This document shows positions 1 through 64,000 of a stretch of 64,000 bases of DNA, piece by piece. Under the pieces are notes generated by a model, which saw nothing but the letters and a program-made list of their open reading frames with translations, had not been told where the DNA came from and did no database searches. The DNA is from Hyphomicrobiales bacterium (lineage in GTDB: Bacteria > Pseudomonadota > Alphaproteobacteria > Rhizobiales > JAJFHB01). Numbering within the stretch: position 1 is the stretch's first letter; each line of letters begins with the position of its first letter. The stretch covers positions 1 to 64,000 of the forward strand of contig JAJFHE010000048.1 of the NCBI GenBank assembly GCA_021775755.1, in the 5' to 3' direction. The position numbers and the translations under genes are program-made.

Positions 1-1
1 T

Positions 2-304
2 CAGCTGCGCGATCACGGGTTCCGGGCACCACCACAGGTATACCGCGCGCTGGAGAAGCTCGTTGAATTCGGCATGGTGCACCGGCTCGAAAGCCTCAAT
101 GCCTTTGTCGCCTGCCGCCACCCCGAGTGCGACGCGCACGAGACCATCGCCTTCACGATCTGCGAGGATTGCGGCAAGGTTTCGGAGATTGCCGATGATG
201 ATCTCGTGACCACCCTCGACACGCTGGCCGCGGGCGATGGCTTTCAGCCCCGCAAGACGACGATCGAACTCAGGGGTATTTGCGCCCCGTGCCGCAAGAA
301 TTAG
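2..304 (+). CDS. zur: Fur-family transcriptional regulator, Zur-like (5' end cut by window)
   Basis: C-terminal part of a Fur-superfamily metalloregulator; the frame is open from base 2, so the start lies outside the window. The visible part begins in the winged-helix DNA-binding domain (recognition-helix region around VYRALEKL) and continues into the dimerisation and metal-binding domain. Metal-ligand motifs are CRHPEC with a nearby HE, then CEDCGK, and a final CAPC pair, which is the structural-zinc pattern of the family. The stretch HRLESLNAFVAC and the ending GICAPC resemble E. coli Zur more than Fur or PerR, so zinc is the likely effector (inference). It ends at TAG 302-304. The next 250 bases hold no recognisable gene. 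Confidence 0.72.
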   Translation, partial: QLRDHGFRAPPQVYRALEKLVEFGMVHRLESLNAFVACRHPECDAHETIAFTICEDCGKVSEIADDDLVTTLDTLAAGDGFQPRKTTIELRGICAPCRKN

Positions 305-554
305 GCCGTGTACTCATTAATGCGGCCCAATGAGACAAAGGTGGAGAATGTCCGCTTGAACTGGCACCCCGTTTCCGGGCACAAACCCACTGGGCTCCCG
401 ACTTCCGGAATGTGCCAATTTTCTCCGTCCGAGCATTGCGAAGCGACGCAGGCTGGTGGCGATCATCAGGTCAAGCGCCTGTTAGTTGAGTGACTTCTGC
501 TCTGCTCCTGAAACTCACCGTACGTTCAACGGGTACCAGCCGCGGTGGCCTGCA

Positions 555-1301
555 TTACACGCTGCGGTTCATTCCGCCATCCAACAGGAGGCTCTGGCCC
601 GTGATGTAGCCGGCGTCCGGGCCCATCAGGAAGGCGACTGTCTTGGCCAATTCGCTCATCAGGCCAGATCGGCCCAGAGGTATCTGATCGCGGGCGTGAT
701 CCTCCAACGGATAGTTCTCCATGAAGCCCGGCAGAACGCTGTTCATACGGACGTTCTGCCGGCCCCAGGAATCGCTGAAGAGCTTGCTGTATCCCGCGAG
801 CGCCATGCGCATCGCGCTCCCTGTCGGAAAGGCGTAGCTGGGCTCCCGCTGGGCGAAGCTGGTGATGTTCACGATGGCGCCGCCCCCTTGTCGTGCCATG
901 ACCGGGGCCACAAGGCGCGTCATGCGAACGACGCTGAGGAAAATCATCTCGAACGCCTGCTCCCACTCCACGTCGGTCAGGTCGAGCAATCGCAACTCGG
1001 TCTCCCGGTCGAAGCGCCCGCCGGTTGCGGGCACCCCGGTGTTCGGTGCCTGGCCGGTATTGTTGAGCACGGCGTCGATGCGGCCAAACCGGTCCAGTGC
1101 CGTCTGCACCATGCGCCCCAGGTCGGCAGTTTCGGTGACCGAGCCGCGAAGCGCCACACCGCCCAGCTTCGCAGCGACCTTCGCCGCGCCGTCCGAACGG
1201 GTCATCAGCACCAGATCGTAGCCCCGTTCCGACAACTCCTCGGCCACGGCCTTGCCGATCCCGGCGCCGGCGCCAGTGACGAGTGCCACGGGCGTACTCA
1301 T
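555..1301 (-). CDS. SDR-family oxidoreductase with atypical active site
   Basis: Short-chain dehydrogenase/reductase fold, 248 residues. The nucleotide-binding glycine motif TGAGAGIG is at residues 10-17, followed by a Rossmann-type N-terminal half with LNNTGQ in place of NNAG, and a C-terminal LLLDGGM end. Aligning on MNSVLPG, the usual catalytic YxxxK becomes GSAMR, so both the Tyr and the Lys are missing. I recall an SDR subfamily near 3-oxoacyl-ACP reductases with this kind of substitution, so it is probably not a pseudogene. The start ATG at 1301 has AAGGAG about 7 bases upstream and overlaps the previous gene's stop by 4 bases. It is the last gene of the operon running from 5882. Substrate unknown. 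Confidence 0.85.
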   Translation of the reverse strand: MSTPVALVTGAGAGIGKAVAEELSERGYDLVLMTRSDGAAKVAAKLGGVALRGSVTETADLGRMVQTALDRFGRIDAVLNNTGQAPNTGVPATGGRFDRETELRLLDLTDVEWEQAFEMIFLSVVRMTRLVAPVMARQGGGAIVNITSFAQREPSYAFPTGSAMRMALAGYSKLFSDSWGRQNVRMNSVLPGFMENYPLEDHARDQIPLGRSGLMSELAKTVAFLMGPDAGYITGQSLLLDGGMNRSV

Positions 1302-1909
1302 GATCGCGTCTCCTTGCTGCCGGTTCTAAGGAGACGGCGCAGTTTGGCTTCCATCCGGTCGAGTCCTGCCCCGATGCTCTTCTGCGAACGACGGTGGATA
1401 TCGTAATGAGCTATCCAGAATGTCCGGCAGGAGGTGAAGCACAGCCACCGCACGCCGCGCATGAGCGTGCGCCGGCCTGGGTCGCCCACAAAGCGCGTCC
1501 ACCACCACGGCGCACCATAGGTTGCGATCGCGCCGAACAGCCGGATGTGGGACAGCAGGGGCCCTGCCGGTTTGCCTGCCGCATCGATCTTCATGGCCAC
1601 GCCCGGTATCAGGACCCGCTCCAGCCAGCCTTTGAGGATTGCCGGCAGGCCATACCACCAAGTGGGGTAGACGAAGATCAGCGCCTCGGCCCACTCCACA
1701 TCCGCCACGTGGTCCTCGACGCCCGCCCGGTTCTCCGGAATGTTGTTGAACATCCGGTAGCGCTGCAAATTGATCAACGGATCAAAGTCCTCCGCGGAGA
1801 TTTTCCGGACCCGGAGATTCTCTGGCGCAATGCAGGCTGAAAGCCGCGAGAGGATCTCTGCGTTAAGGCTGTCCTCGGCGGGGTGGGCGTAGATGACCAA
1901 CGTCTTCAT
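1298..1909 (-). CDS. NAD(P)H-dependent oxidoreductase, flavodoxin_2 family
   Basis: 203-residue flavodoxin-fold protein of the quinone reductase/KefF/MdaB type. The N-terminus KTLVIYAHPAEDSLN is the FMN/FAD phosphate-binding strand-loop of the family. The second signature, FVYPTWWYGLPAILKGWLER at about residues 79-98, is the conserved flavin-binding and dimer-face segment. Such enzymes transfer two electrons from NAD(P)H to quinones or related acceptors in the cytosol. It lies 57 bases after the MBL-hydrolase gene and overlaps the following SDR gene by 4 bases (ATGA), so it is translated within the same operon. In this catabolic context it could reduce a quinone-like or enone intermediate, which is inference only. 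Confidence 0.88.
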   Translation of the reverse strand: MKTLVIYAHPAEDSLNAEILSRLSACIAPENLRVRKISAEDFDPLINLQRYRMFNNIPENRAGVEDHVADVEWAEALIFVYPTWWYGLPAILKGWLERVLIPGVAMKIDAAGKPAGPLLSHIRLFGAIATYGAPWWWTRFVGDPGRRTLMRGVRWLCFTSCRTFWIAHYDIHRRSQKSIGAGLDRMEAKLRRLLRTGSKETRS

Positions 1910-1966
1910 TGGGGTCGCCCCGCGCTGGTCAGCAGATTCGTCATCTGGGTCTCCTGGTCCATCATG

Positions 1967-2707
1967 TCATGCACGGGTCTTGGACAACAGCCATTCGGTC
2001 ACAATGGTCCTGAGCCGCGCGCCGCTGAAGCTGGGGAAATGGCCTCCGTGCACGGTCTCTACCGGAAGGGTCAGAAGCCGCTCCATCGATGCCACATAGT
2101 CATCGGCATTGGAATGATAGGTGTCTTCGATCAGCGGTCCGTCATAGACGATATCGCCGGAATAGAGCGTCTGCCTCGCCTTTTCCCAAAGCGCTATGCC
2201 GCCGGGGCTGTGTCCCGGGGTGTGGATGACCTCAAAGGCCCGGTCGCCCAGATCGACCACATCGCCGTCATCCAACAGCCGCCCCGCCGGAGCGGCTGGA
2301 ACCGCGTAGCTCTCAGAGACGTAAGGTTCCGGCGGCAGGGCATCAAAGATCTCGTCGGTGACATAGGGATCGGCGAGTGTGTTGCTTCGTGTGGGCCGGG
2401 ACAGCAGCTCGGCCTCGGCACTGTGCACCGCCCTGTCCTCGAACTCGTGATGGCAGCCGATATGGTCGAAATGCGTGTGGCTGGCGATAGCAAGCACATC
2501 ACGCTCGGTGACCAGCGGCACCCAGGTCCGCAGCGAAACAACGCCCATGCCGCTGTCGATGAGCATGTCCCTGTCCCGGCCCCGCACGTGCCACATGTTG
2601 CAACGGTAGAACGGTTGGATAAAGGGCTCTGAAATCAGAGTGACCCCATCAGACAAAGGTTCGGTCGTGTACCAGTCGCGAGCCGGTATCCGGCGTCGGT
2701 CACTCAT
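1967..2707 (-). CDS. MBL-fold metallo-hydrolase
   Basis: 246-residue metallo-beta-lactamase-fold protein. The zinc motif HTHFDH is at residues 77-82 with a further HH at 86-87. A HTPGHSPGG block supplies the third-site histidine, and GDIVYDG supplies the bridging aspartate. There is no signal peptide, so it is probably cytosolic. Members hydrolyse thioesters, lactones, glutathione esters and similar bonds, and the sequence does not decide between these. It sits 34 bases downstream of the dioxygenase gene in the seven-gene operon, where a lactone- or thioester-opening step would be plausible (inference). Confidence 0.88.
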   Translation of the reverse strand: MSDRRRIPARDWYTTEPLSDGVTLISEPFIQPFYRCNMWHVRGRDRDMLIDSGMGVVSLRTWVPLVTERDVLAIASHTHFDHIGCHHEFEDRAVHSAEAELLSRPTRSNTLADPYVTDEIFDALPPEPYVSESYAVPAAPAGRLLDDGDVVDLGDRAFEVIHTPGHSPGGIALWEKARQTLYSGDIVYDGPLIEDTYHSNADDYVASMERLLTLPVETVHGGHFPSFSGARLRTIVTEWLLSKTRA

Positions 2708-2741
2708 GCATCCAGCCTATTCAATGCGTTCAACACAAGGA

Positions 2742-3590
2742 TCACCAGCTCGGCCACTCGCCGGAAACCGTCGTGCGGTGCATCCGACGCCGCCCGGCCA
2801 CCACGGCACCGCGGCTGTGGACGGTGCAGCGGTTGTCCCAAATCACCGTGTCGCCCTGCTGCCACTCGTGCTCCCAGCGGAACTCGTCCTTCAGCACATA
2901 GGACCACACTTCTTCGAGGATGGCGTCACTTTCCTCCAGCGGCAGGCCGACAATGTAGCCATCCGCCTGGCGGCCAAGGAACAGGGCTTGCTCTCCCGTC
3001 TCGCCGTGGCGCCGGACCAACGGAACCCACGGACCGGGAGACTGTGACCGGTCAAACTCTTCACCATCCTCGCCAACCACAAGGTTGTAGTTCTTGCGGC
3101 CATGGATGACGATCTTTCGGTCAATCGTCTCTTTCAGCTTTTCCGGCAGAGCGCGATAAGCGGCTGCAGTGTTGATGAACCGGGTGTTGGCGCCGGCGTC
3201 CGGCACTTCCAGCCCATGCAGGACCAGTGCCCCGTTGGGCATCGGCATCGTATCCGTGTGCCAGACGGCCTCGCCTGTCCCCAGGGCGCCGATGGGCTTT
3301 CCGTCCACTTCTATGTTTGAGACAACGTCAATCAGCCCCGGATAGTCGGTATCCAGCTCGCGGTGGTAATCCACCGGACGTGGGTCATACAGGACCTCGC
3401 CGAAAATGGATGAAAACTCGAGCAGTTCCGGATCGCTCATCTGCTGGCCGCGAATGAAGATCACTTTGTGGTCGAGAAAGGCTTGGCGGACTTGCGCCTT
3501 TTCGTCCTCGCTCAGGGCTGCGGACGGATCGAGCCCTGAGACCGCTGCGCCGAGCGCCGCCCCGGTTTGTGTCGTCGTGATGTTGCTCAT
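2742..3590 (-). CDS. TauD/TfdA-family Fe(II)/2-oxoglutarate dioxygenase
   Basis: 282-residue double-stranded beta-helix dioxygenase. The facial triad is visible: H111 and D113 in VWHTDTM, and the distal histidine H258 in TVHSRGA. Arginines at 267-272 (GRRRMHR) are placed to bind the 2-oxoglutarate carboxylate. The family couples decarboxylation of 2-oxoglutarate to hydroxylation of small acids (taurine, 2,4-D, hydroxy- or aminoacids). The N-terminus, with IFIRGQQMSDPELLEFSSIF, is the normal family start. It overlaps the end of the upstream hydratase gene by 4 bases, so translation is coupled. The substrate is not evident, but hydroxylation could open the pathway encoded by this operon. Confidence 0.9.
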   Translation of the reverse strand: MSNITTTQTGAALGAAVSGLDPSAALSEDEKAQVRQAFLDHKVIFIRGQQMSDPELLEFSSIFGEVLYDPRPVDYHRELDTDYPGLIDVVSNIEVDGKPIGALGTGEAVWHTDTMPMPNGALVLHGLEVPDAGANTRFINTAAAYRALPEKLKETIDRKIVIHGRKNYNLVVGEDGEEFDRSQSPGPWVPLVRRHGETGEQALFLGRQADGYIVGLPLEESDAILEEVWSYVLKDEFRWEHEWQQGDTVIWDNRCTVHSRGAVVAGRRRMHRTTVSGEWPSW

Positions 3591-4444
3591 TGGCCATCCT
3601 CCAAGCTCGTTAGGTTGTTCACATCCTCTGCGGTCGCCAGCGTTGCCGCGACGGTGAGTTCAATGTTCCCCAATTGCCCGAAATCTGCGCGCGCGCGCTC
3701 GCCCGGTGCCGTGAAGTGCACAGGGGCGCACATCCCGGTATTGCAGATCTGCCCCTCGCGCAGGCCGCCCGCCCGGGCCGCCGCATGATTGGCGAGCCAG
3801 TGAAGGACGCTCACCGGCCCGTCCATCACCGCGCTGGTGGAGCCGTTCGTGGCTTCATGGCCATCGATCAGAAGCTTGACCGGCATCCGGTCAAGAGGCA
3901 GCGCCTGCCAGTTCTCCACCGCCGGGCCAACCACCAGCCATTGGTCGCAGCCGCCCTCGGCGATGACGTTGAGCGGTTTCTGGTTCATCCAGTCGGCAAA
4001 ACAGGTAATCACCACTTCGATGCTGGGGCGCACGCTGCGCACCGCAGCCAGAACGTCCTGCTCGCTGAACGGGTGAGACCGAGGCGGCAGGTCTTTTGCC
4101 ATTTCAAAACTGACCTCAAGTTCCAGCGCAGCACCGAGGGGGCCGATGACAAGCGGCGAGACCGGAGCCTCGACAATACGGCCGGGCCGCCAGCGGGCCG
4201 CATAGGGTTCTTTCAGACCCAGCTGGGTTCTCATCGACGCGTTCGTTGCGGCAACAAACCAGCCGGCCGCTTCTGCACCCGGCTCTGTCCGACGTGCAAA
4301 AATCCGGTCCTGTATCCCGTAGGCCTCTTCGATTGAGGATATTCCGGGCGCCGGCAGGTCCTCACGCAAGTCCTGCCGGATGCAGCTTTCGACAATGAGG
4401 TCCGCGAAGCGGTCTATCGATGGTTCGCCTGACATCCCCATCAT
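3587..4444 (-). CDS. 2-keto-4-pentenoate hydratase / fumarylacetoacetate-hydrolase-fold protein (MhpD-like)
   Basis: About 285 residues, close to the usual 260-280 of the MhpD/HpcG hydratase group. Family features visible are AYGIQDRIFARR, a GAALELEVSFEMAKDLPPR metal-binding stretch (ELE), and PSIEVVITCF. These enzymes hydrate 2-hydroxypenta-2,4-dienoates or decarboxylate 4-oxalocrotonate in meta-cleavage pathways. The frame is open much further upstream into the preceding gene, but similarity starts near MSGEPSIDRF. I chose the ATG at 4444 because it forms an ATGA overlap with the stop of the upstream HpcH gene; the ATG at 4435 is an equally possible start. With two HpcH-like proteins upstream it resembles an aromatic or keto-acid degradation module. 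Confidence 0.85.
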   Translation of the reverse strand: MMGMSGEPSIDRFADLIVESCIRQDLREDLPAPGISSIEEAYGIQDRIFARRTEPGAEAAGWFVAATNASMRTQLGLKEPYAARWRPGRIVEAPVSPLVIGPLGAALELEVSFEMAKDLPPRSHPFSEQDVLAAVRSVRPSIEVVITCFADWMNQKPLNVIAEGGCDQWLVVGPAVENWQALPLDRMPVKLLIDGHEATNGSTSAVMDGPVSVLHWLANHAAARAGGLREGQICNTGMCAPVHFTAPGERARADFGQLGNIELTVAATLATAEDVNNLTSLEDGQ

Positions 4445-5133
4445 CCACCGTCCGCCAATTGATCCATTTCCGCCAGAGCCGGCCCGTAACACGCCTGCAC
4501 CGCAGAGGTATCGGTCATGTACATGAGAACCGGGCAGCCTTCGTGCGCCCAGCGCAATGCGCTCTCTTGTGTCCACACGCCAATCTCCCAAGGCTTGCCA
4601 TGCTTGATCGCAGCTTCAGCCAGCAGATAACGGTATTTGTCCAGTTTCTCTTCCTCATCCGGCGTGCCTGAGATGCCCAGTTCCTGAGCAAGATCGGCTG
4701 GTCCTATGACGAGCAGGTCGATCCCTTCGACAGCGGCAATGGCTTGGCAGTTTTGAAACGCCTTGGGGCTTTCCAACATCACGGCCAGGTGCACAGACGG
4801 GCCATCTGGAAGCAGCTGGCGGACAGTTTCGACAATGGACCGGGCCAGCTGCGCCGTCTCGACCTGCGGGACGCATAACCGCCGCGCACCGGTGGCCAAG
4901 GCCCGCTCCAGGTCCGCTGGCCGGGCCGAGGCCGGACGAAGGCTGATATCGATGGGCAGGTCCTCTGCCTCGCGAACCAACCGGGCCACAACCGCATCGT
5001 CAACGGGCGTGTGCTCCATGTCCAGCCGGATAAAATCCAGGCCGGCGCCGGAGAGCCGCTCGAGCGCAGGTGTGCCGTGAAAAAGCATCGACCAGGTTCC
5101 AAACCGCGGGAAGGCTGTGGGGGATTGCGTCAT
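4441..5133 (-). CDS. HpcH/HpaI-family aldolase (canonical active site)
   Basis: 230-residue TIM-barrel class II aldolase of the HpcH/HpaI (4-hydroxy-2-oxoheptanedioate aldolase) family. Expected motifs are present: LDMEHTP (the DTEH-type catalytic segment), CVPQVE, VMLESPKA with the metal-binding Glu, and GIDLLVIGPADLAQELG with the metal-binding Asp. The family cleaves or forms beta-hydroxy-alpha-keto acids to pyruvate plus an aldehyde, using Mg or Mn. It overlaps the preceding HpcH paralogue by 4 bases and the following hydratase start by 4 bases. A hydratase plus a pyruvate-forming aldolase is the classical end of meta-cleavage pathways, so this is probably the carbon-cleaving enzyme of the operon (inference). 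Confidence 0.9.
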   Translation of the reverse strand: MTQSPTAFPRFGTWSMLFHGTPALERLSGAGLDFIRLDMEHTPVDDAVVARLVREAEDLPIDISLRPASARPADLERALATGARRLCVPQVETAQLARSIVETVRQLLPDGPSVHLAVMLESPKAFQNCQAIAAVEGIDLLVIGPADLAQELGISGTPDEEEKLDKYRYLLAEAAIKHGKPWEIGVWTQESALRWAHEGCPVLMYMTDTSAVQACYGPALAEMDQLADGG

Positions 5134-5882
5134 GCCACATCCCTTGCTTGTTCGATTGTCTTGCGGAGGTGCGAAAGCTCATCGCTGAAATAGCCGGCCA
5201 GCAGATCGGCATCATCGGCGTAGCGCAACAGCTGCACCCCGGCCCGTGCCAGCTCAGATAGATCCTCAACGCAGCGCGCCTGGGCAGAGAGCAAGGTTCC
5301 TGAGGCGGTGACGGCTGCCGTCGCTACCACAAGGGCGCCTGCATGATCCGTCGCTGAAGCTCCTTCGAATTCGATGGCATCAATACCCTCCACAGCGGCG
5401 ATCCGCCCGACCTCCTCGGCAGGTATGTCCGGTGACAAGCGCAAGGTTACGTGCAGATCACGATTGAGGCTGGCAAGGTCCTGGGGATCGTCCTGGTAGT
5501 TATTGTGGGGGCTCGGTTCGAAAGTTCCGCGCACGCCGAGCGGCGAATAGCGGCTGCCCATCACAACCTCCTGAGCGTCCGCCAGGTTTCTGACGCCGGG
5601 CACGCTCAACCCCCGCGCACCGCCCTCCAGCGCCGGTCCGAAATAGGCACGATGAAAGCCGTGGACCCGTTGAATGACCGGCAACCCCAGCGCACGGCCC
5701 ATGAGGCTGATCGAACTGGCCGCCGAAGGAGACATCGCGGTGCCGTCAACCTCAAGATAGCCCACTCCAAGCTTGGCCATGAGCATCGCCACGCCCGGGG
5801 ACTGTGCCGTTGCCAGCGCCGCGCCGAGGAGCGTGCCGCCGCCTGGCTGAAGATGCTTCAGTGTGTTGGGAGACGGTGCCAT
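5130..5882 (-). CDS. HpcH/HpaI-like protein with degenerate active site (paralogue of the next gene)
   Basis: 250 residues, same fold family as the overlapping downstream gene, seen from GVGYLEVDGTAMSP, RVHGFHRAYFGPALEGGARG and RYSPLGVRGTFEP. The catalytic DTEH-type segment is replaced by EVDGTAM, the metal Glu region by LRLSPDIPAEEV, and the GPADL metal motif by EFEGASATDH. It therefore probably cannot act as an ordinary metal-dependent aldolase. It may be a regulatory or structural partner of the canonical paralogue, or an enzyme with altered chemistry. It is the first gene of the operon, with an upstream AT-rich region shared with the divergent GntR regulator. Confidence 0.75.
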   Translation of the reverse strand: MAPSPNTLKHLQPGGGTLLGAALATAQSPGVAMLMAKLGVGYLEVDGTAMSPSAASSISLMGRALGLPVIQRVHGFHRAYFGPALEGGARGLSVPGVRNLADAQEVVMGSRYSPLGVRGTFEPSPHNNYQDDPQDLASLNRDLHVTLRLSPDIPAEEVGRIAAVEGIDAIEFEGASATDHAGALVVATAAVTASGTLLSAQARCVEDLSELARAGVQLLRYADDADLLAGYFSDELSHLRKTIEQARDVA

Positions 5883-6250
5883 TTAACTTTTCCTGTAGAT
5901 CTGGAGACCGGACGGACGCCAACCTGAATTTGAGTGTGGCCGACCGGAAAATTGCGTTAAAGCACTACACTGGCATCAATAAAGAATGTCAATAACTTTT
6001 TTGTGTTTATATTATCGAAGAAAATTTCAACATCTGCGCATTTATGCGGCTTGAAAGGAGGATCCATCACGTAACCAGCTTGCATAGTTTTCCAGATTTC
6101 GTCCAACTTTTCCTTATATGTGGAGAGTTTTTTGATCGATATTACCGTCAATCACGGTTTATTTATTGAATGACATTATTTTCCAAAACGTGTACATTAA
6201 TGATGAAAGCGGCTTAGAACGACCCAGTTCGGACTGAAAGGACACACCAA
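5883..6250. other. AT-rich divergent intergenic region (HpcH operon / GntR regulator)
   Basis: A 368-base gap that is clearly more AT-rich than its neighbours and separates two divergent units, so it should carry both promoters. A 64-codon minus-strand frame inside it has no recognisable similarity and I do not count it as a gene. Two related segments in opposite orientation, AATGTCAATAA at 5985-5995 and TTATTGAATGACATT at 6163-6177, could be parts of operators, but the match is imperfect. Nothing else was recognised. Confidence 0.5.
6187..6200. promoter_or_regulatory. candidate GntR/UTRA operator (TGTACA palindrome)
   Basis: A perfect TGTACA palindrome at 6191-6196 in an AACGTGTACATTAA context, about 55 bases before the start of the GntR/UTRA regulator and in the region it shares with the HpcH operon. 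UTRA-type GntR proteins commonly bind short palindromes with GT..AC edges. This is a single site and only suggestive. Confidence 0.3.
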
Positions 6251-7018
6251 ATGTCATCGCGCCTCGACGGAGAAGGCCCTCTGTTCAAGCAATTCCAACG
6301 GGAGATCGTGCAGAAAATCGTCTCAGGCGAGCTCGTGCCCGGAGACCGGGTGGAGCCGGAAGCTGAGCTGGTGAAGATTTACGGGCTGTCCCGTCAAACT
6401 ATCGGCAAGGCGCTCACCGGCTTGGCCGATCAGGGGGTTCTGGAGCGCAACAAACGCGCCGGGACCACTGTTGCGCACGGCTTCCGGGAGCATTTTGCAA
6501 TGCCTGCCCGGGATATCTCCCAGGAAATCATGGAGCGCGGTGGCATGTATGAGTACGAGATCCTGGACATCGCAATTCACAGCAATGGCGAGGGCCAGCT
6601 CCAGTGGACCGATTTGCCGGCGGGCACGCGCTTCGTGCAGGTCGAGGCGCTGCATTGCGCAGACAACATTGCCGCCCAATTTGAACGGCGCCTGATCAAT
6701 CTGGATGCGCTCCCCGAGGCTGAGCATCAGACATTCACGGATGCGCCACCGGGTCAGTGGATGTTGCGCAATGCAAAGTGGACCTGGATCCGCAAGCGGA
6801 TCTACGCGGTCAACGCCGCACCTCGTCTTGCTGGCCTGCTGCAAGTGCCTGTGGGTGCAGCCTGTGTCGTACTGGAGCGGCGGCTTTTCCGCGGCGAGCA
6901 GGCCGTATCGATGGCCTATCTGTCCTATCCCGGTGACCGTTTCGCCCTGGATGGAGATCTTGGCCTGGCCGCTTCGGAACATCCCAAAGAAATTCTCGGC
7001 CTGCCGCAGAACAGCTAA
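6251..7018 (+). CDS. GntR-family transcriptional regulator, HutC/UTRA subfamily
   Basis: 255 residues. The N-terminal winged helix-turn-helix is at about residues 15-80, with EPEAELVKIYGLSRQTIGKAL as the typical GntR core. The C-terminal UTRA ligand-binding domain is at about 95-250, with FVQVEALHCADN and FERRLINLDALPE. The start ATG at 6251 has GAAAGGA about 9 bases upstream. It is transcribed away from the seven-gene HpcH operon, the usual arrangement for a repressor that senses a pathway substrate or intermediate. UTRA domains bind small metabolites such as urocanate, sugars or carboxylates, and the ligand here is unknown. It is not hutC, since a better HutC lies inside the hut cluster of this window. 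Confidence 0.88.
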   Translation: MSSRLDGEGPLFKQFQREIVQKIVSGELVPGDRVEPEAELVKIYGLSRQTIGKALTGLADQGVLERNKRAGTTVAHGFREHFAMPARDISQEIMERGGMYEYEILDIAIHSNGEGQLQWTDLPAGTRFVQVEALHCADNIAAQFERRLINLDALPEAEHQTFTDAPPGQWMLRNAKWTWIRKRIYAVNAAPRLAGLLQVPVGAACVVLERRLFRGEQAVSMAYLSYPGDRFALDGDLGLAASEHPKEILGLPQNS

Positions 7019-7550
7019 ATTGGCCTTTGAGGAATGAGTGGAGAAAATTGACACTTCGGTGACCTCGGGCAAGCCCGCCGAACTACCGTAAACCCTCCAA
7101 TTACGGACATCAACTCACACCCTGTTCTGCGGTCGATTATGTCCTCCTAACACCTCGGGTTTTCCAAAGGGCCAATGTCGCATAAGGGTCATTTTTCTCC
7201 GTTTCGGATCCGTTAAACTGACGGTGAAGGTGCACCCGAATCCGGACATGTGGGCAGGCTCATTGCCGGGCATGGCATGATCTGCCCGAATGCCATGGGC
7301 CGCACACGACCTGCTAAAACCGCTTTAATCGCTGGCGCAAGGCGGGCATCTGGGACAACACGCTTGCAGTCTTGAAAAATAGACGTGGCGCCGATGTGCA
7401 GATGCCCGACACGCCCATCGTCCCTGTGCGTCAACGCGCAAGCTGCGTGAAGAGCTGTGAGAGCAATTGCGCGGGTCGTTCGCACTTGTGCCGCGTGCCG
7501 TTTAGTGCTGTTTTGAGCGCCGGAATTGCAACCATCGAGGAACCTGCTGC
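7019..7550. other. 532-base intergenic region with IS remnant
   Basis: Between the GntR gene and DUF1636. The centre (about 7256-7440) contains a decayed IS5-type transposase fragment, listed separately. The flanks 7019-7255 and 7441-7550 show no gene I recognise. I looked for a cobalamin riboswitch because of the downstream cob genes and found no B12-box-like element. The promoter for the DUF1636-cobU-cobT unit must lie near the 3' end of this stretch or within the remnant. Confidence 0.5.
7256..7440 (+). pseudogene. IS5-family transposase remnant
   Basis: In the frame starting at 7270 the translation reads AWHDLPECHGPHTTC, then stop TAA (7315-7317), then NRFNRWRKAGIWDN, and a little later RGADVQMPDTPIV. 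IS5-family transposases carry PWRDLPERYGPYTTCYNRFNR, then WRKAGVWD, and then a D-V-Q-M-I-D-S-T catalytic-Asp block, so the order and spacing match. The TAA replaces the Tyr codon after TTC. Only about 60 codons are recognisable and no terminal repeats were found, so this is an old, truncated copy. The minus-strand frame over the same bases is a shadow. Confidence 0.7.
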
Positions 7551-7958
7551 ATGAGCCGCATGATCGTGTTTTGCGAAACGTGCAAATTCTCAAAGGAAGA
7601 GAAACTGGCGCCGGACGGGCGTACCGGCGGAGAGATGCTGGCGCAGGAAATGCGCGACCTTCTCGCCGAGCGAAAGCGCTCCGATGTCACCATCGCGACG
7701 CAGGCCTGTCTGTGGTCGTGTACGCGCCACTGCAATGTCTATCTGCGCGACGAAGACAAGTTCAGCTACCTGACGGGGGACTTTGCTCCCGAGCGCCCCA
7801 GTGCCGAAGCAATTCTGGAGTGGTTCGACATGCATGGTGCGTCCGAGACAGGGGCGGTTTCGTTCCGCGAATGGCCGGACGGCATGCGCGGCCACTTCAT
7901 CGCCCGCATTCCGCCAAATGACGGCGTCACCTTGCACGACACCGAACATGACGGCTGA
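7551..7958 (+). CDS. DUF1636 metal-binding protein of the cobalamin cluster
   Basis: 135 residues, cytosolic, thioredoxin-like ferredoxin style. Cysteines C8 and C11 (CETC) and C53, C57 and C61 (CLWSCTRHC) could coordinate a metal or a 2Fe-2S cluster. The C-terminal part includes YLTGDFAPERPSAEAILEWF, typical of DUF1636. The family is frequently found beside cobalamin synthesis and cobalt or zinc trafficking genes, and its biochemical role is not established. It overlaps the cobU start by 11 bases, so the two are co-translated. The upstream DNA carries an IS5 remnant rather than a recognisable riboswitch. Confidence 0.85.
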   Translation: MSRMIVFCETCKFSKEEKLAPDGRTGGEMLAQEMRDLLAERKRSDVTIATQACLWSCTRHCNVYLRDEDKFSYLTGDFAPERPSAEAILEWFDMHGASETGAVSFREWPDGMRGHFIARIPPNDGVTLHDTEHDG

Positions 7959-8484
7959 GAGTCCAAATGTCTTCGTTCTGGGCGGTGCGCGGTCGGGCAA
8001 AAGCGCCTATGCCGAAGAACTCGGGCGTCTGCATGAGGGGCCGCTGTTGTACATCGCGACGGCGCAGGCCGGCGACGCGGAGATGGCGGAGCGCATTGCG
8101 CTGCATCGCGCGCGCCGCGGCGGGGACTGGGAAACGCACGAAGAACCGCTGGCGCTGCCGGCGCTCATCGCCCGCGAGGCCGCTTCCCAGAGATTTATCC
8201 TCATCGACTGCATCACGCTCTGGATCAGCAACCTTATGCATGAAGGCCGCGATATTGATGCGAGCGTGTCGGAGCTGTGTGCGTTGCTGCCCAAGGCGCC
8301 GGGGACCATTGTCGCCGTGTCGAATGAAGTTGGCCTCGGAATCGTGCCTGAAAACGCGCTCGCGCGCCGGTTTCGCGATGCGGCCGGACACGCCAATCAG
8401 CAGATCGCGGCGGTGTCCGACACGGTCATTTTCATGGTTTCCGGCCTGCCGATGACCGTGAAGCAAAACGGGGCGCCATCATGA
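7948..8484 (+). CDS. cobU: adenosylcobinamide kinase / adenosylcobinamide-phosphate guanylyltransferase
   Basis: 178 residues, the normal length of CobU/CobP. The P-loop GGARSGKS is at residues 9-16, and SNEVGLGIVPEN and the downstream RFRDAAGHANQQIA segment are the family's signature. It phosphorylates adenosylcobinamide and then transfers GMP to give AdoCbi-GDP for nucleotide-loop assembly. The start ATG at 7948 lies inside the end of DUF1636; the frame is open further upstream but that part is a shadow. It overlaps cobT by 4 bases (ATGA), so DUF1636, cobU and cobT form one unit. Confidence 0.95.
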   Translation: MTAESPNVFVLGGARSGKSAYAEELGRLHEGPLLYIATAQAGDAEMAERIALHRARRGGDWETHEEPLALPALIAREAASQRFILIDCITLWISNLMHEGRDIDASVSELCALLPKAPGTIVAVSNEVGLGIVPENALARRFRDAAGHANQQIAAVSDTVIFMVSGLPMTVKQNGAPS

Positions 8485-9500
8485 GTATCAGTCTTTCATC
8501 TCCCGGCGACCTGGACCGGCTGCTTGCCGCTCTTCCCGGCAGCGATGACACGGCAGGGGATGCCGCAAGGTCGCGGCAGGCAACGCTCACCAAACCGCCG
8601 GGGTCGCTGGGGCGGCTTGAAGATCTTGCGGTCTGGTATGCGGGCTGGCGCGGCAGCGCAACTCCTGCACTGACGCGGGCGCACGCCCTGGTCTTCGCTG
8701 GCAACCATGGTGTGACGGCCCGCGGTATCTCGCCCTATCCGCCAGAGGTCACCGCGCAGATGGTGGCGAACTTCCACGCCGGCGGGGCGGCCATCAATCA
8801 GATGTGCGACGCTTGCGGTGCGGAACTTGATGTCATCGCACTCGATCTTGAGACACCGACAGGCGACATCACGTCCGGGCCCGCCCTCAGTGAGGAAGAA
8901 TGCCTTGCAGCGTTGAATGCCGGCATGGGGGCGGTGCCCAGCGATGCGGACGTCTTGATCCTCGGTGAAATGGGCATCGGTAATACGACGATTGCGGCGG
9001 CTCTGGCTCTCGCCTGTTTCGGCGGCACCGGCGCGGATTGGGCCGGACCCGGCACAGGCCTCGACGCGGACGGCGTGTCCATGAAGGCGCGTGTCGTGGA
9101 AGAAGCCATCGCCCTGCACAAGCCTCACATTTCTGGCCCGTTCGATCTCCTGTCGCGGCTCGGCGGGCGCGAGCAGGCAGCGATTGCAGGTGCGGTGCTC
9201 GCCGCCCGGTCGAACCGGATACCGGTCATACTCGACGGTTTCATTTCAACCGCATCGGCCGGTGTCCTTGTGTGGGCCCAGCCCGGCGCACTCAGCCACT
9301 GCATTGCCGGACACCGTTCCGGCGAACCCGGCCATGCTCGACTTCTCGAAGCGCTTCACCTCGATCCGCTTCTCGATTTCGGCATGCGGCTTGGTGAGGG
9401 AAGCGGCGCCGCGGTGGCGCTTGGGGTATTACGCTGTGCGCTTGCGGCGCACAATGGCATGGCAACCTTTGCCGAAGCCGGCGTCAGCGATCGCGATTGA
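8481..9500 (+). CDS. cobT: nicotinate-nucleotide--dimethylbenzimidazole phosphoribosyltransferase
   Basis: 339 residues. The N-terminal KPPGSLGRLEDLAVW, the central EMGIGNTTIAAAL and the C-terminal RLGEGSGAAVAL (which contains the glutamate corresponding to the catalytic base) identify the family. It makes alpha-ribazole phosphate from NaMN and 5,6-dimethylbenzimidazole, the lower ligand of cobalamin. The ligand source, BluB, is encoded 3 kb away on the other strand. The start overlaps the cobU stop by 4 bases. A gap of 57 bases separates it from the following SDR gene, whose own ribosome-binding site suggests looser coupling. Confidence 0.96.
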   Translation: MSISLSSPGDLDRLLAALPGSDDTAGDAARSRQATLTKPPGSLGRLEDLAVWYAGWRGSATPALTRAHALVFAGNHGVTARGISPYPPEVTAQMVANFHAGGAAINQMCDACGAELDVIALDLETPTGDITSGPALSEEECLAALNAGMGAVPSDADVLILGEMGIGNTTIAAALALACFGGTGADWAGPGTGLDADGVSMKARVVEEAIALHKPHISGPFDLLSRLGGREQAAIAGAVLAARSNRIPVILDGFISTASAGVLVWAQPGALSHCIAGHRSGEPGHARLLEALHLDPLLDFGMRLGEGSGAAVALGVLRCALAAHNGMATFAEAGVSDRD

Positions 9501-9557
9501 AAATTTCATGCGCGGGCAACCGCCATGCACTAAACCAGGATCAGAGGAGCGCGTTTG

Positions 9558-10325
9558 GTGACGCAAACGATATTTGATCTCTCAGGACAGGTGGCGCTGG
9601 TCACCGGGTCAGGGCGCGGCCTCGGCCTTGAAATGGCCCGGGCGCTCGCCCGCGCCGGCGCGCATGTGGTTCTCAACGGTCGCAGCGAACAACCGTTGCA
9701 GGCAGTGTGCCGGGATATTCTGGATGAAGGCGGTGCCGCATCCGTTACGGCTTTCGATATTGCCGACCCCGACGCGGCCGTGAAAGGTCTGGCCGAAATC
9801 GTATCCGCTCAGGGCAAGCTCGATATTCTCGTCAACAATGTCGGCCTCCGCGACAGGCGCGCGCTGTTCGAGTTCGAACACGAAGCCATTTCACGGATGA
9901 TCGACGTCAACCTCGTCGCCCCCTTCAACCTGGCGCGCGAAGCGGCGCGATTGATGGTCGCGCAGGGCTCGGGGCGCATTATCAACATCACCTCGATTGC
10001 CGGCCCTATCGCTGGGTCGGGCGATGCCGCCTACACGACCGCCAAAGGCGGTCTGGAGGCCATGACCCGGGCGTTTGCCGCGGAGCTTGGGCCCTCGGGC
10101 ATCACCGTCAATGCCGTGGCTCCGGGTTTCTTCGCGACCGAGGCAAATGCCGACAAGCTGTCCGATCCATCGATAACAGAGTGGCTCAAGCACAAGACGG
10201 CGCTCGGCCGCTGGGCCCGGCCTGAAGAAATCGCCGGCGCCGTCGTCTTTCTGGCCTCCCCCGCCGCTTCTTACGTCACCGGACACACGCTCATTGTCGA
10301 TGGCGGTTACATCACGCATTTCTAG
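9558..10325 (+). CDS. SDR-family oxidoreductase (gluconate 5-dehydrogenase-like)
   Basis: About 255 residues, classical SDR. The cofactor motif TGSGRGLG is near residue 17, NNVG (the NNAG position) and the catalytic triad are visible (Ser in INITSIAG, YTTAKGG carrying Tyr and Lys), and it ends with a family-typical YVTGHTLIVDGGYI. FDLSGQVALVTGSGRGLG and the overall layout resemble gluconate 5-dehydrogenase and other sugar or hydroxyacid SDRs; the substrate is uncertain. AGGAG at 9545-9549 favours the GTG at 9558, while the TTG at 9555 is the alternative. It follows cobT but has no evident cobalamin role. Confidence 0.88.
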   Translation: MTQTIFDLSGQVALVTGSGRGLGLEMARALARAGAHVVLNGRSEQPLQAVCRDILDEGGAASVTAFDIADPDAAVKGLAEIVSAQGKLDILVNNVGLRDRRALFEFEHEAISRMIDVNLVAPFNLAREAARLMVAQGSGRIINITSIAGPIAGSGDAAYTTAKGGLEAMTRAFAAELGPSGITVNAVAPGFFATEANADKLSDPSITEWLKHKTALGRWARPEEIAGAVVFLASPAASYVTGHTLIVDGGYITHF

Positions 10326-10333
10326 GTCAGATC

Positions 10334-11014
10334 ATGATCATCACCGAGTTTCTGAAAAACGAGCGGCCGGACTACAAGGTCGGGAAAATCGTGCATGTGG
10401 GTGCGCATTGGGGCGAGGAGGCCGGCGCCTATGACGAATTCTCTCCTCAATCAGTGACCTGGATCGAAGCCGATCCGAATCTCTTCCAGACCCTCAAGCA
10501 ACGCATGGAGGAGAACGCGGCAAACTATCGTGCAACACAGCACGTCATTCAGGCGGCCGTGTCAGACACGGATGGCGAAACCGCACTGCTGTACCGGTTT
10601 TCCAATGACGGGGCATCCAACAGCCTGTTTCAAATGCTGCCGCCGCACCAACGCAAATTCCCAAGTGTTGTGCCGGAAGGTGAACCGGTGGACGTCCAGA
10701 CCGCGACACTCGACGTGCTGCTTGACGGGCATCCAGGCGTCGCACCGGACGTGCTTGTGATCGATGGCCAGGGCAGTGAACTCAAGTGCCTGCGCGGCGC
10801 CCACAAAACCATGCAGTCGGTACGGTTTTTGGAGTGCGAGGTTTCCACCGAAGCGCTCTACGAGGGCGGTGTTCTGTTCGACGAACTCAACGCCTACATC
10901 ACAAAGCTCGGCTTTGTCAGGCGCACCACAGTGGTGCCCTGGCATGGCGATGTGGTGTATGAGCGCAAGCAACCGTCATGGCTGCGGCGGATATTCAACC
11001 GATTTATGCGGTAA
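10334..11014 (+). CDS. FkbM-family methyltransferase
   Basis: 226 residues. The SAM-binding region starts with KIVHVGAHWGEEAGAYDEF, followed by SVTWIEADPNLF, a VIQAAVSDTDGE segment and LVIDGQGSELKCLRGA; these are the FkbM methyltransferase core in order. Family members O-methylate sugars or lipid-linked and polyketide acceptors. It starts 8 bases after the SDR stop, so the pair may form a small unit. It is convergent with the next gene, with only 4 bases between the two stop codons. The acceptor cannot be inferred. Confidence 0.9.
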   Translation: MIITEFLKNERPDYKVGKIVHVGAHWGEEAGAYDEFSPQSVTWIEADPNLFQTLKQRMEENAANYRATQHVIQAAVSDTDGETALLYRFSNDGASNSLFQMLPPHQRKFPSVVPEGEPVDVQTATLDVLLDGHPGVAPDVLVIDGQGSELKCLRGAHKTMQSVRFLECEVSTEALYEGGVLFDELNAYITKLGFVRRTTVVPWHGDVVYERKQPSWLRRIFNRFMR

Positions 11015-11018
11015 GCGT

Positions 11019-11375
11019 TCAGTCTTCGACGCTGGTTGCCAGTGTCACCGGCTTGGGGCCGAGTCTGGACTGCGACTGACGTTCTTTCGACAGTGTCGCC
11101 TCGGGCTCGCGGGACTGCTCGAAGATGATCCTTCCACCAACGCCTGCAACCTCCATCAGCGCATTGCAGCTGCAGGTCGACGCTATCATCAACCCGAGCT
11201 CATGCAGATGTCGTTTGCGGTAGCAAAATACCGCCAGATGGGCGCGTTGCGCCTCGGGCAGTGCATTTGCAACCTCCACCGCGTTGGGCGGCGTTCCACC
11301 GGCAACTTCGGAGAAAATCTCTTCGGGGACCGGACAAAGCTCGTCTTCATAAGACGCAGAAGCAGGAAACACCAT
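11019..11375 (-). CDS. hypothetical protein, 118 residues
   Basis: Not recognised as a named family. The composition looks coding: an acidic N-terminus with CPVPEEIF, a central LPEAQRAHLAVFCYRKRHLHELGL, then IASTCSCNALMEVAGVGG and a C-terminal tail rich in Ser, Gln and Arg. No signal peptide or membrane segment is seen. The start at 11375 is set by a purine-rich GGAGGAGGAGGG immediately upstream, although the frame stays open to 11417. Three cysteines at the centre (CYR, CSCN) could bind metal. It stands alone between fkbM and cobD on the minus strand, so context gives little. Confidence 0.65.
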   Translation of the reverse strand: MVFPASASYEDELCPVPEEIFSEVAGGTPPNAVEVANALPEAQRAHLAVFCYRKRHLHELGLMIASTCSCNALMEVAGVGGRIIFEQSREPEATLSKERQSQSRLGPKPVTLATSVED

Positions 11376-11499
11376 CACCCTCCTCCTCCATACTGGGCGC
11401 AACAGACCCTCATTCAACGGCCCAAGCAGTTAACAAGGGCTTAAGCGATTGCCGGGGATTTGATCATCTTGCGCCCGTGCGGGGTCACCGTTGCGGTGG

Positions 11500-12498
11500 T
11501 CAGAACGCCAAACTGAGCAAAACCGCGGCGGCAAGCGCTGCGAAGAACATGAGGCAGGCGCGGTCGAAAAACGCCACCGCGCGGACAATGTCGCCCGTTT
11601 CCGGGTCTTTGCCATCGCGACCCATATAGGCCAGATCCACGGACCGGCCCTCATAGCGGCGCGGCCCTCCCAGCCGGATACCGAGGGCGCCGGCCATCGA
11701 CGCCTCGCTCCATCCCGCATTGGGCGACAGATGGTGTGGCGCATCGCGGCGGGCGGCACCCCAGGCCGCCGCGCCCGAGCGGCTTGCGCCCAGTGCCGCA
11801 GTGGCCGCGAATAGCGCAGCCGTCGCCCGGGCCGCCGGGATGTTGACCAGGTCGTCAAGCCGTGCTGCGGCGCGGCCGAAATGAAGATGCCGGTCCGATT
11901 TGTACCCGATCATGCTGTCGGCCGTGTTGATGGTCTTGTAGAGGGCAGCCCCCGGCAGACCGAAGACGACAAGCCACAACAAAGGCGCAATAACACCGTC
12001 CGACGCATTCTCTGCGAGGCTTTCTATGGCGCCTTTGGCAATTTCACTCTCATCGAGTGCGGCCGTATCGCGGCCAACGATGTGGCCGAGGGCGGCGCGC
12101 GCCTCGCCGATACCGCGGCCAAGGCCATCACGCACGGCCAGGACATGCTCGCGCAACGATTTGGACGCGACCAGAGGCACCGCGAGCAGGGCTTCCAGAA
12201 AAGCACCGCCGGGAAGACCGCGTAGCCACAAGGTGAGAGGAACGGTCAGAGCCGCGACGAGCGCCAGAACGGCCGCGAGCGCGGCTGTCCCCAGAAGTTT
12301 CCGCGCGACATCGCCGTCGCCATCGCGGTTCAGCAAGGCGTCGAGCCGCGCGATCAGCCAGCCGACCCATACTACCGGGTGCGAAACCACACGCTGCAAC
12401 ACCCGCGGCCAGCCGATAAAGCGCTCCACCGCAAAGGCGAGGAGCGCCACGGTCAAAGATGCAGAGCTGAACAGGAGGGCCTGAGCCATCGGTTGCAT
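11500..12498 (-). CDS. cobD: adenosylcobinamide-phosphate synthase (CbiB/CobD)
   Basis: 332-residue integral membrane protein with several hydrophobic stretches. The family signatures ESLAENASDGVIAPLLW and ALYKTINTADSMIGYKSDR are both present. The enzyme attaches (R)-1-amino-2-propanol phosphate to adenosylcobyric acid at the inner membrane. The start ATG at 12498 gives the standard length. It follows bluB after a 45-base gap that contains a GC-rich inverted sequence, so it is probably still part of the cobA-cobB-cobQ-bluB transcript or just after it. Confidence 0.94.
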   Translation of the reverse strand: MQPMAQALLFSSASLTVALLAFAVERFIGWPRVLQRVVSHPVVWVGWLIARLDALLNRDGDGDVARKLLGTAALAAVLALVAALTVPLTLWLRGLPGGAFLEALLAVPLVASKSLREHVLAVRDGLGRGIGEARAALGHIVGRDTAALDESEIAKGAIESLAENASDGVIAPLLWLVVFGLPGAALYKTINTADSMIGYKSDRHLHFGRAAARLDDLVNIPAARATAALFAATAALGASRSGAAAWGAARRDAPHHLSPNAGWSEASMAGALGIRLGGPRRYEGRSVDLAYMGRDGKDPETGDIVRAVAFFDRACLMFFAALAAAVLLSLAF

Positions 12499-12543
12499 TC
12501 TCCTGCGGTGCCGGGCCCTCCTGGGGGACCGGGCTCGGGCGCG

Positions 12544-13176
12544 TCAGCGCACAAGATGCTCGGGACCATCGCTCGCGCGGCTTTCCCACCCGGAACGTTC
12601 CAGTTCGGGGGTCTCCGCCTCCTCCAGCGGCCAGCCGACGCAAAGATAGGCGACCAGCTGCCAGTCTGAAGGAACGTCGGCGGCGAGGCGGACATCGTCC
12701 GGCTCGAGGATCGATACCCATCCGACACCGAGACCAGAAGCGCGCGCGGCCAGCCAGAACGTGTGCACCGCTGTCACCACGGAATAGCGCAGCATTTCAG
12801 GCATGGTGCGGCGGCCGAGACCGCGGCCTTTTTCCGTCACCTCGTCGGCGAAAACGGCGAGATGAACCGGCGCCTCGTGCAGGCCCTCAAGTTTCAGGCG
12901 AGCGTAGTCGGTTCGCGCGGAACCGTCATAGGCGGCAAGGGCATCTGCGTTGCAGCGCTCAAACGAGGCAATGACCCGGTCGCGGCGCGCGGTGTCGCAG
13001 ATCTCGACAAAGCGCCACGGCTGGCTCAGTCCGACGGATGGCGCATGGTCGGCAAGTCCCAGCAGGTAGGACAAGAGGCCTGGATCGACCGCGTCGGAGC
13101 GGAATTTCCGAACGTCACGGCGCCAGCGGATCAGGCGCTCCAGATCATCGCGGAATCTGTCGTCGAACGACGTCAT
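12544..13176 (-). CDS. bluB: 5,6-dimethylbenzimidazole synthase
   Basis: 210 residues, nitroreductase-like flavoprotein. [16 protein letters not shown], followed by [16 protein letters not shown], is the distinctive BluB motif (FMN binding and active site), and [15 protein letters not shown] occurs near the C-terminus. It cannibalises FMNH2 with O2 to make the lower ligand of B12, so this strain has an oxygen-dependent route to DMB. The start ATG at 13176 overlaps the cobQ stop (ATGA); the longer open frame upstream is antisense-like sequence of cobQ. CobT, which consumes the product, lies at 8481-9500. Confidence 0.93.
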
Positions 13177-14678
13177 TCCGCCACCTCCCGCGTCGCTGTT
13201 TTCATTGTGCGGTTGCCGGCCGTTGCCGCGATCTCCAGCAACAGGGCGATATCCATGTGCGTTTCCAGATGCCTTGCAAGATCGTCGAGCGTTTCGTCTA
13301 TCGCGGCAGTGTAACCGAGTTCGTCGTCCGTTGCCGCTCCAAGTGATGCCAGATAGGCGCGGCGGAACCCGTCGGCGGTAAACATGCCGTGCAGATAGGT
13401 TCCCTCCACCAGGCCGCTGGTTGAGCGCGCGCCATCGGCCCGGCCCCCGACATCTGCGAAGGGGCGGGCACAATCGCCGCCATGGGTTACGCCGAGGTGC
13501 ATTTCATAACCTTTGAAGGCAACGCCGCTTATGGCGTGAACGGCAGAAACATGCTGCAGGTTCTTAACCGGTTCCAGGGTCGTTTCGATATCGAGCAAGG
13601 CGAGACCCTCAACGGTTTCGGGGAAACCCTCGAGGCCTTGCGGGTCGTGAATGGCGCGCCCCAGCATCTGGTATCCGCCGCAGATCCCGAGCACCCGCCC
13701 GCCCCGGCGGACATGTGCCTTGAGATCGATATCCCAGCCCTGGGCACGCATATCCCTAAGGTCGCCGATCGTAGATTTCGATCCCGGCAGCAGCACTAGA
13801 TCCGCATCGGCGGGGAGTGGTTCGCCCGGAGCGATAAACCGCACGCTCACCCCGCTCTCAAGGCGCAAGGGGTCGAGATCATCGAAATTAGCGATGCGCG
13901 ACAGACGCGGCACGGCGATGACCAAAGGTCCGTCATCCCTCGGCACAGCCCGCTCCAGCGCCACGGCGTCTTCGGCGGGCAGCTTCGAGGCGTTGGCGAA
14001 ATGCGGCACGACACCAGCACATGGCCGTGCCGTGGCCTCTTCAAGATACCGCACACCTTCGTCGAAAAGAGAAATATCGCCCCTGAAATTGTTCACCGCG
14101 AAGGCCCTGATAAGCTCCGCGTCTTCTTGCGCAATCACATTCAGGGTGCCGACCAGACTGGCGATGACGCCGCCGCGGTGGATGTCGCCCAATAGCAGTA
14201 CCGGCACGCCGGCGGCATGGGCAAACCCCATATTCGCGATGTCGCCATCGCGCAGGTTGATTTCCGCCGGGCTGCCCGCACCCTCGACGAAGACCAGATC
14301 CGCGGTGTCCCGGAGTGCTTCGAAGCTCGCCAGCACCTGCGGGAAAAACCTGTCGCGCTCGGCCATGAAGCTGCGCGCATCAAGCGTCGCCGTGCGTTGC
14401 CCGCGCACAATCACCTGGGCACCCCTGTCGGTCTCGGGCTTGAGCAGAAGCGGGTTCATATCGCACACTGGATCAACGCCACAGGCGAGCGCCTGTAGCG
14501 CCTGGGCACGGCCGATCTCGCCGCCATCAACGGTTACGGCGGCATTGTTGGACATGTTCTGCGGCTTGAATGGCCGCACCGCCATACCGCGCCGGAAGCA
14601 CGCCCGGCAGAGACCGGCGACGATCAGCGACTTGCCGACATCGGAGCCCGTTCCCTGAACCATGAGGGCGGCGGTCAT
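13173..14678 (-). CDS. cobQ: cobyric acid synthase
   Basis: 501 residues. The N-terminal ATP-binding dethiobiotin-synthetase-like domain starts with [18 protein letters not shown]. The C-terminal glutamine amidotransferase domain carries the nucleophile in [11 protein letters not shown]. It amidates the b, d, e and g side chains of adenosylcobyrinic a,c-diamide. Its start overlaps the cobB stop and its stop overlaps the bluB start, both by 4 bases, giving a translationally coupled string. Length and both domains are normal for CobQ. Confidence 0.96.
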
Positions 14679-15979
14679 GCCGGCACCTCCATGTCGATGA
14701 CATGGGCGTAGGAACCCATCACGGAGCCGCGTTTTGCGCCAATGGCTCCAAGATCGTTGCCGGACGAGTCAGCCGCCGTAAACAGGCTCTCGCAAGCGCC
14801 CTGATGCGCAAGCACCGAGTAATGAAACTCATGACCGCGCAGTGCGCCCGGCCAAGGCAGTGCACCGGTCTGTTCAAGGCGGCGGTAGCCAAGCTGCAGT
14901 TTGCGTTCGGCAAAGCTCGTGTGGACCGGCAGGAGCCCCGCCATTGCATGATCCTCACCATCGGCGCCGGTGAGCTGGTCGCCGAGCACCATGAAGCCAC
15001 CGCACTCGCCATAGACCAGAGCGCCGCGGGTAGCCGCCTGTTTCAGTCCGTCCAGAAACGTCGTGTTTGCGGCGAGCCGCCCGGCGTGCAGTTCCGGATA
15101 GCCGCCCGGCAGGAAGACGGCGCCGGCGACCGGCGGCGCCTCATCGGCAAGCGGTGAAAAGATTGAAATCTCAGCCCCCTGCCGGTGCCAGCCCTCAAGC
15201 AGGTGCGTGTAAGCGAAACCAAAAGCCTCATCGCGCGCGACCGCGATGGTCTGGGCGAGCGGCGGCAAAGCCGGTGCGGGTTCCAGCGCGGCGGGCAGCG
15301 GCCCCGCAAGCGCTGCAAAACGGTCAAGATCGATGTGATCGGCAACCAGGCCGGCGGCGAGCGAGATGAAGGTTTCAAGTTCAGGATGTTCGCCAGCCTG
15401 CACCAGACCGAGATGGCGCGACGGCAGATCGAGGCCCTGGGCATTGGGGATGGCGCCGAGCACCGGGATCGAACGATCCATCAGAGCCGCCTCTATCATG
15501 TCCGCGTGGCGCGGGCTGCCGGTGCGGTTGAGGATGACGCCGGCAAGTCGGCAATCGTCGCGGAAGGTGGCAAAACCATGCACCAGCGCGGCGGCCGATT
15601 GCGCCTGGGTGCGCACATCGAGCACCAGCACGACGGGCAGTTTCAAAAGCGCGGCAAGATCGGCCGTGGAGCCGAACCCCTGCACCGGGCCGTCGAACAG
15701 GCCCATGACACCCTCAACAACGCACAGGTCGAGATCCTGCGCGGCGGCATTCAAAAGGCAACGCACGTGATCATGGCGCATCGCCCAGCCATCGAGATTG
15801 ACGCATGGCCGCCCGCATGCCGCTTCGTGGTAACGCGGGTCGATATAGTCGGGCCCGACCTTGGCGGAGACGAGTTGCCGCCCGCCGCGCGACAGCGCGC
15901 GCAAAAGCCCAAGCGTCGCCACGGTCTTGCCGGACCCGGAAGACGGTGCCGCGACAACGATGCCCGACGCGTCAGCCAA
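14675..15979 (-). CDS. cobB: cobyrinic acid / hydrogenobyrinic acid a,c-diamide synthase
   Basis: 434 residues. The N-terminal P-loop-like [11 protein letters not shown] and the C-terminal class I glutamine amidotransferase with nucleophile in [12 protein letters not shown] identify CobB/CbiA. It amidates the a and c carboxylates using glutamine and ATP. No ATG fits: similarity begins at [12 protein letters not shown], directly preceded by a TTG at 15979 that has GGGAG about 7 bases upstream and overlaps the cobA stop. I take TTG as the start; upstream ATGs would overlap cobA by more than 100 bases. Confidence 0.94.
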
Positions 15980-16841
15980 GACGGTTCTCCCGCAGGGCTT
16001 CGCCGTACCAGTCCAGCATGTCGCGAAACCCGACCACATGCCCGACAACCACGATGGCGGGCGTCGGCAGGTTCTCTTCTGTAGCAATTCGTCCGGCATC
16101 GCCAAGCGTCGTTTCATAGACGCTCTGACCGGGCAGAGAGGCGTTCGACACAATGGCGACCGGATCGTCCCCGGCGCGGCCGGCCTCAAGCAGCTTGGCC
16201 GCAATGCCGTCCAGATTTTTCACCGCCATGTACATGACGATAACCGGCGATGCGGTGGCAATGGCGCCCCAGTCGACCCCGGCGGGCACTTCACCGTTTG
16301 AGTCGTGGCCGGTGAGGAAAATGACCGAATGGTTGACGTCGCGGTGGGTTGCCGGAATGCCGGCATAGGCGAGCCCGCCAACGCCCGACGAGATGCCCGG
16401 AACGATGCGGAAAGCAACGCCGGCGCGCGCCAGCGTCTGACATTCCTCACCGCCTCTTCCGAAGATGAACGGGTCGCCGCCCTTGAGCCGCAGAACCTTG
16501 CGGCCTTCCTGCGCCAGTTCCACCAGTCTGAGCGATATATCGCGTTGTTTGGATGACGGCTTGCCGCCGCGTTTGCCGGCGTACTCGACGGTCACACCAG
16601 GACGCACCCATTTCAGGATTTCCGCATCGACGAGCGCATCGTAAACGACAATGTCGGCCTGCTGGAGGGCGTGATAGCCAAGCAGGGTCAACAGGCCGGG
16701 GGCCCCTGGTCCGGCGCCGACGAGCCAGACCGTTCCGGCATCGAACGAGGGAAACGGTGCACTATCCAGTCGCGCAAAACCCGCCGCGGTGGCACCATCG
16801 CCACCCAAATCGGGATCGTCCTTCGATGAATTGATCGACAT
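15972..16841 (-). CDS. cobA: uroporphyrinogen-III C-methyltransferase
   Basis: 289 residues. VWLVGAGPGAPGLLTLLG and LRLKGGDPFIFGRGGEE are SUMT hallmarks, followed by VPGISSGVGGLAYAGIP and THRDVNHSVIFLTGH. It methylates uroporphyrinogen III at C2 and C7 to precorrin-2, the entry to corrin (and sirohaem) synthesis. There is no CysG-type N-terminal extension, so it is the stand-alone enzyme. An N-terminal stretch of about 30 residues precedes the catalytic domain, slightly longer than usual. It is the first gene of the minus-strand cob unit and diverges from cbiD. Confidence 0.95.
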   Translation of the reverse strand: MSINSSKDDPDLGGDGATAAGFARLDSAPFPSFDAGTVWLVGAGPGAPGLLTLLGYHALQQADIVVYDALVDAEILKWVRPGVTVEYAGKRGGKPSSKQRDISLRLVELAQEGRKVLRLKGGDPFIFGRGGEECQTLARAGVAFRIVPGISSGVGGLAYAGIPATHRDVNHSVIFLTGHDSNGEVPAGVDWGAIATASPVIVMYMAVKNLDGIAAKLLEAGRAGDDPVAIVSNASLPGQSVYETTLGDAGRIATEENLPTPAIVVVGHVVGFRDMLDWYGEALRENRLG

Positions 16842-16926
16842 TGTTCGCGCAAAGCCCGTTTGGCCCGGGGGTCCTTGACATTTATTCGGTGCAGACCCGG
16901 TTCACGCCGTTGTATACAGCGTGATT

Positions 16927-18030
16927 ATGACCCAGGCCAGCAACGAAGACACGCGGCAATTGAGGCGCGGCTGGACCACCGGCGCTTGCGCCACAGCGGC
17001 GGTTCGCGCTGCATATGCGGCATTGCTGGACGGTGCGTTTCCAGATCCCGTGCAGATCGTGCTGCCGAGGGGCGAGACACCGTCATTCGCGCTGGCGGTG
17101 GAGGAATTGGGCGACGCATTCGCCCGCGCAGGCATCGTCAAGGATGCCGGAGACGATCCCGATGTCACCCATGGCGCGCTCATAATCGCGACCGTGCGGC
17201 GCGGAGAAGAGGGCGCGGGCGTGACATTCCATGCCGGGACCGGGGTCGGCACGGTGACGAAGGAAGGTCTGCCGATACCGCCCGGCGAACCGGCGATAAA
17301 CCCGGTGCCGCGCCAGATGATGCGCGATGTCGTGGCCCAGCTTGCGGCGCAACACAAAGATGCGGGCGACATCGCCATCGAAATCTCCATTCCCAACGGC
17401 GAAACGCTTGCCGGGAAGACCTGGAACCCACGGCTCGGTATCGTCGGCGGGCTTTCGATCCTCGGCACCACCGGTATCGTGCATCCGTTTTCCTGTTCAG
17501 CCTGGATCCACTCGATCCACCGCGGCATCGACGTGGCAAAGGCCGAAGGGCTGACCCATGTGGCAGGCGCCACGGGATCGACATCGGAGGCCGCCGCGCA
17601 GAAGCTTCATGGCTTGAGCGATCAGGCAATGCTCGACATGGGCGACTTCGTCGGCGGCATGTTGAAGTATCTGCGCAAACATCCCGTTGAGCGGGTGACC
17701 ATCGCCGGCGGCTTCGGCAAGATGACAAAGCTCGCGCAAGGGTTCCTCGACCTTCATTCAGGCCGCAGCCAGGTCGATTTCGACTGGCTGGCCGCCGCCG
17801 TCAAATCACTTGGCGCCGACGAAAGCATCTGCGAAAGCGCACGCACCGCCAACACGGCGGCGCAGGTTCTGAGCGATGCGGCAGCAGCCGCACCGGGGCT
17901 TGCGGACTACGTCGCCGGACAGGCGCTCTCATCGGCACGAAATACCTTGCGCAATGCACCGGTCCTGATCGACATCGCGGTGATCGACCGTGCCGGCGCC
18001 GTCATCGGGCGCGCCCGGGAGGATGGGTGA
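16927..18030 (+). CDS. cbiD: cobalt-precorrin-5B C1-methyltransferase
   Basis: About 367 residues. The N-terminus LRRGWTTGACATAA is the CbiD signature, followed by GVGTVTKEGLPIPPGEPAINPVPR and the C-terminal ITIAGGFGKMTKLA-type block. It methylates C1 of the corrin ring. It is the enzyme of the anaerobic route, but many alphaproteobacteria that lack CobF use a CbiD homologue alongside aerobic enzymes. ATG 16927 is preferred; GTG 16921 adds two residues. No clear ribosome-binding site is visible. The stop directly abuts the cobK start codon. Confidence 0.94.
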   Translation: MTQASNEDTRQLRRGWTTGACATAAVRAAYAALLDGAFPDPVQIVLPRGETPSFALAVEELGDAFARAGIVKDAGDDPDVTHGALIIATVRRGEEGAGVTFHAGTGVGTVTKEGLPIPPGEPAINPVPRQMMRDVVAQLAAQHKDAGDIAIEISIPNGETLAGKTWNPRLGIVGGLSILGTTGIVHPFSCSAWIHSIHRGIDVAKAEGLTHVAGATGSTSEAAAQKLHGLSDQAMLDMGDFVGGMLKYLRKHPVERVTIAGGFGKMTKLAQGFLDLHSGRSQVDFDWLAAAVKSLGADESICESARTANTAAQVLSDAAAAAPGLADYVAGQALSSARNTLRNAPVLIDIAVIDRAGAVIGRAREDG

Positions 18031-18768
18031 GTGGCGTGGGTTCTGATCCTCGGCGGCACGCGCGAAGCGCGCATGCTCGCAGAGCTCCTCACAAGCGTGC
18101 CGGGCCTTGATGTCACAACATCGCTTGTCGGGCGCACGCGCGAGCCGGCTCTTCCTGAAGGCGCGGTTCGGACCGGCGGATTTGGTGGCGCGGTGGGGCT
18201 CGCCGACTATTTGCGGGCAGAAAACATCGCCCTCGTTGCCGACGCCACGCATCCCTTTGCCGGGCAAATCAGCCGGAATGCAGTTACGGCCTGCGACACT
18301 GCAGGAGTTCCCTATGTGCGGCTTGAGCGCCCGGCATGGACGCCACGGCCCGGTGACGACTGGCAGCGCGTGGCAGGCATTCAGGCGGCTGCGGATGTTC
18401 TGGAGTCCGGTGCCACCGCACTGGTGACTGTCGGGCGTCAGGAGCTTGCGCCTTTCTTTGCACGAGGTGACCTTCGCTGTGTAGCGCGCATGATCGAGCC
18501 GCCGGAGATTGCCGTCCCCGGGAACTGCAAAATCATTCTCGCCCGACCGCCCTTTACGGAAGAGCAGGAGCGCACCCTGTTCTACGCCGAAGACATTTCG
18601 GTGCTGGTCACAAAAAACTCAGGTGGGACTGCAACAGCAACAAAACTCGAAGCGGCTCGCAATGCCGGTCTGCCCGTCATCATGGTTGAACGCCCGGCGC
18701 TGCCGGACGCAGAAACGGCGTCCGACGCGGAAACGCTTGCCGATGTCATTGCAGCCCGGCTCGGCTAA
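18031..18768 (+). CDS. cobK: precorrin-6A reductase
   Basis: 245 residues. N-terminal VLILGGTREARMLAELL, DATHPFAGQISRNAV, a VTVGRQELAPF segment and VTKNSGG are the CobK/CbiJ signatures. It reduces the macrocycle at C18-C19 using NADPH. The GTG start immediately follows the cbiD stop, so the two are coupled. The stop codon TAA (18766-18768) is directly followed by the terminal repeat of a MITE-like element, and the TAA is repeated on the element's other side. The remaining ring-methylating genes (cobI, J, M, H, L) are not in this window. Confidence 0.94.
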   Translation: MAWVLILGGTREARMLAELLTSVPGLDVTTSLVGRTREPALPEGAVRTGGFGGAVGLADYLRAENIALVADATHPFAGQISRNAVTACDTAGVPYVRLERPAWTPRPGDDWQRVAGIQAAADVLESGATALVTVGRQELAPFFARGDLRCVARMIEPPEIAVPGNCKIILARPPFTEEQERTLFYAEDISVLVTKNSGGTATATKLEAARNAGLPVIMVERPALPDAETASDAETLADVIAARLG

Positions 18769-19028
18769 TACCAAGGGCGGCAATTGTTGACCCATTTCAC
18801 CGGGATGATTTTGCCCTCCGGCAAGGCGCGTACTGCGCTGCGGTACAGGTACCGTAAGCAGTACGCAACGCTGCGGGAGGGCAAAAGAACCCGGCCTGCG
18901 GTGGGCCATTCCGGCCCGTCGACCGCGTTGCGGGCCCTGTCCGATACACCGCATCGCGCTGCGGCCCGCGCCTCCTCGCGCTCGCTGTATTGGCCATTGA
19001 ATTGGTTAAATAATGGCCGCCCTTGGTA
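18769..19028. mobile_element. MITE-like non-autonomous element, 260 bp
   Basis: Both ends start with the same 13 bases in inverted orientation: TACCAAGGGCGGC at 18769-18781 and its complement at 19016-19028. The similarity continues with about 26 of 31 positions matching. TAA occurs directly outside both ends (18766-18768 and 19029-19031), as expected for a short target duplication. The interior holds no transposase but a long imperfect palindrome. The frames open through it on both strands run past its ends and look non-genic. The element lies exactly at the end of cobK and next to a truncated transposase. The family name and the mobilising transposase are unknown. Confidence 0.75.
18809..18886. 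repeat. long imperfect palindrome inside the MITE-like element
   Basis: A 78-base inverted repeat. Arms run from TTTTGCCCTCC at 18809-18819 to GGAGGGCAAAA at 18876-18886, centred on CGGTAC-AG-GTACCG at 18841-18854. It would fold into a strong hairpin in RNA or single-stranded DNA and could act as a bidirectional transcription terminator-like structure just after cobK. A smaller GGGCC/GGCCC hairpin follows it. Confidence 0.7.
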
Positions 19029-19114
19029 TAATCCCCTATCCTCCAGATGGTTTGACATGATTGGCCTAATGGATTCTGGTTTGTTTAAGAAAATCAACTC
19101 ACAAGGTGGACTTT

Positions 19115-19690
19115 ATGTCGGGATTTCAGGGTGATGTTACGGGTGAACCGATTTCAACACCTTTGAAGATCGAATTTGACCGGCGTTTGAAGCTTCAGTT
19201 CCATGGTGCAATGCTGAGTTCAGACGGTGGGTTGATGATGTTTCGTAAGTTCGACGATGCCCTCGGCCGGACCGAGATGGCATCGTGGGAGTTGCGCGAT
19301 AGCCGCACCGGCAAGAACTCTCGCCATAATCTGCTCGCTATGTTCCGCCGGTCCGTCTTTGGTCGGCTTGCCGGATGTGAAGATGTCAATGATGCCGGGC
19401 GGCTCAGTCGCGATCCAGCAATGCGGGCCATTACGGGAACAAAGGACTTTGACCGGCCCGCAGCTTCGGAGAGTCAGATGGGCCGGTTCGAGACAGGCAC
19501 ACTCCCAAGCAGCAAGAATTTGACGGCGCTGGCAAATCTCAACGGCAAGTGGATTGACCGGGTTCAGCGTTTGCGCGGATCGACCAATCTGTTCCTTGAT
19601 ATCGATAGTTCCGAAAGCCCGGTGTACGGCGAGCAGGAAGCCTCAGTGGTCTTGGAAAAAGGAGGCGTTTATGCCAACAATTCGATCTGA
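19115..19690 (+). pseudogene. truncated IS1380-family transposase
   Basis: About 191 residues, only the N-terminal part of a transposase that is normally about 450 residues. IS1380 features seen are LQFHGAMLSSDGGLMMFRKFDD, RHNLLAMFRRSVFGRLAGCEDVNDA, SQMGRFETG and the catalytic-Asp region LFLDIDSSESPVYGEQE. After EASVV the sequence departs from the family and ends at a TGA after 14 more codons. ATG 19115 is preferred because AAGGTGG lies at 19103-19109. No partner terminal repeats were identified with confidence. It cannot be an active transposase as it stands. Confidence 0.85.
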
Positions 19691-19759
19691 CCCAGCCTCA
19701 TCCGGGATATATCGGCTATATGGTGACGGTAAATCGCCCGTAACGCAGAGAGGTATGAC

Positions 19760-20248
19760 ATGACGCTTCACATTCGACTGGCGTTGACCGTGTGTTTGTT
19801 TGCATCCGTTTCGCTGATACAGGCCAAACCTGCCGCAGCCACATCGCTGAGCGGAACCTGCTCAAACTGGACCGAGATTACGATGGACGACCCGGTGCAA
19901 GAAGAAGCGGTTTGTACCTCGCTCATGGGTGATGGCTGGCATCGGTTCCCGAGCGATGATGGGTGCATCGTTTGCCATCCCGACCAATGGACCGAGGCGT
20001 CGCCATTGCCCGACGACGACTCAGACAGTACCGAAGTTTCCGAAATCTGGTCCGGCCAAGGGTCCTTGCCGTCACCCGAGGTTGCCAACGGCTCGGAAAT
20101 CGCCTGGGCTGTCGATTGCAGGGACGGCACCTACATGTGGATACGCTGGGATGAGAGCGCAAAAGAGTACTACTATCGGGTGAAATCGACAGGCGAAATG
20201 TGGACGACGGTCAACTACGCACAGGCCCATCACGACGTCTGCAGGTAA
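19760..20248 (+). CDS. secreted hypothetical protein with paired cysteines
   Basis: 162 residues. A clear signal peptide comes first (hydrophobic core LALTVCLFASVSLI, then AKPAAA as probable cleavage region), so the product is likely periplasmic or secreted. The mature part has about six cysteines (GTCSNW, EAVCTSL, GCIVCHPDQW, VDCRDG, and a final DVCR), many Trp and acidic residues, and no CxxCH haem motif. The family is not recognised. GAGAGG lies about 7 bases before the ATG. It sits between two transposase remnants, so it may be cargo acquired with them. Confidence 0.7.
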   Translation: MTLHIRLALTVCLFASVSLIQAKPAAATSLSGTCSNWTEITMDDPVQEEAVCTSLMGDGWHRFPSDDGCIVCHPDQWTEASPLPDDDSDSTEVSEIWSGQGSLPSPEVANGSEIAWAVDCRDGTYMWIRWDESAKEYYYRVKSTGEMWTTVNYAQAHHDVCR

Positions 20249-20762
20249 CGAGCGTTCTCTCCACGTTCGATGTTCCTGCCTGATTTTCTTGCTGAACGCG
20301 TCGTGTTAGTTCGCGGTTGGCGGAATTTCACCCAGGCTGTAGGGCGGGAGGATCTTCATGGGCGATCGCGACACCTGATGCACATGCGTGTTCGCCGTCA
20401 GCACCAACCGGACAGATTGAGCTGATTGCATAAGAGATGGTTTCTGGCTCATCGTAACCCTGCAAGGGACAACGATGACGAACAGAGACAAGCGCCATCC
20501 GGACAGCGTTGAGAAGGCCGTCCGGGATATCCGCACTAATTTATCGGTCTCGTCAACGCCCGCTGTGCAAGCTCTGAGCATGCGTTCGTGAGCGATCTTC
20601 CAACACGCAATGCCACCGGGGTTGTGCCGGCCGGCAAGTTCGGCAACCATGCCTCGCGCTGGCGACGGTCTGGACCACTTATGGAAGCCGCTTGACGGCA
20701 CCGTTCCCGCCAGGGACCGCGCACGGTTGGCCGTGGCCGGCAAATGGATAAGGACCTCCGAC
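20249..20762. other. 514-base gap with IS debris
   Basis: Between the secreted protein and the acyl-CoA ligase. It holds a short IS3 OrfA-like fragment at 20475-20591. A minus-strand segment at about 20306-20440 reads like protein (NTHVHQVSRSPMKILPPY, then a stop) with codon use like real genes, but I do not recognise it. The minus-strand frame that contains it continues into the ligase gene and is not convincing as a whole gene. Otherwise nothing was seen. Confidence 0.4.
20475..20591 (+). pseudogene. possible IS3-family OrfA N-terminal fragment
   Basis: A 38-codon frame starting MTNRDKRHPDSVEKAVRDIR. This closely resembles, from memory, the first residues of an IS3-family OrfA (…RHPD..EKAVRDIRR.TRK). 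The match stops abruptly after VRDIR and the rest of the frame is unlike a transposase. An ATG with AAGGGA upstream is present, but without the helix-turn-helix that follows in OrfA the fragment cannot function. Identification rests on about 20 residues. Confidence 0.42.
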
Positions 20763-22286
20763 ATGGGCACCCCCGTATACGACTGGATATCCCATCATGC
20801 GAACCATGCACCGGAGGACGAAGCACTCGTCGACCTCCATAGCGGTCGCCGCTACAGCTATCGCGAGTTCGATGGCCGTGTGGGGCGCATTGCGGGATAT
20901 CTGCGCGACGGATTGAGCGTGTCGCCGGGCGACCGCGTTGCGGTGCTCGCGGCCAACTCGTCGGACATCTTCGAAATCCAGTTTGCGTGTTTCCGCATCG
21001 GTGCCGTATTCGTGCCGCTGAACTGGCGGCTCGCGGTTACCGAGCTGTCTTATATCGCCGCCGATGCCAGCCCCAAAGTACTGCTGTCGGACGAGGACAA
21101 CTGGAAGACCAGCCAGGAACTCAAGGCATCCGCAGGCATCGCTCATCTGATCGATATGCGGGGGGACGGTGGCGAAAGCGCCTTTGAGACCGGCATCAAG
21201 GATGCCGACCCCGTTGTCACGATGGTCCAGCAGACACATGACGACATCTGCACCATCCTCTACACATCCGGCACCACCGGACGACCGAAGGGGGCAATCA
21301 TCACCCACGGCATGGTGTTCTGGAATGCCATCAATCTCGGCATCCCGTTCAGCCTGACGTCCAACACGGTGTTCCTGACGGTGCTGCCGCTGTTCCATTC
21401 GGCGGGCCTCAACTGTCATGCCAACCCGGTGCTTCACACCGGCGGTTGCGTTGTGGTCATGCGTGCCTACGACCCGGCCGAGACGCTCGCCCTGTTCGAC
21501 AGCGAAGAGGCGGGCATCACGCATTTCTTCGGCGTGCCGGCGATCTACATGTTTATGGCGCAGCAGCCGCAGTTCGCCGAGACGGATCTGTCGCGGATCG
21601 AAGGTGCCGGTGTCGGCGGCGCGCCCATCTCGACCGCCCTCATCGAGGCGTGGACGACACGCGGCGTCAAGCTGCAGCAGGGCTACGGCATGACCGAAAC
21701 AAGCCCCGGCGTCATGTTCTTGAAGGCATCGGACTGCGAACGCAAAATCGGCTCGGCGGGAAAGCCCGTGCTTCACAACGAGCTGCGCGTTGTCGATCCG
21801 GAAGGCAACGACGTCGAGCCCGGTGAGGTCGGCGAACTTTGGGTGCGCGGTCCCAACATCACGCCTGGCTACTGGAACAAGCCCGACGAGACGGCGCAGG
21901 CGATCACCGATGGCTGGCTGCACACGGGCGATGCCACACGCGTCGATGAGGAAGGGTTCTACTACATCGTCGACCGCTGGAAGGACATGTACATCTCCGG
22001 CGGCGAGAATGTTTACCCAGCAGAGGTCGAGGAAGTCCTCTATCAGCTGCCCGGCGTCGTCGAAGCCGCGGTCATTGGCGTCGAAGACGAAAAGTGGGGC
22101 GAAGTGGGCCGCGCCGTCATCGTGCTGTCGGAGGGGACGGAGCTTACCGAGGCCGATGTCATTGACTACTGCACCGGCAAGATCGGCAATTACAAGCTGC
22201 CCAAGTCAGTCGTTTTCACCGACATTCTGCCGCGCAATGCTACGGGCAAGGTGCTGAAGCAGGAGCTGCGGGCAGCATTCGGGTGA
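20763..22286 (+). CDS. AMP-dependent acyl-CoA synthetase/ligase
   Basis: 507 residues, ANL superfamily. The phosphate-binding motif TILYTSGTTGRPKGA, the QQGYGMTETSPG adenylation motif, TGDATRVDEEGFYYIVDRWKDM and the C-terminal hinge with the catalytic lysine in PRNATGKVLKQ are all present. It activates a carboxylic acid as acyl-AMP and transfers it to CoA; the closest style is long-chain or fatty-acid CoA ligase. The frame is open 150 bases upstream, but family similarity starts at MGTPVYDWISHHA, and AAGGA lies about 9 bases before that ATG. The substrate is not decidable; no beta-oxidation genes are adjacent. Confidence 0.9.
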   Translation: MGTPVYDWISHHANHAPEDEALVDLHSGRRYSYREFDGRVGRIAGYLRDGLSVSPGDRVAVLAANSSDIFEIQFACFRIGAVFVPLNWRLAVTELSYIAADASPKVLLSDEDNWKTSQELKASAGIAHLIDMRGDGGESAFETGIKDADPVVTMVQQTHDDICTILYTSGTTGRPKGAIITHGMVFWNAINLGIPFSLTSNTVFLTVLPLFHSAGLNCHANPVLHTGGCVVVMRAYDPAETLALFDSEEAGITHFFGVPAIYMFMAQQPQFAETDLSRIEGAGVGGAPISTALIEAWTTRGVKLQQGYGMTETSPGVMFLKASDCERKIGSAGKPVLHNELRVVDPEGNDVEPGEVGELWVRGPNITPGYWNKPDETAQAITDGWLHTGDATRVDEEGFYYIVDRWKDMYISGGENVYPAEVEEVLYQLPGVVEAAVIGVEDEKWGEVGRAVIVLSEGTELTEADVIDYCTGKIGNYKLPKSVVFTDILPRNATGKVLKQELRAAFG

Positions 22287-22339
22287 TGCGCCGGCGCTGC
22301 GGCGCGCAACGCATCTGCACCATTTAGAAAGCTGCCGCC

Positions 22340-23014
22340 GTGATACCCTGGTCCAATCTTGCAACTGCGGAAATGCCCGATGGCGGTGGCACGCTTCGCC
22401 TCAAGCAGCGCGGCACCGAATTTTCAATCATGCTCGGCACCAACGAGCTGATGAACAGCCGCTTGAGCGGCTCCGAAGAGGCGCTCGCCACACTGTCATG
22501 CGACATGCTTCAAGGCCGCGAGCACCCGCAGATCCTGATCGGCGGTCTCGGCATGGGCTTCACCTTGCGTGCGGCCCTTGCCGCGCTGGGCGAGGATGCC
22601 TCTGTCACTGTCGCGGTGCTGGTGCCTGCCGTTGTGGCATGGGCTCGAGGCCCTATGCGCGAGCTCTTCGGCGATTGTCTGGACGATCCACGCGTCAGCA
22701 TCTGCGAGGGCGATGTCCGGCGCCAGATAGGGGCGGCCAATGCTGCTTATGACGCGATCCTGCTTGATGTCGACAACGGCCCCGAGGGCCTCACGCGCAA
22801 AGCCAATGACGACATTTACAGCGCCGCCGGTTTGAGCGCGGCGCACGCGGCCTTGCGTCCCGGCGGGGTGCTGGCCGTGTGGTCATCGGGGCCGAACAGG
22901 GAATTCACGCAACGCCTCGAACGAACCGGCTTCGACACAAACGAGGTCAAGGTGCGCGCCCGCGGCAAGCGCGGGGCGCGGCACGTTATCTGGCTGGCGG
23001 CCAAAAGGCTCTAG
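22340..23014 (+). CDS. spermidine synthase-like methyltransferase-fold protein
   Basis: 224 residues with a GTG start. The nucleotide-binding loop ILIGGLGMGFTLRAAL and the acidic DAILLDVDNGPEGL segment match the spermidine/spermine synthase-like Rossmann family. The N-terminal beta-domain is shortened: MLGTNELMNSRLSGSEEALATL is the characteristic lead-in. Proteins like this are often annotated as spermidine synthase, but the catalytic aspartate pair typical of SpeE is not clear, so a different acceptor is possible. It is convergent with the CDGSH gene and overlaps its stop by 4 bases. Confidence 0.75.
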   Translation: MIPWSNLATAEMPDGGGTLRLKQRGTEFSIMLGTNELMNSRLSGSEEALATLSCDMLQGREHPQILIGGLGMGFTLRAALAALGEDASVTVAVLVPAVVAWARGPMRELFGDCLDDPRVSICEGDVRRQIGAANAAYDAILLDVDNGPEGLTRKANDDIYSAAGLSAAHAALRPGGVLAVWSSGPNREFTQRLERTGFDTNEVKVRARGKRGARHVIWLAAKRL

Positions 23015-23259
23015 GCGGCCGGCAGCCTTTTGTGACTGCCGTCGCAGAACGGTTCGTTGCCGGTCTGCTTGCAGGTGCAGAAGTACTTTGTTTCCGATGC
23101 CTCCGCCGTCCATTTTACGGGCGTGAACCCTGTATCCTTGTGGCTGCCGTCGCAAAACGGCTGGTTCTGCGATTGCCCGCAGCTGCACCAGAAATAGCCC
23201 TTGCCCTCCTCGACATCGACTGCGATGGGGGCGGTGCCCGCAACTGTTCCTTTGGCCAT
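23011..23259 (-). CDS. double CDGSH iron-sulfur domain protein
   Basis: 82 residues with two copies of the CDGSH motif: CSCGQSQNQPFCDGSH and CTCKQTGNEPFCDGSH. Each should hold a 2Fe-2S cluster with three Cys and one His ligand. There is no membrane anchor, so it is a soluble bacterial NEET-type protein with both clusters in one chain. Such proteins are linked to redox sensing, electron transfer or cluster transfer, and the exact role is unknown. It lies 42 bases downstream of the LigB-type dioxygenase on the same strand and may be co-transcribed with it. Confidence 0.93.
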   Translation of the reverse strand: MAKGTVAGTAPIAVDVEEGKGYFWCSCGQSQNQPFCDGSHKDTGFTPVKWTAEASETKYFCTCKQTGNEPFCDGSHKRLPAA

Positions 23260-23301
23260 ACGATCGGTCCTTCCGATTGGTGTGAACGATGGGTTTCCTT
23301 T

Positions 23302-24117
23302 TCAGCCGAAGCTGAAGGCGCTTTCGATGGCGCCCATGACGTGATCTTCAAGTGTCTTGTGCCCGGGGTCGGAGCCGGCCGCGCCGGCGGCGACATGCAG
23401 CGGGATCAGGTGCTCCTCGCGCGGGTTGGAATCGCGGGCGCCCGGCGCGCGGTCCCACCCGGCAAGCAAACGGTCGCGCTCAAGCGGGTCGGGTCGCGTC
23501 GCGGCATCGCTCAGCCAGCGGTCGAACTCCACGCCCTGCGGAACCCCTCCCCCGCCGCCGCCCCGGACGGACTGCATCAGGACCTGCATGTTGTGGTAGG
23601 TGTTGCCCGAGCCGATGATCAGAACGCCTTCATCGCGCAGCGGCGCCAGCGCCCGGCCGGCGGCCAGATGCGCATCGGCATCGAGATCGGCCCGCAGGCT
23701 GAGTTGTACGGTCGGAATGTCCGCCCCGGGGAACGCGACCTTTAACGGCACGAAGACACCATGGTCAAAGCCGCGCTGGTTTTCATAGCCGCAGGGAAAC
23801 CCGGCGGCCTCCAGCAAATCGTGCACGCTCTCCGCCAGCGCCGGATCGCCGGGTGCGGGCCAGGTCAGCTCGTAGGTATGGGGCGGAAAGCCGCCGTAAT
23901 CGTACAATAACGGGGGTGCTGGATTGTGCTGCACCGTGAACTCGCGTTCCTCCCAATGCCCGGAGACCACCAGCAAAGCCGTTGGTTGTTGCGGCAGGCT
24001 GCCGGGCAGGTCCTGCAGAAATTTGCGCTGTCGGTCCCAGGCATCGGGTGGATTCCAGTCCATGAAAAAGCACGGGCCGCCACCGTGCGGAATGAACATC
24101 GTGGGCATTCGGCTCAT
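23302..24117 (-). CDS. LigB-type / 4,5-DOPA-dioxygenase-like class III extradiol dioxygenase
   Basis: 271 residues. The FIPHGGGPCFF start, LVVSGHWEE, NQRGFDHGVFVPLKVAFP and IGSGNTYHN supply the metal histidines typical of the YgiD/DODA group. E. coli YgiD opens the ring of DOPA, while plant relatives make betalamic acid. A GAAGGAAG ribosome site precedes ATG 24117. It is divergent from an HxlR-type regulator, the usual arrangement for aromatic- or quinone-responsive control. The middle contains a glycine-rich GGGGGG insertion (about residues 184-189) not usual in the family. Confidence 0.9.
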   Translation of the reverse strand: MSRMPTMFIPHGGGPCFFMDWNPPDAWDRQRKFLQDLPGSLPQQPTALLVVSGHWEEREFTVQHNPAPPLLYDYGGFPPHTYELTWPAPGDPALAESVHDLLEAAGFPCGYENQRGFDHGVFVPLKVAFPGADIPTVQLSLRADLDADAHLAAGRALAPLRDEGVLIIGSGNTYHNMQVLMQSVRGGGGGGVPQGVEFDRWLSDAATRPDPLERDRLLAGWDRAPGARDSNPREEHLIPLHVAAGAAGSDPGHKTLEDHVMGAIESAFSFG

Positions 24118-24247
24118 GTCGCGCTTCCTTCAGGCCAATTTTGAGGAGCAATCTAATTCGAGGTGCGATTCATATCGAGGGGCAACCGATGTGGCTTGCC
24201 GCAACGCGCCCGCCATCGTAGTATTAATAATCAATCTGCTTTCAAAA

Positions 24248-24269
24248 GAAAAGTAGGCACTGAAAAGTA
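24248..24269. promoter_or_regulatory. candidate HxlR operator: direct repeats of GAAAAGTA
   Basis: GAAAAGTA occurs at 24248-24255 and again at 24262-24269, a 14-base period, followed by ACTATC. It lies 25-46 bases before the HxlR start in the region shared with the divergent dioxygenase gene. HxlR proteins often bind sites containing AAGTAACTA-like sequence, so this is a reasonable autoregulatory operator. Confidence 0.4.
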
Positions 24270-24293
24270 ACTATCTAACCAGATCGTGCGCCG

Positions 24294-24647
24294 ATGAAAC
24301 AATCTACACCTTCCGCCTGTCCCATGGACTCGATCCTGCGTCTGCTGATGGGACCATGGACAACTTATATACTGTGGGTCCTGAGGGATCAGGGGGCGCA
24401 GCGCTTCGGCGTGCTGAAACGTGCCGTGCCCGGCATATCGAGCCGGGTACTGACCGAGAGGTTGCGCATGCTGCAGGACGCCGGCGTGATCTGGCGCGAA
24501 CAGACACAGACCATTCCGCCCGCGGTCACCTACGGCCTTACCGCGCGCGGTGATGAGCTTGGAACGGTACTCGACTCACTTAAGGACATCGCCACGCGTT
24601 GGCAGGCCGAAGGAACCTTCGGCGAGCGCATGGTGGCGGCCGAATAG
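24294..24647 (+). CDS. HxlR-family winged-helix transcriptional regulator
   Basis: 117 residues, typical of HxlR. The conserved N-terminal CPMDSILRLLMGPWTTYILWVL includes the redox- or aldehyde-sensing Cys at the usual position. The helix-turn-helix is FGVLKRAVPGISSRVLTERLRMLQ, followed by the wing and YGLTARGDELGTVL. It probably regulates itself and the divergent LigB-type dioxygenase plus CDGSH genes in response to a quinone, aldehyde or oxidant (family knowledge; effector inferred). Confidence 0.92.
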   Translation: MKQSTPSACPMDSILRLLMGPWTTYILWVLRDQGAQRFGVLKRAVPGISSRVLTERLRMLQDAGVIWREQTQTIPPAVTYGLTARGDELGTVLDSLKDIATRWQAEGTFGERMVAAE

Positions 24648-24750
24648 CGGGTGTCGGGTAAGTTGCCGGCCCGCCCACAGTTTACGGAGCAGGCCGGCAA
24701 TTACCGATAAGCCGCGGGCCAGCCGGCTGCGCCAAGCCCGGGCAATGGGA

Positions 24751-25623
24751 CTAGAACTGTCCCAAATAGGTGTCGAGGATCTTGTTGAATTCGTCCGGGC
24801 GCTCCCAGAACATCAAATGCTTGCCGAGATACTCGGCCTGCGCGCTCGGTGTGTTCGCCTGGATCCAACGGTCCGCCACCTCACGCCACTCTTCTCTGGT
24901 GACATAGAGCAGCGGGATATTTCCCTCAAGCGCCACAAGGTCTTCACTGTAATCAAGGTAGAACCCGGTCGCGTTGAGCACCGATGCGACGGTTCCAGAT
25001 GTCATGTTTGCGATGTTCGTCACCCACGCGATGTTCTCAGGCGATGGGTCTTCAAGCATCCATTTGGCGAATTCCACGATGACCGTTTGACGGTCCTCGT
25101 TAATGCCCTCGGTGAACCACCGCGAATAGCCGTCGGAATCGTCACTCAGATACCACACCCATTCCTCATAGCTGGCTCCGGATACATCGGGGCCGGTGTC
25201 GATGAGGATCATGCCGGCGAGCTTATCGGCACCGAACTGATCGAGGTAGGCGAGCTGTTCCGTGACGCCGTAAGACCAGCCGGCAAGGATGACCTTGTCG
25301 AGTTTCAGGGCATCGATCAGAGCCGCCAGGTCTCGTCCATGCTGCTGGTAAGTATGACCCTCCACGGGGCTTGACGAACGGCCCTGCCCGCGTGGGTCGT
25401 AGGTGAGAGCGGTGAAGTCGGTGGACCCTTCGAAATGCGCAAGCTGGTGAACGAACACATCCGTCGACATGGTCCAGCCGGGAATGAATACAATCATCGT
25501 CGCGCCGCTGCCCGACGTCTCGTAGTGAATCGTGAGATCGCTGCTCAAAGCAACGTACTCGGCCCTGGCGCCGCCGATAAAACACGTCAGCGCAATAGTA
25601 ACCGCCGCCAAAATTCTGTGCAT
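24751..25623 (-). CDS. secreted alpha/beta hydrolase
   Basis: 290 residues with an N-terminal signal peptide (LAAVTIALTCFIGGARA) and probable cleavage after ARA. The alpha/beta-hydrolase core has GSGATMIVFIPGW (oxyanion region), TYDPRGQGRS and the nucleophile elbow LAGWSYG. A late His for the triad is probably in GKHLMF. It should act in the periplasm or outside the cell on an ester, lactone or amide. The gene diverges from a TetR-type regulator. The substrate is unknown. Confidence 0.88.
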   Translation of the reverse strand: MHRILAAVTIALTCFIGGARAEYVALSSDLTIHYETSGSGATMIVFIPGWTMSTDVFVHQLAHFEGSTDFTALTYDPRGQGRSSSPVEGHTYQQHGRDLAALIDALKLDKVILAGWSYGVTEQLAYLDQFGADKLAGMILIDTGPDVSGASYEEWVWYLSDDSDGYSRWFTEGINEDRQTVIVEFAKWMLEDPSPENIAWVTNIANMTSGTVASVLNATGFYLDYSEDLVALEGNIPLLYVTREEWREVADRWIQANTPSAQAEYLGKHLMFWERPDEFNKILDTYLGQF

Positions 25624-25735
25624 TTAACCCTCCCAAAGCGCGCTGCGAAGGCTTCAGCTCTCCGCCCCGCTCACAATTGTCCTTATCCAAAATCGTCCCC
25701 GTCAAAAGGACGGGTTGCGGGAATATGGCAGAAAA

Positions 25736-25750
25736 TTGAAATACTTTCAA
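25736..25750. promoter_or_regulatory. candidate TetR-type operator, TTGAAA-TAC-TTTCAA
   Basis: A perfect 6-base inverted repeat with a 3-base spacer at 25736-25750, in a very AT-rich 250-base gap between the divergent hydrolase and TetR genes. The position suits a repressor operator covering both promoters. Function is inferred from position and symmetry only. Confidence 0.35.
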
Positions 25751-25873
25751 ATTTTTATATTATTCTCAATTTTTTGAATTACCGTTCTCCTGCAATTGTG
25801 AACGCACCGCGGAAATGCTACGCAAGCGCTGAGGCGCCTTACAAAGATTTTGCCATTGCCGGACCACCGCTGC

Positions 25874-26476
25874 ATGAGAACCAACATTCGCGAATTGAGA
25901 CGCAGGGAGCTTATCGAGGCGACGCGCGACGTAATCGCCGAGTGCGGGTTCGAAGCCGCCACGATCGCGAAGATATCCAGCAGAGCCGGTTTTTCGATGG
26001 GCTATCTGCACCACCACTTCTCAGGGAAAGATGAACTGCTGGCTGAAACGATCCGGGTTCTCTATGGGGATATGAGGACTTATTTGGCTGAAGCGCTGCC
26101 GCGCGCGAACGATCCGGTGGAGCGCATTCTGATCCTGCTCGACGCCAACTTCAGAACACAACAATACACCCGGGAGAATGCCTTCGCGTGGGTGTCGTTT
26201 CTCGCCCGGGTTCCGTTCAACCCGGAGTTCGTCCGCCTGCAAACCATGATCGAGCGACGGCTGTTCAGCAATTTCATGCACGACTTCCGGAAGCTTCTGC
26301 CGGAAGATAAAGCCCTGGCGGCGGTCGAAGAGATCGGAACGCTGATCGATGGATATTGGGCACGGCTGGCCGTGTCGCCCGACTCGATCAATTCCGAGCA
26401 GGCCTTGGAAAAAATGTGGACCGTAACCGACAGACTGTTGAACGGCAGGGTCCAGCCATACCTTGACGGGCGCTAA
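25874..26476 (+). CDS. TetR-family transcriptional regulator (BetI-like)
   Basis: About 200 residues. The N-terminal TetR DNA-binding domain includes [25 protein letters not shown] and [18 protein letters not shown], a layout close to BetI. The C-terminal all-helical ligand domain includes [12 protein letters not shown] and a Trp-rich end. ATG 25874 is chosen as [13 protein letters not shown] begins the conserved domain; an upstream TTG would add 8 residues. True BetI controls choline oxidation genes, which are absent here, so the name is only a similarity. Likely targets are itself and the divergent hydrolase. The stop overlaps the end of hutU. Confidence 0.85.
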
Positions 26477-28149
26477 AGTATCCCCGGCAAATTCAGCCCT
26501 TTCTCGCGCGCGCAGTCTTGTGCGATCTCGTAGCCCGCATCGGCGTGGCGCATGACGCCGGTGGCCGGGTCGTTCCACAGCACGCGGGCGAGGCGCGCGT
26601 CGGCTTCTTGCGTGCCGTCGCAAACGATGACCATTCCGGCGTGCTGGGAATAGCCCATGCCAACGCCGCCGCCGTGGTGCAGCGACACCCAGGTGGCACC
26701 CGCGGCGGTGTTGAGGAGCGCGTTGAGGAGCGGCCAGTCGGAGACGGCGTCGGTGCCGTCCTTCATGGCTTCGGTCTCGCGGTTGGGGCTGGCGACGGAG
26801 CCGGAGTCCAGATGATCGCGGCCGATGACAATGGGGGCTTCAAGTTCGCCATTACGCACCATCTCGTTAAAGGCGAGGCCGAGTTTGTCGCGCTGGCCCA
26901 GGCCCACCCAGCAGATGCGGGACGGCAGGCCCTGGAAGTGGATGCGCTCGCGCGCCATGTCGAGCCAGTTGTGGAGGTGCGGATCGTCGGGGATCAGTTC
27001 CTTCACCCTGGCGTCGGTCTTGTAGATGTCTTCCGGGTTTCCGGAAAGCGCGACCCAGCGGAACGGCCCGACACCGCGGCAGAACAGCGGGCGGATATAG
27101 GCCGGCACGAAACCTGGAAAATCGAAGGCGTTTTCAACGCCGGTGTCGAAAGCGACCTGGCGGATGTTGTTGCCGTAGTCGACTGTCGGGATGCCCTGCT
27201 CGTGGAAAGCGAGCATGGCGCGCACGTGTTCGGCCATGCTGTTGCACGCCGCCTTGACGGTGCCTTCGGGATCGCGCGCGATGCGGTCTTCCCATTCGCC
27301 GAGCGTCCAGCCTTTGGGCAGGTAGCCGTTCAGCGGGTCGTGCGCGGCGGTCTGGTCGGTGACCGCGTCGGGTTTGACGCCACGTCGTACCAGTTCGGGA
27401 AACACGTCCGCCGCGTTGCCGAGGAGGCCGACGGAAACCGCCCTGCCCTCCGCGCAGGCCTTGTCGATAATGGCGAGGGCTTCATCGAGATCGTTGGCGC
27501 TTTCATCGAGGTAACCGGTGCGCAGGCGCATATCGATGCTGGACGGGCGGCATTCGACGGCGAGCATCGAGGCGCCGGCCATGGTCGCGGCAAGCGGCTG
27601 GGCGCCGCCCATGCCGCCGAGCCCGGCGGTGAGGATCCACTTGCCCTTGAGCGATCCGCCAAAATGCTGGCGGCCCATTTCCACGAAGGTCTCGTAAGTG
27701 CCCTGCACAATGCCCTGACTGCCGATATAGATCCACGAGCCCGCGGTCATCTGGCCGTACATCATGAGGCCCTTCTTATCGAGTTCGTTGAAGTGCTCCC
27801 AGTTGGCCCACTCAGGCACGAGGTTTGAATTGGCGATGAGGACGCGCGGGGCGTCGGGATGGGTGCGGAAGACGCCGACCGGCTTGCCCGACTGAACAAG
27901 CAGCGACTCGTCGCCTTCGAGATTCTTCAGGCTCTCGACAATCTTGTCGAAGCTTTCCCAGTCGCGCGCTGCCCGGCCAATGCCACCGTAAACAACCAGC
28001 TCCTGCGGCCGCTCGGCAACGTCAGGATCGAGATTGTTCATGATCATGCGCATGGGCGCTTCGGTGAGCCAACTCTTGGCGGTGATCTCCGGTCCGTGCG
28101 GGGCGTGAATTTCGCGGGTATTGTCGATGCGGTGTCCAGCTTCAGCCAT
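26473..28149 (-). CDS. hutU: urocanate hydratase
   Basis: 558 residues, full length. NAD-binding and catalytic features include [18 protein letters not shown] and [19 protein letters not shown] near the C-terminus, which are diagnostic. It converts urocanate to 4-imidazolone-5-propionate with tightly bound NAD+ as electrophile. It is transcribed with hutC and hutI on the minus strand, with a 22-base gap to hutC. Its 3' end overlaps the convergent TetR gene by 4 bases. Confidence 0.97.
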
Positions 28150-28171
28150 GGCGGCCTCCTCGTTCTTCTCT

Positions 28172-28939
28172 TCAGGCGCCAGGTTCCGTGCCCAGGCGAC
28201 CCAGTGTGTTCGTGGCGTAAGCGCCGCGCAGTTCGTATCGGCTTGAGGGGTAGATCAGTACTGCGGAGGAGGCGACCTTGCCGCCCGACCAACTGCGCCG
28301 GTGCAGAGCGAGGCAGGGCTCGCCCTCCGCGATGTTCAACAGATTCTGTTGCGCCGATGAAGGGAGGATTGCCTGAACGACATGTTCGAGCCGCTCAACG
28401 CCCGCTACCTTCAAAAGGTATTCGGTCGGCGTCAGCTTGGTGAAATCCTGCGCCGGAAAGTCGGGAGCCACCGCTGGATTTACGAAGCGTTCCTCAAGCT
28501 GCACCGGCACACCGTTTTCGGAATGCACGGCAACAATGTGGAAGAGCTCCATGCCGTCGGCGGCCTCGAAACGCTCGGCCAGTTCAGCGCGGGCGGTGAG
28601 CGTGTGCAACGCGATCACCTCGCACGAATGGATGCCGCCGCGCTCGGCGATTTCATCGGCAATGTTCATGATGTCGATGAGGCTGGTCTGGCGCGGCTGT
28701 TCGCGCACGAAGGTGCCGACGCCGGCGACACGCGACAGATAGCCGTCGCGGGCAAGTTCGCGAAGGGCGCGGTTGACCGTCATGCGCGAGATGCCGAACT
28801 CATCGACGAGTTTGTTCTCGGACGGAATGCGGTGTCCGGTGGGCCAGTCGTCGGAGCGGATGCGCTCCAGAATGTGGTCCTTGATGCGCCGGTAAAGCGG
28901 CTGAGGTGTGCCGCCCACGCCGAGCATAACCTCACTCAT
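28172..28939 (-). CDS. hutC: histidine utilisation repressor, GntR/UTRA family
   Basis: 255 residues. The GntR winged helix includes [25 protein letters not shown], and the UTRA domain binds urocanate in the known family members ([23 protein letters not shown]). Similarity starts at [10 protein letters not shown], and the ATG at 28939 gives an ATGA overlap with the hutI stop; the open frame further upstream is a shadow of hutI. Its location inside the hut cluster, and HutC-like palindromes upstream of hutI and hutF, support the assignment. Urocanate should relieve repression. Confidence 0.94.
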
Positions 28940-30207
28940 TGCACAGCTCCCGCACCATCGACGCTGCCGCGCACGAGGGAACCGCTCTTGAAGACGGCGG
29001 CACACGGGTTGGCGCCAAGCGGATAGCAAAGCTCGCCCGGACCTTCGATGTCCCACAGCGCGATGTCCGCCTTCTGCCCTGCCTCAAGACGTCCGCGATC
29101 CTCGAACCCGAGCGCGCGCGCGGCATTGACGGTAACGCCGTGCAGGGCTTCTTGCGGTGTCAGGCGGAAGAGCACGCAAGCCATATTCATGGCCGACAGC
29201 AGCGAGTTGACCGGCGAGGAGCCGGGGTTGAGATCGGTGGCGACGACGATCGGAACGCCCGCCTCGCGCAGAAGATCGACCGGAGGTTCCTTTGTTTCGC
29301 GCAGGTAGTAAAAGGCGCCGGGAAGGATCACCGCGGCGGTGCCCGCATCGGCCATCGCGGCAACGCCGTCGGCATCGAGATATTCAAGATGGTCGGCCGA
29401 AAGGGCGCCAAAACTGGCGGCGAGTTTCGTACCGCCGAGATTGCTGAGTTGTTCGGCGTGAAGCTTGACCGGCAGTTCATGTGCCTCCGCCGCCTCGAAC
29501 ACCCGCTTGGTTTGTTCGACGGAAAACGCGATGTTTTCGCAAAAACCATCGACCGCGTCGGCCAGCCCATCGCGGACGGCGGCCGGCAGCATCTCGGTAC
29601 ACACCAGATCGATGAACTCATCGGAGCGGCCAGCAAATTCCGGCGGCAGGGCGTGGGCGCCGAGAAAGCTCGTGACCACATCGATGTCGGGCGCTTCGCC
29701 GAGCGCCCGAGCGACGCGAAGCATCTTGCATTCGGTTTCGGTGTCGAGCCCGTAGCCCGACTTGATTTCAACCGTAGTGACGCCTTCGGCCTTGAGATAT
29801 CCAAGCCGCCGGGCCGCCGAGGCAAAAAGCTCGTCTTGCGATTCCCTGCGCGTTGCAGCGACCGTTGAGACGATACCGCCGCCGCGCCGTGAAATTTCCG
29901 CGTAGGGCACGCCATTGAGGCGTTCTTCGAACTCGTTTGCGCGGTTGCCGCCATAAACGAGGTGCGTGTGACAGTCGATGAGCCCGGGCGTTGCGACCCG
30001 GCCTCCCCCATCGACAATCTGCACGCCCGGATCGCTTGCAAGGCCCGCGTCTATGGCCTTTTCAGGTCCGGCCCACGTGATTTCATCGCCGGAAATAACC
30101 AAAGCACCATTTTCGACCAGACCGTAAGGCGCGCCGCCACCGGCCATTGTGGCGAGGCGTATGTTGCGCAAAATTGTGTGAGTATCGCCCTGCGGCATGT
30201 CCGGCAC
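28936..30207 (-). CDS. hutI: imidazolonepropionase
   Basis: 423 residues, amidohydrolase superfamily. The metal motif [10 protein letters not shown], an [12 protein letters not shown] block, [11 protein letters not shown] and VATDLNPGS follow the HutI order. It hydrolyses 4-imidazolone-5-propionate to N-formimidoyl-L-glutamate in the cytosol. It is the first gene of the minus-strand hut unit and diverges from hutF across a 91-base promoter region. The following hutC start overlaps its stop. Confidence 0.97.
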
Positions 30208-30265
30208 TCCGTTTGAGCGTGTCTGCCGCCCGGAAAGGCGGTGGGTCCCGCAAAAAAATATGTTG

Positions 30266-30287
30266 CCTGTATAAGGCTGTATATACT
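30266..30287. promoter_or_regulatory. HutC-like operator pair between hutI and hutF
   Basis: Two adjacent elements, CCTGTATAAGG at 30266-30276 and CTGTATATACT at 30277-30287. The second is a near-perfect TGTATATACA palindrome of the type known for HutC in pseudomonads. They lie 12-33 bases before hutF and 59-80 before hutI, well placed to repress both directions. Confidence 0.6.
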
Positions 30288-30298
30288 AATTTCGGAAA

Positions 30299-31678
30299 AT
30301 GACAATACGCAAGCTCCATTTTGACAGCGCGCTCCTGCCCTCCGGGTGGCAAAACGACGTCACGATCGCAGTGGATGACGGGGGCAACATAAGTTCAGTT
30401 GATTCCGAGATTGCGGATGCCGGGGCACATCATGTGGCGGGCGCGGCCCTGCCCGGCGTGCCGAATGTGCATTCGCACGCCCACCAGCGCGCCATGGCGG
30501 GGCTCGCGGAGCGCGCCGGCCCGGATCGCGACAGTTTCTGGACCTGGCGCGAGGTGATGTACGGCTTTCTCGCGCGCATGACGCCGGATGACCTGCAGGC
30601 CATCGCCGCGCAGCTTTATGTGGAGATGCTGAAGTCGGGCTTCACATCGGTCGGCGAGTTCCAGTACCTGCATCACGGACCCGGTGGCACGCCTTACGGC
30701 GAAACGGCGGAAATGTCGTTGCGCACGCTCGATGCCGCCGACCATGCCGGCATCGGCATCACCAGCCTACCGACGCTTTATGCCTATGGCGGCTTCGGCG
30801 GCGCCGAACCCAACCCGCGGCAGGAACGCTTCCTCAACGGCGCGGACCGCTATCTCGACATCGTATCGAGCCTGCACAAACGCTCCCAAGGCAACCCGAA
30901 CCACGGGCTTGGCATCTCGCCCCATTCCCTGCGCGCGGTGACGTCTGAACTGCTCGGAGAAGTAATCGCCGGCCTTGATGCCCTCACAGAGAACGCGCCG
31001 ATCCACATTCACATTGCCGAACAAGTGCGCGAAGTCGAGGACTGCATTGAGTGGTGCGGCAAGCGGCCCGTTGACCTCCTCATGGAGACCTTCGATGTCG
31101 GCGACAGATGGTGCCTCATACACGCAACCCATATGAGCGATGACGAAACCCGGGCAGTCGCAGCCAGCGGTGCCGTGGTCGGCCTCTGTCCGGCGACGGA
31201 AGCCAATCTCGGCGACGGCATCTTCCCCGCCCCGCTCTATCTTGCAGCGCAGGGCCGCATTGCCATCGGCAGCGACAGCCACATCTCCGTTTCGCCGGTC
31301 GAAGAACTCAGACTTCTCGAATACGGCCAAAGGCTGATCACTCGCGAACGCAATGTTCTGGCGGCGGGCGCACACGCCTCGACGGGGCGCACGCTGCTCA
31401 ATCATGTGCTTAGCGGAGGTGCGCAGTGCCTCGGGCGCGCCATCGGCGCTCTCAGCGTCGGAAACCGTGCCGACATCGTCGTGCTCGACACCGATGCACC
31501 GGCGCTCTACGGCCGCGAGGGCGACGCCCTCATCGACTCCTGGATCTTTTCCGGCAACCAGCCCTGCGTGTCGAACGTCTTTGTCGGCGGCGTTCAGGTG
31601 GTGGCGGGTGGCCGCCACATCCATGAAGATGATATTCTTGCGGATTACCGCGCCACCATCGACCGGCTTTCGGAGTGA
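30299..31678 (+). CDS. hutF: formimidoylglutamate deiminase
   Basis: 459 residues, amidohydrolase superfamily. NVHSHAHQRAMAG replaces the HxH motif region, HIHIAEQVREVEDC and HATHMSDDE supply further metal or substrate residues, and GSDSHISVSP carries the catalytic Asp. HutF deaminates N-formimidoyl-glutamate to N-formyl-glutamate and ammonia, the five-step branch of histidine degradation, which then needs HutG (not in this window). The ATG at 30299 is directly downstream of the operator, so its leader is very short. hutH follows after 5 bases. Confidence 0.95.
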   Translation: MTIRKLHFDSALLPSGWQNDVTIAVDDGGNISSVDSEIADAGAHHVAGAALPGVPNVHSHAHQRAMAGLAERAGPDRDSFWTWREVMYGFLARMTPDDLQAIAAQLYVEMLKSGFTSVGEFQYLHHGPGGTPYGETAEMSLRTLDAADHAGIGITSLPTLYAYGGFGGAEPNPRQERFLNGADRYLDIVSSLHKRSQGNPNHGLGISPHSLRAVTSELLGEVIAGLDALTENAPIHIHIAEQVREVEDCIEWCGKRPVDLLMETFDVGDRWCLIHATHMSDDETRAVAASGAVVGLCPATEANLGDGIFPAPLYLAAQGRIAIGSDSHISVSPVEELRLLEYGQRLITRERNVLAAGAHASTGRTLLNHVLSGGAQCLGRAIGALSVGNRADIVVLDTDAPALYGREGDALIDSWIFSGNQPCVSNVFVGGVQVVAGGRHIHEDDILADYRATIDRLSE

Positions 31679-31683
31679 CCCCC

Positions 31684-33222
31684 ATGACACCTCCCGCTAT
31701 CAAAATCTCCGAACGCCCCCTGACGTGGCGCGACCTGCGCCTGGCGCATACGGATCCTGCCGGCGTCACGCTTGCCAAATCGGCGCAGAAGCGAGTGACG
31801 CGGGCTGCCGGCACTATCGCCAGTGTGACCAAAGGCGACGATGCGGTTTACGGCGTCAATACGGGCTTTGGAAAACTGGCGCAGACACGCATCGACAACG
31901 ATCATCTGGTCGACCTGCAGCTTAATCTGATCCGAAGCCATGCGGCCGGAACCGGTCCAGCCCTTTCCGACAGCATTGTCAGGCTCATACTGCTGCTCAA
32001 GATCAAGAGTCTCAGTTTCGGCCATTCGGGTGTTCGGCTCGAACTCATCGACAAGCTGGCCAGTTTGCTTGCGCACAACATTCTGCCGGTGATCCCGTCG
32101 CGCGGCTCGGTCGGTGCGTCGGGCGATCTGGCGCCGCTTGCGCATATGTCGCTCGTCCTCATCGGCGAAGGCAAAGCGCGTGTCGATGGCAGGACCGTGA
32201 GCGCTGCCAAGGCACTCGGCGGAGCTGGCATCGAACCGCTGGAGCCCGCGCCCAAGGAAGGTCTGGCACTCCTCAACGGCACACAGGTCTCAACCGCGAT
32301 TACGCTCGATGCGCTGTTCCGCGCGGAAGACCTGTTCGCCACCGCGCTCCTCACCGGCGCCATGTCGGTCGATGCGATCCTCGGCAGCGATACGCCTTTC
32401 GATGCGCGCATTCATGCCCTGCGTCCGCATCCAGGCCAGGCCGCAAGTGCTGCCGCGATCCGCAAAATTCTGCGGGGAAGCAAAATCCGCGCGTCGCACG
32501 TGAACTGCGAACGGGTGCAGGATCCCTACTCCTTCCGCTGTCAGCCGCAGGTCATGGGCGCGTGCCTCGACCAGATGTTCGATGTGGCGCGCAAGCTCCT
32601 GATCGAGGCGAACTCGGTCACCGACAATCCATTGATCTTCGCGTCGACCGGCGATGCCTTGTCCGGCGGCAACTTTCACGCCGAACCGGTGGCATTTGCC
32701 GCCGATGCCCTGGCGCTTGCCATCGCCGAAGTCGGCGCCTTGTCCGAACGGCGCTCGGCGGCCATGATCGACGCCAACATTTCCGAATTGCCGCCGTTCC
32801 TGGTCTCTGAGCCCGGCGTCAACTCAGGCTTCATGATGGCGCAGGTGACGGCCGCAGCGCTCGCCAGCGAAAACAAGGCGCTGGCGCATCCAAGATCCAC
32901 CGACAGCCTGCCAACGTCGGCCAACCAGGAAGACCACGTGAGCATGGCAACGAACGCCGCGAACAGACTGGACGGGATGAACACGAACACGCGCGACATC
33001 ATCGCCATTGAGCTGTTGTCGGCGGCACAAGGCATCGACTTCCGCAGGCCGCTCAAGAGTTCGCGCGTGCTTGAGGCGGCGCACGCGGAGATCCGCAGCG
33101 CGGTGGCATTCTGGGATCGCGACCGTTGTTTCGCCGACGATCTTGAGCGCATCAACAAGGTCATCGACCAAGGTGCGTTTGCAACGTCGCGCACAGACCT
33201 CTTCACCTATCCGGAAATGTAA
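31684..33222 (+). CDS. hutH: histidine ammonia-lyase
   Basis: About 512 residues. The MIO prosthetic group forms from Ala-Ser-Gly in GSVGASGDLAPLAHM (near residue 145), and the active-site Tyr is in DAVYGVNTGFGKLA. RVQDPYSFRCQPQVMG and the EDHVSMA stretch are further family signatures. It converts L-histidine to urocanate and ammonia. GGAG at 31671 favours the ATG at 31684 over the GTG at 31675. The acyl-CoA ligase starts 13 bases after the stop. Confidence 0.96.
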   Translation: MTPPAIKISERPLTWRDLRLAHTDPAGVTLAKSAQKRVTRAAGTIASVTKGDDAVYGVNTGFGKLAQTRIDNDHLVDLQLNLIRSHAAGTGPALSDSIVRLILLLKIKSLSFGHSGVRLELIDKLASLLAHNILPVIPSRGSVGASGDLAPLAHMSLVLIGEGKARVDGRTVSAAKALGGAGIEPLEPAPKEGLALLNGTQVSTAITLDALFRAEDLFATALLTGAMSVDAILGSDTPFDARIHALRPHPGQAASAAAIRKILRGSKIRASHVNCERVQDPYSFRCQPQVMGACLDQMFDVARKLLIEANSVTDNPLIFASTGDALSGGNFHAEPVAFAADALALAIAEVGALSERRSAAMIDANISELPPFLVSEPGVNSGFMMAQVTAAALASENKALAHPRSTDSLPTSANQEDHVSMATNAANRLDGMNTNTRDIIAIELLSAAQGIDFRRPLKSSRVLEAAHAEIRSAVAFWDRDRCFADDLERINKVIDQGAFATSRTDLFTYPEM

Positions 33223-33235
33223 GGTCAACGGTCCG

Positions 33236-34846
33236 GTGAGCGAAGCCTTCCTGCATCCAGCTGACGCGCTCGATCACTGCGTTACCCATCGCGGCGGCGA
33301 GCAGGCGCTGAGCTTTCCGCAATCGGGCGGCGGCGCGACATATGAACAATGGGCGGACGAGGCCTATGCGCTCGCCCGCGGTCTTCTGGCGCTGGGTCTC
33401 GGCCCCGACCGCCACATCGCCCTGATGGCCGAAAACCGGCGTGAATGGCCCGTGGTTCAGCTCGCCGTGGCGCTTGCCGGCAGCATCTTCGTGCCGCTCA
33501 ACACGCATTACCGCCGCGACGATCTTGAAACGGTGCTGCGGCACTCCCGCGCCGACGCGCTGATTACAGTGCCGGCGTTCCGGTCCAATCCCTATCTCGA
33601 CCATATCCGCGATATGCGCGGTCTGCTTCGCGACCTGGACCACGTGATTGTCATTGGCGATGCGAGAGGCGGCGATGCGAGAGGCGGCGATGCGGGCAGA
33701 GAGGAACTGTCCTATGAAGCGCTCGTGGATAGCGGCCGTGCCCGGCCGGGCATGGTGCTGCCCGAGCGGGACGGCACTCAGGACGGGGCCATGCTGTTCA
33801 CATCCGGCACAACCGGCACACCGAAGGGCGCCATGCTGACGCATCGCGGCATGATGCTCAACGCCCACCAGACGGCTTTGCGCCTCGGCATCGGCCCGGG
33901 TGACCGCTGGACCTCGATCATTCCGCTGTTTCACTGCGCCGGCTGCATTATGAGCCTGCTCGGCGGCCTGCAGCACGGTGCCTGCTATGTCGGCGTGCCC
34001 GCGTTTGAGCCCGTCTCGATGTTCGAAACGATCGAGGCGGAACGCTGCACGGTGCTCTCCGGCGTGCCGACATCGTTCCTGGCGATGCTCGAACACCCAC
34101 TCCGGGCAGAGTTCGATCTGACGTCGCTGCGCACCGGCACGTGCGGCGGGGCCGACTGCAATGCGGATGTGCTCAAAGCGTGTGCGCGCGATTATCCGAT
34201 ACCGCAGATCTGCCAGGTTTACGGACAGACCGAGGCGTGCACGCTCATCGCCGCGCCGGATGCATCCGATCCCCTACGGTTCGAAACCGCGGGCCCGCCG
34301 CTTGCCGATCACGAAGTACGCATCATCGAGCCTGCGACAGGTGCCGAGCAGCCGCCCGGCGCCATCGGTGAAATTCGCGCCCGCGGCCCCATGGTGATGA
34401 CCTGCTACTTCGGCGCGCCGGACGCCACGGAAGAAACTCTCGACGATGATGGCTGGCTGCACACCGGCGATCTCGGCTATCTCACCGAAACGGGGCATCT
34501 TGTGATTTCGGGCGGCAGACTGGGCGACATGATCATTCGCGGCGGCGAGAACATCTATCCCGCGGAAATCGAAAATCTGCTGCAGGAGCATCCGGCTGTC
34601 TCGTCGGTGGCGGTCTTCGGCGTTACGGACGTATACTATGGTGAGCGCGTTACAGCCACCGTCGTGCTGTCAGGCGAAACCAGTGCGGGCGAGCTTCAGG
34701 CGTTCTGTGCCGACCGCATAGCCAGATTCAATATCCCAACTGAAGTCTTTGTTGCGCAAGCCTTTCCGCTCACGCCGTCAGGCAAGATCCGCAAGGTCGA
34801 ACTGCGCGAACAGGTCGCGCGCGGCGAGCTGGAACGGCTCGCCTGA
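33236..34846 (+). CDS. AMP-dependent acyl-CoA synthetase/ligase
   Basis: 536 residues with a GTG start 13 bases after hutH; AAGGT lies about 11 bases upstream. ANL motifs are GAMLFTSGTTGTPKGAMLTHRG, CQVYGQTEACTLIAAP, TGDLGYLTETGHLVISGGRLGDM and the C-terminal PSGKIRKVEL with the catalytic lysine. It activates a carboxylate to its CoA ester. Its position suggests that it belongs to the hut transcript, which is not standard; a related imidazole or aromatic acid could be the substrate (speculative). A 15-base tandem repeat in the linker before the P-loop motif adds a DARGGDARGGDAGRE run. Confidence 0.88.
   Translation: MSEAFLHPADALDHCVTHRGGEQALSFPQSGGGATYEQWADEAYALARGLLALGLGPDRHIALMAENRREWPVVQLAVALAGSIFVPLNTHYRRDDLETVLRHSRADALITVPAFRSNPYLDHIRDMRGLLRDLDHVIVIGDARGGDARGGDAGREELSYEALVDSGRARPGMVLPERDGTQDGAMLFTSGTTGTPKGAMLTHRGMMLNAHQTALRLGIGPGDRWTSIIPLFHCAGCIMSLLGGLQHGACYVGVPAFEPVSMFETIEAERCTVLSGVPTSFLAMLEHPLRAEFDLTSLRTGTCGGADCNADVLKACARDYPIPQICQVYGQTEACTLIAAPDASDPLRFETAGPPLADHEVRIIEPATGAEQPPGAIGEIRARGPMVMTCYFGAPDATEETLDDDGWLHTGDLGYLTETGHLVISGGRLGDMIIRGGENIYPAEIENLLQEHPAVSSVAVFGVTDVYYGERVTATVVLSGETSAGELQAFCADRIARFNIPTEVFVAQAFPLTPSGKIRKVELREQVARGELERLA
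33661..33697 (+). repeat. in-frame 15-bp tandem repeat in the acyl-CoA ligase gene
   Basis: Two exact copies of TGCGAGAGGCGGCGA (33661-33675 and 33676-33690) followed by a partial third copy (TGCGGGC). The unit is a multiple of three, so changes in copy number add or remove DARGG residues without frameshift. The insert lies in a surface-loop position between strands of the N-terminal domain. Confidence 0.85.
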
Positions 34847-34869
34847 CGGACGAACTCATGTGATGAACC

Positions 34870-35724
34870 CTAATACTGCATAAGCAGGAGCGGCGCGGCA
34901 AAAGCGTCCGTCGCGCGTTCCGCATAGGCCACTTCGCCGAACATCGGATGGTCGATATCGGCCATCACGAAGCCAGCGCGCTGGCGTCGTACCGCCCAGG
35001 TGACATTGGCAAGGCCCGCCCCGGTTGCCGGGATAACCTCCGCCTCAACGTTCATTGCGGCTTCAACCGCCTCAAAGAGATCGGCCCGCAGGTCGACGCC
35101 GTGCGTGGCGACAATAAACCTGTGCGGCCGTAACAGCCGGCGCGCCAGCTGCTCGGCGCCGCGGACCATCGACGCGACATGAACACCGGAGCCGATAACC
35201 GCGACAAGGGGCCCACGCTCGAACAACACCCGTTTCGGCGTCACCAGAACACCGGTGCCATGACGCAGCGAAGCGCGCAGCGCAACCACTTCGTGGCCAC
35301 AGCCGGCGCGCGTACCGCCGCCGCCAAGCGCCAGCACCTCCGCGTCGCGGGAGACTTTGCCGAGCGCTTCGTCCACCATGCCGCGCATGGTGTCGAAGAC
35401 CCATTCCACATGCGCCCGCGTTGCAGCGTGGGCGACAGCGCGGCGGGCAGCCGCTGCGGAGCGGGCAATTTCGGCGCGGATGCGGCTTACCTCAAGATCG
35501 CGCACATCGCGGCCGCTGTGGGACACTTCGCGCGCCATCGGCAGGCCAGCGAGATGATAGAGGCACTGGTCCTCGACAAATACGGCGCGCAGTCGTGCGC
35601 CGCTTGCCGAAGCAAGCGCCACCGCGATGCGGATCGCTTCCAGATTGAGCGCGGAACAATCGAGCGCCAACGTTACCTGCCGGATGTCTGAGAGGTCTTC
35701 GCGCGTGACGGCAGACTCAGCCAT
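34870..35724 (-). CDS. universal-stress-protein-like protein, two-domain
   Basis: 284 residues. The first half follows the UspA layout (VTLALDCSALNLEAIRIAVALA, then LRAVFVEDQCLYHLAG), and the second begins at GPLVAVIGSGVHVASM, so it may be a tandem Usp. The ATP-binding GxxGxxG(S/T) motif is not clear in either half (nearest is LALGGGGTRAG), so ATP binding is uncertain. It overlaps the lonH stop-to-start region by 8 bases, so it is co-translated with the Lon-like protease. A role as adaptor or stress partner of that protease is inference. It is convergent with the preceding ligase gene. Confidence 0.65.
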   Translation of the reverse strand: MAESAVTREDLSDIRQVTLALDCSALNLEAIRIAVALASASGARLRAVFVEDQCLYHLAGLPMAREVSHSGRDVRDLEVSRIRAEIARSAAAARRAVAHAATRAHVEWVFDTMRGMVDEALGKVSRDAEVLALGGGGTRAGCGHEVVALRASLRHGTGVLVTPKRVLFERGPLVAVIGSGVHVASMVRGAEQLARRLLRPHRFIVATHGVDLRADLFEAVEAAMNVEAEVIPATGAGLANVTWAVRRQRAGFVMADIDHPMFGEVAYAERATDAFAAPLLLMQY

Positions 35725-38173
35725 AGGCCTGCCCTTCCATCCCGCCGGTTCCCTTCATGAAATCGCGGCGCGCTTCGGCAAGGCCGATGAGACGGTCCTC
35801 GACAAGTCGGTTGATGGTGCCGGCGGGATAACCGCCATCGCTCGCGCGCTCACCGGCGGCAACGCCGGTCAGAAGCTCAATGCCCTGATCGATGGTCGAG
35901 ACAGGATAGATCGCGAACCGGCCCGCCTCGCAGGCCTCGACCACATCTTCGCGCAGCATCAGATGCTGCACGTTCGAGGCCGGAATCATGACACCCTGCT
36001 TTCCGGTCAGCCCGCGCGATGCGCACAGGTCGAAAAACCCTTCGATCTTCTGGTTCGCGCCGCCGATCGCCTGCACCTGCCCGTGCTGGTTGACGGAGCC
36101 GGTTACCGCAAAGCTCTGTTTTATCGGAACGCCGGAGAGTGCGGACAAAAGCGCATAGAGTTCGGTTGACGAAGCACTGTCGCCATCGACGCCGCCATAG
36201 GACTGCTCGAACACAAGGCTAGCGGCAAAGGCAAGCGGAATGTCCTTTGTGTAATGGGCGGCGATATAGGCGGAGAGGATCAGCACACCTTTCGAATGCA
36301 GCGGCCCGCCCAGTTCGACCTCGCGCTCGATGTCGACCACCTGCCCGGTTCCCATGCGCACACTCGCCGTGACCCGCGAGGGTTTGCCGAAGGAATAGTC
36401 GGCGATCTGCAGCACGCTCAAACCGTTGATCTGGCCAATAGTGGTGCCCGACGTATCGACCATGACGATTTCGCGCTCGATCGCTTCCATCTGGCGCTCA
36501 CGCATGCGGTCGGCGCGGCGGCGGCGCCCGGCGATGGCGGTGGCAACATGCGTACTGTCGATCAGCTCAGCCCCGTCTTTGCGCGCCCAGTGATCGGCCT
36601 CGCGCATGAGATCGCTCAACACATCGCTTTGCAGCGACAGACGTTCGGAATCCGACACCATGCGCGCGGAGTGGTCGATTACGGCGCCGACGCCTGAAGG
36701 GTCGAGCGGCCGCACCCCGGCACAGCGCGCCACTTCCGCAAGCCAGGCAGCATATTGCGGTTCAGCGGAGCGGTTGCGCGTCAAAACCTCGTTGAACTCG
36801 GCCTCGACCTTGAAGTACTCGGCGAATTCAGGTTCCTTGGTGGAGAGCATGTAATAGAGCATGTGGTCGCCAAACAGGACGACCTTGATGTCGAGCGGGA
36901 TCGGTTCGGGATCGAGAGACATGGTCGAGAAGGCGCCTGCAAATTCGGCCGCCGTTTCAATCTTGACGTGACGGTTCTTGAGCGCCCTCTTGAGCGCCTC
37001 CCATGCAAAAGGCTGCATCAGAACCTTGCGCGCATCGACGAGCAGGAAGCCGCCGTTCGCCCGGTGCAGGGAGCCCGGTTTGATGAGCGTAAAATCGGTG
37101 ACCAGAGCCCCCATCTGCGAGATGTGCTCAATGCGGCCGACGACACTACCAAGCGCCGGGTTTTCGTCGCGCACGATCGGCGCGCCCTTGCCGTTTGTTC
37201 CTTTTGGAGACGACACCACGACATTGACCTTGTAGCGCCGCAGCTGCACTTCACCGCCCGGAGCGCCGCCCTGCATCGGTCCCGGCCCGCCTTCCTGCTG
37301 CATCATTTCCGGCGTCACCAGAAACGCGTGAATGTTCTTTGCCAGATCTTCACGAACCGCCTCGAGATAGGTGGCCACTTCGGCGGTGCCGCCGAAGGCT
37401 TCCGTTACATCCCCAATCGCCTGACCAATGGCGATCTGGGCATACTCACGGTCGAGATCGCGCACCGCACGGCGCACTTCCGTCATCATTTTCGGTACGG
37501 CCTGCAGGACATCCTGCAGCTCGCGCTGTATCTCCGTCAGTGTCCGCTCGATCTTCTCTTTCTCAGCCTTGCCGAGGGCCTTGAACTGTTCGGGTTTGAT
37601 CACCTCGCCGTTCTTGGTCGGCGCCACGGCAAATCCGGCCGGCGTCTGGACGATGGTCGTGCCTTGGGATTCAGCCTTTTTCTGCAAATTCTGAAATGCC
37701 GAGTCCTGGGTTTGCTTGAACCCTTCCTCCAGATTGCGCCGGCGGTTTTGATATTCTTCCGATTCAAACAGAGAACGCGCGATGGAACGCAGATCCTCGA
37801 TCATCGTCTCCATGGCATCGCGGAAGGCATTGCCGCGGCCGGGCGGCAGGCAGATGGCATTCGGTTTGTCATGCGCCTCGAAATTGAAAACGTAGATCCA
37901 GTCACAGGGCGCGGGCAGCTCACGCGCCTTGCGCTCAAGCAGCCGCAGCACGGCATCCTGCATGCCGCATCCCGGCGCGCCGAGCACAAACAGATGAAAT
38001 CCGTCGTGTTCGATGTCGCAGGCGAGCTCGATGGCCTCGATGGCCCGGTCCTGGCCGAGCAGGCTTTTCGGAGGTCTGAGCGACGCGGTCGATGAAAATC
38101 GGAAGCGGGCGGGATCGCAGACGCGCCGCAATTTTTCCGCTCCGAGTGGTTGTGGTTGCCGTCGCGCTGCCAT
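35717..38173 (-). CDS. Lon-like ATP-dependent protease (LonH / AAA_32 family)
   Basis: About 818 residues. The AAA-type N-terminal part has FVLGAPGCGMQDAV at residues 62-75, where the P-loop Lys is replaced by Met, then a helical segment (ETMIEDLRSIARSLFESEE). VLFGDHMLYYMLSTKEPEFAEYFKVEAEF follows in the AAA domain. The C-terminal Lon proteolytic domain has catalytic Ser about 666 (GDSAS) and Lys about 709 (NQKIEG). The strong GGAGGAG before 38173 selects this ATG, not the one at 38197. No N-terminal Lon substrate domain is present. It probably degrades cytosolic proteins. Confidence 0.9.
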   Translation of the reverse strand: MAARRQPQPLGAEKLRRVCDPARFRFSSTASLRPPKSLLGQDRAIEAIELACDIEHDGFHLFVLGAPGCGMQDAVLRLLERKARELPAPCDWIYVFNFEAHDKPNAICLPPGRGNAFRDAMETMIEDLRSIARSLFESEEYQNRRRNLEEGFKQTQDSAFQNLQKKAESQGTTIVQTPAGFAVAPTKNGEVIKPEQFKALGKAEKEKIERTLTEIQRELQDVLQAVPKMMTEVRRAVRDLDREYAQIAIGQAIGDVTEAFGGTAEVATYLEAVREDLAKNIHAFLVTPEMMQQEGGPGPMQGGAPGGEVQLRRYKVNVVVSSPKGTNGKGAPIVRDENPALGSVVGRIEHISQMGALVTDFTLIKPGSLHRANGGFLLVDARKVLMQPFAWEALKRALKNRHVKIETAAEFAGAFSTMSLDPEPIPLDIKVVLFGDHMLYYMLSTKEPEFAEYFKVEAEFNEVLTRNRSAEPQYAAWLAEVARCAGVRPLDPSGVGAVIDHSARMVSDSERLSLQSDVLSDLMREADHWARKDGAELIDSTHVATAIAGRRRRADRMRERQMEAIEREIVMVDTSGTTIGQINGLSVLQIADYSFGKPSRVTASVRMGTGQVVDIEREVELGGPLHSKGVLILSAYIAAHYTKDIPLAFAASLVFEQSYGGVDGDSASSTELYALLSALSGVPIKQSFAVTGSVNQHGQVQAIGGANQKIEGFFDLCASRGLTGKQGVMIPASNVQHLMLREDVVEACEAGRFAIYPVSTIDQGIELLTGVAAGERASDGGYPAGTINRLVEDRLIGLAEARRDFMKGTGGMEGQAYG

Positions 38174-38287
38174 AGGCGGCTCCTCCTGCGTTGCCAATGC
38201 CTTCCCTCATTGTCTGGGTAGCCGCCGCACGCCAAAATCGCAAGGGTGCGAATGCACAAGAGCTTGTGATGGACCCAGCCGGAAGGC

Positions 38288-38794
38288 CTATTGCGACAAC
38301 TCGAGCAGCATCGGCGACGGCAAGGTGCGCTCCTCAAGGTTGATGCCGGGGCCGCCGCGGTCAATGACCAGAAAGTCGGAGCGCGCCTCAAGCGACAGCA
38401 GCGGATGATGCCAAATGCCGCGCGCATAATTGACGCCCTGGTCGCACTGGCACAGGAAGGCCTTAAGCTCGCCCGGCAGGCCATCCGCGCCGCTGTCGGC
38501 AACAACGGCCAGATAGGGATGAGGCCCGATCGGCATAAACGCCTGGGAGCCGAGTGGATGCCGTTCCAGCATTTTGATCTCGATGGGCGGTACCCAGGGT
38601 TCGCCGCAAAAGATGTTGGCAATTACACGTGCACCCTCACCGGTGACGTCAATATTCGCAAGATCGTGATAGCGCTCGGTCGTGCCGTTGTTGATGGCGA
38701 AATGCTCCGCACCCTGCGTCTCGATAACGTCGCCGAAGGGTTCAAAAGCTGCGCGCGTCAACGGTTCCGCAATGAGTCGCGCCGGTGCCATCAC
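38288..38794 (-). CDS. allA: ureidoglycolate lyase
   Basis: 168 residues, cupin-like AllA family. AFEPFGDVIET, NIFCGEPWVPPIEIKMLERHPLGSQAFMPI and YARGIWHHPLLSL are the conserved blocks (metal and substrate contacts). It splits ureidoglycolate to glyoxylate and urea, the last step of this allantoin route. The start overlaps the allantoicase stop by 4 bases (ATG 38794, or 38791). It is the last gene of the minus-strand unit starting at puuD. The next gene downstream, lonH, belongs to another unit. Confidence 0.93.
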   Translation of the reverse strand: MMAPARLIAEPLTRAAFEPFGDVIETQGAEHFAINNGTTERYHDLANIDVTGEGARVIANIFCGEPWVPPIEIKMLERHPLGSQAFMPIGPHPYLAVVADSGADGLPGELKAFLCQCDQGVNYARGIWHHPLLSLEARSDFLVIDRGGPGINLEERTLPSPMLLELSQ

Positions 38795-39819
38795 GGCGTC
38801 GCAATGCGACCGAACAGCCGCAGCCGGCTGATGCCGCCGTCGGGGAATATATTGAGCCGCACATGGGAGATCGGCTCGTGCGCCGCAAACGCCACGGCTT
38901 CGAACCGGTGCTCGGCATCGGCCTCAAGTTTCTGTTCGGGCAGAATCACTTGCCAGGAATTGCTGGAGCTTTCCGTGACCTCGGCGCCCGCGTCCAAAGC
39001 GGCGCCCTGCAGCGAGCAGCGGTCCGGATAATTGCCCTTGAAAAATGCCGTGTCGACGAGTGCGCGCTCGATAGTGCCCGCATGGCCCAGCCTGATCACC
39101 GCCCAGTCATTTCCCGGTTCGCGGCGGCGGCGGGTTTCCCAACCGTCCCCCATATTGGCGCCCCGGTCCGGTGCCAGCAAGTTTGAGGGAACACCGAAGT
39201 GGGCATCGTTCCAGGCAACCGCCGTCGCACCGTTGATCTGGGCTGCAAGGTCGAGCACATCGTCCGGCGTGACGGTGGACCAGTCCTTGTGGATTTCGCC
39301 AAACACGCGCAACCGGGCCACCCCACCGTCTGGATAGATGTGCAGCCGCAAATGGCTCCAGACCGTGTCGGAAGACACATCCACGATGTGATGGCTGTCG
39401 CCGGCAAGCGTCATGCGGGGAGCGATTTCAACCCACTCGGATCCCTCTCCCGGTTCGCCATCGCCGGCCCACGCTTCAACGCAGGCTTCCGGCGCGTAGT
39501 TGCCGGTAAAATGGCTGGTGTCGATGTCGAGTGCATGGATACGGCCTGGACAGCCGAGCCGGATGACACAGTCATCGTGACCCGGCACGCGCTTTCGGCG
39601 GCTCTCCCAGCCATCCATCCATTTGCCATTGTCGTCGTACTTGCCAGGCACGAAGACCGGCAGCGCGGGATCGATGAGCCGCTCCATCGGTGCAAAAAAG
39701 TCATCGCTGGTCGATATGGCGACACTGCCGAGGCGTGGGTGCGCGAGGTCGACCCATTGCCGCGCCAGTTCTTCGGCGCGCGGATCGGTCTTCGCGGCGA
39801 TCCATCTTTCATCGCTCAT
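38791..39819 (-). CDS. alc: allantoicase
   Basis: 342 residues with two homologous jelly-roll halves, as in known allantoicases: the first with FFAPMERLIDPALPVFVPGKYDDNGKWMDGWESRR, the second with NLLAPDRGANMGDGWETRRRR. It hydrolyses allantoate to ureidoglycolate and urea. The ATG at 39819 overlaps the puuE stop (ATGA); the longer frame upstream is a shadow. The pathway uses this enzyme instead of the ammonia-releasing AllC hydrolase. Confidence 0.95.
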   Translation of the reverse strand: MSDERWIAAKTDPRAEELARQWVDLAHPRLGSVAISTSDDFFAPMERLIDPALPVFVPGKYDDNGKWMDGWESRRKRVPGHDDCVIRLGCPGRIHALDIDTSHFTGNYAPEACVEAWAGDGEPGEGSEWVEIAPRMTLAGDSHHIVDVSSDTVWSHLRLHIYPDGGVARLRVFGEIHKDWSTVTPDDVLDLAAQINGATAVAWNDAHFGVPSNLLAPDRGANMGDGWETRRRREPGNDWAVIRLGHAGTIERALVDTAFFKGNYPDRCSLQGAALDAGAEVTESSSNSWQVILPEQKLEADAEHRFEAVAFAAHEPISHVRLNIFPDGGISRLRLFGRIATP

Positions 39820-40745
39820 TCTTCGGTACTCCCGGGCGCGTGATGTCGATGCCAATGGTGCGCAATATCAACCCGGCGCGCGACCCAGACGCGCTCGTGG
39901 TGCTGCACATAGTCCAGAAAGCGCGCCAGTGCCGCCGCCCGACCCGGCCTGCCCGCGAGGCGACAGTGGAGGCCGATCGACATCATCTTCGGCGCAGTTT
40001 CTCCTTCAGCGTAAAGCGTGTCGAAACTGTCCTTCAGATAGGCGAAAAACTGATCGCCCGAGTTGAAGCCTTGCGGTGTGGCATAGCGCATGTCGTTAGC
40101 ATCAAGCGTATAGGGCACGATGAGATGCGGCCCGTCCGGCCCTTCAACCCAGCAGGGCAGATCGTCGGCATAGCTGTCGGCATCGTAGAGGAAACCGCCG
40201 TCTTCCATCACCAGGTCGCGGGTGTTGTCTGAACACCTGCCCGTATACCAGCCAAGCGGCCTCGAACCGGTCGTTTCGGTGTGGATGCGGATCGCCTCTT
40301 GAAGATGGCGGCGCTCCTCGTCCTTGTCCATGTCCTTGTAGTCGATCCAGCGCAGTCCATGACTGGCGATTTCCCAGTCGGCCTCGAGCATGGCCTCGAC
40401 CGCCTCCAGGTTGCGTTGCAGTGCCATGGCGACGCCGAACACGGTGACCGGCATATGGCGCTCGGTGAACAGGCGCCAAAGCCGCCAGAAGCCGGCACGG
40501 GAGCCGTACTCATAGATCGATTCCATATTGAGATGACGCTGGCCGGGCCAGGCTTCCGCGCCGACGATCTCAGACAAAAAAGCTTCCGAGGCCGCATCGC
40601 CGTGCAGGATCGAGTTCTCCCCACCCTCTTCGTAATTGATGACGAACTGCACCGCGATACGCGCAATGCCGGGCCATTTCGGATCAGGCGGATTGCGCCC
40701 GTAGCCGATCATGTCGCGGGGGTAGCCTTTGATATCCTCGCTCAC
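39816..40745 (-). CDS. puuE: allantoinase PuuE
   Basis: 309 residues, polysaccharide-deacetylase-like fold, the cofactor-independent allantoinase type. Typical are RDMIGYGRNPPDPKWPG, the YEEGGENSILHGD block and ESIYEYGSRAGFWRLWRLF, plus EIASHGLRWIDY. It opens the allantoin ring to allantoate in the cytosol. It has a GTG start at 40745 with GGAG upstream, just behind the Ldh-type gene (12-base gap). Its stop overlaps the allantoicase start. Confidence 0.95.
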   Translation of the reverse strand: MSEDIKGYPRDMIGYGRNPPDPKWPGIARIAVQFVINYEEGGENSILHGDAASEAFLSEIVGAEAWPGQRHLNMESIYEYGSRAGFWRLWRLFTERHMPVTVFGVAMALQRNLEAVEAMLEADWEIASHGLRWIDYKDMDKDEERRHLQEAIRIHTETTGSRPLGWYTGRCSDNTRDLVMEDGGFLYDADSYADDLPCWVEGPDGPHLIVPYTLDANDMRYATPQGFNSGDQFFAYLKDSFDTLYAEGETAPKMMSIGLHCRLAGRPGRAAALARFLDYVQHHERVWVARRVDIAHHWHRHHAPGSTEE

Positions 40746-40757
40746 GTTGCGCTCCTG

Positions 40758-41768
40758 TCAGCCGCAAAAGCCTTCGATGCGCTCAAGCAACGCCTTGGGG
40801 GCGGTCACTCCTTCGTTGGGCACACGCTTGCGCGCGGCAAGCCGGCGGGACCCGGGCACGCGGGCATTGCCCTGAGCGGAAATCGCCTCGATCAGATCTC
40901 CCATCCGGTCATGAAACGCACCTCCGGAGAACCTGTCCGGATTGATGGCAATGAAGAACTGTCCGGTGTTCGGCGACCCGCCGTCATTTGTGGCAAACGA
41001 GCTTGCATGAATGCCAAGCGTAGCGCCTGAAACGGCGGCGGCGAGAATCTCTACAAGGAGCCCGATGCCAACGCCCTTGTAACCGCCGCTCGGCACCATG
41101 GTGCCCTTGAGCGCGACTTTCGCATCCGTCGTCGGGTTGCCGTCAGCGTCAAGCGCCCATCCTTCGGGGATGGGTTTGCCCGCATTGGCGTGCTTCGTCA
41201 CTTCGCTCTTGGCGATGACGCTTGAGGATTGATCGATCAGAAGCGCCACGCCGCCATCGCGCGCCGGCACGCCACAGGCGAAGGGGTTGGTGCCGATGAC
41301 GGGCTTGGACCCGCCCTGCGGCGCAATCGAGGCAGGCGCGTTGGTGAAACCGATGCCGAGAAGCCCCGCCTCGGCGAGATTGGAAACGTGAAAGCCGAGC
41401 ACGCCGCAGTTATAGGAATTGGTCACAGCTAGACTGGCGATCGCCTGCTCCTTAGCCGCCGGAATCAGGCGCTCAAACCCGAGCGCAATGGCCGGATGAG
41501 CAAAGCCGCTCTTTGCGTCGGCTTTAAAGGCTGACGGCGAAATTTCCTCAACTGTCGGCTTCGCCTTGCCGTCGATCTTGCCGCACGAGGCGTGCGCACA
41601 ATAGATCGGCACATACATGAGGCCATGGCTTGAAATGCCATCGAGTTCGGCACCCATGACACCGTCGGCAAGCTTGCGCGCATTCTCCGGCGATGTGCCG
41701 GACGCGGTCAGCGCGCGCATGACAAGCGCATCGGCTTCTTCGAAAGTGAGGGTGACGCTATCGGACAT
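40758..41768 (-). CDS. Ldh-family (malate/lactate-type) NAD(P) oxidoreductase, AllD-like
   Basis: 336 residues of the type-2 malate/L-lactate dehydrogenase family. Conserved features are VMGAELDGISSHGL, GIGFTNAPASIAPQGG, GTNPFACGVPA and PSGGYKGVGIGLLVEIL. In purine clusters this family includes ureidoglycolate dehydrogenase (AllD), which would make oxalurate as an alternative to the lyase AllA; other 2-hydroxyacid substrates are possible. The start at 41768 (MSDSVTLTFEE) gives normal length; a GTG at 41804 exists but has no room for a ribosome site. It lies between puuD and puuE. Confidence 0.85.
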   Translation of the reverse strand: MSDSVTLTFEEADALVMRALTASGTSPENARKLADGVMGAELDGISSHGLMYVPIYCAHASCGKIDGKAKPTVEEISPSAFKADAKSGFAHPAIALGFERLIPAAKEQAIASLAVTNSYNCGVLGFHVSNLAEAGLLGIGFTNAPASIAPQGGSKPVIGTNPFACGVPARDGGVALLIDQSSSVIAKSEVTKHANAGKPIPEGWALDADGNPTTDAKVALKGTMVPSGGYKGVGIGLLVEILAAAVSGATLGIHASSFATNDGGSPNTGQFFIAINPDRFSGGAFHDRMGDLIEAISAQGNARVPGSRRLAARKRVPNEGVTAPKALLERIEGFCG

Positions 41769-41807
41769 TCTGAGTTCCCGGGCTGGATGGATCGGTAGGT
41801 CCACCTC

Positions 41808-43001
41808 CTAGTCGATCTTGGCGCCCTGCGCCACCCATGCACCGAGAACTTCGCGTTCGTCCTCGGTCATCTCCGTCAGATTGCCGAGCGGCATGGTGTC
41901 GGTAATAACGGCCTGCGCCAAGATGTTCGCCGCATAGCGCTTGATGTCTTCAGGTTTGTCAAAGACAACACCGGCGGGAGCCTCTTCGAAGCCCTCGTCG
42001 CTCGGTACCACGGCATGGCACGACAAACAGCGCGTCACGATGATCTGGCGTACTTCAGCAAACGGCACTTCGTCTTTGCCGGCGCCCGTGCCGATGCGGT
42101 TTCCGGTCACGACGATGAGCGCCAGGACCGCGAGAGCCGCAAGCGGCAGCGCAACGCGGCCGGTCCAGTTGAGCTTCGCGGCATCGTACTGATTGAAGAA
42201 GTGGCGCATGAGGCCGCCGGCGATGACGATGCCGAGCGCCACCAGCCAGCTCAAGGAATGCCCGAAGACTATCGGATAGTGGTTGGAAATCATCATGAAG
42301 AGCACGGGCAGGGTCAGGTAGTTGTTGTGCAAAGACCGCTGCTTGGCCTGCAGACCCCAGGCCGGATCGGGCGCGGTGCCTTCCAGCAGGGCGGCTACTG
42401 TCTTCTTCTGGTTCGGGATAATGATGAAAAACACGTTCGCCGCCATGATCGTGCCGATAAAGGCACCGATATGGATGAAGGCGGCCCGGCCTGAGAACAA
42501 ATTGACGTAGGCGATGCAGGCCGCGGCGACGAGCATCAAGACCCCGAGCGCAAGCGCGCCGGTGTTCTGGCCTACCGGCGAGCGGCACAGAAGATCGTAG
42601 AACACCCATCCGGCAAACAGCGAACCGATACTTAGGCCGATGGCCTGCAAGGGCGTCAGTTCCATGACGGAGGAATTGATCAGAAAGGCTTCCGCACCCC
42701 AGTAGTAGATGACCGCCATGAGCACGAAGCCGGTGAGCCAGGTGAAATAGGCTTCGTATTTGAACCAGTGCAGTTCGTCGGGCAGCTTGTCGGGCGCAAC
42801 TAGGTACTTCTCGACCTGATAGAAACCGCCGCCATGCACCATCCAGCTTTCGCCGGCGATCGCGTCGTTGTCCATCTTGCGCTTGCGCAGACTTGAGTCG
42901 AGCCAGATGAAATAGAACGACGATCCGATCCAGGCGATTCCGGCGAGAAGGTGCGCCCAGCGCAGCAGCAAACCCGCCCAGTCCAACAAAAATGCAGTCA
43001 T
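41808..43001 (-). CDS. puuD: membrane urate hydroxylase PuuD with cytochrome c domain
   Basis: 397 residues. About eight hydrophobic segments fill the N-terminal 310 residues (DUF989 type). The C-terminal cytochrome c domain carries CLSCH at residues 325-329 and a candidate axial Met at 370 (TMPLGN). PuuD oxidises urate to 5-hydroxyisourate and passes electrons to the respiratory chain, unlike soluble uricase. It is the first gene of the minus-strand allantoin block and diverges from a LysR regulator. No other urate oxidase is seen in the window, so PuuD is the urate step. Confidence 0.95.
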   Translation of the reverse strand: MTAFLLDWAGLLLRWAHLLAGIAWIGSSFYFIWLDSSLRKRKMDNDAIAGESWMVHGGGFYQVEKYLVAPDKLPDELHWFKYEAYFTWLTGFVLMAVIYYWGAEAFLINSSVMELTPLQAIGLSIGSLFAGWVFYDLLCRSPVGQNTGALALGVLMLVAAACIAYVNLFSGRAAFIHIGAFIGTIMAANVFFIIIPNQKKTVAALLEGTAPDPAWGLQAKQRSLHNNYLTLPVLFMMISNHYPIVFGHSLSWLVALGIVIAGGLMRHFFNQYDAAKLNWTGRVALPLAALAVLALIVVTGNRIGTGAGKDEVPFAEVRQIIVTRCLSCHAVVPSDEGFEEAPAGVVFDKPEDIKRYAANILAQAVITDTMPLGNLTEMTEDEREVLGAWVAQGAKID

Positions 43002-43151
43002 GGCCCTTGGAAGCCCTCTCCCCGCGATGCATACCGCGCGCGCTGAAACGGCGCGCTTTGTCTCAATTTACAGCAAGTAGAGGCGCATTGACGATTATAA
43101 AGAATAACGCAAAAATCAGAAACACTTTCAATTTTCACGAAAAGATCGATC

Positions 43152-44111
43152 ATGACAGATGTTTCCGATTGGGCAGTCTTTGCGCGCACCGCGGAACTGA
43201 AAAGCCTGTCCGCGGCCGGGCGCGATCTGAGGCTGTCCGCCGCCGTCATCTCCAACCGCATCGCCAAGCTCGAAAAGCTGCTCGGCGTGCGCCTTCTCAA
43301 CCGCACGACACGGCGGGTTAATCTCACCGAAGAGGGGCAGATTTTCTATCAGCACTGCACCCGAATCCTGCACGAAATTGAACTTATCGAGACAACCATC
43401 GGTACGCGTTCGGGCACACCGAAGGGCGCGATCACGGTGACCGCGCCGGCCGGTTTCGGGCGCCGCCACATCGCACCGTTCATGCCGGCTTTCGTGGAAA
43501 AGTTTCCTGAAATACGGGTGCGGCTTCACGTTACCGACCGGATGACCGACGTCATTGCGGAAGGTACCGACATCGCAATCCGCATCGCCGATCTTCGCGC
43601 CTACAGTTTTATCGCCAAGAAGCTGGCCTCAAATTCACGTGCCGTGGTCGCCGCCCCAAGCTATCTGGAAAAGCACGGCGTGCCGCAGACACCGCAGGAT
43701 CTTCTCAAGCACAATTGCCTGTTGTTGCGGTTTCCGGGCTCGGAACAGTTTCAATGGACGCTGCAAGGGCCGGAAGACAGCGTCACCCTCCCCGTCTCCG
43801 GCAATCTCGATTCCGACAATGGCGAGGTTCTGCTCGACTGGTGTCTCGACGGTGCCGGACTGGCTCTCAAATCCATGTGGGAGGTGGGCGAACACATCCG
43901 ATCAGGCGCGCTGCACCCGGTGCTGCCTGACTGGAGCCCGAGCGGCCATGCGATCTACGCCATCTACCCGCACGGCCGCCTCATGCCGCCAAGAGTGCGC
44001 ACGTTCATCGACTATCTCGCGGAATGCTACGGGCCGAAGCCATACTGGGAGACGGACGCATCCGCGAACGCCGACGCTGGCAAAGGCCAGGCTCGGGGGC
44101 AAGCGCCCTAA
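43152..44111 (+). CDS. LysR-family transcriptional regulator
   Basis: 319 residues. The N-terminal winged HTH includes FARTAELKSLSAAGRDLRLSAAVISNRI and LLNRTTRRVNLTEEG, and the effector domain begins at about residue 95 (ITVTAPAGFGRRHIAPF). It sits divergent to puuD with a 150-base intergenic region, so it likely controls the puuD-allA unit in response to a purine or ureide (inference from position). A TTGACG at 43088-43093 could be a -35 element of its own promoter. Its stop overlaps the convergent methyltransferase stop by 4 bases. Confidence 0.9.
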   Translation: MTDVSDWAVFARTAELKSLSAAGRDLRLSAAVISNRIAKLEKLLGVRLLNRTTRRVNLTEEGQIFYQHCTRILHEIELIETTIGTRSGTPKGAITVTAPAGFGRRHIAPFMPAFVEKFPEIRVRLHVTDRMTDVIAEGTDIAIRIADLRAYSFIAKKLASNSRAVVAAPSYLEKHGVPQTPQDLLKHNCLLLRFPGSEQFQWTLQGPEDSVTLPVSGNLDSDNGEVLLDWCLDGAGLALKSMWEVGEHIRSGALHPVLPDWSPSGHAIYAIYPHGRLMPPRVRTFIDYLAECYGPKPYWETDASANADAGKGQARGQAP

Positions 44112-44953
44112 CCGTGCCCGGGTTGGGCAAGAAAGCGGCCGCCGCCGAGTTCTCCGGTCTCGTACAGGCCGACGAAGAAGCTGTAGGTATCATCCCATTT
44201 GGCGAAGTGAGAACTGCCGAAGCGTTCAACCGTCTGGTCTTTCAGACTGCGAAACATGGCAAGGCGATCAACAAGAATGGCGCGCCATACATCGCCCACG
44301 TCCTCAACTTCGACGACGCATCCTTCACGTTCAAGCCGGGTGCGATAGCTGTTGTGCGACCCAAGTTCGATAAATGCCATGTCGCGCTGCAGCCGTTGCC
44401 TCGTGCGTTGGGTAGTGCTGTCGGTTGCGAGGATGTCGGTAAAGGCCAAACGCCCGCCGGACTTCAGCACACGCACGCACTGCGCCACCAGCCGGTCTTT
44501 GTCCGGTATATGGCAGAACCCCTCCTGACTGATCACGGCATCGAAGGTCCCGTCGCCGAAAGGAAGGTCCAGCGCGTTGGCAGTCTGGAACGCGACCCGG
44601 TCGCCCAGCCCAACCATTGCGGTCAGCCTCTTTGCTCCTTCGACCCGGCTTTCGGTGAGGTCGACACCCGTTACACGGCATTCGTAATTGTGCGCCAGAT
44701 AACGACACGAACCTCCCAGACCGCAACACACGTCCAGAACATGGCAGCCATCATCGATACTTGCGAGTTCAGCGAGCGCATCATTCGCCGCAACTCCGCC
44801 GTAGTGGTCCTGATCGTAGTCCTGCAGGATATCTTCGGTGACAAGGGCCGGGTCAACCCCGTCCATTTGCAGCTTGTCGATAATCTGCTGCTCGCTGATC
44901 GGATGCGTTTCGTAGAACTCCGTTACGGCGCCAACGGGTAAATCCTGGGTCAT
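44108..44953 (-). CDS. SAM-dependent methyltransferase (UbiE/sarcosine-methyltransferase-like)
   Basis: 281 residues. Motif I VLDVCCGLGGSCRYLA, motif II region TGVDLTESRVEGAKRL and motif III (SQEGFCHIPDKDRLV and LKSGGRLAFTDI) form a class I methyltransferase. The shape is close to glycine/sarcosine/dimethylglycine methyltransferases and ubiquinone-type enzymes, but the N-terminal lead-in (LPVGAVTEFYETHPISEQQI) differs. Substrate not assignable. It stands alone on the minus strand, facing the LysR gene. Confidence 0.85.
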   Translation of the reverse strand: MTQDLPVGAVTEFYETHPISEQQIIDKLQMDGVDPALVTEDILQDYDQDHYGGVAANDALAELASIDDGCHVLDVCCGLGGSCRYLAHNYECRVTGVDLTESRVEGAKRLTAMVGLGDRVAFQTANALDLPFGDGTFDAVISQEGFCHIPDKDRLVAQCVRVLKSGGRLAFTDILATDSTTQRTRQRLQRDMAFIELGSHNSYRTRLEREGCVVEVEDVGDVWRAILVDRLAMFRSLKDQTVERFGSSHFAKWDDTYSFFVGLYETGELGGGRFLAQPGHG

Positions 44954-45221
44954 CTATGGTCTCCGGCTGCGGCCGATAATTTTACCATACCTGCACTCAA
45001 AACGACCCTTCGCATTCCGACATTGGGATAATAGGCCTGCAGGTTTGAAGTAGATTTCAAGCAACAGACTCGCATATCGCGATGCCTTACCGACGCAGCG
45101 AGTTTCAACATTAACGGGACGTTAGTCGACACCTGCAAGGCCGTCAGTTTCACGCACCTGGCTACCGCCGGGGTCCGCATCAATTTCGGTGCACTCGGCC
45201 GGTAGATCAAACCGGAACCGC

Positions 45222-45794
45222 TCAGCCAAGAAACTCTTCCGGCGGATTGCGCGGGTCGAAGGGGCGAAGGCGCGCGTTCTTCACAATCGGGATTGCCGGC
45301 AAAATAACCGGCGCGATGACAGCGAAACCGATCAGGATACCCATGGGGCGTTCGGGATCGTTTACGGCATTGGCGACGGCTAGCGCCAGAGCCGAAAAGT
45401 ACAAGGCCAGAAGCGCGACGAAACCAAGACGCAAGCGAGGGTTGCCGGTGGCAAATCTGGTAAGCCGGTTGGCACTTACCACTCGAATGCAGAGTTCGCG
45501 CACAAACGGGATGTAGACGTCCCGCATGTCCTGCGTTTTGCCAAAACCCGCGAAACGCGACGACGACAGATTGGCGATGTCGCCCGAGCTGCCGCGCAGC
45601 GTGCATTCCATCGGGGCGGAGCCCTTGAGCGCAAAGAGGCGCGGATATCTAAACAGGCGCACGACCCCCACGTCCGCGTAACCGACCCGGCCCTCGCCAC
45701 CGGGCCCCCGCCAAGTGAGCTCGTCCGGTCCAAGCGTGTAAGTGCGCTCTTTCTGAAACGCATTTTCGCGGACCGGCAGCGTCAGGTCGGTCAT
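45222..45794 (-). CDS. hypothetical membrane protein
   Basis: 190 residues, not recognised as a named family. A soluble N-terminal half (about 1-120) is followed by two transmembrane segments (LRLGFVALLALYFSALALA and GILIGFAVIAPVILPAIPI), then a basic tail. The N-terminal half contains YRLF-like beta-strand rich sequence with DELTWRGPGGEGRVGYADV, resembling PH-like domains of small bacterial membrane proteins. The 268 bases downstream hold only weak coding-like sequence. No operon partner is evident. Confidence 0.75.
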   Translation of the reverse strand: MTDLTLPVRENAFQKERTYTLGPDELTWRGPGGEGRVGYADVGVVRLFRYPRLFALKGSAPMECTLRGSSGDIANLSSSRFAGFGKTQDMRDVYIPFVRELCIRVVSANRLTRFATGNPRLRLGFVALLALYFSALALAVANAVNDPERPMGILIGFAVIAPVILPAIPIVKNARLRPFDPRNPPEEFLG

Positions 45795-45973
45795 GGTGGT
45801 GTTTCCCTAAATTCGAGCGACAGCGCGGGCGGCGACACTATCACCGGCCTTCAAGGCGCGGAACCCACCCCTCCGGCACCGGCGAAACTTGATATGTATC
45901 AAGGCCCCAAAACGGGGAGAGCCTAAGCTGATCCTTGATCAGGGCGGGGAAACAGCTTGCAGGAGGTGCAGCA

Positions 45974-46384
45974 ATGTACAATTCCATTCTGATTCCCATC
46001 GACATGGCCCACGCCGAAAAGGGCAAGCACTCCCTCAAGGCCGCCACGACACTGGCCGGCAAGGACACGAAGGTCCGGCTCGTCAATGTCGTCGAGGACA
46101 TCCCCACCTTTATCGCCGCGCAGCTGCCCTCGGGCGTTATCGACAAGGCCCGCGACGAGGCGAGCGAAGGTCTGAAGGCCTTCGCCAATGCCGCCGGTCT
46201 CAAGGCCGATACCGAGGTGCGCTCGGGGCGGCCCCACTCCGCGATCCTGTCGGCGGCGGAGGACTGCGAGGCCGACCTCATCATCATCGGGTCGCACCGG
46301 CCCGGCATGGCGGACTATCTGCTCGGATCGACGGCCGGGCGCGTTGTGCGGCATGCGACGTGCTCGGTACTCGTCATGCGATGA
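45974..46384 (+). CDS. universal stress protein
   Basis: 136 residues, single UspA domain. The N-terminus YNSILIPIDMAHAEKG, the central SGRPHSAILSAAEDCEADLIIIGSHRPG and LLGSTAGRVVRHATCSVLVMR are typical; the GSxxG/GSTAGRV pattern indicates ATP binding. AGGAGG at 45960-45965 selects the ATG at 45974 even though the frame opens earlier. It is expected in the cytosol, responding to starvation or redox stress. Confidence 0.93.
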   Translation: MYNSILIPIDMAHAEKGKHSLKAATTLAGKDTKVRLVNVVEDIPTFIAAQLPSGVIDKARDEASEGLKAFANAAGLKADTEVRSGRPHSAILSAAEDCEADLIIIGSHRPGMADYLLGSTAGRVVRHATCSVLVMR

Positions 46385-46502
46385 GCGGGCCGAATTAACG
46401 GCCGCGTTACTGCCTTGTAAGGTGCGTTCGCGGCCGCCGCGTGGTAAGGGGATCGGGCCTGTTAGAGGGCGGGCTTCGAGCAACCAACCGCGAGAGCAGA
46501 TC

Positions 46503-46988
46503 ATGATCCGCACCTCCATCAGCACCGCCGGCGCGGCGCTCGCCCTGCTTCTGGCCCTCTCGACCGGCGTTGCGCTCGCGTGTCAGCCACCGCCGCCCAT
46601 GAGCACAGCGGAGTTGTTCAATCAGTCCGCCGGTGTCGTACGGGCGCGCGTGACCCAATCGCGGCTGATCAATGTCTCCGAACTTGGTCAGGAGTGTACC
46701 GGCATTCACTGCGAGTTGCTCGAGATCACCCTCGATGTCTCCGAAACCTACAAAGATGGTGCCAGCATCAACGCCATCGTTTACAGCGCCACGCCCTATC
46801 TCTGCGTCGTGCCCGTCAGAACGGGTCTGGAGTATGTGCTGTTCCTGACGCGCACCGCGCGGTTTCCAAATGCGGTGTTCGTCAACGAATACTCCGACAT
46901 GGTGGGCCATCGCGGCCAACCGGTGATGGAGCGGGCAGCACTTTTGATTGCGGAGCTGAAAGAACTCGCATCGGGCGATTCACAATAA
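46503..46988 (+). CDS. secreted hypothetical protein, possibly NTR/TIMP-like
   Basis: 161 residues. A signal peptide (STAGAALALLLALSTGVALA) is followed by a mature start CQPPPP. Four cysteines remain (Cys after ALA, ECTGIHCEL, YLCVV). The arrangement of an N-terminal Cys, STAELFNQSAGVVRARV and a beta-rich remainder with YVLFLTR resembles tissue-inhibitor/netrin-like domains, but this is a loose resemblance. ATG 46503 is chosen because the signal peptide begins there; the frame upstream is a shadow of the stress-protein gene. Function unknown. Confidence 0.7.
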   Translation: MIRTSISTAGAALALLLALSTGVALACQPPPPMSTAELFNQSAGVVRARVTQSRLINVSELGQECTGIHCELLEITLDVSETYKDGASINAIVYSATPYLCVVPVRTGLEYVLFLTRTARFPNAVFVNEYSDMVGHRGQPVMERAALLIAELKELASGDSQ

Positions 46989-46999
46989 GCGGTCTAACG

Positions 47000-48142
47000 T
47001 CAGGCGGAAACCGAAACGGCGTCCGGCACCACCTGCCGCACACCTTCCACAAGCAGCCGGCCCGCCTCTTCGACGTCTTCGTGAGTGGTAAACCGTCCGA
47101 CGCTGAGCCGCACGGATGCAGCCGACAGCTCAGCGCTCAAGCCAATGGCCTCAAGCACATGAGAAGGGCGCATGCCGCCGCTGGCGCAGGCAGATCCGGT
47201 CGAGGCCGCAAGCCCCGGACAGGCGAGCAGCCATTGTTCCGCATCGACGCCGGGAACAGAGACGTTGAGGCAACCGGGCAAGCGGCCCTCTGCCGGACCG
47301 TTCAGCACGAGACCGCGAACGGCACCCCGCAGGTGCTCGTAAAGTGAGTCCGTCAGTTCGGCTAAATGGTTGATTTGCAAAGGTAGCTCTTCGACAGCAA
47401 TTCGAGCCGCGGCGCCCATGCCGACGACAAGCGGCGCCGAGACGGTGCCGGCACGCAAGCCGCCCTGCTGCGCACCGCCATGCAGGATCGGCTGCAGCTT
47501 CGTGCCCTGGCGCGCATAGAGAATGCCAATGCCGAGCGGCCCGTAGAACTTGTGCGCGGAGAGCGACAGGAGATCTACACCGAGAGCGCCGACATCGATT
47601 GCCATCCGTCCCGCCGCCTGCACGGCGTCCGTGTGAAAGGCAATGCCGCGCGCCCGACAGAGACCGGCAATTTCGGCAAGGGGCTCGATGGTGCCGATTT
47701 CATTGTTGGCAAGCATGACCGAAACGAGCGCCGTATTGTCGGTGAGCGCCGCCTCCAGTTCCGCAACATCGATGCGCCCTTCGCTGTCAACGCCAACGAT
47801 GCGGCGTTCAAAGCCCTGCGGCTCAAGCGCTGCAGCCGAGTTCAGGACGCAGGGGTGTTCGATGGCGGAAACGACGATGCGGCCCGGCCCCCGTGCCGAC
47901 GCAACGCCCTTGATGGCGAGGTTGTTGGCTTCGGTGGCGCCGGAGGTAAAGACGATCTCGGATGCGCGCGCGCCGATCATCGTGGCAATCGCGCGGCGCG
48001 CCTCATCGACGGCTTCCGCCGCTTTCCAGCCGAAACCGTGCGCGGCGTGCGGATTGCCGGGCCCGAAATCAAGCACGGCGTCCATCGCCGCACGCACGCG
48101 CGGGTCAAGCTGTGTGGTTCCCAGGTTGTCGAGATAGATCAT
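47000..48142 (-). CDS. cysteine desulfurase (NifS/IscS class)
   Basis: 380 residues, class V aminotransferase. The PLP lysine is in SLSAHKFYGPLG and the catalytic Cys in STGSACASGGMRPSHVL; the N-terminus YLDNLGTTQLDP fits. It liberates sulfur from cysteine as a persulfide. It directly follows the purine-uptake and xanthine-dehydrogenase block on the same strand (65-base gap), and no iscU or suf genes are nearby. In Rhodobacter capsulatus a dedicated NifS-like enzyme with XdhC sulfurates the molybdenum cofactor of xanthine dehydrogenase, which is the best reading here. Confidence 0.93.
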   Translation of the reverse strand: MIYLDNLGTTQLDPRVRAAMDAVLDFGPGNPHAAHGFGWKAAEAVDEARRAIATMIGARASEIVFTSGATEANNLAIKGVASARGPGRIVVSAIEHPCVLNSAAALEPQGFERRIVGVDSEGRIDVAELEAALTDNTALVSVMLANNEIGTIEPLAEIAGLCRARGIAFHTDAVQAAGRMAIDVGALGVDLLSLSAHKFYGPLGIGILYARQGTKLQPILHGGAQQGGLRAGTVSAPLVVGMGAAARIAVEELPLQINHLAELTDSLYEHLRGAVRGLVLNGPAEGRLPGCLNVSVPGVDAEQWLLACPGLAASTGSACASGGMRPSHVLEAIGLSAELSAASVRLSVGRFTTHEDVEEAGRLLVEGVRQVVPDAVSVSA

Positions 48143-48207
48143 CGGACCATGATACCAAAACGGCCGCCGGCAATCACCAGCGGCCGTTCCGACATTTCAC
48201 AGCGCTG

Positions 48208-49299
48208 CTACGGCAGGGTGCCCTGCACGCCTTCGACATAGTAATCCATCGACAGGAGATCCCCGTCGCTTAGAACCTCGCCGGCGGGAACACGTTCGGT
48301 TCCGGAATTATCGTTGACCGGCCCGGCGAAGGGATGCAGTTCGCCATTCGAGATGGCCTCTCGCGCGGTTTCGACCTGCGCCCGTACATCTGCCGGCACC
48401 GCATCGTTCAGCGGCGCGAGCTCGACCATATCCTGGGCAATACCGCCCCAGACATCGGTCGAGGAGGCACCGCCGCCAAGAACCGCATTCACGCTGTCGA
48501 TGTAGTAGCCGTTCCAGACGTGAGTGCTGGCGGTCAGATGGGCGTCGGGCCCGTATTTCGACATGTCGGAGTGATAGCCGATGGCATAAACCTCACGGTC
48601 CTGCGCGGCCTGAACCACTGCCGTGGAGTCGGTGTGTTGGGTCACCACGTCGGCGCCCTGGTCGATGAGGGCTTCGGCGGCTTCGCGTTCTTTGCCGGGA
48701 TCGTACCAGGACGACACCCAGACGACACGAACCTCGATGTCCGGATTGACACTGCGGGCGCCGCGCGTAAACGCGTTGATGCCGCGCACGACTTCGGGGA
48801 TAGGGAACGCCGCCACATAGCCGATGATGTTCGACTTGGTCATGGAGCCGGCGACGATGCCGGTCAGGTAGCGGCCTTCGTAGAAGCGTGCGAGATAGGT
48901 CGAGACGTTATCAGAGCGCTTGTAGCCCGTGGCATGGGCGAAGGTGACATTCGGGAACTGTCGCGCGACCTTGATGGTCGGGTTCATGTAGCCGAACGAT
49001 GTCGTGAAAATCAGCGTATTGCCATCGGCGGCAAGTTGGCGGATGACGCGCTCGGCATCGGCACCTTCAGGCACCGATTCCACGTAGCTCGTGTCTATGC
49101 GGTCGCCGAACTCGGCAATGATCGCCTGGCGTCCCAGTTCATGCTGGTAGGTCCAGCCGGCATCGCCGATCGGGCTCACATAGACGAAGCCGATTTTCAA
49201 CGGATCATCGGCCCGCAGCAGCCCTGCGCCCGCGGCCACCGCGATAACCGCGACCGCAAAGAACGCGGTTATTCGTTGCAATTTCTGGTCTGTTTTCAT
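48208..49299 (-). CDS. BMP-family ABC transporter substrate-binding protein
   Basis: 363 residues with a signal peptide (FAVAVIAVAAGAGLLRA). The mature part begins PLKIGFVYVSPIGDAGWTYQHELG, the basic-membrane-protein (BMP/PnrA) signature. The family binds nucleosides or purine bases in the periplasm. A GGGAGA ribosome site precedes ATG 49299. It is followed by the cysteine desulfurase and preceded by two permeases and a double ATPase, the complete importer. Position inside the purine block supports a purine or purine-nucleoside ligand. Confidence 0.93.
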   Translation of the reverse strand: MKTDQKLQRITAFFAVAVIAVAAGAGLLRADDPLKIGFVYVSPIGDAGWTYQHELGRQAIIAEFGDRIDTSYVESVPEGADAERVIRQLAADGNTLIFTTSFGYMNPTIKVARQFPNVTFAHATGYKRSDNVSTYLARFYEGRYLTGIVAGSMTKSNIIGYVAAFPIPEVVRGINAFTRGARSVNPDIEVRVVWVSSWYDPGKEREAAEALIDQGADVVTQHTDSTAVVQAAQDREVYAIGYHSDMSKYGPDAHLTASTHVWNGYYIDSVNAVLGGGASSTDVWGGIAQDMVELAPLNDAVPADVRAQVETAREAISNGELHPFAGPVNDNSGTERVPAGEVLSDGDLLSMDYYVEGVQGTLP

Positions 49300-49350
49300 T
49301 GTGTTATCTCCCTTTACCTGAACTACATGTAAGCTGTGACCGGACGCTGC

Positions 49351-50280
49351 TCAGGCGCCCGGGTGGAATGGTTTGCCGAGCGATGCGGGCGCATTCAACC
49401 GGATCTTGGTGGCATCGCGCGAGATCATCGCGAGCACGATGACGGTGGCAAGATAGGGCAACGTGGCGACCAGATGGGACGAGACGTCGTACCCCACTGC
49501 CTGCACGTGCAGGCTCAAAATGGTGATGCCGCCGAAGAGATAGGCTCCGATCAAAACGCGTCCCGGACGCCAGGTTGCGAACACGACCAGCGCCAGCGCG
49601 ATCCAGCCGCGCCCCGCCGTCATGTTTTCCGCCCACTGCGGCGTATAGACGAGCGAGAGATAGGCGCCCGCCAGCCCCGCCATGGCGCCCCCGAACATAA
49701 CGGCCAAAAAGCGGATCTTCACGACCGAATAGCCGATGGCGTGGGCCGCATGATGCGACTCACCTACGGCGCGCAGGATAAGACCGCCACGCGAGTGGAA
49801 GAGGAACCACGAGACAAGCGCGAACATGACGATCGAGAAATAAATCAATGCGTCATGATTAAAGAGCAACGGCCCGACGATCGGGATGTCAGCGAGGAAC
49901 GGGATGGGGATCGGCTTCAGACCCTCGATCGGCGTACCGACAAAGTCGAGGCCGATGAACGCGGACATGCCGATACCGAAAATCGTCAGCGCCAGACCGG
50001 TCGCCACCTGGTTGGTGAGAAGCACCTGGGTCAGCGTGCCGAACACGAGCGACAGGAGGATGCCGGCGGCAATCGCGGCGAGGATGCCGAAATAGGGATT
50101 GCCGGTGAGCACCGTCGCAATGAATCCGGCAACGGCGCCGACGAGCATCATGCCCTCCACACCGAGGTTCAGCACGCCGGACTTTTCGGCAATCAGTTCG
50201 CCGAGCGCCGCAAAGACAAGCGGCGTACCGGCACGAATGGTTCCGACAAGAATGGCAATTGCGGTGTCCATACCATCCAT
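49351..50280 (-). CDS. ABC transporter permease (BMP/nucleoside type)
   Basis: 309 residues, around eight to nine hydrophobic segments of the BPD_transp_2 permease family. GELIAEKSGVLNLGVEGMMLVGAVAGF is the conserved N-terminal signature, and PTGRGWIALALVVFATWRPG-type residues lie in the later loop that contacts the ATPase. It partners with the permease encoded immediately upstream (4-base gap) as a heterodimer in the inner membrane. Confidence 0.93.
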   Translation of the reverse strand: MDGMDTAIAILVGTIRAGTPLVFAALGELIAEKSGVLNLGVEGMMLVGAVAGFIATVLTGNPYFGILAAIAAGILLSLVFGTLTQVLLTNQVATGLALTIFGIGMSAFIGLDFVGTPIEGLKPIPIPFLADIPIVGPLLFNHDALIYFSIVMFALVSWFLFHSRGGLILRAVGESHHAAHAIGYSVVKIRFLAVMFGGAMAGLAGAYLSLVYTPQWAENMTAGRGWIALALVVFATWRPGRVLIGAYLFGGITILSLHVQAVGYDVSSHLVATLPYLATVIVLAMISRDATKIRLNAPASLGKPFHPGA

Positions 50281-50284
50281 GGCG

Positions 50285-51358
50285 TCAGGCCTCCTTGGGC
50301 GTGGCCGTCAGCTTGATGCGGTAGCGCACCAGAACTTCCGAACCGAGAACGAAAAACAGGAGCAGTCCCTGGAACACACCGGTGACCGCAAGTGGCAGGT
50401 TGAGATTGATCTGCAGCGACTCGCCGCCGAGATACATGAGCGACATCAAAAGGCTCGCCAGCACAATGCCAAACGGATGCAGGCGCCCGAGAAAGGCAAC
50501 GATGATCGCGGCGAACCCGTAGCCCGGCGAGACAACGGGCTGCAGCTGGCCAATGGTTCCCGACACTTCCGAGATCCCGGCAAGCCCGGCGAGCGCCCCC
50601 GAGACAAGGAAGCTCAGGAGCACGACACCTTTCTGGCTGTAGCCCGCATAGGCGGCAGCCGCCGGCGCCTGGCCTGCGACCTGGACCTTGAAGCCCTGAA
50701 AGGTGCGTGACATGAAGATCCACACGATGATCGTTACAATCACCGCCAGGATGACGCCGGCATGAAGTCTCGTGCCCTCCACCAGAACCGGCATCAGGCC
50801 ATAGTCGTTGAAGAGCCGGGTTTCGGGGAAATTAAAGCCGTCCGGATCGCGCCACGGCCCGTGCACCAGATAGCCGAGAAACTGGATCGCGACATAGGTC
50901 AGCATCAAGCTGGTGAGGATCTCGTTGGCATTGAAGCGGTTCTTGAGGATTGCGGGAATGGCGCCCCAGGCGAGCCCGCCCGCGGCACCGGCAATCAACA
51001 TCAGCGGCAGCAGCCATATGCCTTCATTTCCCCAGAAGGCGAGCGCCACGCCACCGCCGCAGATGGCGCCCATGGTGAGTTGGCCTTCAGCACCGATGTT
51101 CCAGACATTGCCGCGAAAACCAACCGACAGGCCGACGGCGCAAAGCAGCAAGGGCGTTGCCTTGATGGCCCACTCGCCAATGCCGTAGACGCTGGTCAAC
51201 GGCCGCACAAAGAAGGTGTAGAGCGCCAGAAAGGGATCGCGGCCGAGTGCCGTAAACAGGATGACGCCCGTGATGACGGTAAGTGCCGCCGCAATGAGCG
51301 GCGTCGCATACTGCATCCATTTCGACGAGGTCTGGCGCGGTTCAAGCCGGAGCAGCAT
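50285..51358 (-). CDS. ABC transporter permease (BMP/nucleoside type)
   Basis: 357 residues, BPD_transp_2 family. Hydrophobic segments start with MQYATPLIAAALTVITGVILF, and WNIGAEGQLTMGAICGGGVAL is the conserved signature. AGGAGG six bases before 51358 sets this ATG, which lies inside the end of the ATPase gene (17-base overlap); upstream ATG codons in frame lack a site. It is the second half of the membrane channel for the purine or nucleoside importer. Confidence 0.93.
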   Translation of the reverse strand: MLLRLEPRQTSSKWMQYATPLIAAALTVITGVILFTALGRDPFLALYTFFVRPLTSVYGIGEWAIKATPLLLCAVGLSVGFRGNVWNIGAEGQLTMGAICGGGVALAFWGNEGIWLLPLMLIAGAAGGLAWGAIPAILKNRFNANEILTSLMLTYVAIQFLGYLVHGPWRDPDGFNFPETRLFNDYGLMPVLVEGTRLHAGVILAVIVTIIVWIFMSRTFQGFKVQVAGQAPAAAAYAGYSQKGVVLLSFLVSGALAGLAGISEVSGTIGQLQPVVSPGYGFAAIIVAFLGRLHPFGIVLASLLMSLMYLGGESLQINLNLPLAVTGVFQGLLLFFVLGSEVLVRYRIKLTATPKEA

Positions 51359-52883
51359 GGTGCACCTCCTGTGTCGCATCGGCAAATTGCCCGCTCATCC
51401 AGCGGCCGATCTCTTCGACATTGGTCTCGCTCGTCGGTCTGACAGGCGACAGCCGCCCCTCCGAGATCACGGCAATGCTGTCGCAGATTTCAAACAGTTC
51501 ATCGAGATCTTCCGATACCACCAGTACCGAGGCCCCGCGTGACGCCAGGTCGATAATCGCCTGATGAATGATCGTCGCCGCGCCGACATCGACGCCCCAG
51601 GTCGGGTGGCCCAGAACCAGAATCTTCGGCTCCAGCATGATTTCGCGGCCGATGATGAATTTCTGCAGGTTGCCGCCGGAAAGGCTCTTTGCTTCCGCGT
51701 CGATGCCATCGGAACGCACGTCGAAGTTTTTCCGGATGCGCGTTGCATAGTCGCGCATGTGACCGAAATCGATGAAGCCCTGCGGCGATACCATTTCGTG
51801 CTGGTAGGAGGTAAGCAGCGCATTGTTGGCAAGCGACATTTCCGGCACCGCGCCGCGGCCGAGCCGCTCTTCGGGCACGAAAGCGAGACCACGCGCGCGC
51901 CGGCGCGCCGGCGACACGGTTGCCACGCCCTCACCGTCAATCCGGATCATGTCGGATCTGGGCGAAATCAACTCGCCGTTGATCGCGGCAAGCAGCTCCT
52001 TTTGGCCGTTACCGGCAACGCCCGCGATGCCCAGAACCTCTCCCTTCCGGACGGTGAGATCGATGCCATTGAGATCCGTGCCGTGCGGGTCGGGCGACGG
52101 GATCGCAAGACCGTGCAAACTCAGCTGTGTCTCGCCTTCAAGGGCGCGGCCATCGCGTTTGCAGACCGGTAGCTCGGAACCGATCATCATTTCCGCAAGG
52201 CTCTTCGGCGTTTCCTCACGCGGGGTGCAATGCGCCGTCACCTTGCCGCCCCGCAGCACGGTGGCGCTGTCGCAAAGCACCTGAATTTCCTCAAGCTTGT
52301 GGGAGATATAAAGGATGCTGCAGCCTTCGCTTGAGAGCCGCTGCAATGTTTCGAAAAGCTTCTCGACTTCCTGCGGCGTCAGCACCGATGTCGGCTCATC
52401 CATGATCAGGACTTTCGGGTCCTGCACCAGGCAGCGGATGATCTCAACGCGCTGGCGCTCGCCGACGGAGAGCGCATGGACGTGCTGATGCGGGTTGATC
52501 GGCAGGCCGTAACGCTCTGAAATCTCTTCGATTTCCGATGTCAGCACTTTCAAATCATGCGCTTCGTCGATGCCGAGCGAAATGTTCTCCGCCACCGTCA
52601 GCGTATCGAACAGGTTGAAGTGCTGGAACACCATGCCGATGCCGAGGGCGCGCGCCTGGCTCGGATTTGCGATGTGCACGGGCGCCCCGTTCCACAGGAT
52701 TTCGCCCGCATCGGCGCGCACCACGCCATAAATGATCTTGACCAGCGTCGACTTGCCGGCGCCGTTCTCGCCAAGCAGCGCATGCACTTCACCGGGCAGG
52801 ATGGCGAGGTCAATTGCATCGTTCGCAAGCACGCCGGGATACTGCTTGGTGATCCCTTTAAGTTCCAGTTGTGATGTCGACAA
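51342..52883 (-). CDS. ABC transporter ATP-binding protein, double-domain (BMP/nucleoside type)
   Basis: 513 residues with two ABC domains. Domain 1 has Walker A LGENGAGKST, the signature LSVGERQRVEI and Walker B VLIMDEPTS. Domain 2 has the degenerate GVAGNGQKEL Walker A, a SLSGGNLQKFI signature and the weaker Walker-B-region VLGHPTWGVD (normally DEPTxG-like), as usual in this family. A TTG start at 52883 (MSTSQLELKG) has GGGAGGG just upstream and gives the usual length; the long upstream frame covers the deaminase gene antisense. Confidence 0.92.
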   Translation of the reverse strand: MSTSQLELKGITKQYPGVLANDAIDLAILPGEVHALLGENGAGKSTLVKIIYGVVRADAGEILWNGAPVHIANPSQARALGIGMVFQHFNLFDTLTVAENISLGIDEAHDLKVLTSEIEEISERYGLPINPHQHVHALSVGERQRVEIIRCLVQDPKVLIMDEPTSVLTPQEVEKLFETLQRLSSEGCSILYISHKLEEIQVLCDSATVLRGGKVTAHCTPREETPKSLAEMMIGSELPVCKRDGRALEGETQLSLHGLAIPSPDPHGTDLNGIDLTVRKGEVLGIAGVAGNGQKELLAAINGELISPRSDMIRIDGEGVATVSPARRRARGLAFVPEERLGRGAVPEMSLANNALLTSYQHEMVSPQGFIDFGHMRDYATRIRKNFDVRSDGIDAEAKSLSGGNLQKFIIGREIMLEPKILVLGHPTWGVDVGAATIIHQAIIDLASRGASVLVVSEDLDELFEICDSIAVISEGRLSPVRPTSETNVEEIGRWMSGQFADATQEVHHAAPA

Positions 52884-52914
52884 AGCGCCCTCCCCGCACT
52901 CTAACGCGTGCTTC

Positions 52915-53391
52915 CTAATACATGATTTTGTCGGGCTTAACCCGCCATTCCTCGAAGATATCCCGCGCTTCCTGAAGCTCGACGTGACGCATTTCAATGG
53001 CGCGGTCTTCGATCTCTTTCGGGATTTCGCGGTAGATGTGATCGTCGTCAAATCCGATATCCGCGGCATCCTTGCGCGTGTTGGCAAAGTAAACCGCGTC
53101 GAGGCGCGCCCAGTAGATTGCCGCCAGACACATCGGGCACGGCTCGCAGCTTGTGTAGATGACGCAGCCTTCCAGCGAGAACGTCCCAAGCGCGGTGCAC
53201 GCCTCGCGGATTGCCGAAACCTCAGCGTGCGCGGTCGGATCGTTGGCGCTTGTGACCTTGTTGAACCCCTCGGACACGATCTCGCCATCGCGGACGATCA
53301 CCGCACCGAAGGGACCGCCGAGATTGGCGCGCATGCGTTCAGCCGACAGCTCAATGGCGCGGCCCATAAATCTGGCGTGGGCGTCAGACAT
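52915..53391 (-). CDS. guaD: guanine deaminase (nucleoside/CMP deaminase fold)
   Basis: 158 residues. The zinc site is HAEVSAIREA (His and catalytic Glu) with CEPCPMCLAA supplying two Cys, the cytidine-deaminase superfamily layout. Length, GGPFGAVIVRDGE and a C-terminal RDIFEEWRVKPDKIMY resemble bacterial GuaD, which converts guanine to xanthine. The ATG at 53391 overlaps the xdhC stop region (8 bases); the longer frame upstream is a shadow. Its product feeds the adjacent xanthine dehydrogenase. Confidence 0.87.
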   Translation of the reverse strand: MSDAHARFMGRAIELSAERMRANLGGPFGAVIVRDGEIVSEGFNKVTSANDPTAHAEVSAIREACTALGTFSLEGCVIYTSCEPCPMCLAAIYWARLDAVYFANTRKDAADIGFDDDHIYREIPKEIEDRAIEMRHVELQEARDIFEEWRVKPDKIMY

Positions 53392-54436
53392 GGCGCCGGG
53401 CTCCTTGCGATTTTCGTTCCGAGGTTTCAGCAACGGGCCGACTGAGACGGGTAAGCAAATCAGCCGCGACCGAGGCGGCAATGACAGCGGGTTCCTTGCC
53501 GGAGATGGTGTCAAGACCGATGGGGCAGATGAGGCGGGCGAGCGTTTCGTCGCCAAGACCCTTGGCGCTCAGCCGCGACAGGAAGCGGGCCTTTTTGGTC
53601 GCCGACCCGATGAGGCCGAGATAGGCGCCGTCGCCGCGGCGCAGAACCGCTTCGCACACCGCCTGATCGAGATCGTGGGAATGAGTCATGACCAGAAAGA
53701 ACGTATCCGGCGGCGCGTCTTCAACCGCATATTGCGGCATTGCGGATTGCAGCACGTCGACACCGTCGGGGATATCTCCCTCAAATGCATCGTCACGGCT
53801 GTCGATCCAGGTAAGTGCAAAGGGCAGCGGCATCAGCGCGCGCACCACGGCACGCCCCACATGGCCCGCGCCGAAGAGCCAGACCGGCTGGCGCTCATCG
53901 CCGAGATAATCGACGAGCGCACAATCGCTTTCCCCCAGCGCGACGGCAAAGCGGCTGGTACCGGAAAGAACCTCAGCTATGAGGGATTGCAATTCCTCCG
54001 ATCCATCGGGCACGGATGCGTCCGCCGTCACAACGTCCCGGCGATAGATTCCGTCCTCTCCAAACACGGCGACATAGGCAGCACGGCACGGCGCTCCGGC
54101 GGCGGCATTGAGATTCTGCGCCCAGGCTTCGTCCGTCGGTGCGAAGAGTTCAAACAACAGCCGCGCCGTGCCGCCGCAGCATTGGCCAAGTTCCGGGCCG
54201 AGCGAAAACTGCCGGAGCGCCGCGGCCTGCGCGCCGCCGAGCATGTCCCGCGCCGTTGCCAAAGTTTCGAACTCAAGCTGGCCACCGCCGATCGTGTCTT
54301 CAAAACCGCCCTGATGCACCAGCATACGGGCCCCGGGTTCGCGCGGCACCGAGCCCTGAACGTCGATGACCGTCACCGAGACGACGGGCGTGCCGCCGCT
54401 TAGCAGATCGCACAACACTCCGTGCCAGGGTTTCAT
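53384..54436 (-). CDS. xdhC: xanthine dehydrogenase accessory protein XdhC
   Basis: 350 residues. The N-terminal CoxI-like part includes VTVIDVQGSVPREPGARMLVH. A Rossmann-like domain has WLFGAGHVGRAVVRALM and ends with LARLICPIGLDTISGKEPAVIAASVAADLL. XdhC binds the molybdenum cofactor and mediates its sulfuration and insertion into XdhB. It overlaps the xdhB stop by 4 bases and lies upstream of guaD. The cysteine desulfurase at 47000-48142 is a likely sulfur donor. Confidence 0.94.
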   Translation of the reverse strand: MKPWHGVLCDLLSGGTPVVSVTVIDVQGSVPREPGARMLVHQGGFEDTIGGGQLEFETLATARDMLGGAQAAALRQFSLGPELGQCCGGTARLLFELFAPTDEAWAQNLNAAAGAPCRAAYVAVFGEDGIYRRDVVTADASVPDGSEELQSLIAEVLSGTSRFAVALGESDCALVDYLGDERQPVWLFGAGHVGRAVVRALMPLPFALTWIDSRDDAFEGDIPDGVDVLQSAMPQYAVEDAPPDTFFLVMTHSHDLDQAVCEAVLRRGDGAYLGLIGSATKKARFLSRLSAKGLGDETLARLICPIGLDTISGKEPAVIAASVAADLLTRLSRPVAETSERKSQGARRHV

Positions 54437-56763
54437 GACGCCGCCCTCGCCTTCAGACCGGAAATGGCCGCGAGCAGACGCTCCGGCGTTGCCGGGGCAT
54501 CGAGGTCCGGCAGCAGTTTGTATCCGCCCACCGAGGCGACGGCATCTGTTAACGCGCTCAGTACGGAGATGGCCAGCATCAACGGCGGCTCACCGATCGC
54601 CTTGGAGCGGTAGATCGTGTCTTCGACGTTGCGGCCCTTATCCCAGATGGCAATGCGGAAGTCGTCCGGCCGGTCGCTGCAGGCGGGGATCTTGTAGGTC
54701 GATGGCGCATGGGTCATGAGGCGTCCGGCATCGTTCCACCAGAGTTCTTCAGTGGTGAGCCAGCCCATGCCTTGAATGAAACCGCCCTCGATCTGGCCAA
54801 GATCGATTGCCGGATTAAGCGATTGCCCCGCATCGTGAAGGATATCCACCCGGGTGACACGGTTCTCGCCGGTCAGGGTGTCGACAATGACCTCGCTCAC
54901 AGCCGCGCCATAGGCAAAGTAGTAGAATGGCCGGCCGCGGCCGGTCATCGGGTCCCAGTGGATTTTCGGCGTCTTGTAGAAACCGGTGGCCGAAAGCGAC
55001 ACACGCGCCATATAGGCCTCGTTGACGAGATCGGCGAAGCTCATCTCCTCGTTGCCGATCCGCACGCGGTTGGGCAGGAAGACGATCTGTTCGCGCGGGA
55101 CATTGTGGGCGTCTATCGCATGCTGGATGAGGCGTTCCTTGATCGTGCGCGCGGCGGCCTGCGCTGCCATGCCGTTAAGATCCGAACCCGACGATGCCGC
55201 GGTAGCGGACGTGTTCGGCACCTTGGCGGTTGTTGTCGAGGTAATCTTGACGCGTTCGATATCGATCTGGAATTCCTGCGCCACCACCTGCGCCACCTTG
55301 ACGAAGAGGCCCTGGCCCATCTCCGTGCCGCCGTGGTTCAGATGCACGCTGCCGTCCTTGTAGACATGCACCAGCGCACCGGCCTGGTTGAGAAACGTGT
55401 TCGTGAAAGATATGCCGAATTTCACCGGCGTCAGCGCGATGCCTTTCTTGAGTATGTTGCCGGCAGCGTTGTACTCGCGGATCGTGGCGCGGCGCGCCCG
55501 GTAGTTCGAACTTGTTTCCAACTCCTCGATCAGTTCCGGCGCGACATTGTCCTCCACGGTCATGTGGTAGGGCGTCACGTTGCGGTCGCCGGTTCCGTAG
55601 AGATTGGCCTTGCGTACGTCGAGCGGGTCGCGCCCGGTCTGCAGCGCGATCTCGTCCATGACGCGCTCGATTGCGACCATGCCCTGGGGGCCGCCGAACC
55701 CGCGGAACGCCGTGTTCGACACGGTGTGGGTCTTGCAGCGGTGCGAGGTGATGGTGGCGTTCTGCAGATAATAACAGTTGTCCGAGTGGAACATGGCACG
55801 GTCGCAGATGGCGCCGGAGAGGTCCGCCGACATACCGCATCTTGCCGCCTGCATAAATTCGATGCCCTGGATCACACCATCGTCGTCATAAGCAACGTCG
55901 TGCTCGATGACGAAGTCGTGGCGCTTGCCGGTCATCTCCATGTCGTCATCGCGGTCAAGGCGCACCTTCGCGGGCCGGCCGGTGTTGCGCACCACCAGGG
56001 CGGCAATGGCGGCCATCAGAGCGGGCTGGCTCTCCTTGCCGCCGAACCCTCCGCCCATACGGCGCAGTTCAACGGTCACCGCATGATCGGGCACGCCGAG
56101 CACCTTGGCGACATTGTGCTGAACTTCGCTCGGGTGCTGGGTGGAAGAATAGACATGCACGTCGGCATCTTCGCCGGGCACCGCGTAGGCGACCTGGCCT
56201 TCGAGGTAAAAATGATCCTGCCCGCCGATGCGCATCCGGCCTGAATGGCGATTGGGCGCCGTTTCAAGCGCCTGTGCCGCATCGCCCAGCTTCATCTTCA
56301 TCTGCGGCAGAACGAATGATTTCGCCGCGAGCGCTTCATCGACCGTCAGGTAGGCTTCCAAGTCCTCATACTCGATAACCGCCAGACCGGCGGCAGCGCG
56401 GGCCTCGTCGATCGAAGGGGCGGCAACCGCGAAAATCGACTGACCGACATAACAGACTTCCGTCTCGGCAAAGACCGGGTCGTCGCCCATGACGGGGCTT
56501 GCGTCATTGATGCCGGGCACATCGGCGGCGCTCAGGACGCAGGCGACACCTGGGGCGGAGCGGACGGGCGCAAGGTCGAGCGACGCAAGCCTGGCATGGG
56601 GCCGCGTGCTCATGGCGATATAGACCTGAAGCGTACCCGGCAGCTCGGGAATATCGTCGATGTAAACGGCGGTACCGGCGACGTGCTTGTGCGAGCTGTC
56701 GTGGATGCTTGAGGTGTGGACGGCACCGCGGATGTTTTCATTGGTGGCGGGAGCGCTGGTCAT
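54433..56763 (-). CDS. xdhB: xanthine dehydrogenase, molybdopterin-binding subunit
   Basis: 776 residues. VHTSSIHDSSHKHVAGTAVYIDDIPE, the TQHPSEVQHNVAKVL segment, LRRMGGGFGGKESQPAL and TAFRGFGGPQGM are the Mo-binding subunit hallmarks; the Moco-contacting Glu near the C-terminus falls in the AIGEPPLMLAISV block. With XdhA it oxidises hypoxanthine and xanthine to urate with NAD+ as acceptor. It overlaps xdhA by 4 bases and xdhC by 4. Length is normal. Confidence 0.96.
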   Translation of the reverse strand: MTSAPATNENIRGAVHTSSIHDSSHKHVAGTAVYIDDIPELPGTLQVYIAMSTRPHARLASLDLAPVRSAPGVACVLSAADVPGINDASPVMGDDPVFAETEVCYVGQSIFAVAAPSIDEARAAAGLAVIEYEDLEAYLTVDEALAAKSFVLPQMKMKLGDAAQALETAPNRHSGRMRIGGQDHFYLEGQVAYAVPGEDADVHVYSSTQHPSEVQHNVAKVLGVPDHAVTVELRRMGGGFGGKESQPALMAAIAALVVRNTGRPAKVRLDRDDDMEMTGKRHDFVIEHDVAYDDDGVIQGIEFMQAARCGMSADLSGAICDRAMFHSDNCYYLQNATITSHRCKTHTVSNTAFRGFGGPQGMVAIERVMDEIALQTGRDPLDVRKANLYGTGDRNVTPYHMTVEDNVAPELIEELETSSNYRARRATIREYNAAGNILKKGIALTPVKFGISFTNTFLNQAGALVHVYKDGSVHLNHGGTEMGQGLFVKVAQVVAQEFQIDIERVKITSTTTAKVPNTSATAASSGSDLNGMAAQAAARTIKERLIQHAIDAHNVPREQIVFLPNRVRIGNEEMSFADLVNEAYMARVSLSATGFYKTPKIHWDPMTGRGRPFYYFAYGAAVSEVIVDTLTGENRVTRVDILHDAGQSLNPAIDLGQIEGGFIQGMGWLTTEELWWNDAGRLMTHAPSTYKIPACSDRPDDFRIAIWDKGRNVEDTIYRSKAIGEPPLMLAISVLSALTDAVASVGGYKLLPDLDAPATPERLLAAISGLKARAAS

Positions 56764-58205
56764 GTGCCGCCGCCTTGCGTTTCGAGCACCCGGGTTTCGT
56801 CTTTTCGATCAGTGGTTTCGAGGTAGGTTTTGAGAAGCAGATTCTGCGCTGAAACCATGCGGTAGTCTGCGGAACCGCGCATATCGGTCATCGGTGTGTA
56901 GTCGCTCTCCAGTGCCACCATTGCGGCGCGGATGATCTCTTCGGTCCACTCGGCACCTTCCAGCACCGCTTCCGCCGCGCCGGCCCGTTTGGGCGTTCCG
57001 GCCATGCCGCCATAGCAGATGCGCACATCGCGGGCAGTACCGTCCTTGAGCGAAAATGCAAACGCGGCGCACACCGCGGAGATGTCCTGATCGAATCGCT
57101 TGGTGAGTTTGTAGCAGCGGAACCGGCGGCCCTCCGGCAGTAACGGCACACGCACCGCTTCGACGAATTCGCCCACCTGTCGATCCTGCCTGCCATATTC
57201 GATGAAGTAATCTTCCAGCGGCAACGTGCGACGCACGGAGCCACGGCGCAGCGTAAGCTCTGCACCAAGCGCGATCAGCGCCGGCGGCAGATCGCCGATC
57301 GGGGATCCGTTGGCGATGTTGCCGCACACGGTAGCCGCATTGCGGATTTGCAGCGAGGCGAAGCGGCGGATGAGTTCGCCAAGATCGCCGAAGTGTTCAC
57401 CCAGAACGGCGTGCGCGTCGGCAATCGTCACGCCGGCGCCGATGGAAACATGTCCGTCCGCCACGTCGATGGTGGTGAGGTCCGAGGCTTTGCCGAGAGA
57501 GATCAGGTGCACCAGATCGCGGTGCTGCTTGGTGACCCACAGTCCGACATCCGTCAGCCCGGAAATTATGAGGGCGTCCGGATACTGCTCATATAACTCG
57601 GCCAGTTCGTCGCCACTCGCGGGGGCATGAAACCGCCGCCCCTTTCCCGATATCGTTACGGCCTCGCCGGCCCAGGCGTTCAGCGTATCGCTGGCATCAG
57701 CGGGCACAGGGGCAGGCCGATCGCCCATGCGATCGCCCGCATCGAGGATCGGACCGTAGCCGGTGCAGCGGCAAAGGTTCCCGGCAAGGATGTCCTTCAA
57801 CTCCGAGCGAGCGGGTTTTTCGCCGTTGATGCTTTGTGCGTAGAGCGACATGACGAAGCCCGGCGTACAAAATCCGCATTGCGACGCGTGCGTATCGCAC
57901 AGGGCATCCTGGACGGGATGCAGGGTGCCGTCGGCCTGCGCAAGATCCTCGACGGTCAGGAGCTGCTTGCCGTCGAGCGTCGGCACAAACTGAATGCAGG
58001 AGTTCACGGCCTTGTAGCGCATGCCGTCGGGACCGGGTTCGCCGATCACCACCGTGCAGGCGCCGCAATCGCCCTCCGCACAACCCTCCTTGGTGCCCAT
58101 GCGACGTTCGACTTCTCGCAGATAGCGCAGGACGGTGAGCGTCGGATCGACGCTTTCAAGCTCCCGCGTTTCATTGCCCAGCAAAAATCGAACGCCGTCG
58201 CGCAT
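56760..58205 (-). CDS. xdhA: xanthine dehydrogenase, iron-sulfur/FAD subunit
   Basis: 481 residues. The first 2Fe-2S cluster is formed by C42, C47 and C50 (GCAEGDCGACTVV) and a later Cys. The second comes from CGFCTPGFVMSLYAQS and LCRCTGYGPI. The FAD domain follows (VTIADAHAVLGEHFGDLGELIRRFASLQIRN and CGNIANGSPIGDLPPALIALGA). It carries electrons from the Mo site to NAD+. The ATG at 58205 abuts the uraH stop with a 1-base overlap. Confidence 0.96.
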   Translation of the reverse strand: MRDGVRFLLGNETRELESVDPTLTVLRYLREVERRMGTKEGCAEGDCGACTVVIGEPGPDGMRYKAVNSCIQFVPTLDGKQLLTVEDLAQADGTLHPVQDALCDTHASQCGFCTPGFVMSLYAQSINGEKPARSELKDILAGNLCRCTGYGPILDAGDRMGDRPAPVPADASDTLNAWAGEAVTISGKGRRFHAPASGDELAELYEQYPDALIISGLTDVGLWVTKQHRDLVHLISLGKASDLTTIDVADGHVSIGAGVTIADAHAVLGEHFGDLGELIRRFASLQIRNAATVCGNIANGSPIGDLPPALIALGAELTLRRGSVRRTLPLEDYFIEYGRQDRQVGEFVEAVRVPLLPEGRRFRCYKLTKRFDQDISAVCAAFAFSLKDGTARDVRICYGGMAGTPKRAGAAEAVLEGAEWTEEIIRAAMVALESDYTPMTDMRGSADYRMVSAQNLLLKTYLETTDRKDETRVLETQGGGT

Positions 58206-58558
58206 CAGCTCCCCCGGTACGTCGAATAGCCGAAGGGGGAAATCAGAAGCGGGACGTGGTAATGCGCCCCGGCATCGGCGATGCCGAACTCGATGACGAC
58301 GTTATCCAGAAACTTCGGATTGGGCAGATCGAGGCCAAGCGCGTCGAAATAGGCGCCGGCGCTGAATGTCAACCGGTAGCGGCCAGTCTGAAAGGCCGTT
58401 TCGTCGAGCAGCGGCCCGTCGCACCGCCCGTCGTCGTTTGTCACGACGCTGCAGATCGTAACCGGACCATCGTCGGCAATGTGCTCAAGGGTTATGCGTA
58501 ACCCCTTCGCCGGAGACCCGTGAGCCGTGTCCAGCACGTGGGTCGTCAACCTTCCCAT
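58205..58558 (-). CDS. uraH: 5-hydroxyisourate hydrolase
   Basis: 117 residues, transthyretin-like. The N-terminal [17 protein letters not shown] and C-terminal [17 protein letters not shown] carry the conserved His, Arg and YRGS residues of the HIU hydrolases. It opens 5-hydroxyisourate to OHCU, directly after the PuuD reaction. It is the first gene of the minus-strand xdh block and diverges from uraD, which takes the next step, with a palindrome between them. Confidence 0.96.
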
Positions 58559-58685
58559 GGCGTCGCTTCCACCTGATGTTGGACCGCCGGTTCAGCTCAT
58601 GCGTCCGGGGTTTTTGTTATCCGCACACGGTGACACCGCCGAGCGCGGTTTGCTAGAGCCTGCGGTTTCGAAACACTTTTTACAT

Positions 58686-58716
58686 TTTCTTGAAAATAGC
58701 GCCGTTTATCAAGAAA
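58686..58716. promoter_or_regulatory. inverted repeat TTTCTTGA-N15-TCAAGAAA upstream of uraD
   Basis: Perfect 8-base arms TTTCTTGA (58686-58693) and TCAAGAAA (58709-58716) with a 15-base spacer in an AT-rich stretch. It lies 54 bases before uraD and 128 bases before uraH, in the divergent control region of the purine block. The length and spacing would suit a dimeric repressor or LysR-type site; the binding protein is not identified. Confidence 0.45.
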
Positions 58717-58769
58717 TACAAAAAATGCTAAAAGCCGTTGTGGAGCTCTTCCCGCAGCGAAAGCAGACC

Positions 58770-59309
58770 ATGCCCGACAAGAACGAATCCTTCTCACCCG
58801 CGCCAACCGCGCTCTCGCGCGCGGCCTTTGTCGCGCAATTCGGCGGAGTCTACGAACATTCCCCGTGGATCGCGGAACAGCTGTGGGACAAGGGAATCGA
58901 CACGGCGCATGACGGTGTGGCGGGGCTGCATGAAGGATTGCAGGGCATTCTGGCTAAAGCATCGCGCGATGAGCAGCTTGCCCTGATCCGTGCTCACCCC
59001 GACCTTGCCGGCAAGGCGGCGGTGCGCGGCGAGCTGACGGAGGATTCGCGCTCCGAACAAGCCGGCGCCGGGCTCGACGAGTGCAGCACGGAGGAATTCG
59101 CGCACTTCCAGGAACTCAACGCCGCCTACAAGGAAAAGTTCGGCTTCCCCTACATACTTGCTGTCCGCGGCCGGCACCGCAGCGCCATCCTTGAAAACTT
59201 CGAAGCACGCATCGGTAACGACCCGGACACTGAGTTCACAGAAGCGTTGCGCCAGATCAACCGCATCGCCCTGCTGCGCCTGACGGAAATTGCGGCTTCG
59301 AGCAGCTAG
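58770..59309 (+). CDS. uraD: OHCU decarboxylase
   Basis: 179 residues. SRAAFVAQFGGVYEHSPWIAE at the N-terminus, the active-site stretch LALIRAHPDLAGK (catalytic His) and FHELN-type AHFQELNAAYKEKFGFPYILAVRG are the UraD signatures. It decarboxylates OHCU to S-allantoin. The ATG at 58770 is chosen as MPDKNESF begins the product; the frame upstream is noncoding. It is divergent from uraH. The next gene (CitE-like) is convergent. Confidence 0.95.
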   Translation: MPDKNESFSPAPTALSRAAFVAQFGGVYEHSPWIAEQLWDKGIDTAHDGVAGLHEGLQGILAKASRDEQLALIRAHPDLAGKAAVRGELTEDSRSEQAGAGLDECSTEEFAHFQELNAAYKEKFGFPYILAVRGRHRSAILENFEARIGNDPDTEFTEALRQINRIALLRLTEIAASSS

Positions 59310-59313
59310 CGCC

Positions 59314-60201
59314 CTAACCCGCGCGATCCAGTTCCTCGGCCCGTGCGATGAGGCGTTGCGCGTTGGTGTAGATGGGTACTTCGATTAGCGATCCGTCGAG
59401 TTCGACACGGCCCAGCCCCCGAGCCTGGGCAGCCTCGAACGCTTCGACGACGCGGCGGGCACGCACAACCTCGTCCTGCGTCGGTGTCAGCACATGATTG
59501 ATGACCGCGGCGTGTGACGTGGAGACGGCGCTTTTCGCCTTATACCCGAGGCGCTTTGCCCAGAATGTATCGCGCTCGACGCCGGCCTCGTCCGACCAGG
59601 TATAAGGGCAGTCGACAGCAAGCGTTCCAGAGGCGACGCATTCGACGAGGAACCTCTGGCGCGCATAGGCGAGTTCGACGCCGTCCGGCGCCCGTTCCGC
59701 GCCAAGGTCAGCGGCAAGGTCCTCCGCCGCCATGAGGCAGCCAACGGTTCGGGCGCTGGCGCGCGCGATGTCTCCGGTCTGCACCAGGCCGCGGGCAAAC
59801 TCAATATTCGGGAGGAGCGCGGTTGAACCGACCGATAGCCCGTAGTCGCGCTCAAACCGCAACACCGCCGCTTCGAGTTCAACAACATGCTCCGGTTCGG
59901 CAACCTTGGGCAGGGCCACAACGTCCGGCGCGCCGCGCATTACGGCGGCGAGATCGTCCATGCCTTCGCCATCGAGCGGATTGACACGCACCGCTGCAAC
60001 GGCACCCGCCGCGCGCCAGGCATCATAGAGGTCGCGCGCCAGCTCCCTGGCCTTCGGGCGCAGGTCTGGAGGCGTGAAATCCTCCAGTTCATGGATCAAC
60101 ACATCCGCGCCGCTAGCGGGCGCCGACGCAAGACCCTCCTCCTCCGCACCGTTGAGAAACAACCAGGAACGGCAGAGATGGACGGGGCGGGACATGGACA
60201 T
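59314..60201 (-). CDS. HpcH/HpaI (CitE-like) CoA-ester lyase
   Basis: About 295 residues, citrate-lyase beta/malyl-CoA-lyase type TIM barrel. SRSWLFLNGAEEE-like start (CRSWLFLNGAEEEGLASA), DVLIHELEDFTPPDLR (metal Glu/Asp), VRVNPLDGEGMDD, ALPKVAEPEHVVELE and LPNIEFARGLVQTGDIA are family blocks. Members cleave malyl-CoA or methylmalyl-CoA and similar. The start at 60201 is uncertain; the ATG at 60237 is an alternative. Near the end of the purine pathway, whose product is glyoxylate, a malyl-CoA-type lyase or synthase would make metabolic sense (inference). Confidence 0.85.
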   Translation of the reverse strand: MSMSRPVHLCRSWLFLNGAEEEGLASAPASGADVLIHELEDFTPPDLRPKARELARDLYDAWRAAGAVAAVRVNPLDGEGMDDLAAVMRGAPDVVALPKVAEPEHVVELEAAVLRFERDYGLSVGSTALLPNIEFARGLVQTGDIARASARTVGCLMAAEDLAADLGAERAPDGVELAYARQRFLVECVASGTLAVDCPYTWSDEAGVERDTFWAKRLGYKAKSAVSTSHAAVINHVLTPTQDEVVRARRVVEAFEAAQARGLGRVELDGSLIEVPIYTNAQRLIARAEELDRAG

Positions 60202-60280
60202 CAAGGCGGGGTCTCCTACATAGTCGGTTTCGAACAATAGAGCGGTTCAGGTCCGGACGGAAGGAAACGACATCGCGCGG

Positions 60281-61723
60281 GTGGTGACAAAGACATGTCG
60301 CGCCGGAGAGTATCGCGGGTTCATGGCCGCCATCGTGCTCGCCGTGTTGCCCGTTACGGCTGCGCCCGCGCAACAGTTCGACCGGGCAGAACCCGGTGAA
60401 GCGCGTCCCGGCGGCACGGCGACTTCGGCATTTGCGGAAATCGACGCGAACGCGTTTTCGCATCCCTCCGGGAATCTCGGCGCGGCGCGGCGTCTCGATT
60501 TTGAGATCGGCAACCGCATATTCGGCCGCGTGTGGGAGCCGGCCCCGTCGGCGTCGGAAAGCACCGATGGTCTGGGCCCACTCTATAACGCACGCTCATG
60601 CCGGCGCTGTCACATCCGCGACGGCCGTGGGCACCCTCCCGCATCGCGCGAGGACGATGCGATATCGATGATACTGCTTCTGAGCGTGCCGTCACCGGAT
60701 GCAGACCAAACGACGCCCGAACCGACCTACGGCGCGCAGCTGCAGGATTTTGCGATTGCCGGCCACACACCGGAAGGCCGGATCGCGGTGACTTACAGCG
60801 AACGGCACGTGCAGCTCTCCAACGGCGAGACCGTTTCGCTAAGGGCGCCGGCATACGCAGTCGCCGACGCAGGCTACGGGCCGCTTTCACCGGGCACGAT
60901 GACGTCGCCGCGCGTGGCAAATCAAATGATCGGCCTTGGCCTTCTTGAGGCAATCGATGCGGCGGAGATCGAAGCGCTTGCAGATCCCACAGATGGCGAT
61001 GACGATGGCATTTCGGGACGCGCGGCCCGGGTTTGGGACGGCGAACGGGGCGCACAAACGCTCGGACGCTTCGGGTGGAAGGCCGGCCAGCCATCGGTCC
61101 GCGCGCAAACGGTGGCCGCCCTGTCCCGCGATATCGGACTTTCGACGTCCATTCTGCCAACACCGAGCGGCGATTGCACCGAGCACCAGTCCGAATGCCT
61201 TTCAGCACCCACCGGCAATACGCAGCGCCTTGGAGCTGCCGAAGTTTCCAACGAGGCGCTTGCGTTCGTGTTGTTTTATGCGCGCAACCTCGCGGTTCCA
61301 CCACGCCGCAATGCCGATGAACCGGACATCCTCGAAGGCAAGCGGCTGTTTCATGAAAGCGGCTGCGCTGCCTGTCACAGGCCACGGTTCGAAACACTTG
61401 AAGATTACCCGCAGCGCGAACTCGCCGGCCAAACCATTTGGCCCTACACGGACCTTCTTCTGCACGACATGGGTGAAGGGCTTGCAGACAGTCGTCCGGA
61501 AGGATCGGCGTCAGGGCGCGAATGGCGGACGCCGCCACTTTGGGGTATCGGCCTCACGAATACCGTAAACGGCCATACACTTTATCTGCATGACGGCCGG
61601 GCACGTTCGCTGCTGGAAGCCATTCTGTGGCATGGCGGTGAAGCGGTGACCGCAAGGCAGAACGTCATTGATATGACCGGCGAAGAGCGCGATCGCCTGA
61701 TCGAATTTGTGAGCTCATTATGA
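60281..61723 (+). CDS. di-haem c-type cytochrome, DUF1111 family
   Basis: 480 residues. The signal peptide core AAIVLAVLPVTAAPA is preceded by a basic n-region; the GTG at 60281 (or 60284) is the start. Two haem-binding sites are visible: CRRCH at 107-111 and CAACH at 362-366, the usual two for this thiol-oxidoreductase-like family. It is expected in the periplasm, with electrons from a co-encoded partner. It overlaps the following imelysin-family gene by 4 bases (ATGA), so the two are translated together; similar pairs are common in iron-linked operons. Confidence 0.9.
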   Translation: MVTKTCRAGEYRGFMAAIVLAVLPVTAAPAQQFDRAEPGEARPGGTATSAFAEIDANAFSHPSGNLGAARRLDFEIGNRIFGRVWEPAPSASESTDGLGPLYNARSCRRCHIRDGRGHPPASREDDAISMILLLSVPSPDADQTTPEPTYGAQLQDFAIAGHTPEGRIAVTYSERHVQLSNGETVSLRAPAYAVADAGYGPLSPGTMTSPRVANQMIGLGLLEAIDAAEIEALADPTDGDDDGISGRAARVWDGERGAQTLGRFGWKAGQPSVRAQTVAALSRDIGLSTSILPTPSGDCTEHQSECLSAPTGNTQRLGAAEVSNEALAFVLFYARNLAVPPRRNADEPDILEGKRLFHESGCAACHRPRFETLEDYPQRELAGQTIWPYTDLLLHDMGEGLADSRPEGSASGREWRTPPLWGIGLTNTVNGHTLYLHDGRARSLLEAILWHGGEAVTARQNVIDMTGEERDRLIEFVSSL

Positions 61724-62601
61724 AACGTACGTTGCTTGGAGCCGCCACCGCTTGCGCGATGTCCGTGTCGGCTTTTCTCTTGGCGCACTCGGCTCCGGCA
61801 CTGGCCGACGCCGCCACTGCCGTTCTTGCCGTCAAGGCGCATCACGTCGTACCGCGCCACGAACACCTCGCCCGCCGCACGCGGGACCTCGCCCTTCACG
61901 TTGAAGCGCTGTGTGGCACCCCCGACCAGCTACATCTCGACGCCGCACGCCATGCCGCGGCCGATGCCTGGCTCGCCTGGATCGGCACCCGTCCTCTCTC
62001 CGGCAGTGCGGCGGCTACCGTGGCCCGCCCGGACCCGGTCGACTTCGACGCTCTCGGCACGCTGCTTCACGGGGACGAGGTTGCCGCCTGGGGAAAAAGC
62101 GACCATTGCGATACCGCCCTTGGGAGTACTCAGGAATTGCAAAGCGTGACGAGCGACCTGTTTGTCGCGTCGGTCGAGTTCCTGCCCGCAGACGATGAGG
62201 CCTGGCTCGCCGGCTTCAGATCGGACCTTGCCGCGGAGTTCACTCACACGCTGGCGGCCATCGAAAAGATCTCCGGAGAGATCGCCGGCGAACCGGATTC
62301 GGAAACAGTTGCGTGGCGCTCGGATCTTGGCGTCTCGGCCCTGCGCCCGGCAATCGTCGCGGCATGGGAACTGACCGATGCGCAGGCCGGCAGGCCGGGG
62401 CTGTCTTCGCTTCTTGACCCGGAAACGCAATTGCGCCTTCGCAACGCCACGGCTCCAGCCGGCTCTTCAACGCTCGTCAACGATATTGACCGTGTCCTTG
62501 CCCTCGCTGCGAAGCTTGGCAGCGAACGGACACGGCTCGCACTCCTGGCATCGGTCGCGGTGAAAATTACGCTGATCCGCGACGCCCTCGCCACAGAATA
62601 A
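61720..62601 (+). CDS. imelysin-family (M75-like) periplasmic protein
   Basis: 293 residues with a signal peptide (ATACAMSVSAFLLAHSAPALA). It is all-helical, with the family layout LAVKAHHVVPRHEHLARRTRDL, ADAWLAWIGTRPL and LFVASVEF. The imelysin GxHxxE motif is replaced: the corresponding segment reads VDFDALGTLLHG, so the metal-binding His and Glu are absent. It is therefore unlikely to be a peptidase; such proteins are mostly iron-related with unknown function. It partners with the DUF1111 cytochrome gene, which it overlaps. Confidence 0.85.
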   Translation: MKRTLLGAATACAMSVSAFLLAHSAPALADAATAVLAVKAHHVVPRHEHLARRTRDLALHVEALCGTPDQLHLDAARHAAADAWLAWIGTRPLSGSAAATVARPDPVDFDALGTLLHGDEVAAWGKSDHCDTALGSTQELQSVTSDLFVASVEFLPADDEAWLAGFRSDLAAEFTHTLAAIEKISGEIAGEPDSETVAWRSDLGVSALRPAIVAAWELTDAQAGRPGLSSLLDPETQLRLRNATAPAGSSTLVNDIDRVLALAAKLGSERTRLALLASVAVKITLIRDALATE

Positions 62602-62823
62602 TGGGTTCGGCAACGGCAAAGCGCCGTCAGAGCCAACCAGAACCCGCTCTGCTCCCCGCGCTTCCATCCGCCGCAGCCCTTTAAGCCTGTCACGGCCAAC
62701 GGCGATATTGCCGGGACGCTCAAGATCGGCGTAACCTCACGCCGATAAACAGCGGCCTCCAGGAACCGGGAGCCCGCAAATTGCACAAGGGATCAACCCC
62801 TTGGCCGAGGGAGCAGAACCAAC

Positions 62824-63822
62824 GTGACCGGACAAGGCCGTATCATCATCGACTGCCTTCAGTACTGCAACTGGTCGCGGGAGATCTTTGAAGAGATGCG
62901 GGCCGGCGGTGTCAGCGCCGTGCACGTGACGATCTGCTACCACGAGCAGTTCCGCGAGACCGTCACCAATATCGAGCAGTGGAACCGGTGGTTTCAGCAA
63001 CACGGCGACCTCATTGTTCCAGGCCGCACCGCCGACGACGTGCGTGCCGCCCATGAAAGCGGCCGCACCGCGATCATCTTCGGCTTCCAGAACTGCTCGC
63101 CGATCGAAGACGACGTCGGACTGATTGAAATCGTGCACCAACTCGGCGCGCGCTTCATGCAGCTGTCCTACAATAATCAGAGCTTGCTCGCGACCGGGTG
63201 CTATGAAGCGGAAGACCCGGGCATCACGCGCTTCGGCAAGCAGGCGATCGGGGAAATGAACCGTGTTGGCCTGGTCATCGACATGTCGCACTCCGCAGAG
63301 CGCTCAACGCTTGAGGCGATCGAGTTGTCGCAGCGCCCCATCGCCATCACGCATGCCAACCCGGCGTTCTGGCACCCCGCCCTTCGCAACAAGTCCGACG
63401 ACGTTCTGAAAGCGCTGGGCGCGAGCGGTGGTATGCTCGGTTTCAGCCTCTATCCGTTCCATTTGAAAAACACCACCGAGTGCCGCCTCGATGAGTTCTG
63501 TTCGATGATCGCCGACACCGCCGATCTCATGGGGCTCGACAATATCGGCATCGGCACCGATCTGGTGCAGGGCCATGGCAATGAGGTGGTTGAATGGATG
63601 CGCAACGGCCGCTGGTCGCTCGACATGGATTTCGGCGAGGGTTCGAAAGACAATGCGGGCTGGCCCGATCCTCTACCATGGTTCGGCGGGAACCGGGACT
63701 TCGGCAACATCGTGGAGGGCTTGCGTGCCAAAGGCTTCACGGAAACGGACATTGACAAAGTGATGGGCGGCAACTGGCTAAAGTTCTACGAAACATCTTT
63801 CGGGCCGCAGGAAAAAGCGTAG
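62824..63822 (+). CDS. membrane dipeptidase-like protein (peptidase M19, divergent)
   Basis: 332 residues, TIM-barrel renal-dipeptidase family. The GTG at 62824 is the start. Later motifs are IIFGFQNCSPIEDDV, GLVIDMSHSAERSTLEAIE, ITHANPAF and GIGTDLVQGHG. The usual N-terminal HxD metal motif is replaced by IDCLQYCNW, so only part of the binuclear metal site remains. Close relatives occur in dimethylglycine- and choline-type catabolic clusters of other proteobacteria with unknown substrates. The gap upstream (62602-62823) holds nothing recognised; the next gene starts 15 bases downstream. Confidence 0.85.
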   Translation: MTGQGRIIIDCLQYCNWSREIFEEMRAGGVSAVHVTICYHEQFRETVTNIEQWNRWFQQHGDLIVPGRTADDVRAAHESGRTAIIFGFQNCSPIEDDVGLIEIVHQLGARFMQLSYNNQSLLATGCYEAEDPGITRFGKQAIGEMNRVGLVIDMSHSAERSTLEAIELSQRPIAITHANPAFWHPALRNKSDDVLKALGASGGMLGFSLYPFHLKNTTECRLDEFCSMIADTADLMGLDNIGIGTDLVQGHGNEVVEWMRNGRWSLDMDFGEGSKDNAGWPDPLPWFGGNRDFGNIVEGLRAKGFTETDIDKVMGGNWLKFYETSFGPQEKA

Positions 63823-63837
63823 GGAGCGCGAGCGATC

Positions 63838-64000
63838 ATGGCAACGGCATCTGAGCGAACCGAAGCCGCCATTCCAGCCGTTGCGCTGAGACCACCAGAA
63901 CAAGTCATGCGGCTTGAGCGCATGGGCTCATTTTTTGCCACGCGCATCAGTTTCATGCGCTCCCTGATCCGCCGCATGCAGCGTGAGAACTGGAACGTAA
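63838..64000 (+). CDS. unidentified protein, N-terminal 54 residues (cut by window end)
   Basis: ATG at 63838 follows GGAGCGCGAGCG, 15 bases after the dipeptidase stop, and the frame is open to the end of the window. The visible part has an Ala-rich start, then PPEQVMRLERMGSFFATRIS and FMRSLIRRMQRENW, a basic amphipathic stretch. No domain can be assigned from 54 residues. Close spacing suggests an operon with the M19 gene, so this gene may define its pathway. Confidence 0.6.
   Translation, partial: MATASERTEAAIPAVALRPPEQVMRLERMGSFFATRISFMRSLIRRMQRENWNV

Follow-up and report, generated by a model that had tools for sequence, protein, structure and literature searches.

According to the accessible part of its description, RUP of pneumococcus, an IS630-linked MITE, is short and non-coding, has IS630-like ends and occurs in many copies, as does the repeat family described here, but RUP duplicates TA whereas the present family duplicates a 3-bp TNA, has a two-arm covarying body and shows an excess of insertions at stop codons (PMC2229807). 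The CIR repeats of Caulobacter and Brucella, as far as the same source describes them, are also intergenic repeats with two inverted-repeat arms, but they are about 110 bp long, lack pairing between the 5' and 3' ends and carry a conserved GANTC, whereas members of the present family are 260 bp long with a 30-bp terminal stem (PMC2229807). With 28 terminal-stem pairs joining the ends of 260 bp, the element is not a CIR, which has two arms without end-to-end pairing in about 110 bp. ERIC and Correia/NEMIS are hairpin-forming MITEs like the present family, and ERIC is also found at gene 3' ends, but the accessible descriptions give both TA termini and an end-to-end stem without two arms, and no stop-codon rule appears in them. 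QMITE2 of Coxiella was compared by description, the accessible part of which does not state exact stop-codon targets. A literature search, with most subscription papers outside its reach, found neither a MITE described as targeting stop codons nor one with a covarying two-arm body of 260 bp.

The host genome is assembled in 77 contigs totalling 5.47 Mb, and the window, the whole stretch of DNA analysed here, is the 64 kb at the start of contig C43. The initial annotation had placed a 260-bp element right behind the cobK stop codon, and its coordinates are exact (Table 1). The element has terminal inverted repeats, and both figures previously given for them were reproduced, namely a perfectly complementary 13-bp core (13/13) and 26 of 31 matches over the extended ends; the TAA reported at each end is borne out by the sequence. 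Inverted arms of 37 nt with 81% complementarity were found by a repeat search. An element of 260 bp is too short to hold a transposase, in line with the earlier statement that none is present, and merely two short ORFs of 110 and 116 aa run across it (ORF list, no family assignment). The internal palindrome of 78 bases exists at 18809-18886 but is not perfect: its outer arms of 15 nt are 93% complementary and its BLAST self-match is 78%, and an ungapped comparison gives 44 of 78. Allowing up to 2 mismatches, the window contains the 14-base end three times (0.5 expected; three reached in 1 of 100 shuffles), and the two exact matches are both termini of the element itself. A tRNA search of the window gave no match.

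Table 1. Features at and around the element in the window
Feature	Position	Strand	Basis
cbiD (context)	16921..18030	+	NCBIfam
cobK, cobalt-precorrin-6A reductase; its stop is the target	18031..18768	+	NCBIfam; length after conserved motif within range of 13 relatives
Left TNA target duplication (TAA), the cobK stop codon	18766..18768	+	sequence; identical TNA flanks in 44/57 family members
MITE, 260 bp, diverged copy (92.3% to host consensus)	18769..19028	+	within-genome BLAST, copy extraction, profile scan
Terminal stem, left half (TIR)	18769..18798	+	consensus fold, end comparison, alignment column map
Hairpin arm 1	18800..18894	+	consensus fold with covariation; column map
Hairpin arm 2, weakly similar to inverted arm 1; right part diverged in window copy	18901..18998	+	consensus fold with covariation; column map
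Terminal stem, right half (TIR)	18999..19028	+	consensus fold, end comparison, alignment column map
Right TNA target duplication (TAA)	19029..19031	+	sequence
IS1380-family transposase remnant, N-terminal part (context)	19106..19690	+	NCBIfam NF033539, 95.6 bits, below cut-off 180

The family to which this element belongs is a real, mobile and structured MITE family, and what is unusual about it is its placement on stop codons. With a probability of roughly 0.8, it is a family of ~260-bp MITEs with 25 copies in the host and further copies in 11 other genomes, which duplicates TNA, keeps its fold, is placed at stop codons and is mobilised in trans by IS630. In the proposed mechanism, an IS630-family transposase would move the ~260-bp element in trans and insert it at a 3-bp TNA, which would become duplicated on both sides. 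The element would act as folded single-stranded or cruciform DNA, so that the fold would be kept. The excess at stop codons would partly reflect a true target preference behind genes, aided by the harmlessness of such insertions, and at cobK an insertion onto the TAA stop would have recreated the stop and left the protein unaffected.

Insertion duplicates a 3-bp TNA target, as the short target duplication of the initial annotation implied. Where both sides of an element carry TNA, the two flanks are the same in 28 of 33 cases, and in 44 of 57 in a wider set with one row per element; about a third would be identical by chance, given the base frequencies of the set of 33, and copies without TNA on one side, such as L009 and L010, lie outside these counts. 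The 13 of 57 paired elements without identical flanks count against the TNA duplication. The middle base of TNA is A or T in about 74% of ends off stops. An empty site is available for one member of the family: genome G354 has the order gene-TAA-element-TAA-flank, and its genus mate G389 has, at a locus 95% identical (L203), gene-TAA-flank. Since the two differ by exactly the element and one 3-bp copy, a TA duplication is excluded there and the target was a native stop codon. The more distant mates G255 and G287 have a TAG stop at that site and no element. Copies, duplications and an empty site together settle the mobility of the family.

Relatives of cobK were located in 19 of 25 related genomes (20 of 26 counting the host). 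The window protein has 52 residues counted from a shared motif onward, compared with 50 to 68 in the 13 relatives in which the C-terminus can be read from that motif. These comparisons support the view that the element landed on the TAA stop of cobK, the suspected duplicated target, and left an enzyme that appears unchanged and of ordinary length. The window locus itself yielded no empty site, the cobK relatives being too distant (31-54% protein identity). The element had also been proposed to have separated cbiD-cobK from the other corrin genes, a view that is not supported, as a 260-bp insertion with matching TAA flanks displaces nothing; since such flanks look like those of a simple insertion, the split of the cob genes is not creditable to the element, and any rearrangement of cob genes at this locus need not involve it. 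In some relatives the sequence after cobK resembles the tail of a convergent gene, as is typical of cobJ. Behind the window element lie an IS1380-family remnant, the ORF of which starts 77 bases past the element, and a gene matching acyl-CoA ligases (NCBIfam). This remnant was considered as the mobiliser and dropped, no common end being seen by eye.

Any TNA is TAA, TGA, TTA or TCA and so reads as a stop triplet on one strand, leaving one end per insertion testable. In the host, 14 of 46 TAA/TGA ends coincide exactly with the stop codon of a called gene, compared with 108 of 1740 intergenic TAA/TGA sites (~6%) in the same loci plus the window, three ends with short flanks having been dropped and three loci (L040, L095 and L096) having been excluded beforehand as chance end matches. 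Split by triplet, the host counts under strict matching of the ends are 9/29 against 27/668 for TAA and 2/7 against 86/1367 for TGA, and under loose matching 10/31 against 22/570 and 3/11 against 71/1164, respectively. In the relatives, with gene models trained per group, TAA gives 14/35 against 36/584 and TGA 3/15 against 62/1111; taken alone, TGA gives a weak signal in host and relatives alike. When each paired element is counted once, 16 of 52 testable insertions lie exactly on a stop (6 of 20 in the host, 10 of 32 in relatives), and 5 of the 57 are untestable. About a third of the testable insertions are thus exactly on a TAA or TGA stop, which is recreated, and the gene stays intact. Of the 11 groups that have testable elements, five have no exact insertion or too few for a judgement (G003, 0/5; G040, 0/2; G087, 0/2; G334, 0/1; G266, 1/5). 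Genes were called by a codon-usage script written for this analysis, and curated annotation could change these stop counts.

The point of least certainty is the cause of the stop-codon excess, for which the preferred answer is a target preference in part, helped by the harmlessness of the insertions. The main alternative, selection only, supposes that the transposase inserts at any TNA and that the harmless copies behind genes survive; an insertion at the stop codon does not alter the protein, and the accessible part of a review places prokaryotic MITEs normally between genes and one of them mainly in 3' untranslated regions. This alternative has somewhat less than an even chance of being correct. 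Sites 1-30 nt downstream of a gene would also spare the protein, yet among ends 0-30 nt behind a gene 32 of 45 lie at distance 0, where 36% are expected, and among ends up to 60 nt behind a gene pointing at them 32 of 51 do so, where 23% are expected. Both expectations come from modelling the flanking base preference on ends off stops, with expected sites limited to genes with 60 free downstream bases and observed ends not so limited, and the observed ends include solo ends together with a few matches due to chance. At the G354/G389 locus, the element separates the gene from an apparent terminator hairpin about 30 nt down (by eye), which also counts against selection only. An age test in the host points the same way, copies on stops being no older than the others (8 versus 25, p 0.88; 16 copies unassigned to either age class), on a small sample in which at least one of the 25 is a chance match. 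If insertion is truly steered to stops, the family would follow a rule of target choice that leaves the host gene unharmed and can be read off the sequence.

The body of the element is strongly folded, as the hairpin and internal palindrome of the initial annotation led one to expect; the two-arm fold, the covariation and the family-wide stop excess were absent from it. The RNA fold of 18766-19033 has an energy of -147 kcal/mol compared with -105.2 +/- 5.1 for shuffled sequences (z -8.2), none of 200 shuffles being as low. An alignment of 27 elements from 12 genomes (278 columns, mean column identity 70%) gives a consensus fold consisting of a terminal stem of 28 pairs and two hairpin arms, 88 pairs in all, of which 62 have at least one change on both sides. 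In this structure 93.5% of cells are paired, compared with 73.9% in shuffled alignments and 36-44% when the structure is slid; none of the 500 shuffles attains its values on four measures, and 4 of them do so on the number of further pair types. The shuffle controls are inflated by relatedness, which the slid control preserves, and the fold under test comes from the very alignment used to test it. The alignment indicates that the two-arm fold is kept through paired base changes. Copying of one palindrome arm onto the other during replication could also give paired changes, without selection. Arm 1 shows a weak similarity to the inverted arm 2, with a mean alignment score of 5.9 compared with -4.1 (sd 5.3) for shuffles.

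The arms could instead be selected as RNA, as a terminator, a 3'-end stabiliser or a processed hairpin, as has been reported for ERIC and Correia elements, and the strength of the hairpins and the position of copies behind genes would suit such a role. This is unlikely, because the consensus energies of the two strands are equal (-118.8 and -118.9) and the wobble counts of pairs common to both strands run in opposite directions in the two arms, with 40 GU and 18 AC in arm 1 and 6 GU and 26 AC in arm 2. Nor is there an Rfam match above a family cut-off: none was found in the window at the gathering threshold, and among 14 loci searched with E up to 1 only two overlapping Thr-leader matches appeared on one locus (L159; E 0.07 and 0.7), below the family cut-off, so the element does not belong to a known structured RNA in Rfam. 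Since neither strand folds better and the wobble excess is opposite between the arms, a role at the DNA level is favoured, in which the fold would act as folded single-stranded or cruciform DNA. A covarying body argues against the customary view of the interior of a MITE as meaningless filler, and would make folding during transposition, or a benefit to the host, testable.

The most likely source of a transposase acting in trans is a set of IS630-family elements with similar ends, present in four genomes. In G040, the sequence inward of one end encodes an IS630-family transposase that is split across two frames and the N-terminal part of which has relatives in two of the 12 MITE-bearing genomes (G040 and G266) and none in the other 10, the host included. 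The G040 copy, of 1151 bp, starts TACCAAGGGCGGCA, has TACCACTTG at its other end and is flanked by TTA/TAA; the G266 copy, of 1161 bp, starts TACCAACGG, reads TACCGGCGG inward from its other end and has TAA on both sides. DDE_3 (PF13358) was matched in three of five genomes searched (G354, G003 and the host, with C-terminal fragments only in the host) and not in G046 or G334. G354 has a shortened IS630-family copy of 796 bp, flanked by TCA/TAA, the first 12 bases of which are common with most local MITE copies; at the locus of the G003 match no such ends were seen. In the host, contigs C29 and C44 each begin with an IS right end that starts TACCATCGG and lies beside TNA, with 5 bases identical to the MITE end (by eye). 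The autonomous relative with matching ends sought by the initial annotation is thus partly at hand, IS630 copies with similar ends being present, but the likeness is short and two of the three copies with both ends lack identical flanks. By eye, the likeness is confined to the first 5-14 bases, with their TACC start, and an inner TGAC, with 12-14 identical bases at best, and neither the G040 nor the G266 copy has TACCAANGG as its right end, which counts against the IS630 link. In the complete genome G046 no paired ends 0.8-3 kb apart enclose a transposase, and no transposase was recognised by eye in the open frames leading inward from host solo ends.

A DDE transposase other than IS630 might move the element. 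The IS1031 group of the IS5 family makes TNA duplications, and such an enzyme would fit the target seen here. The duplication is TNA and not the TA of the IS630 type, and the TNA duplication would be atypical if IS630 is the mobiliser, because IS630 is described, in the accessible part of PMC5678879, as targeting NTAN. On the other side, the IS630-family copies have ends starting with TACC, the inner TGAC motif and TNA flanks, so that a mobiliser outside IS630 is considered rather unlikely and mobilisation by IS630 is preferred.

The window feature is one member of a non-autonomous mobile repeat family with many dispersed copies, a MITE, as the initial annotation proposed. The copy search it called for was made by a profile scan of the host loci, which recovered 25 complete copies together with 20 pieces cut off by the end of a contig; two of these pieces may stem from one copy. 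The 25 full copies are 259-260 bp long and 91.9-98.8% identical to the consensus. A BLAST search of the element against its own genome, in which 40 of 118 candidates were scored, gave at least 85 matching pieces; many of these are palindromic arms that belong to the same copies. The element is neither unique nor without an empty site, either of which had been taken to speak against a mobile repeat: there are many copies, and an empty site exists for a relative of the window element. An ordinary intergenic palindrome fixed in the lineage and not mobile, to which the place of the window copy among the more diverged ones would be congenial, is contradicted by copy number, target duplications and empty site and has a negligible chance. 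The 20 host contig ends inside the element (in C16, C26, C27 and others) lie 117-205 bases in for 18 of the 20, and since these pieces are broken at contig ends, the element itself fragments the host assembly. Two shorter forms of 158-159 bp (L034 and L035) match one arm only.

Among 61 genomes (60 relatives plus the host), 12 have a match, many to part of the element only. A pattern requiring both ends at the proper spacing was matched in 14 of 397 genomes from the order, of which 12, including the host, are judged real and are spread over seven families; the matches in G085 and G115, with no TNA flanks, are judged to be chance. A control pattern read backwards gave one match in each of 11 genomes, so that a lone match means little, and the single matches in G001, G051 and G389 were accepted because the whole element aligns. 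Because the end pattern brought up most of the relatives' copies, the ends that these have in common partly reflect how they were selected; for the host copies the pattern was not needed. A distant-mode search of plasmid and phage collections, possibly excluding records close to the host genome, gave no match. In one scan of a contig collection, with the same possible exclusion, a 25-base end pattern found a single contig, filed under a Phycisphaerales MAG, which holds a 260-bp copy with TAA flanks (L087:476-735) and is probably misbinned.

The body also occurs with other ends. Of 13 loci matched mainly via the body, 8 have CTAG/TAGA ends, 2 TACCAA and 3 are ambiguous (by eye); in the first class, CTAG or TAGA lies at or within 8 bases of the ends of an inverted-repeat element of 252-272 bp. 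The body likeness in BLAST matches suggests that ends may have been exchanged around a conserved body. A tentative extension, possible though rather doubtful, is that a transposition complex would seek TAA/TGA stops behind genes and that a selected two-arm body would be joined to at least two end types (TACCAA with TNA, and a CTAGA type), the body being the long-lived unit. The related bodies with CTAG/TAGA-type ends are in other genomes of the order (L066, L068, L074, L076, L077, L078, L079 and L081). Solo ends of ~12-36 bases are present at L039, L041, L053, L055, L090, L109, L138 and L141, and several adjoin gene stops as if the remainder had been deleted; for some, such as L041 and L090, a deletion through a TAA within the terminal repeat is suggested by eye only. 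At L142:2509-2537, a 29-base palindrome consists of two ends only, flanked by TGA and TCA, like a minimal relic of the element.
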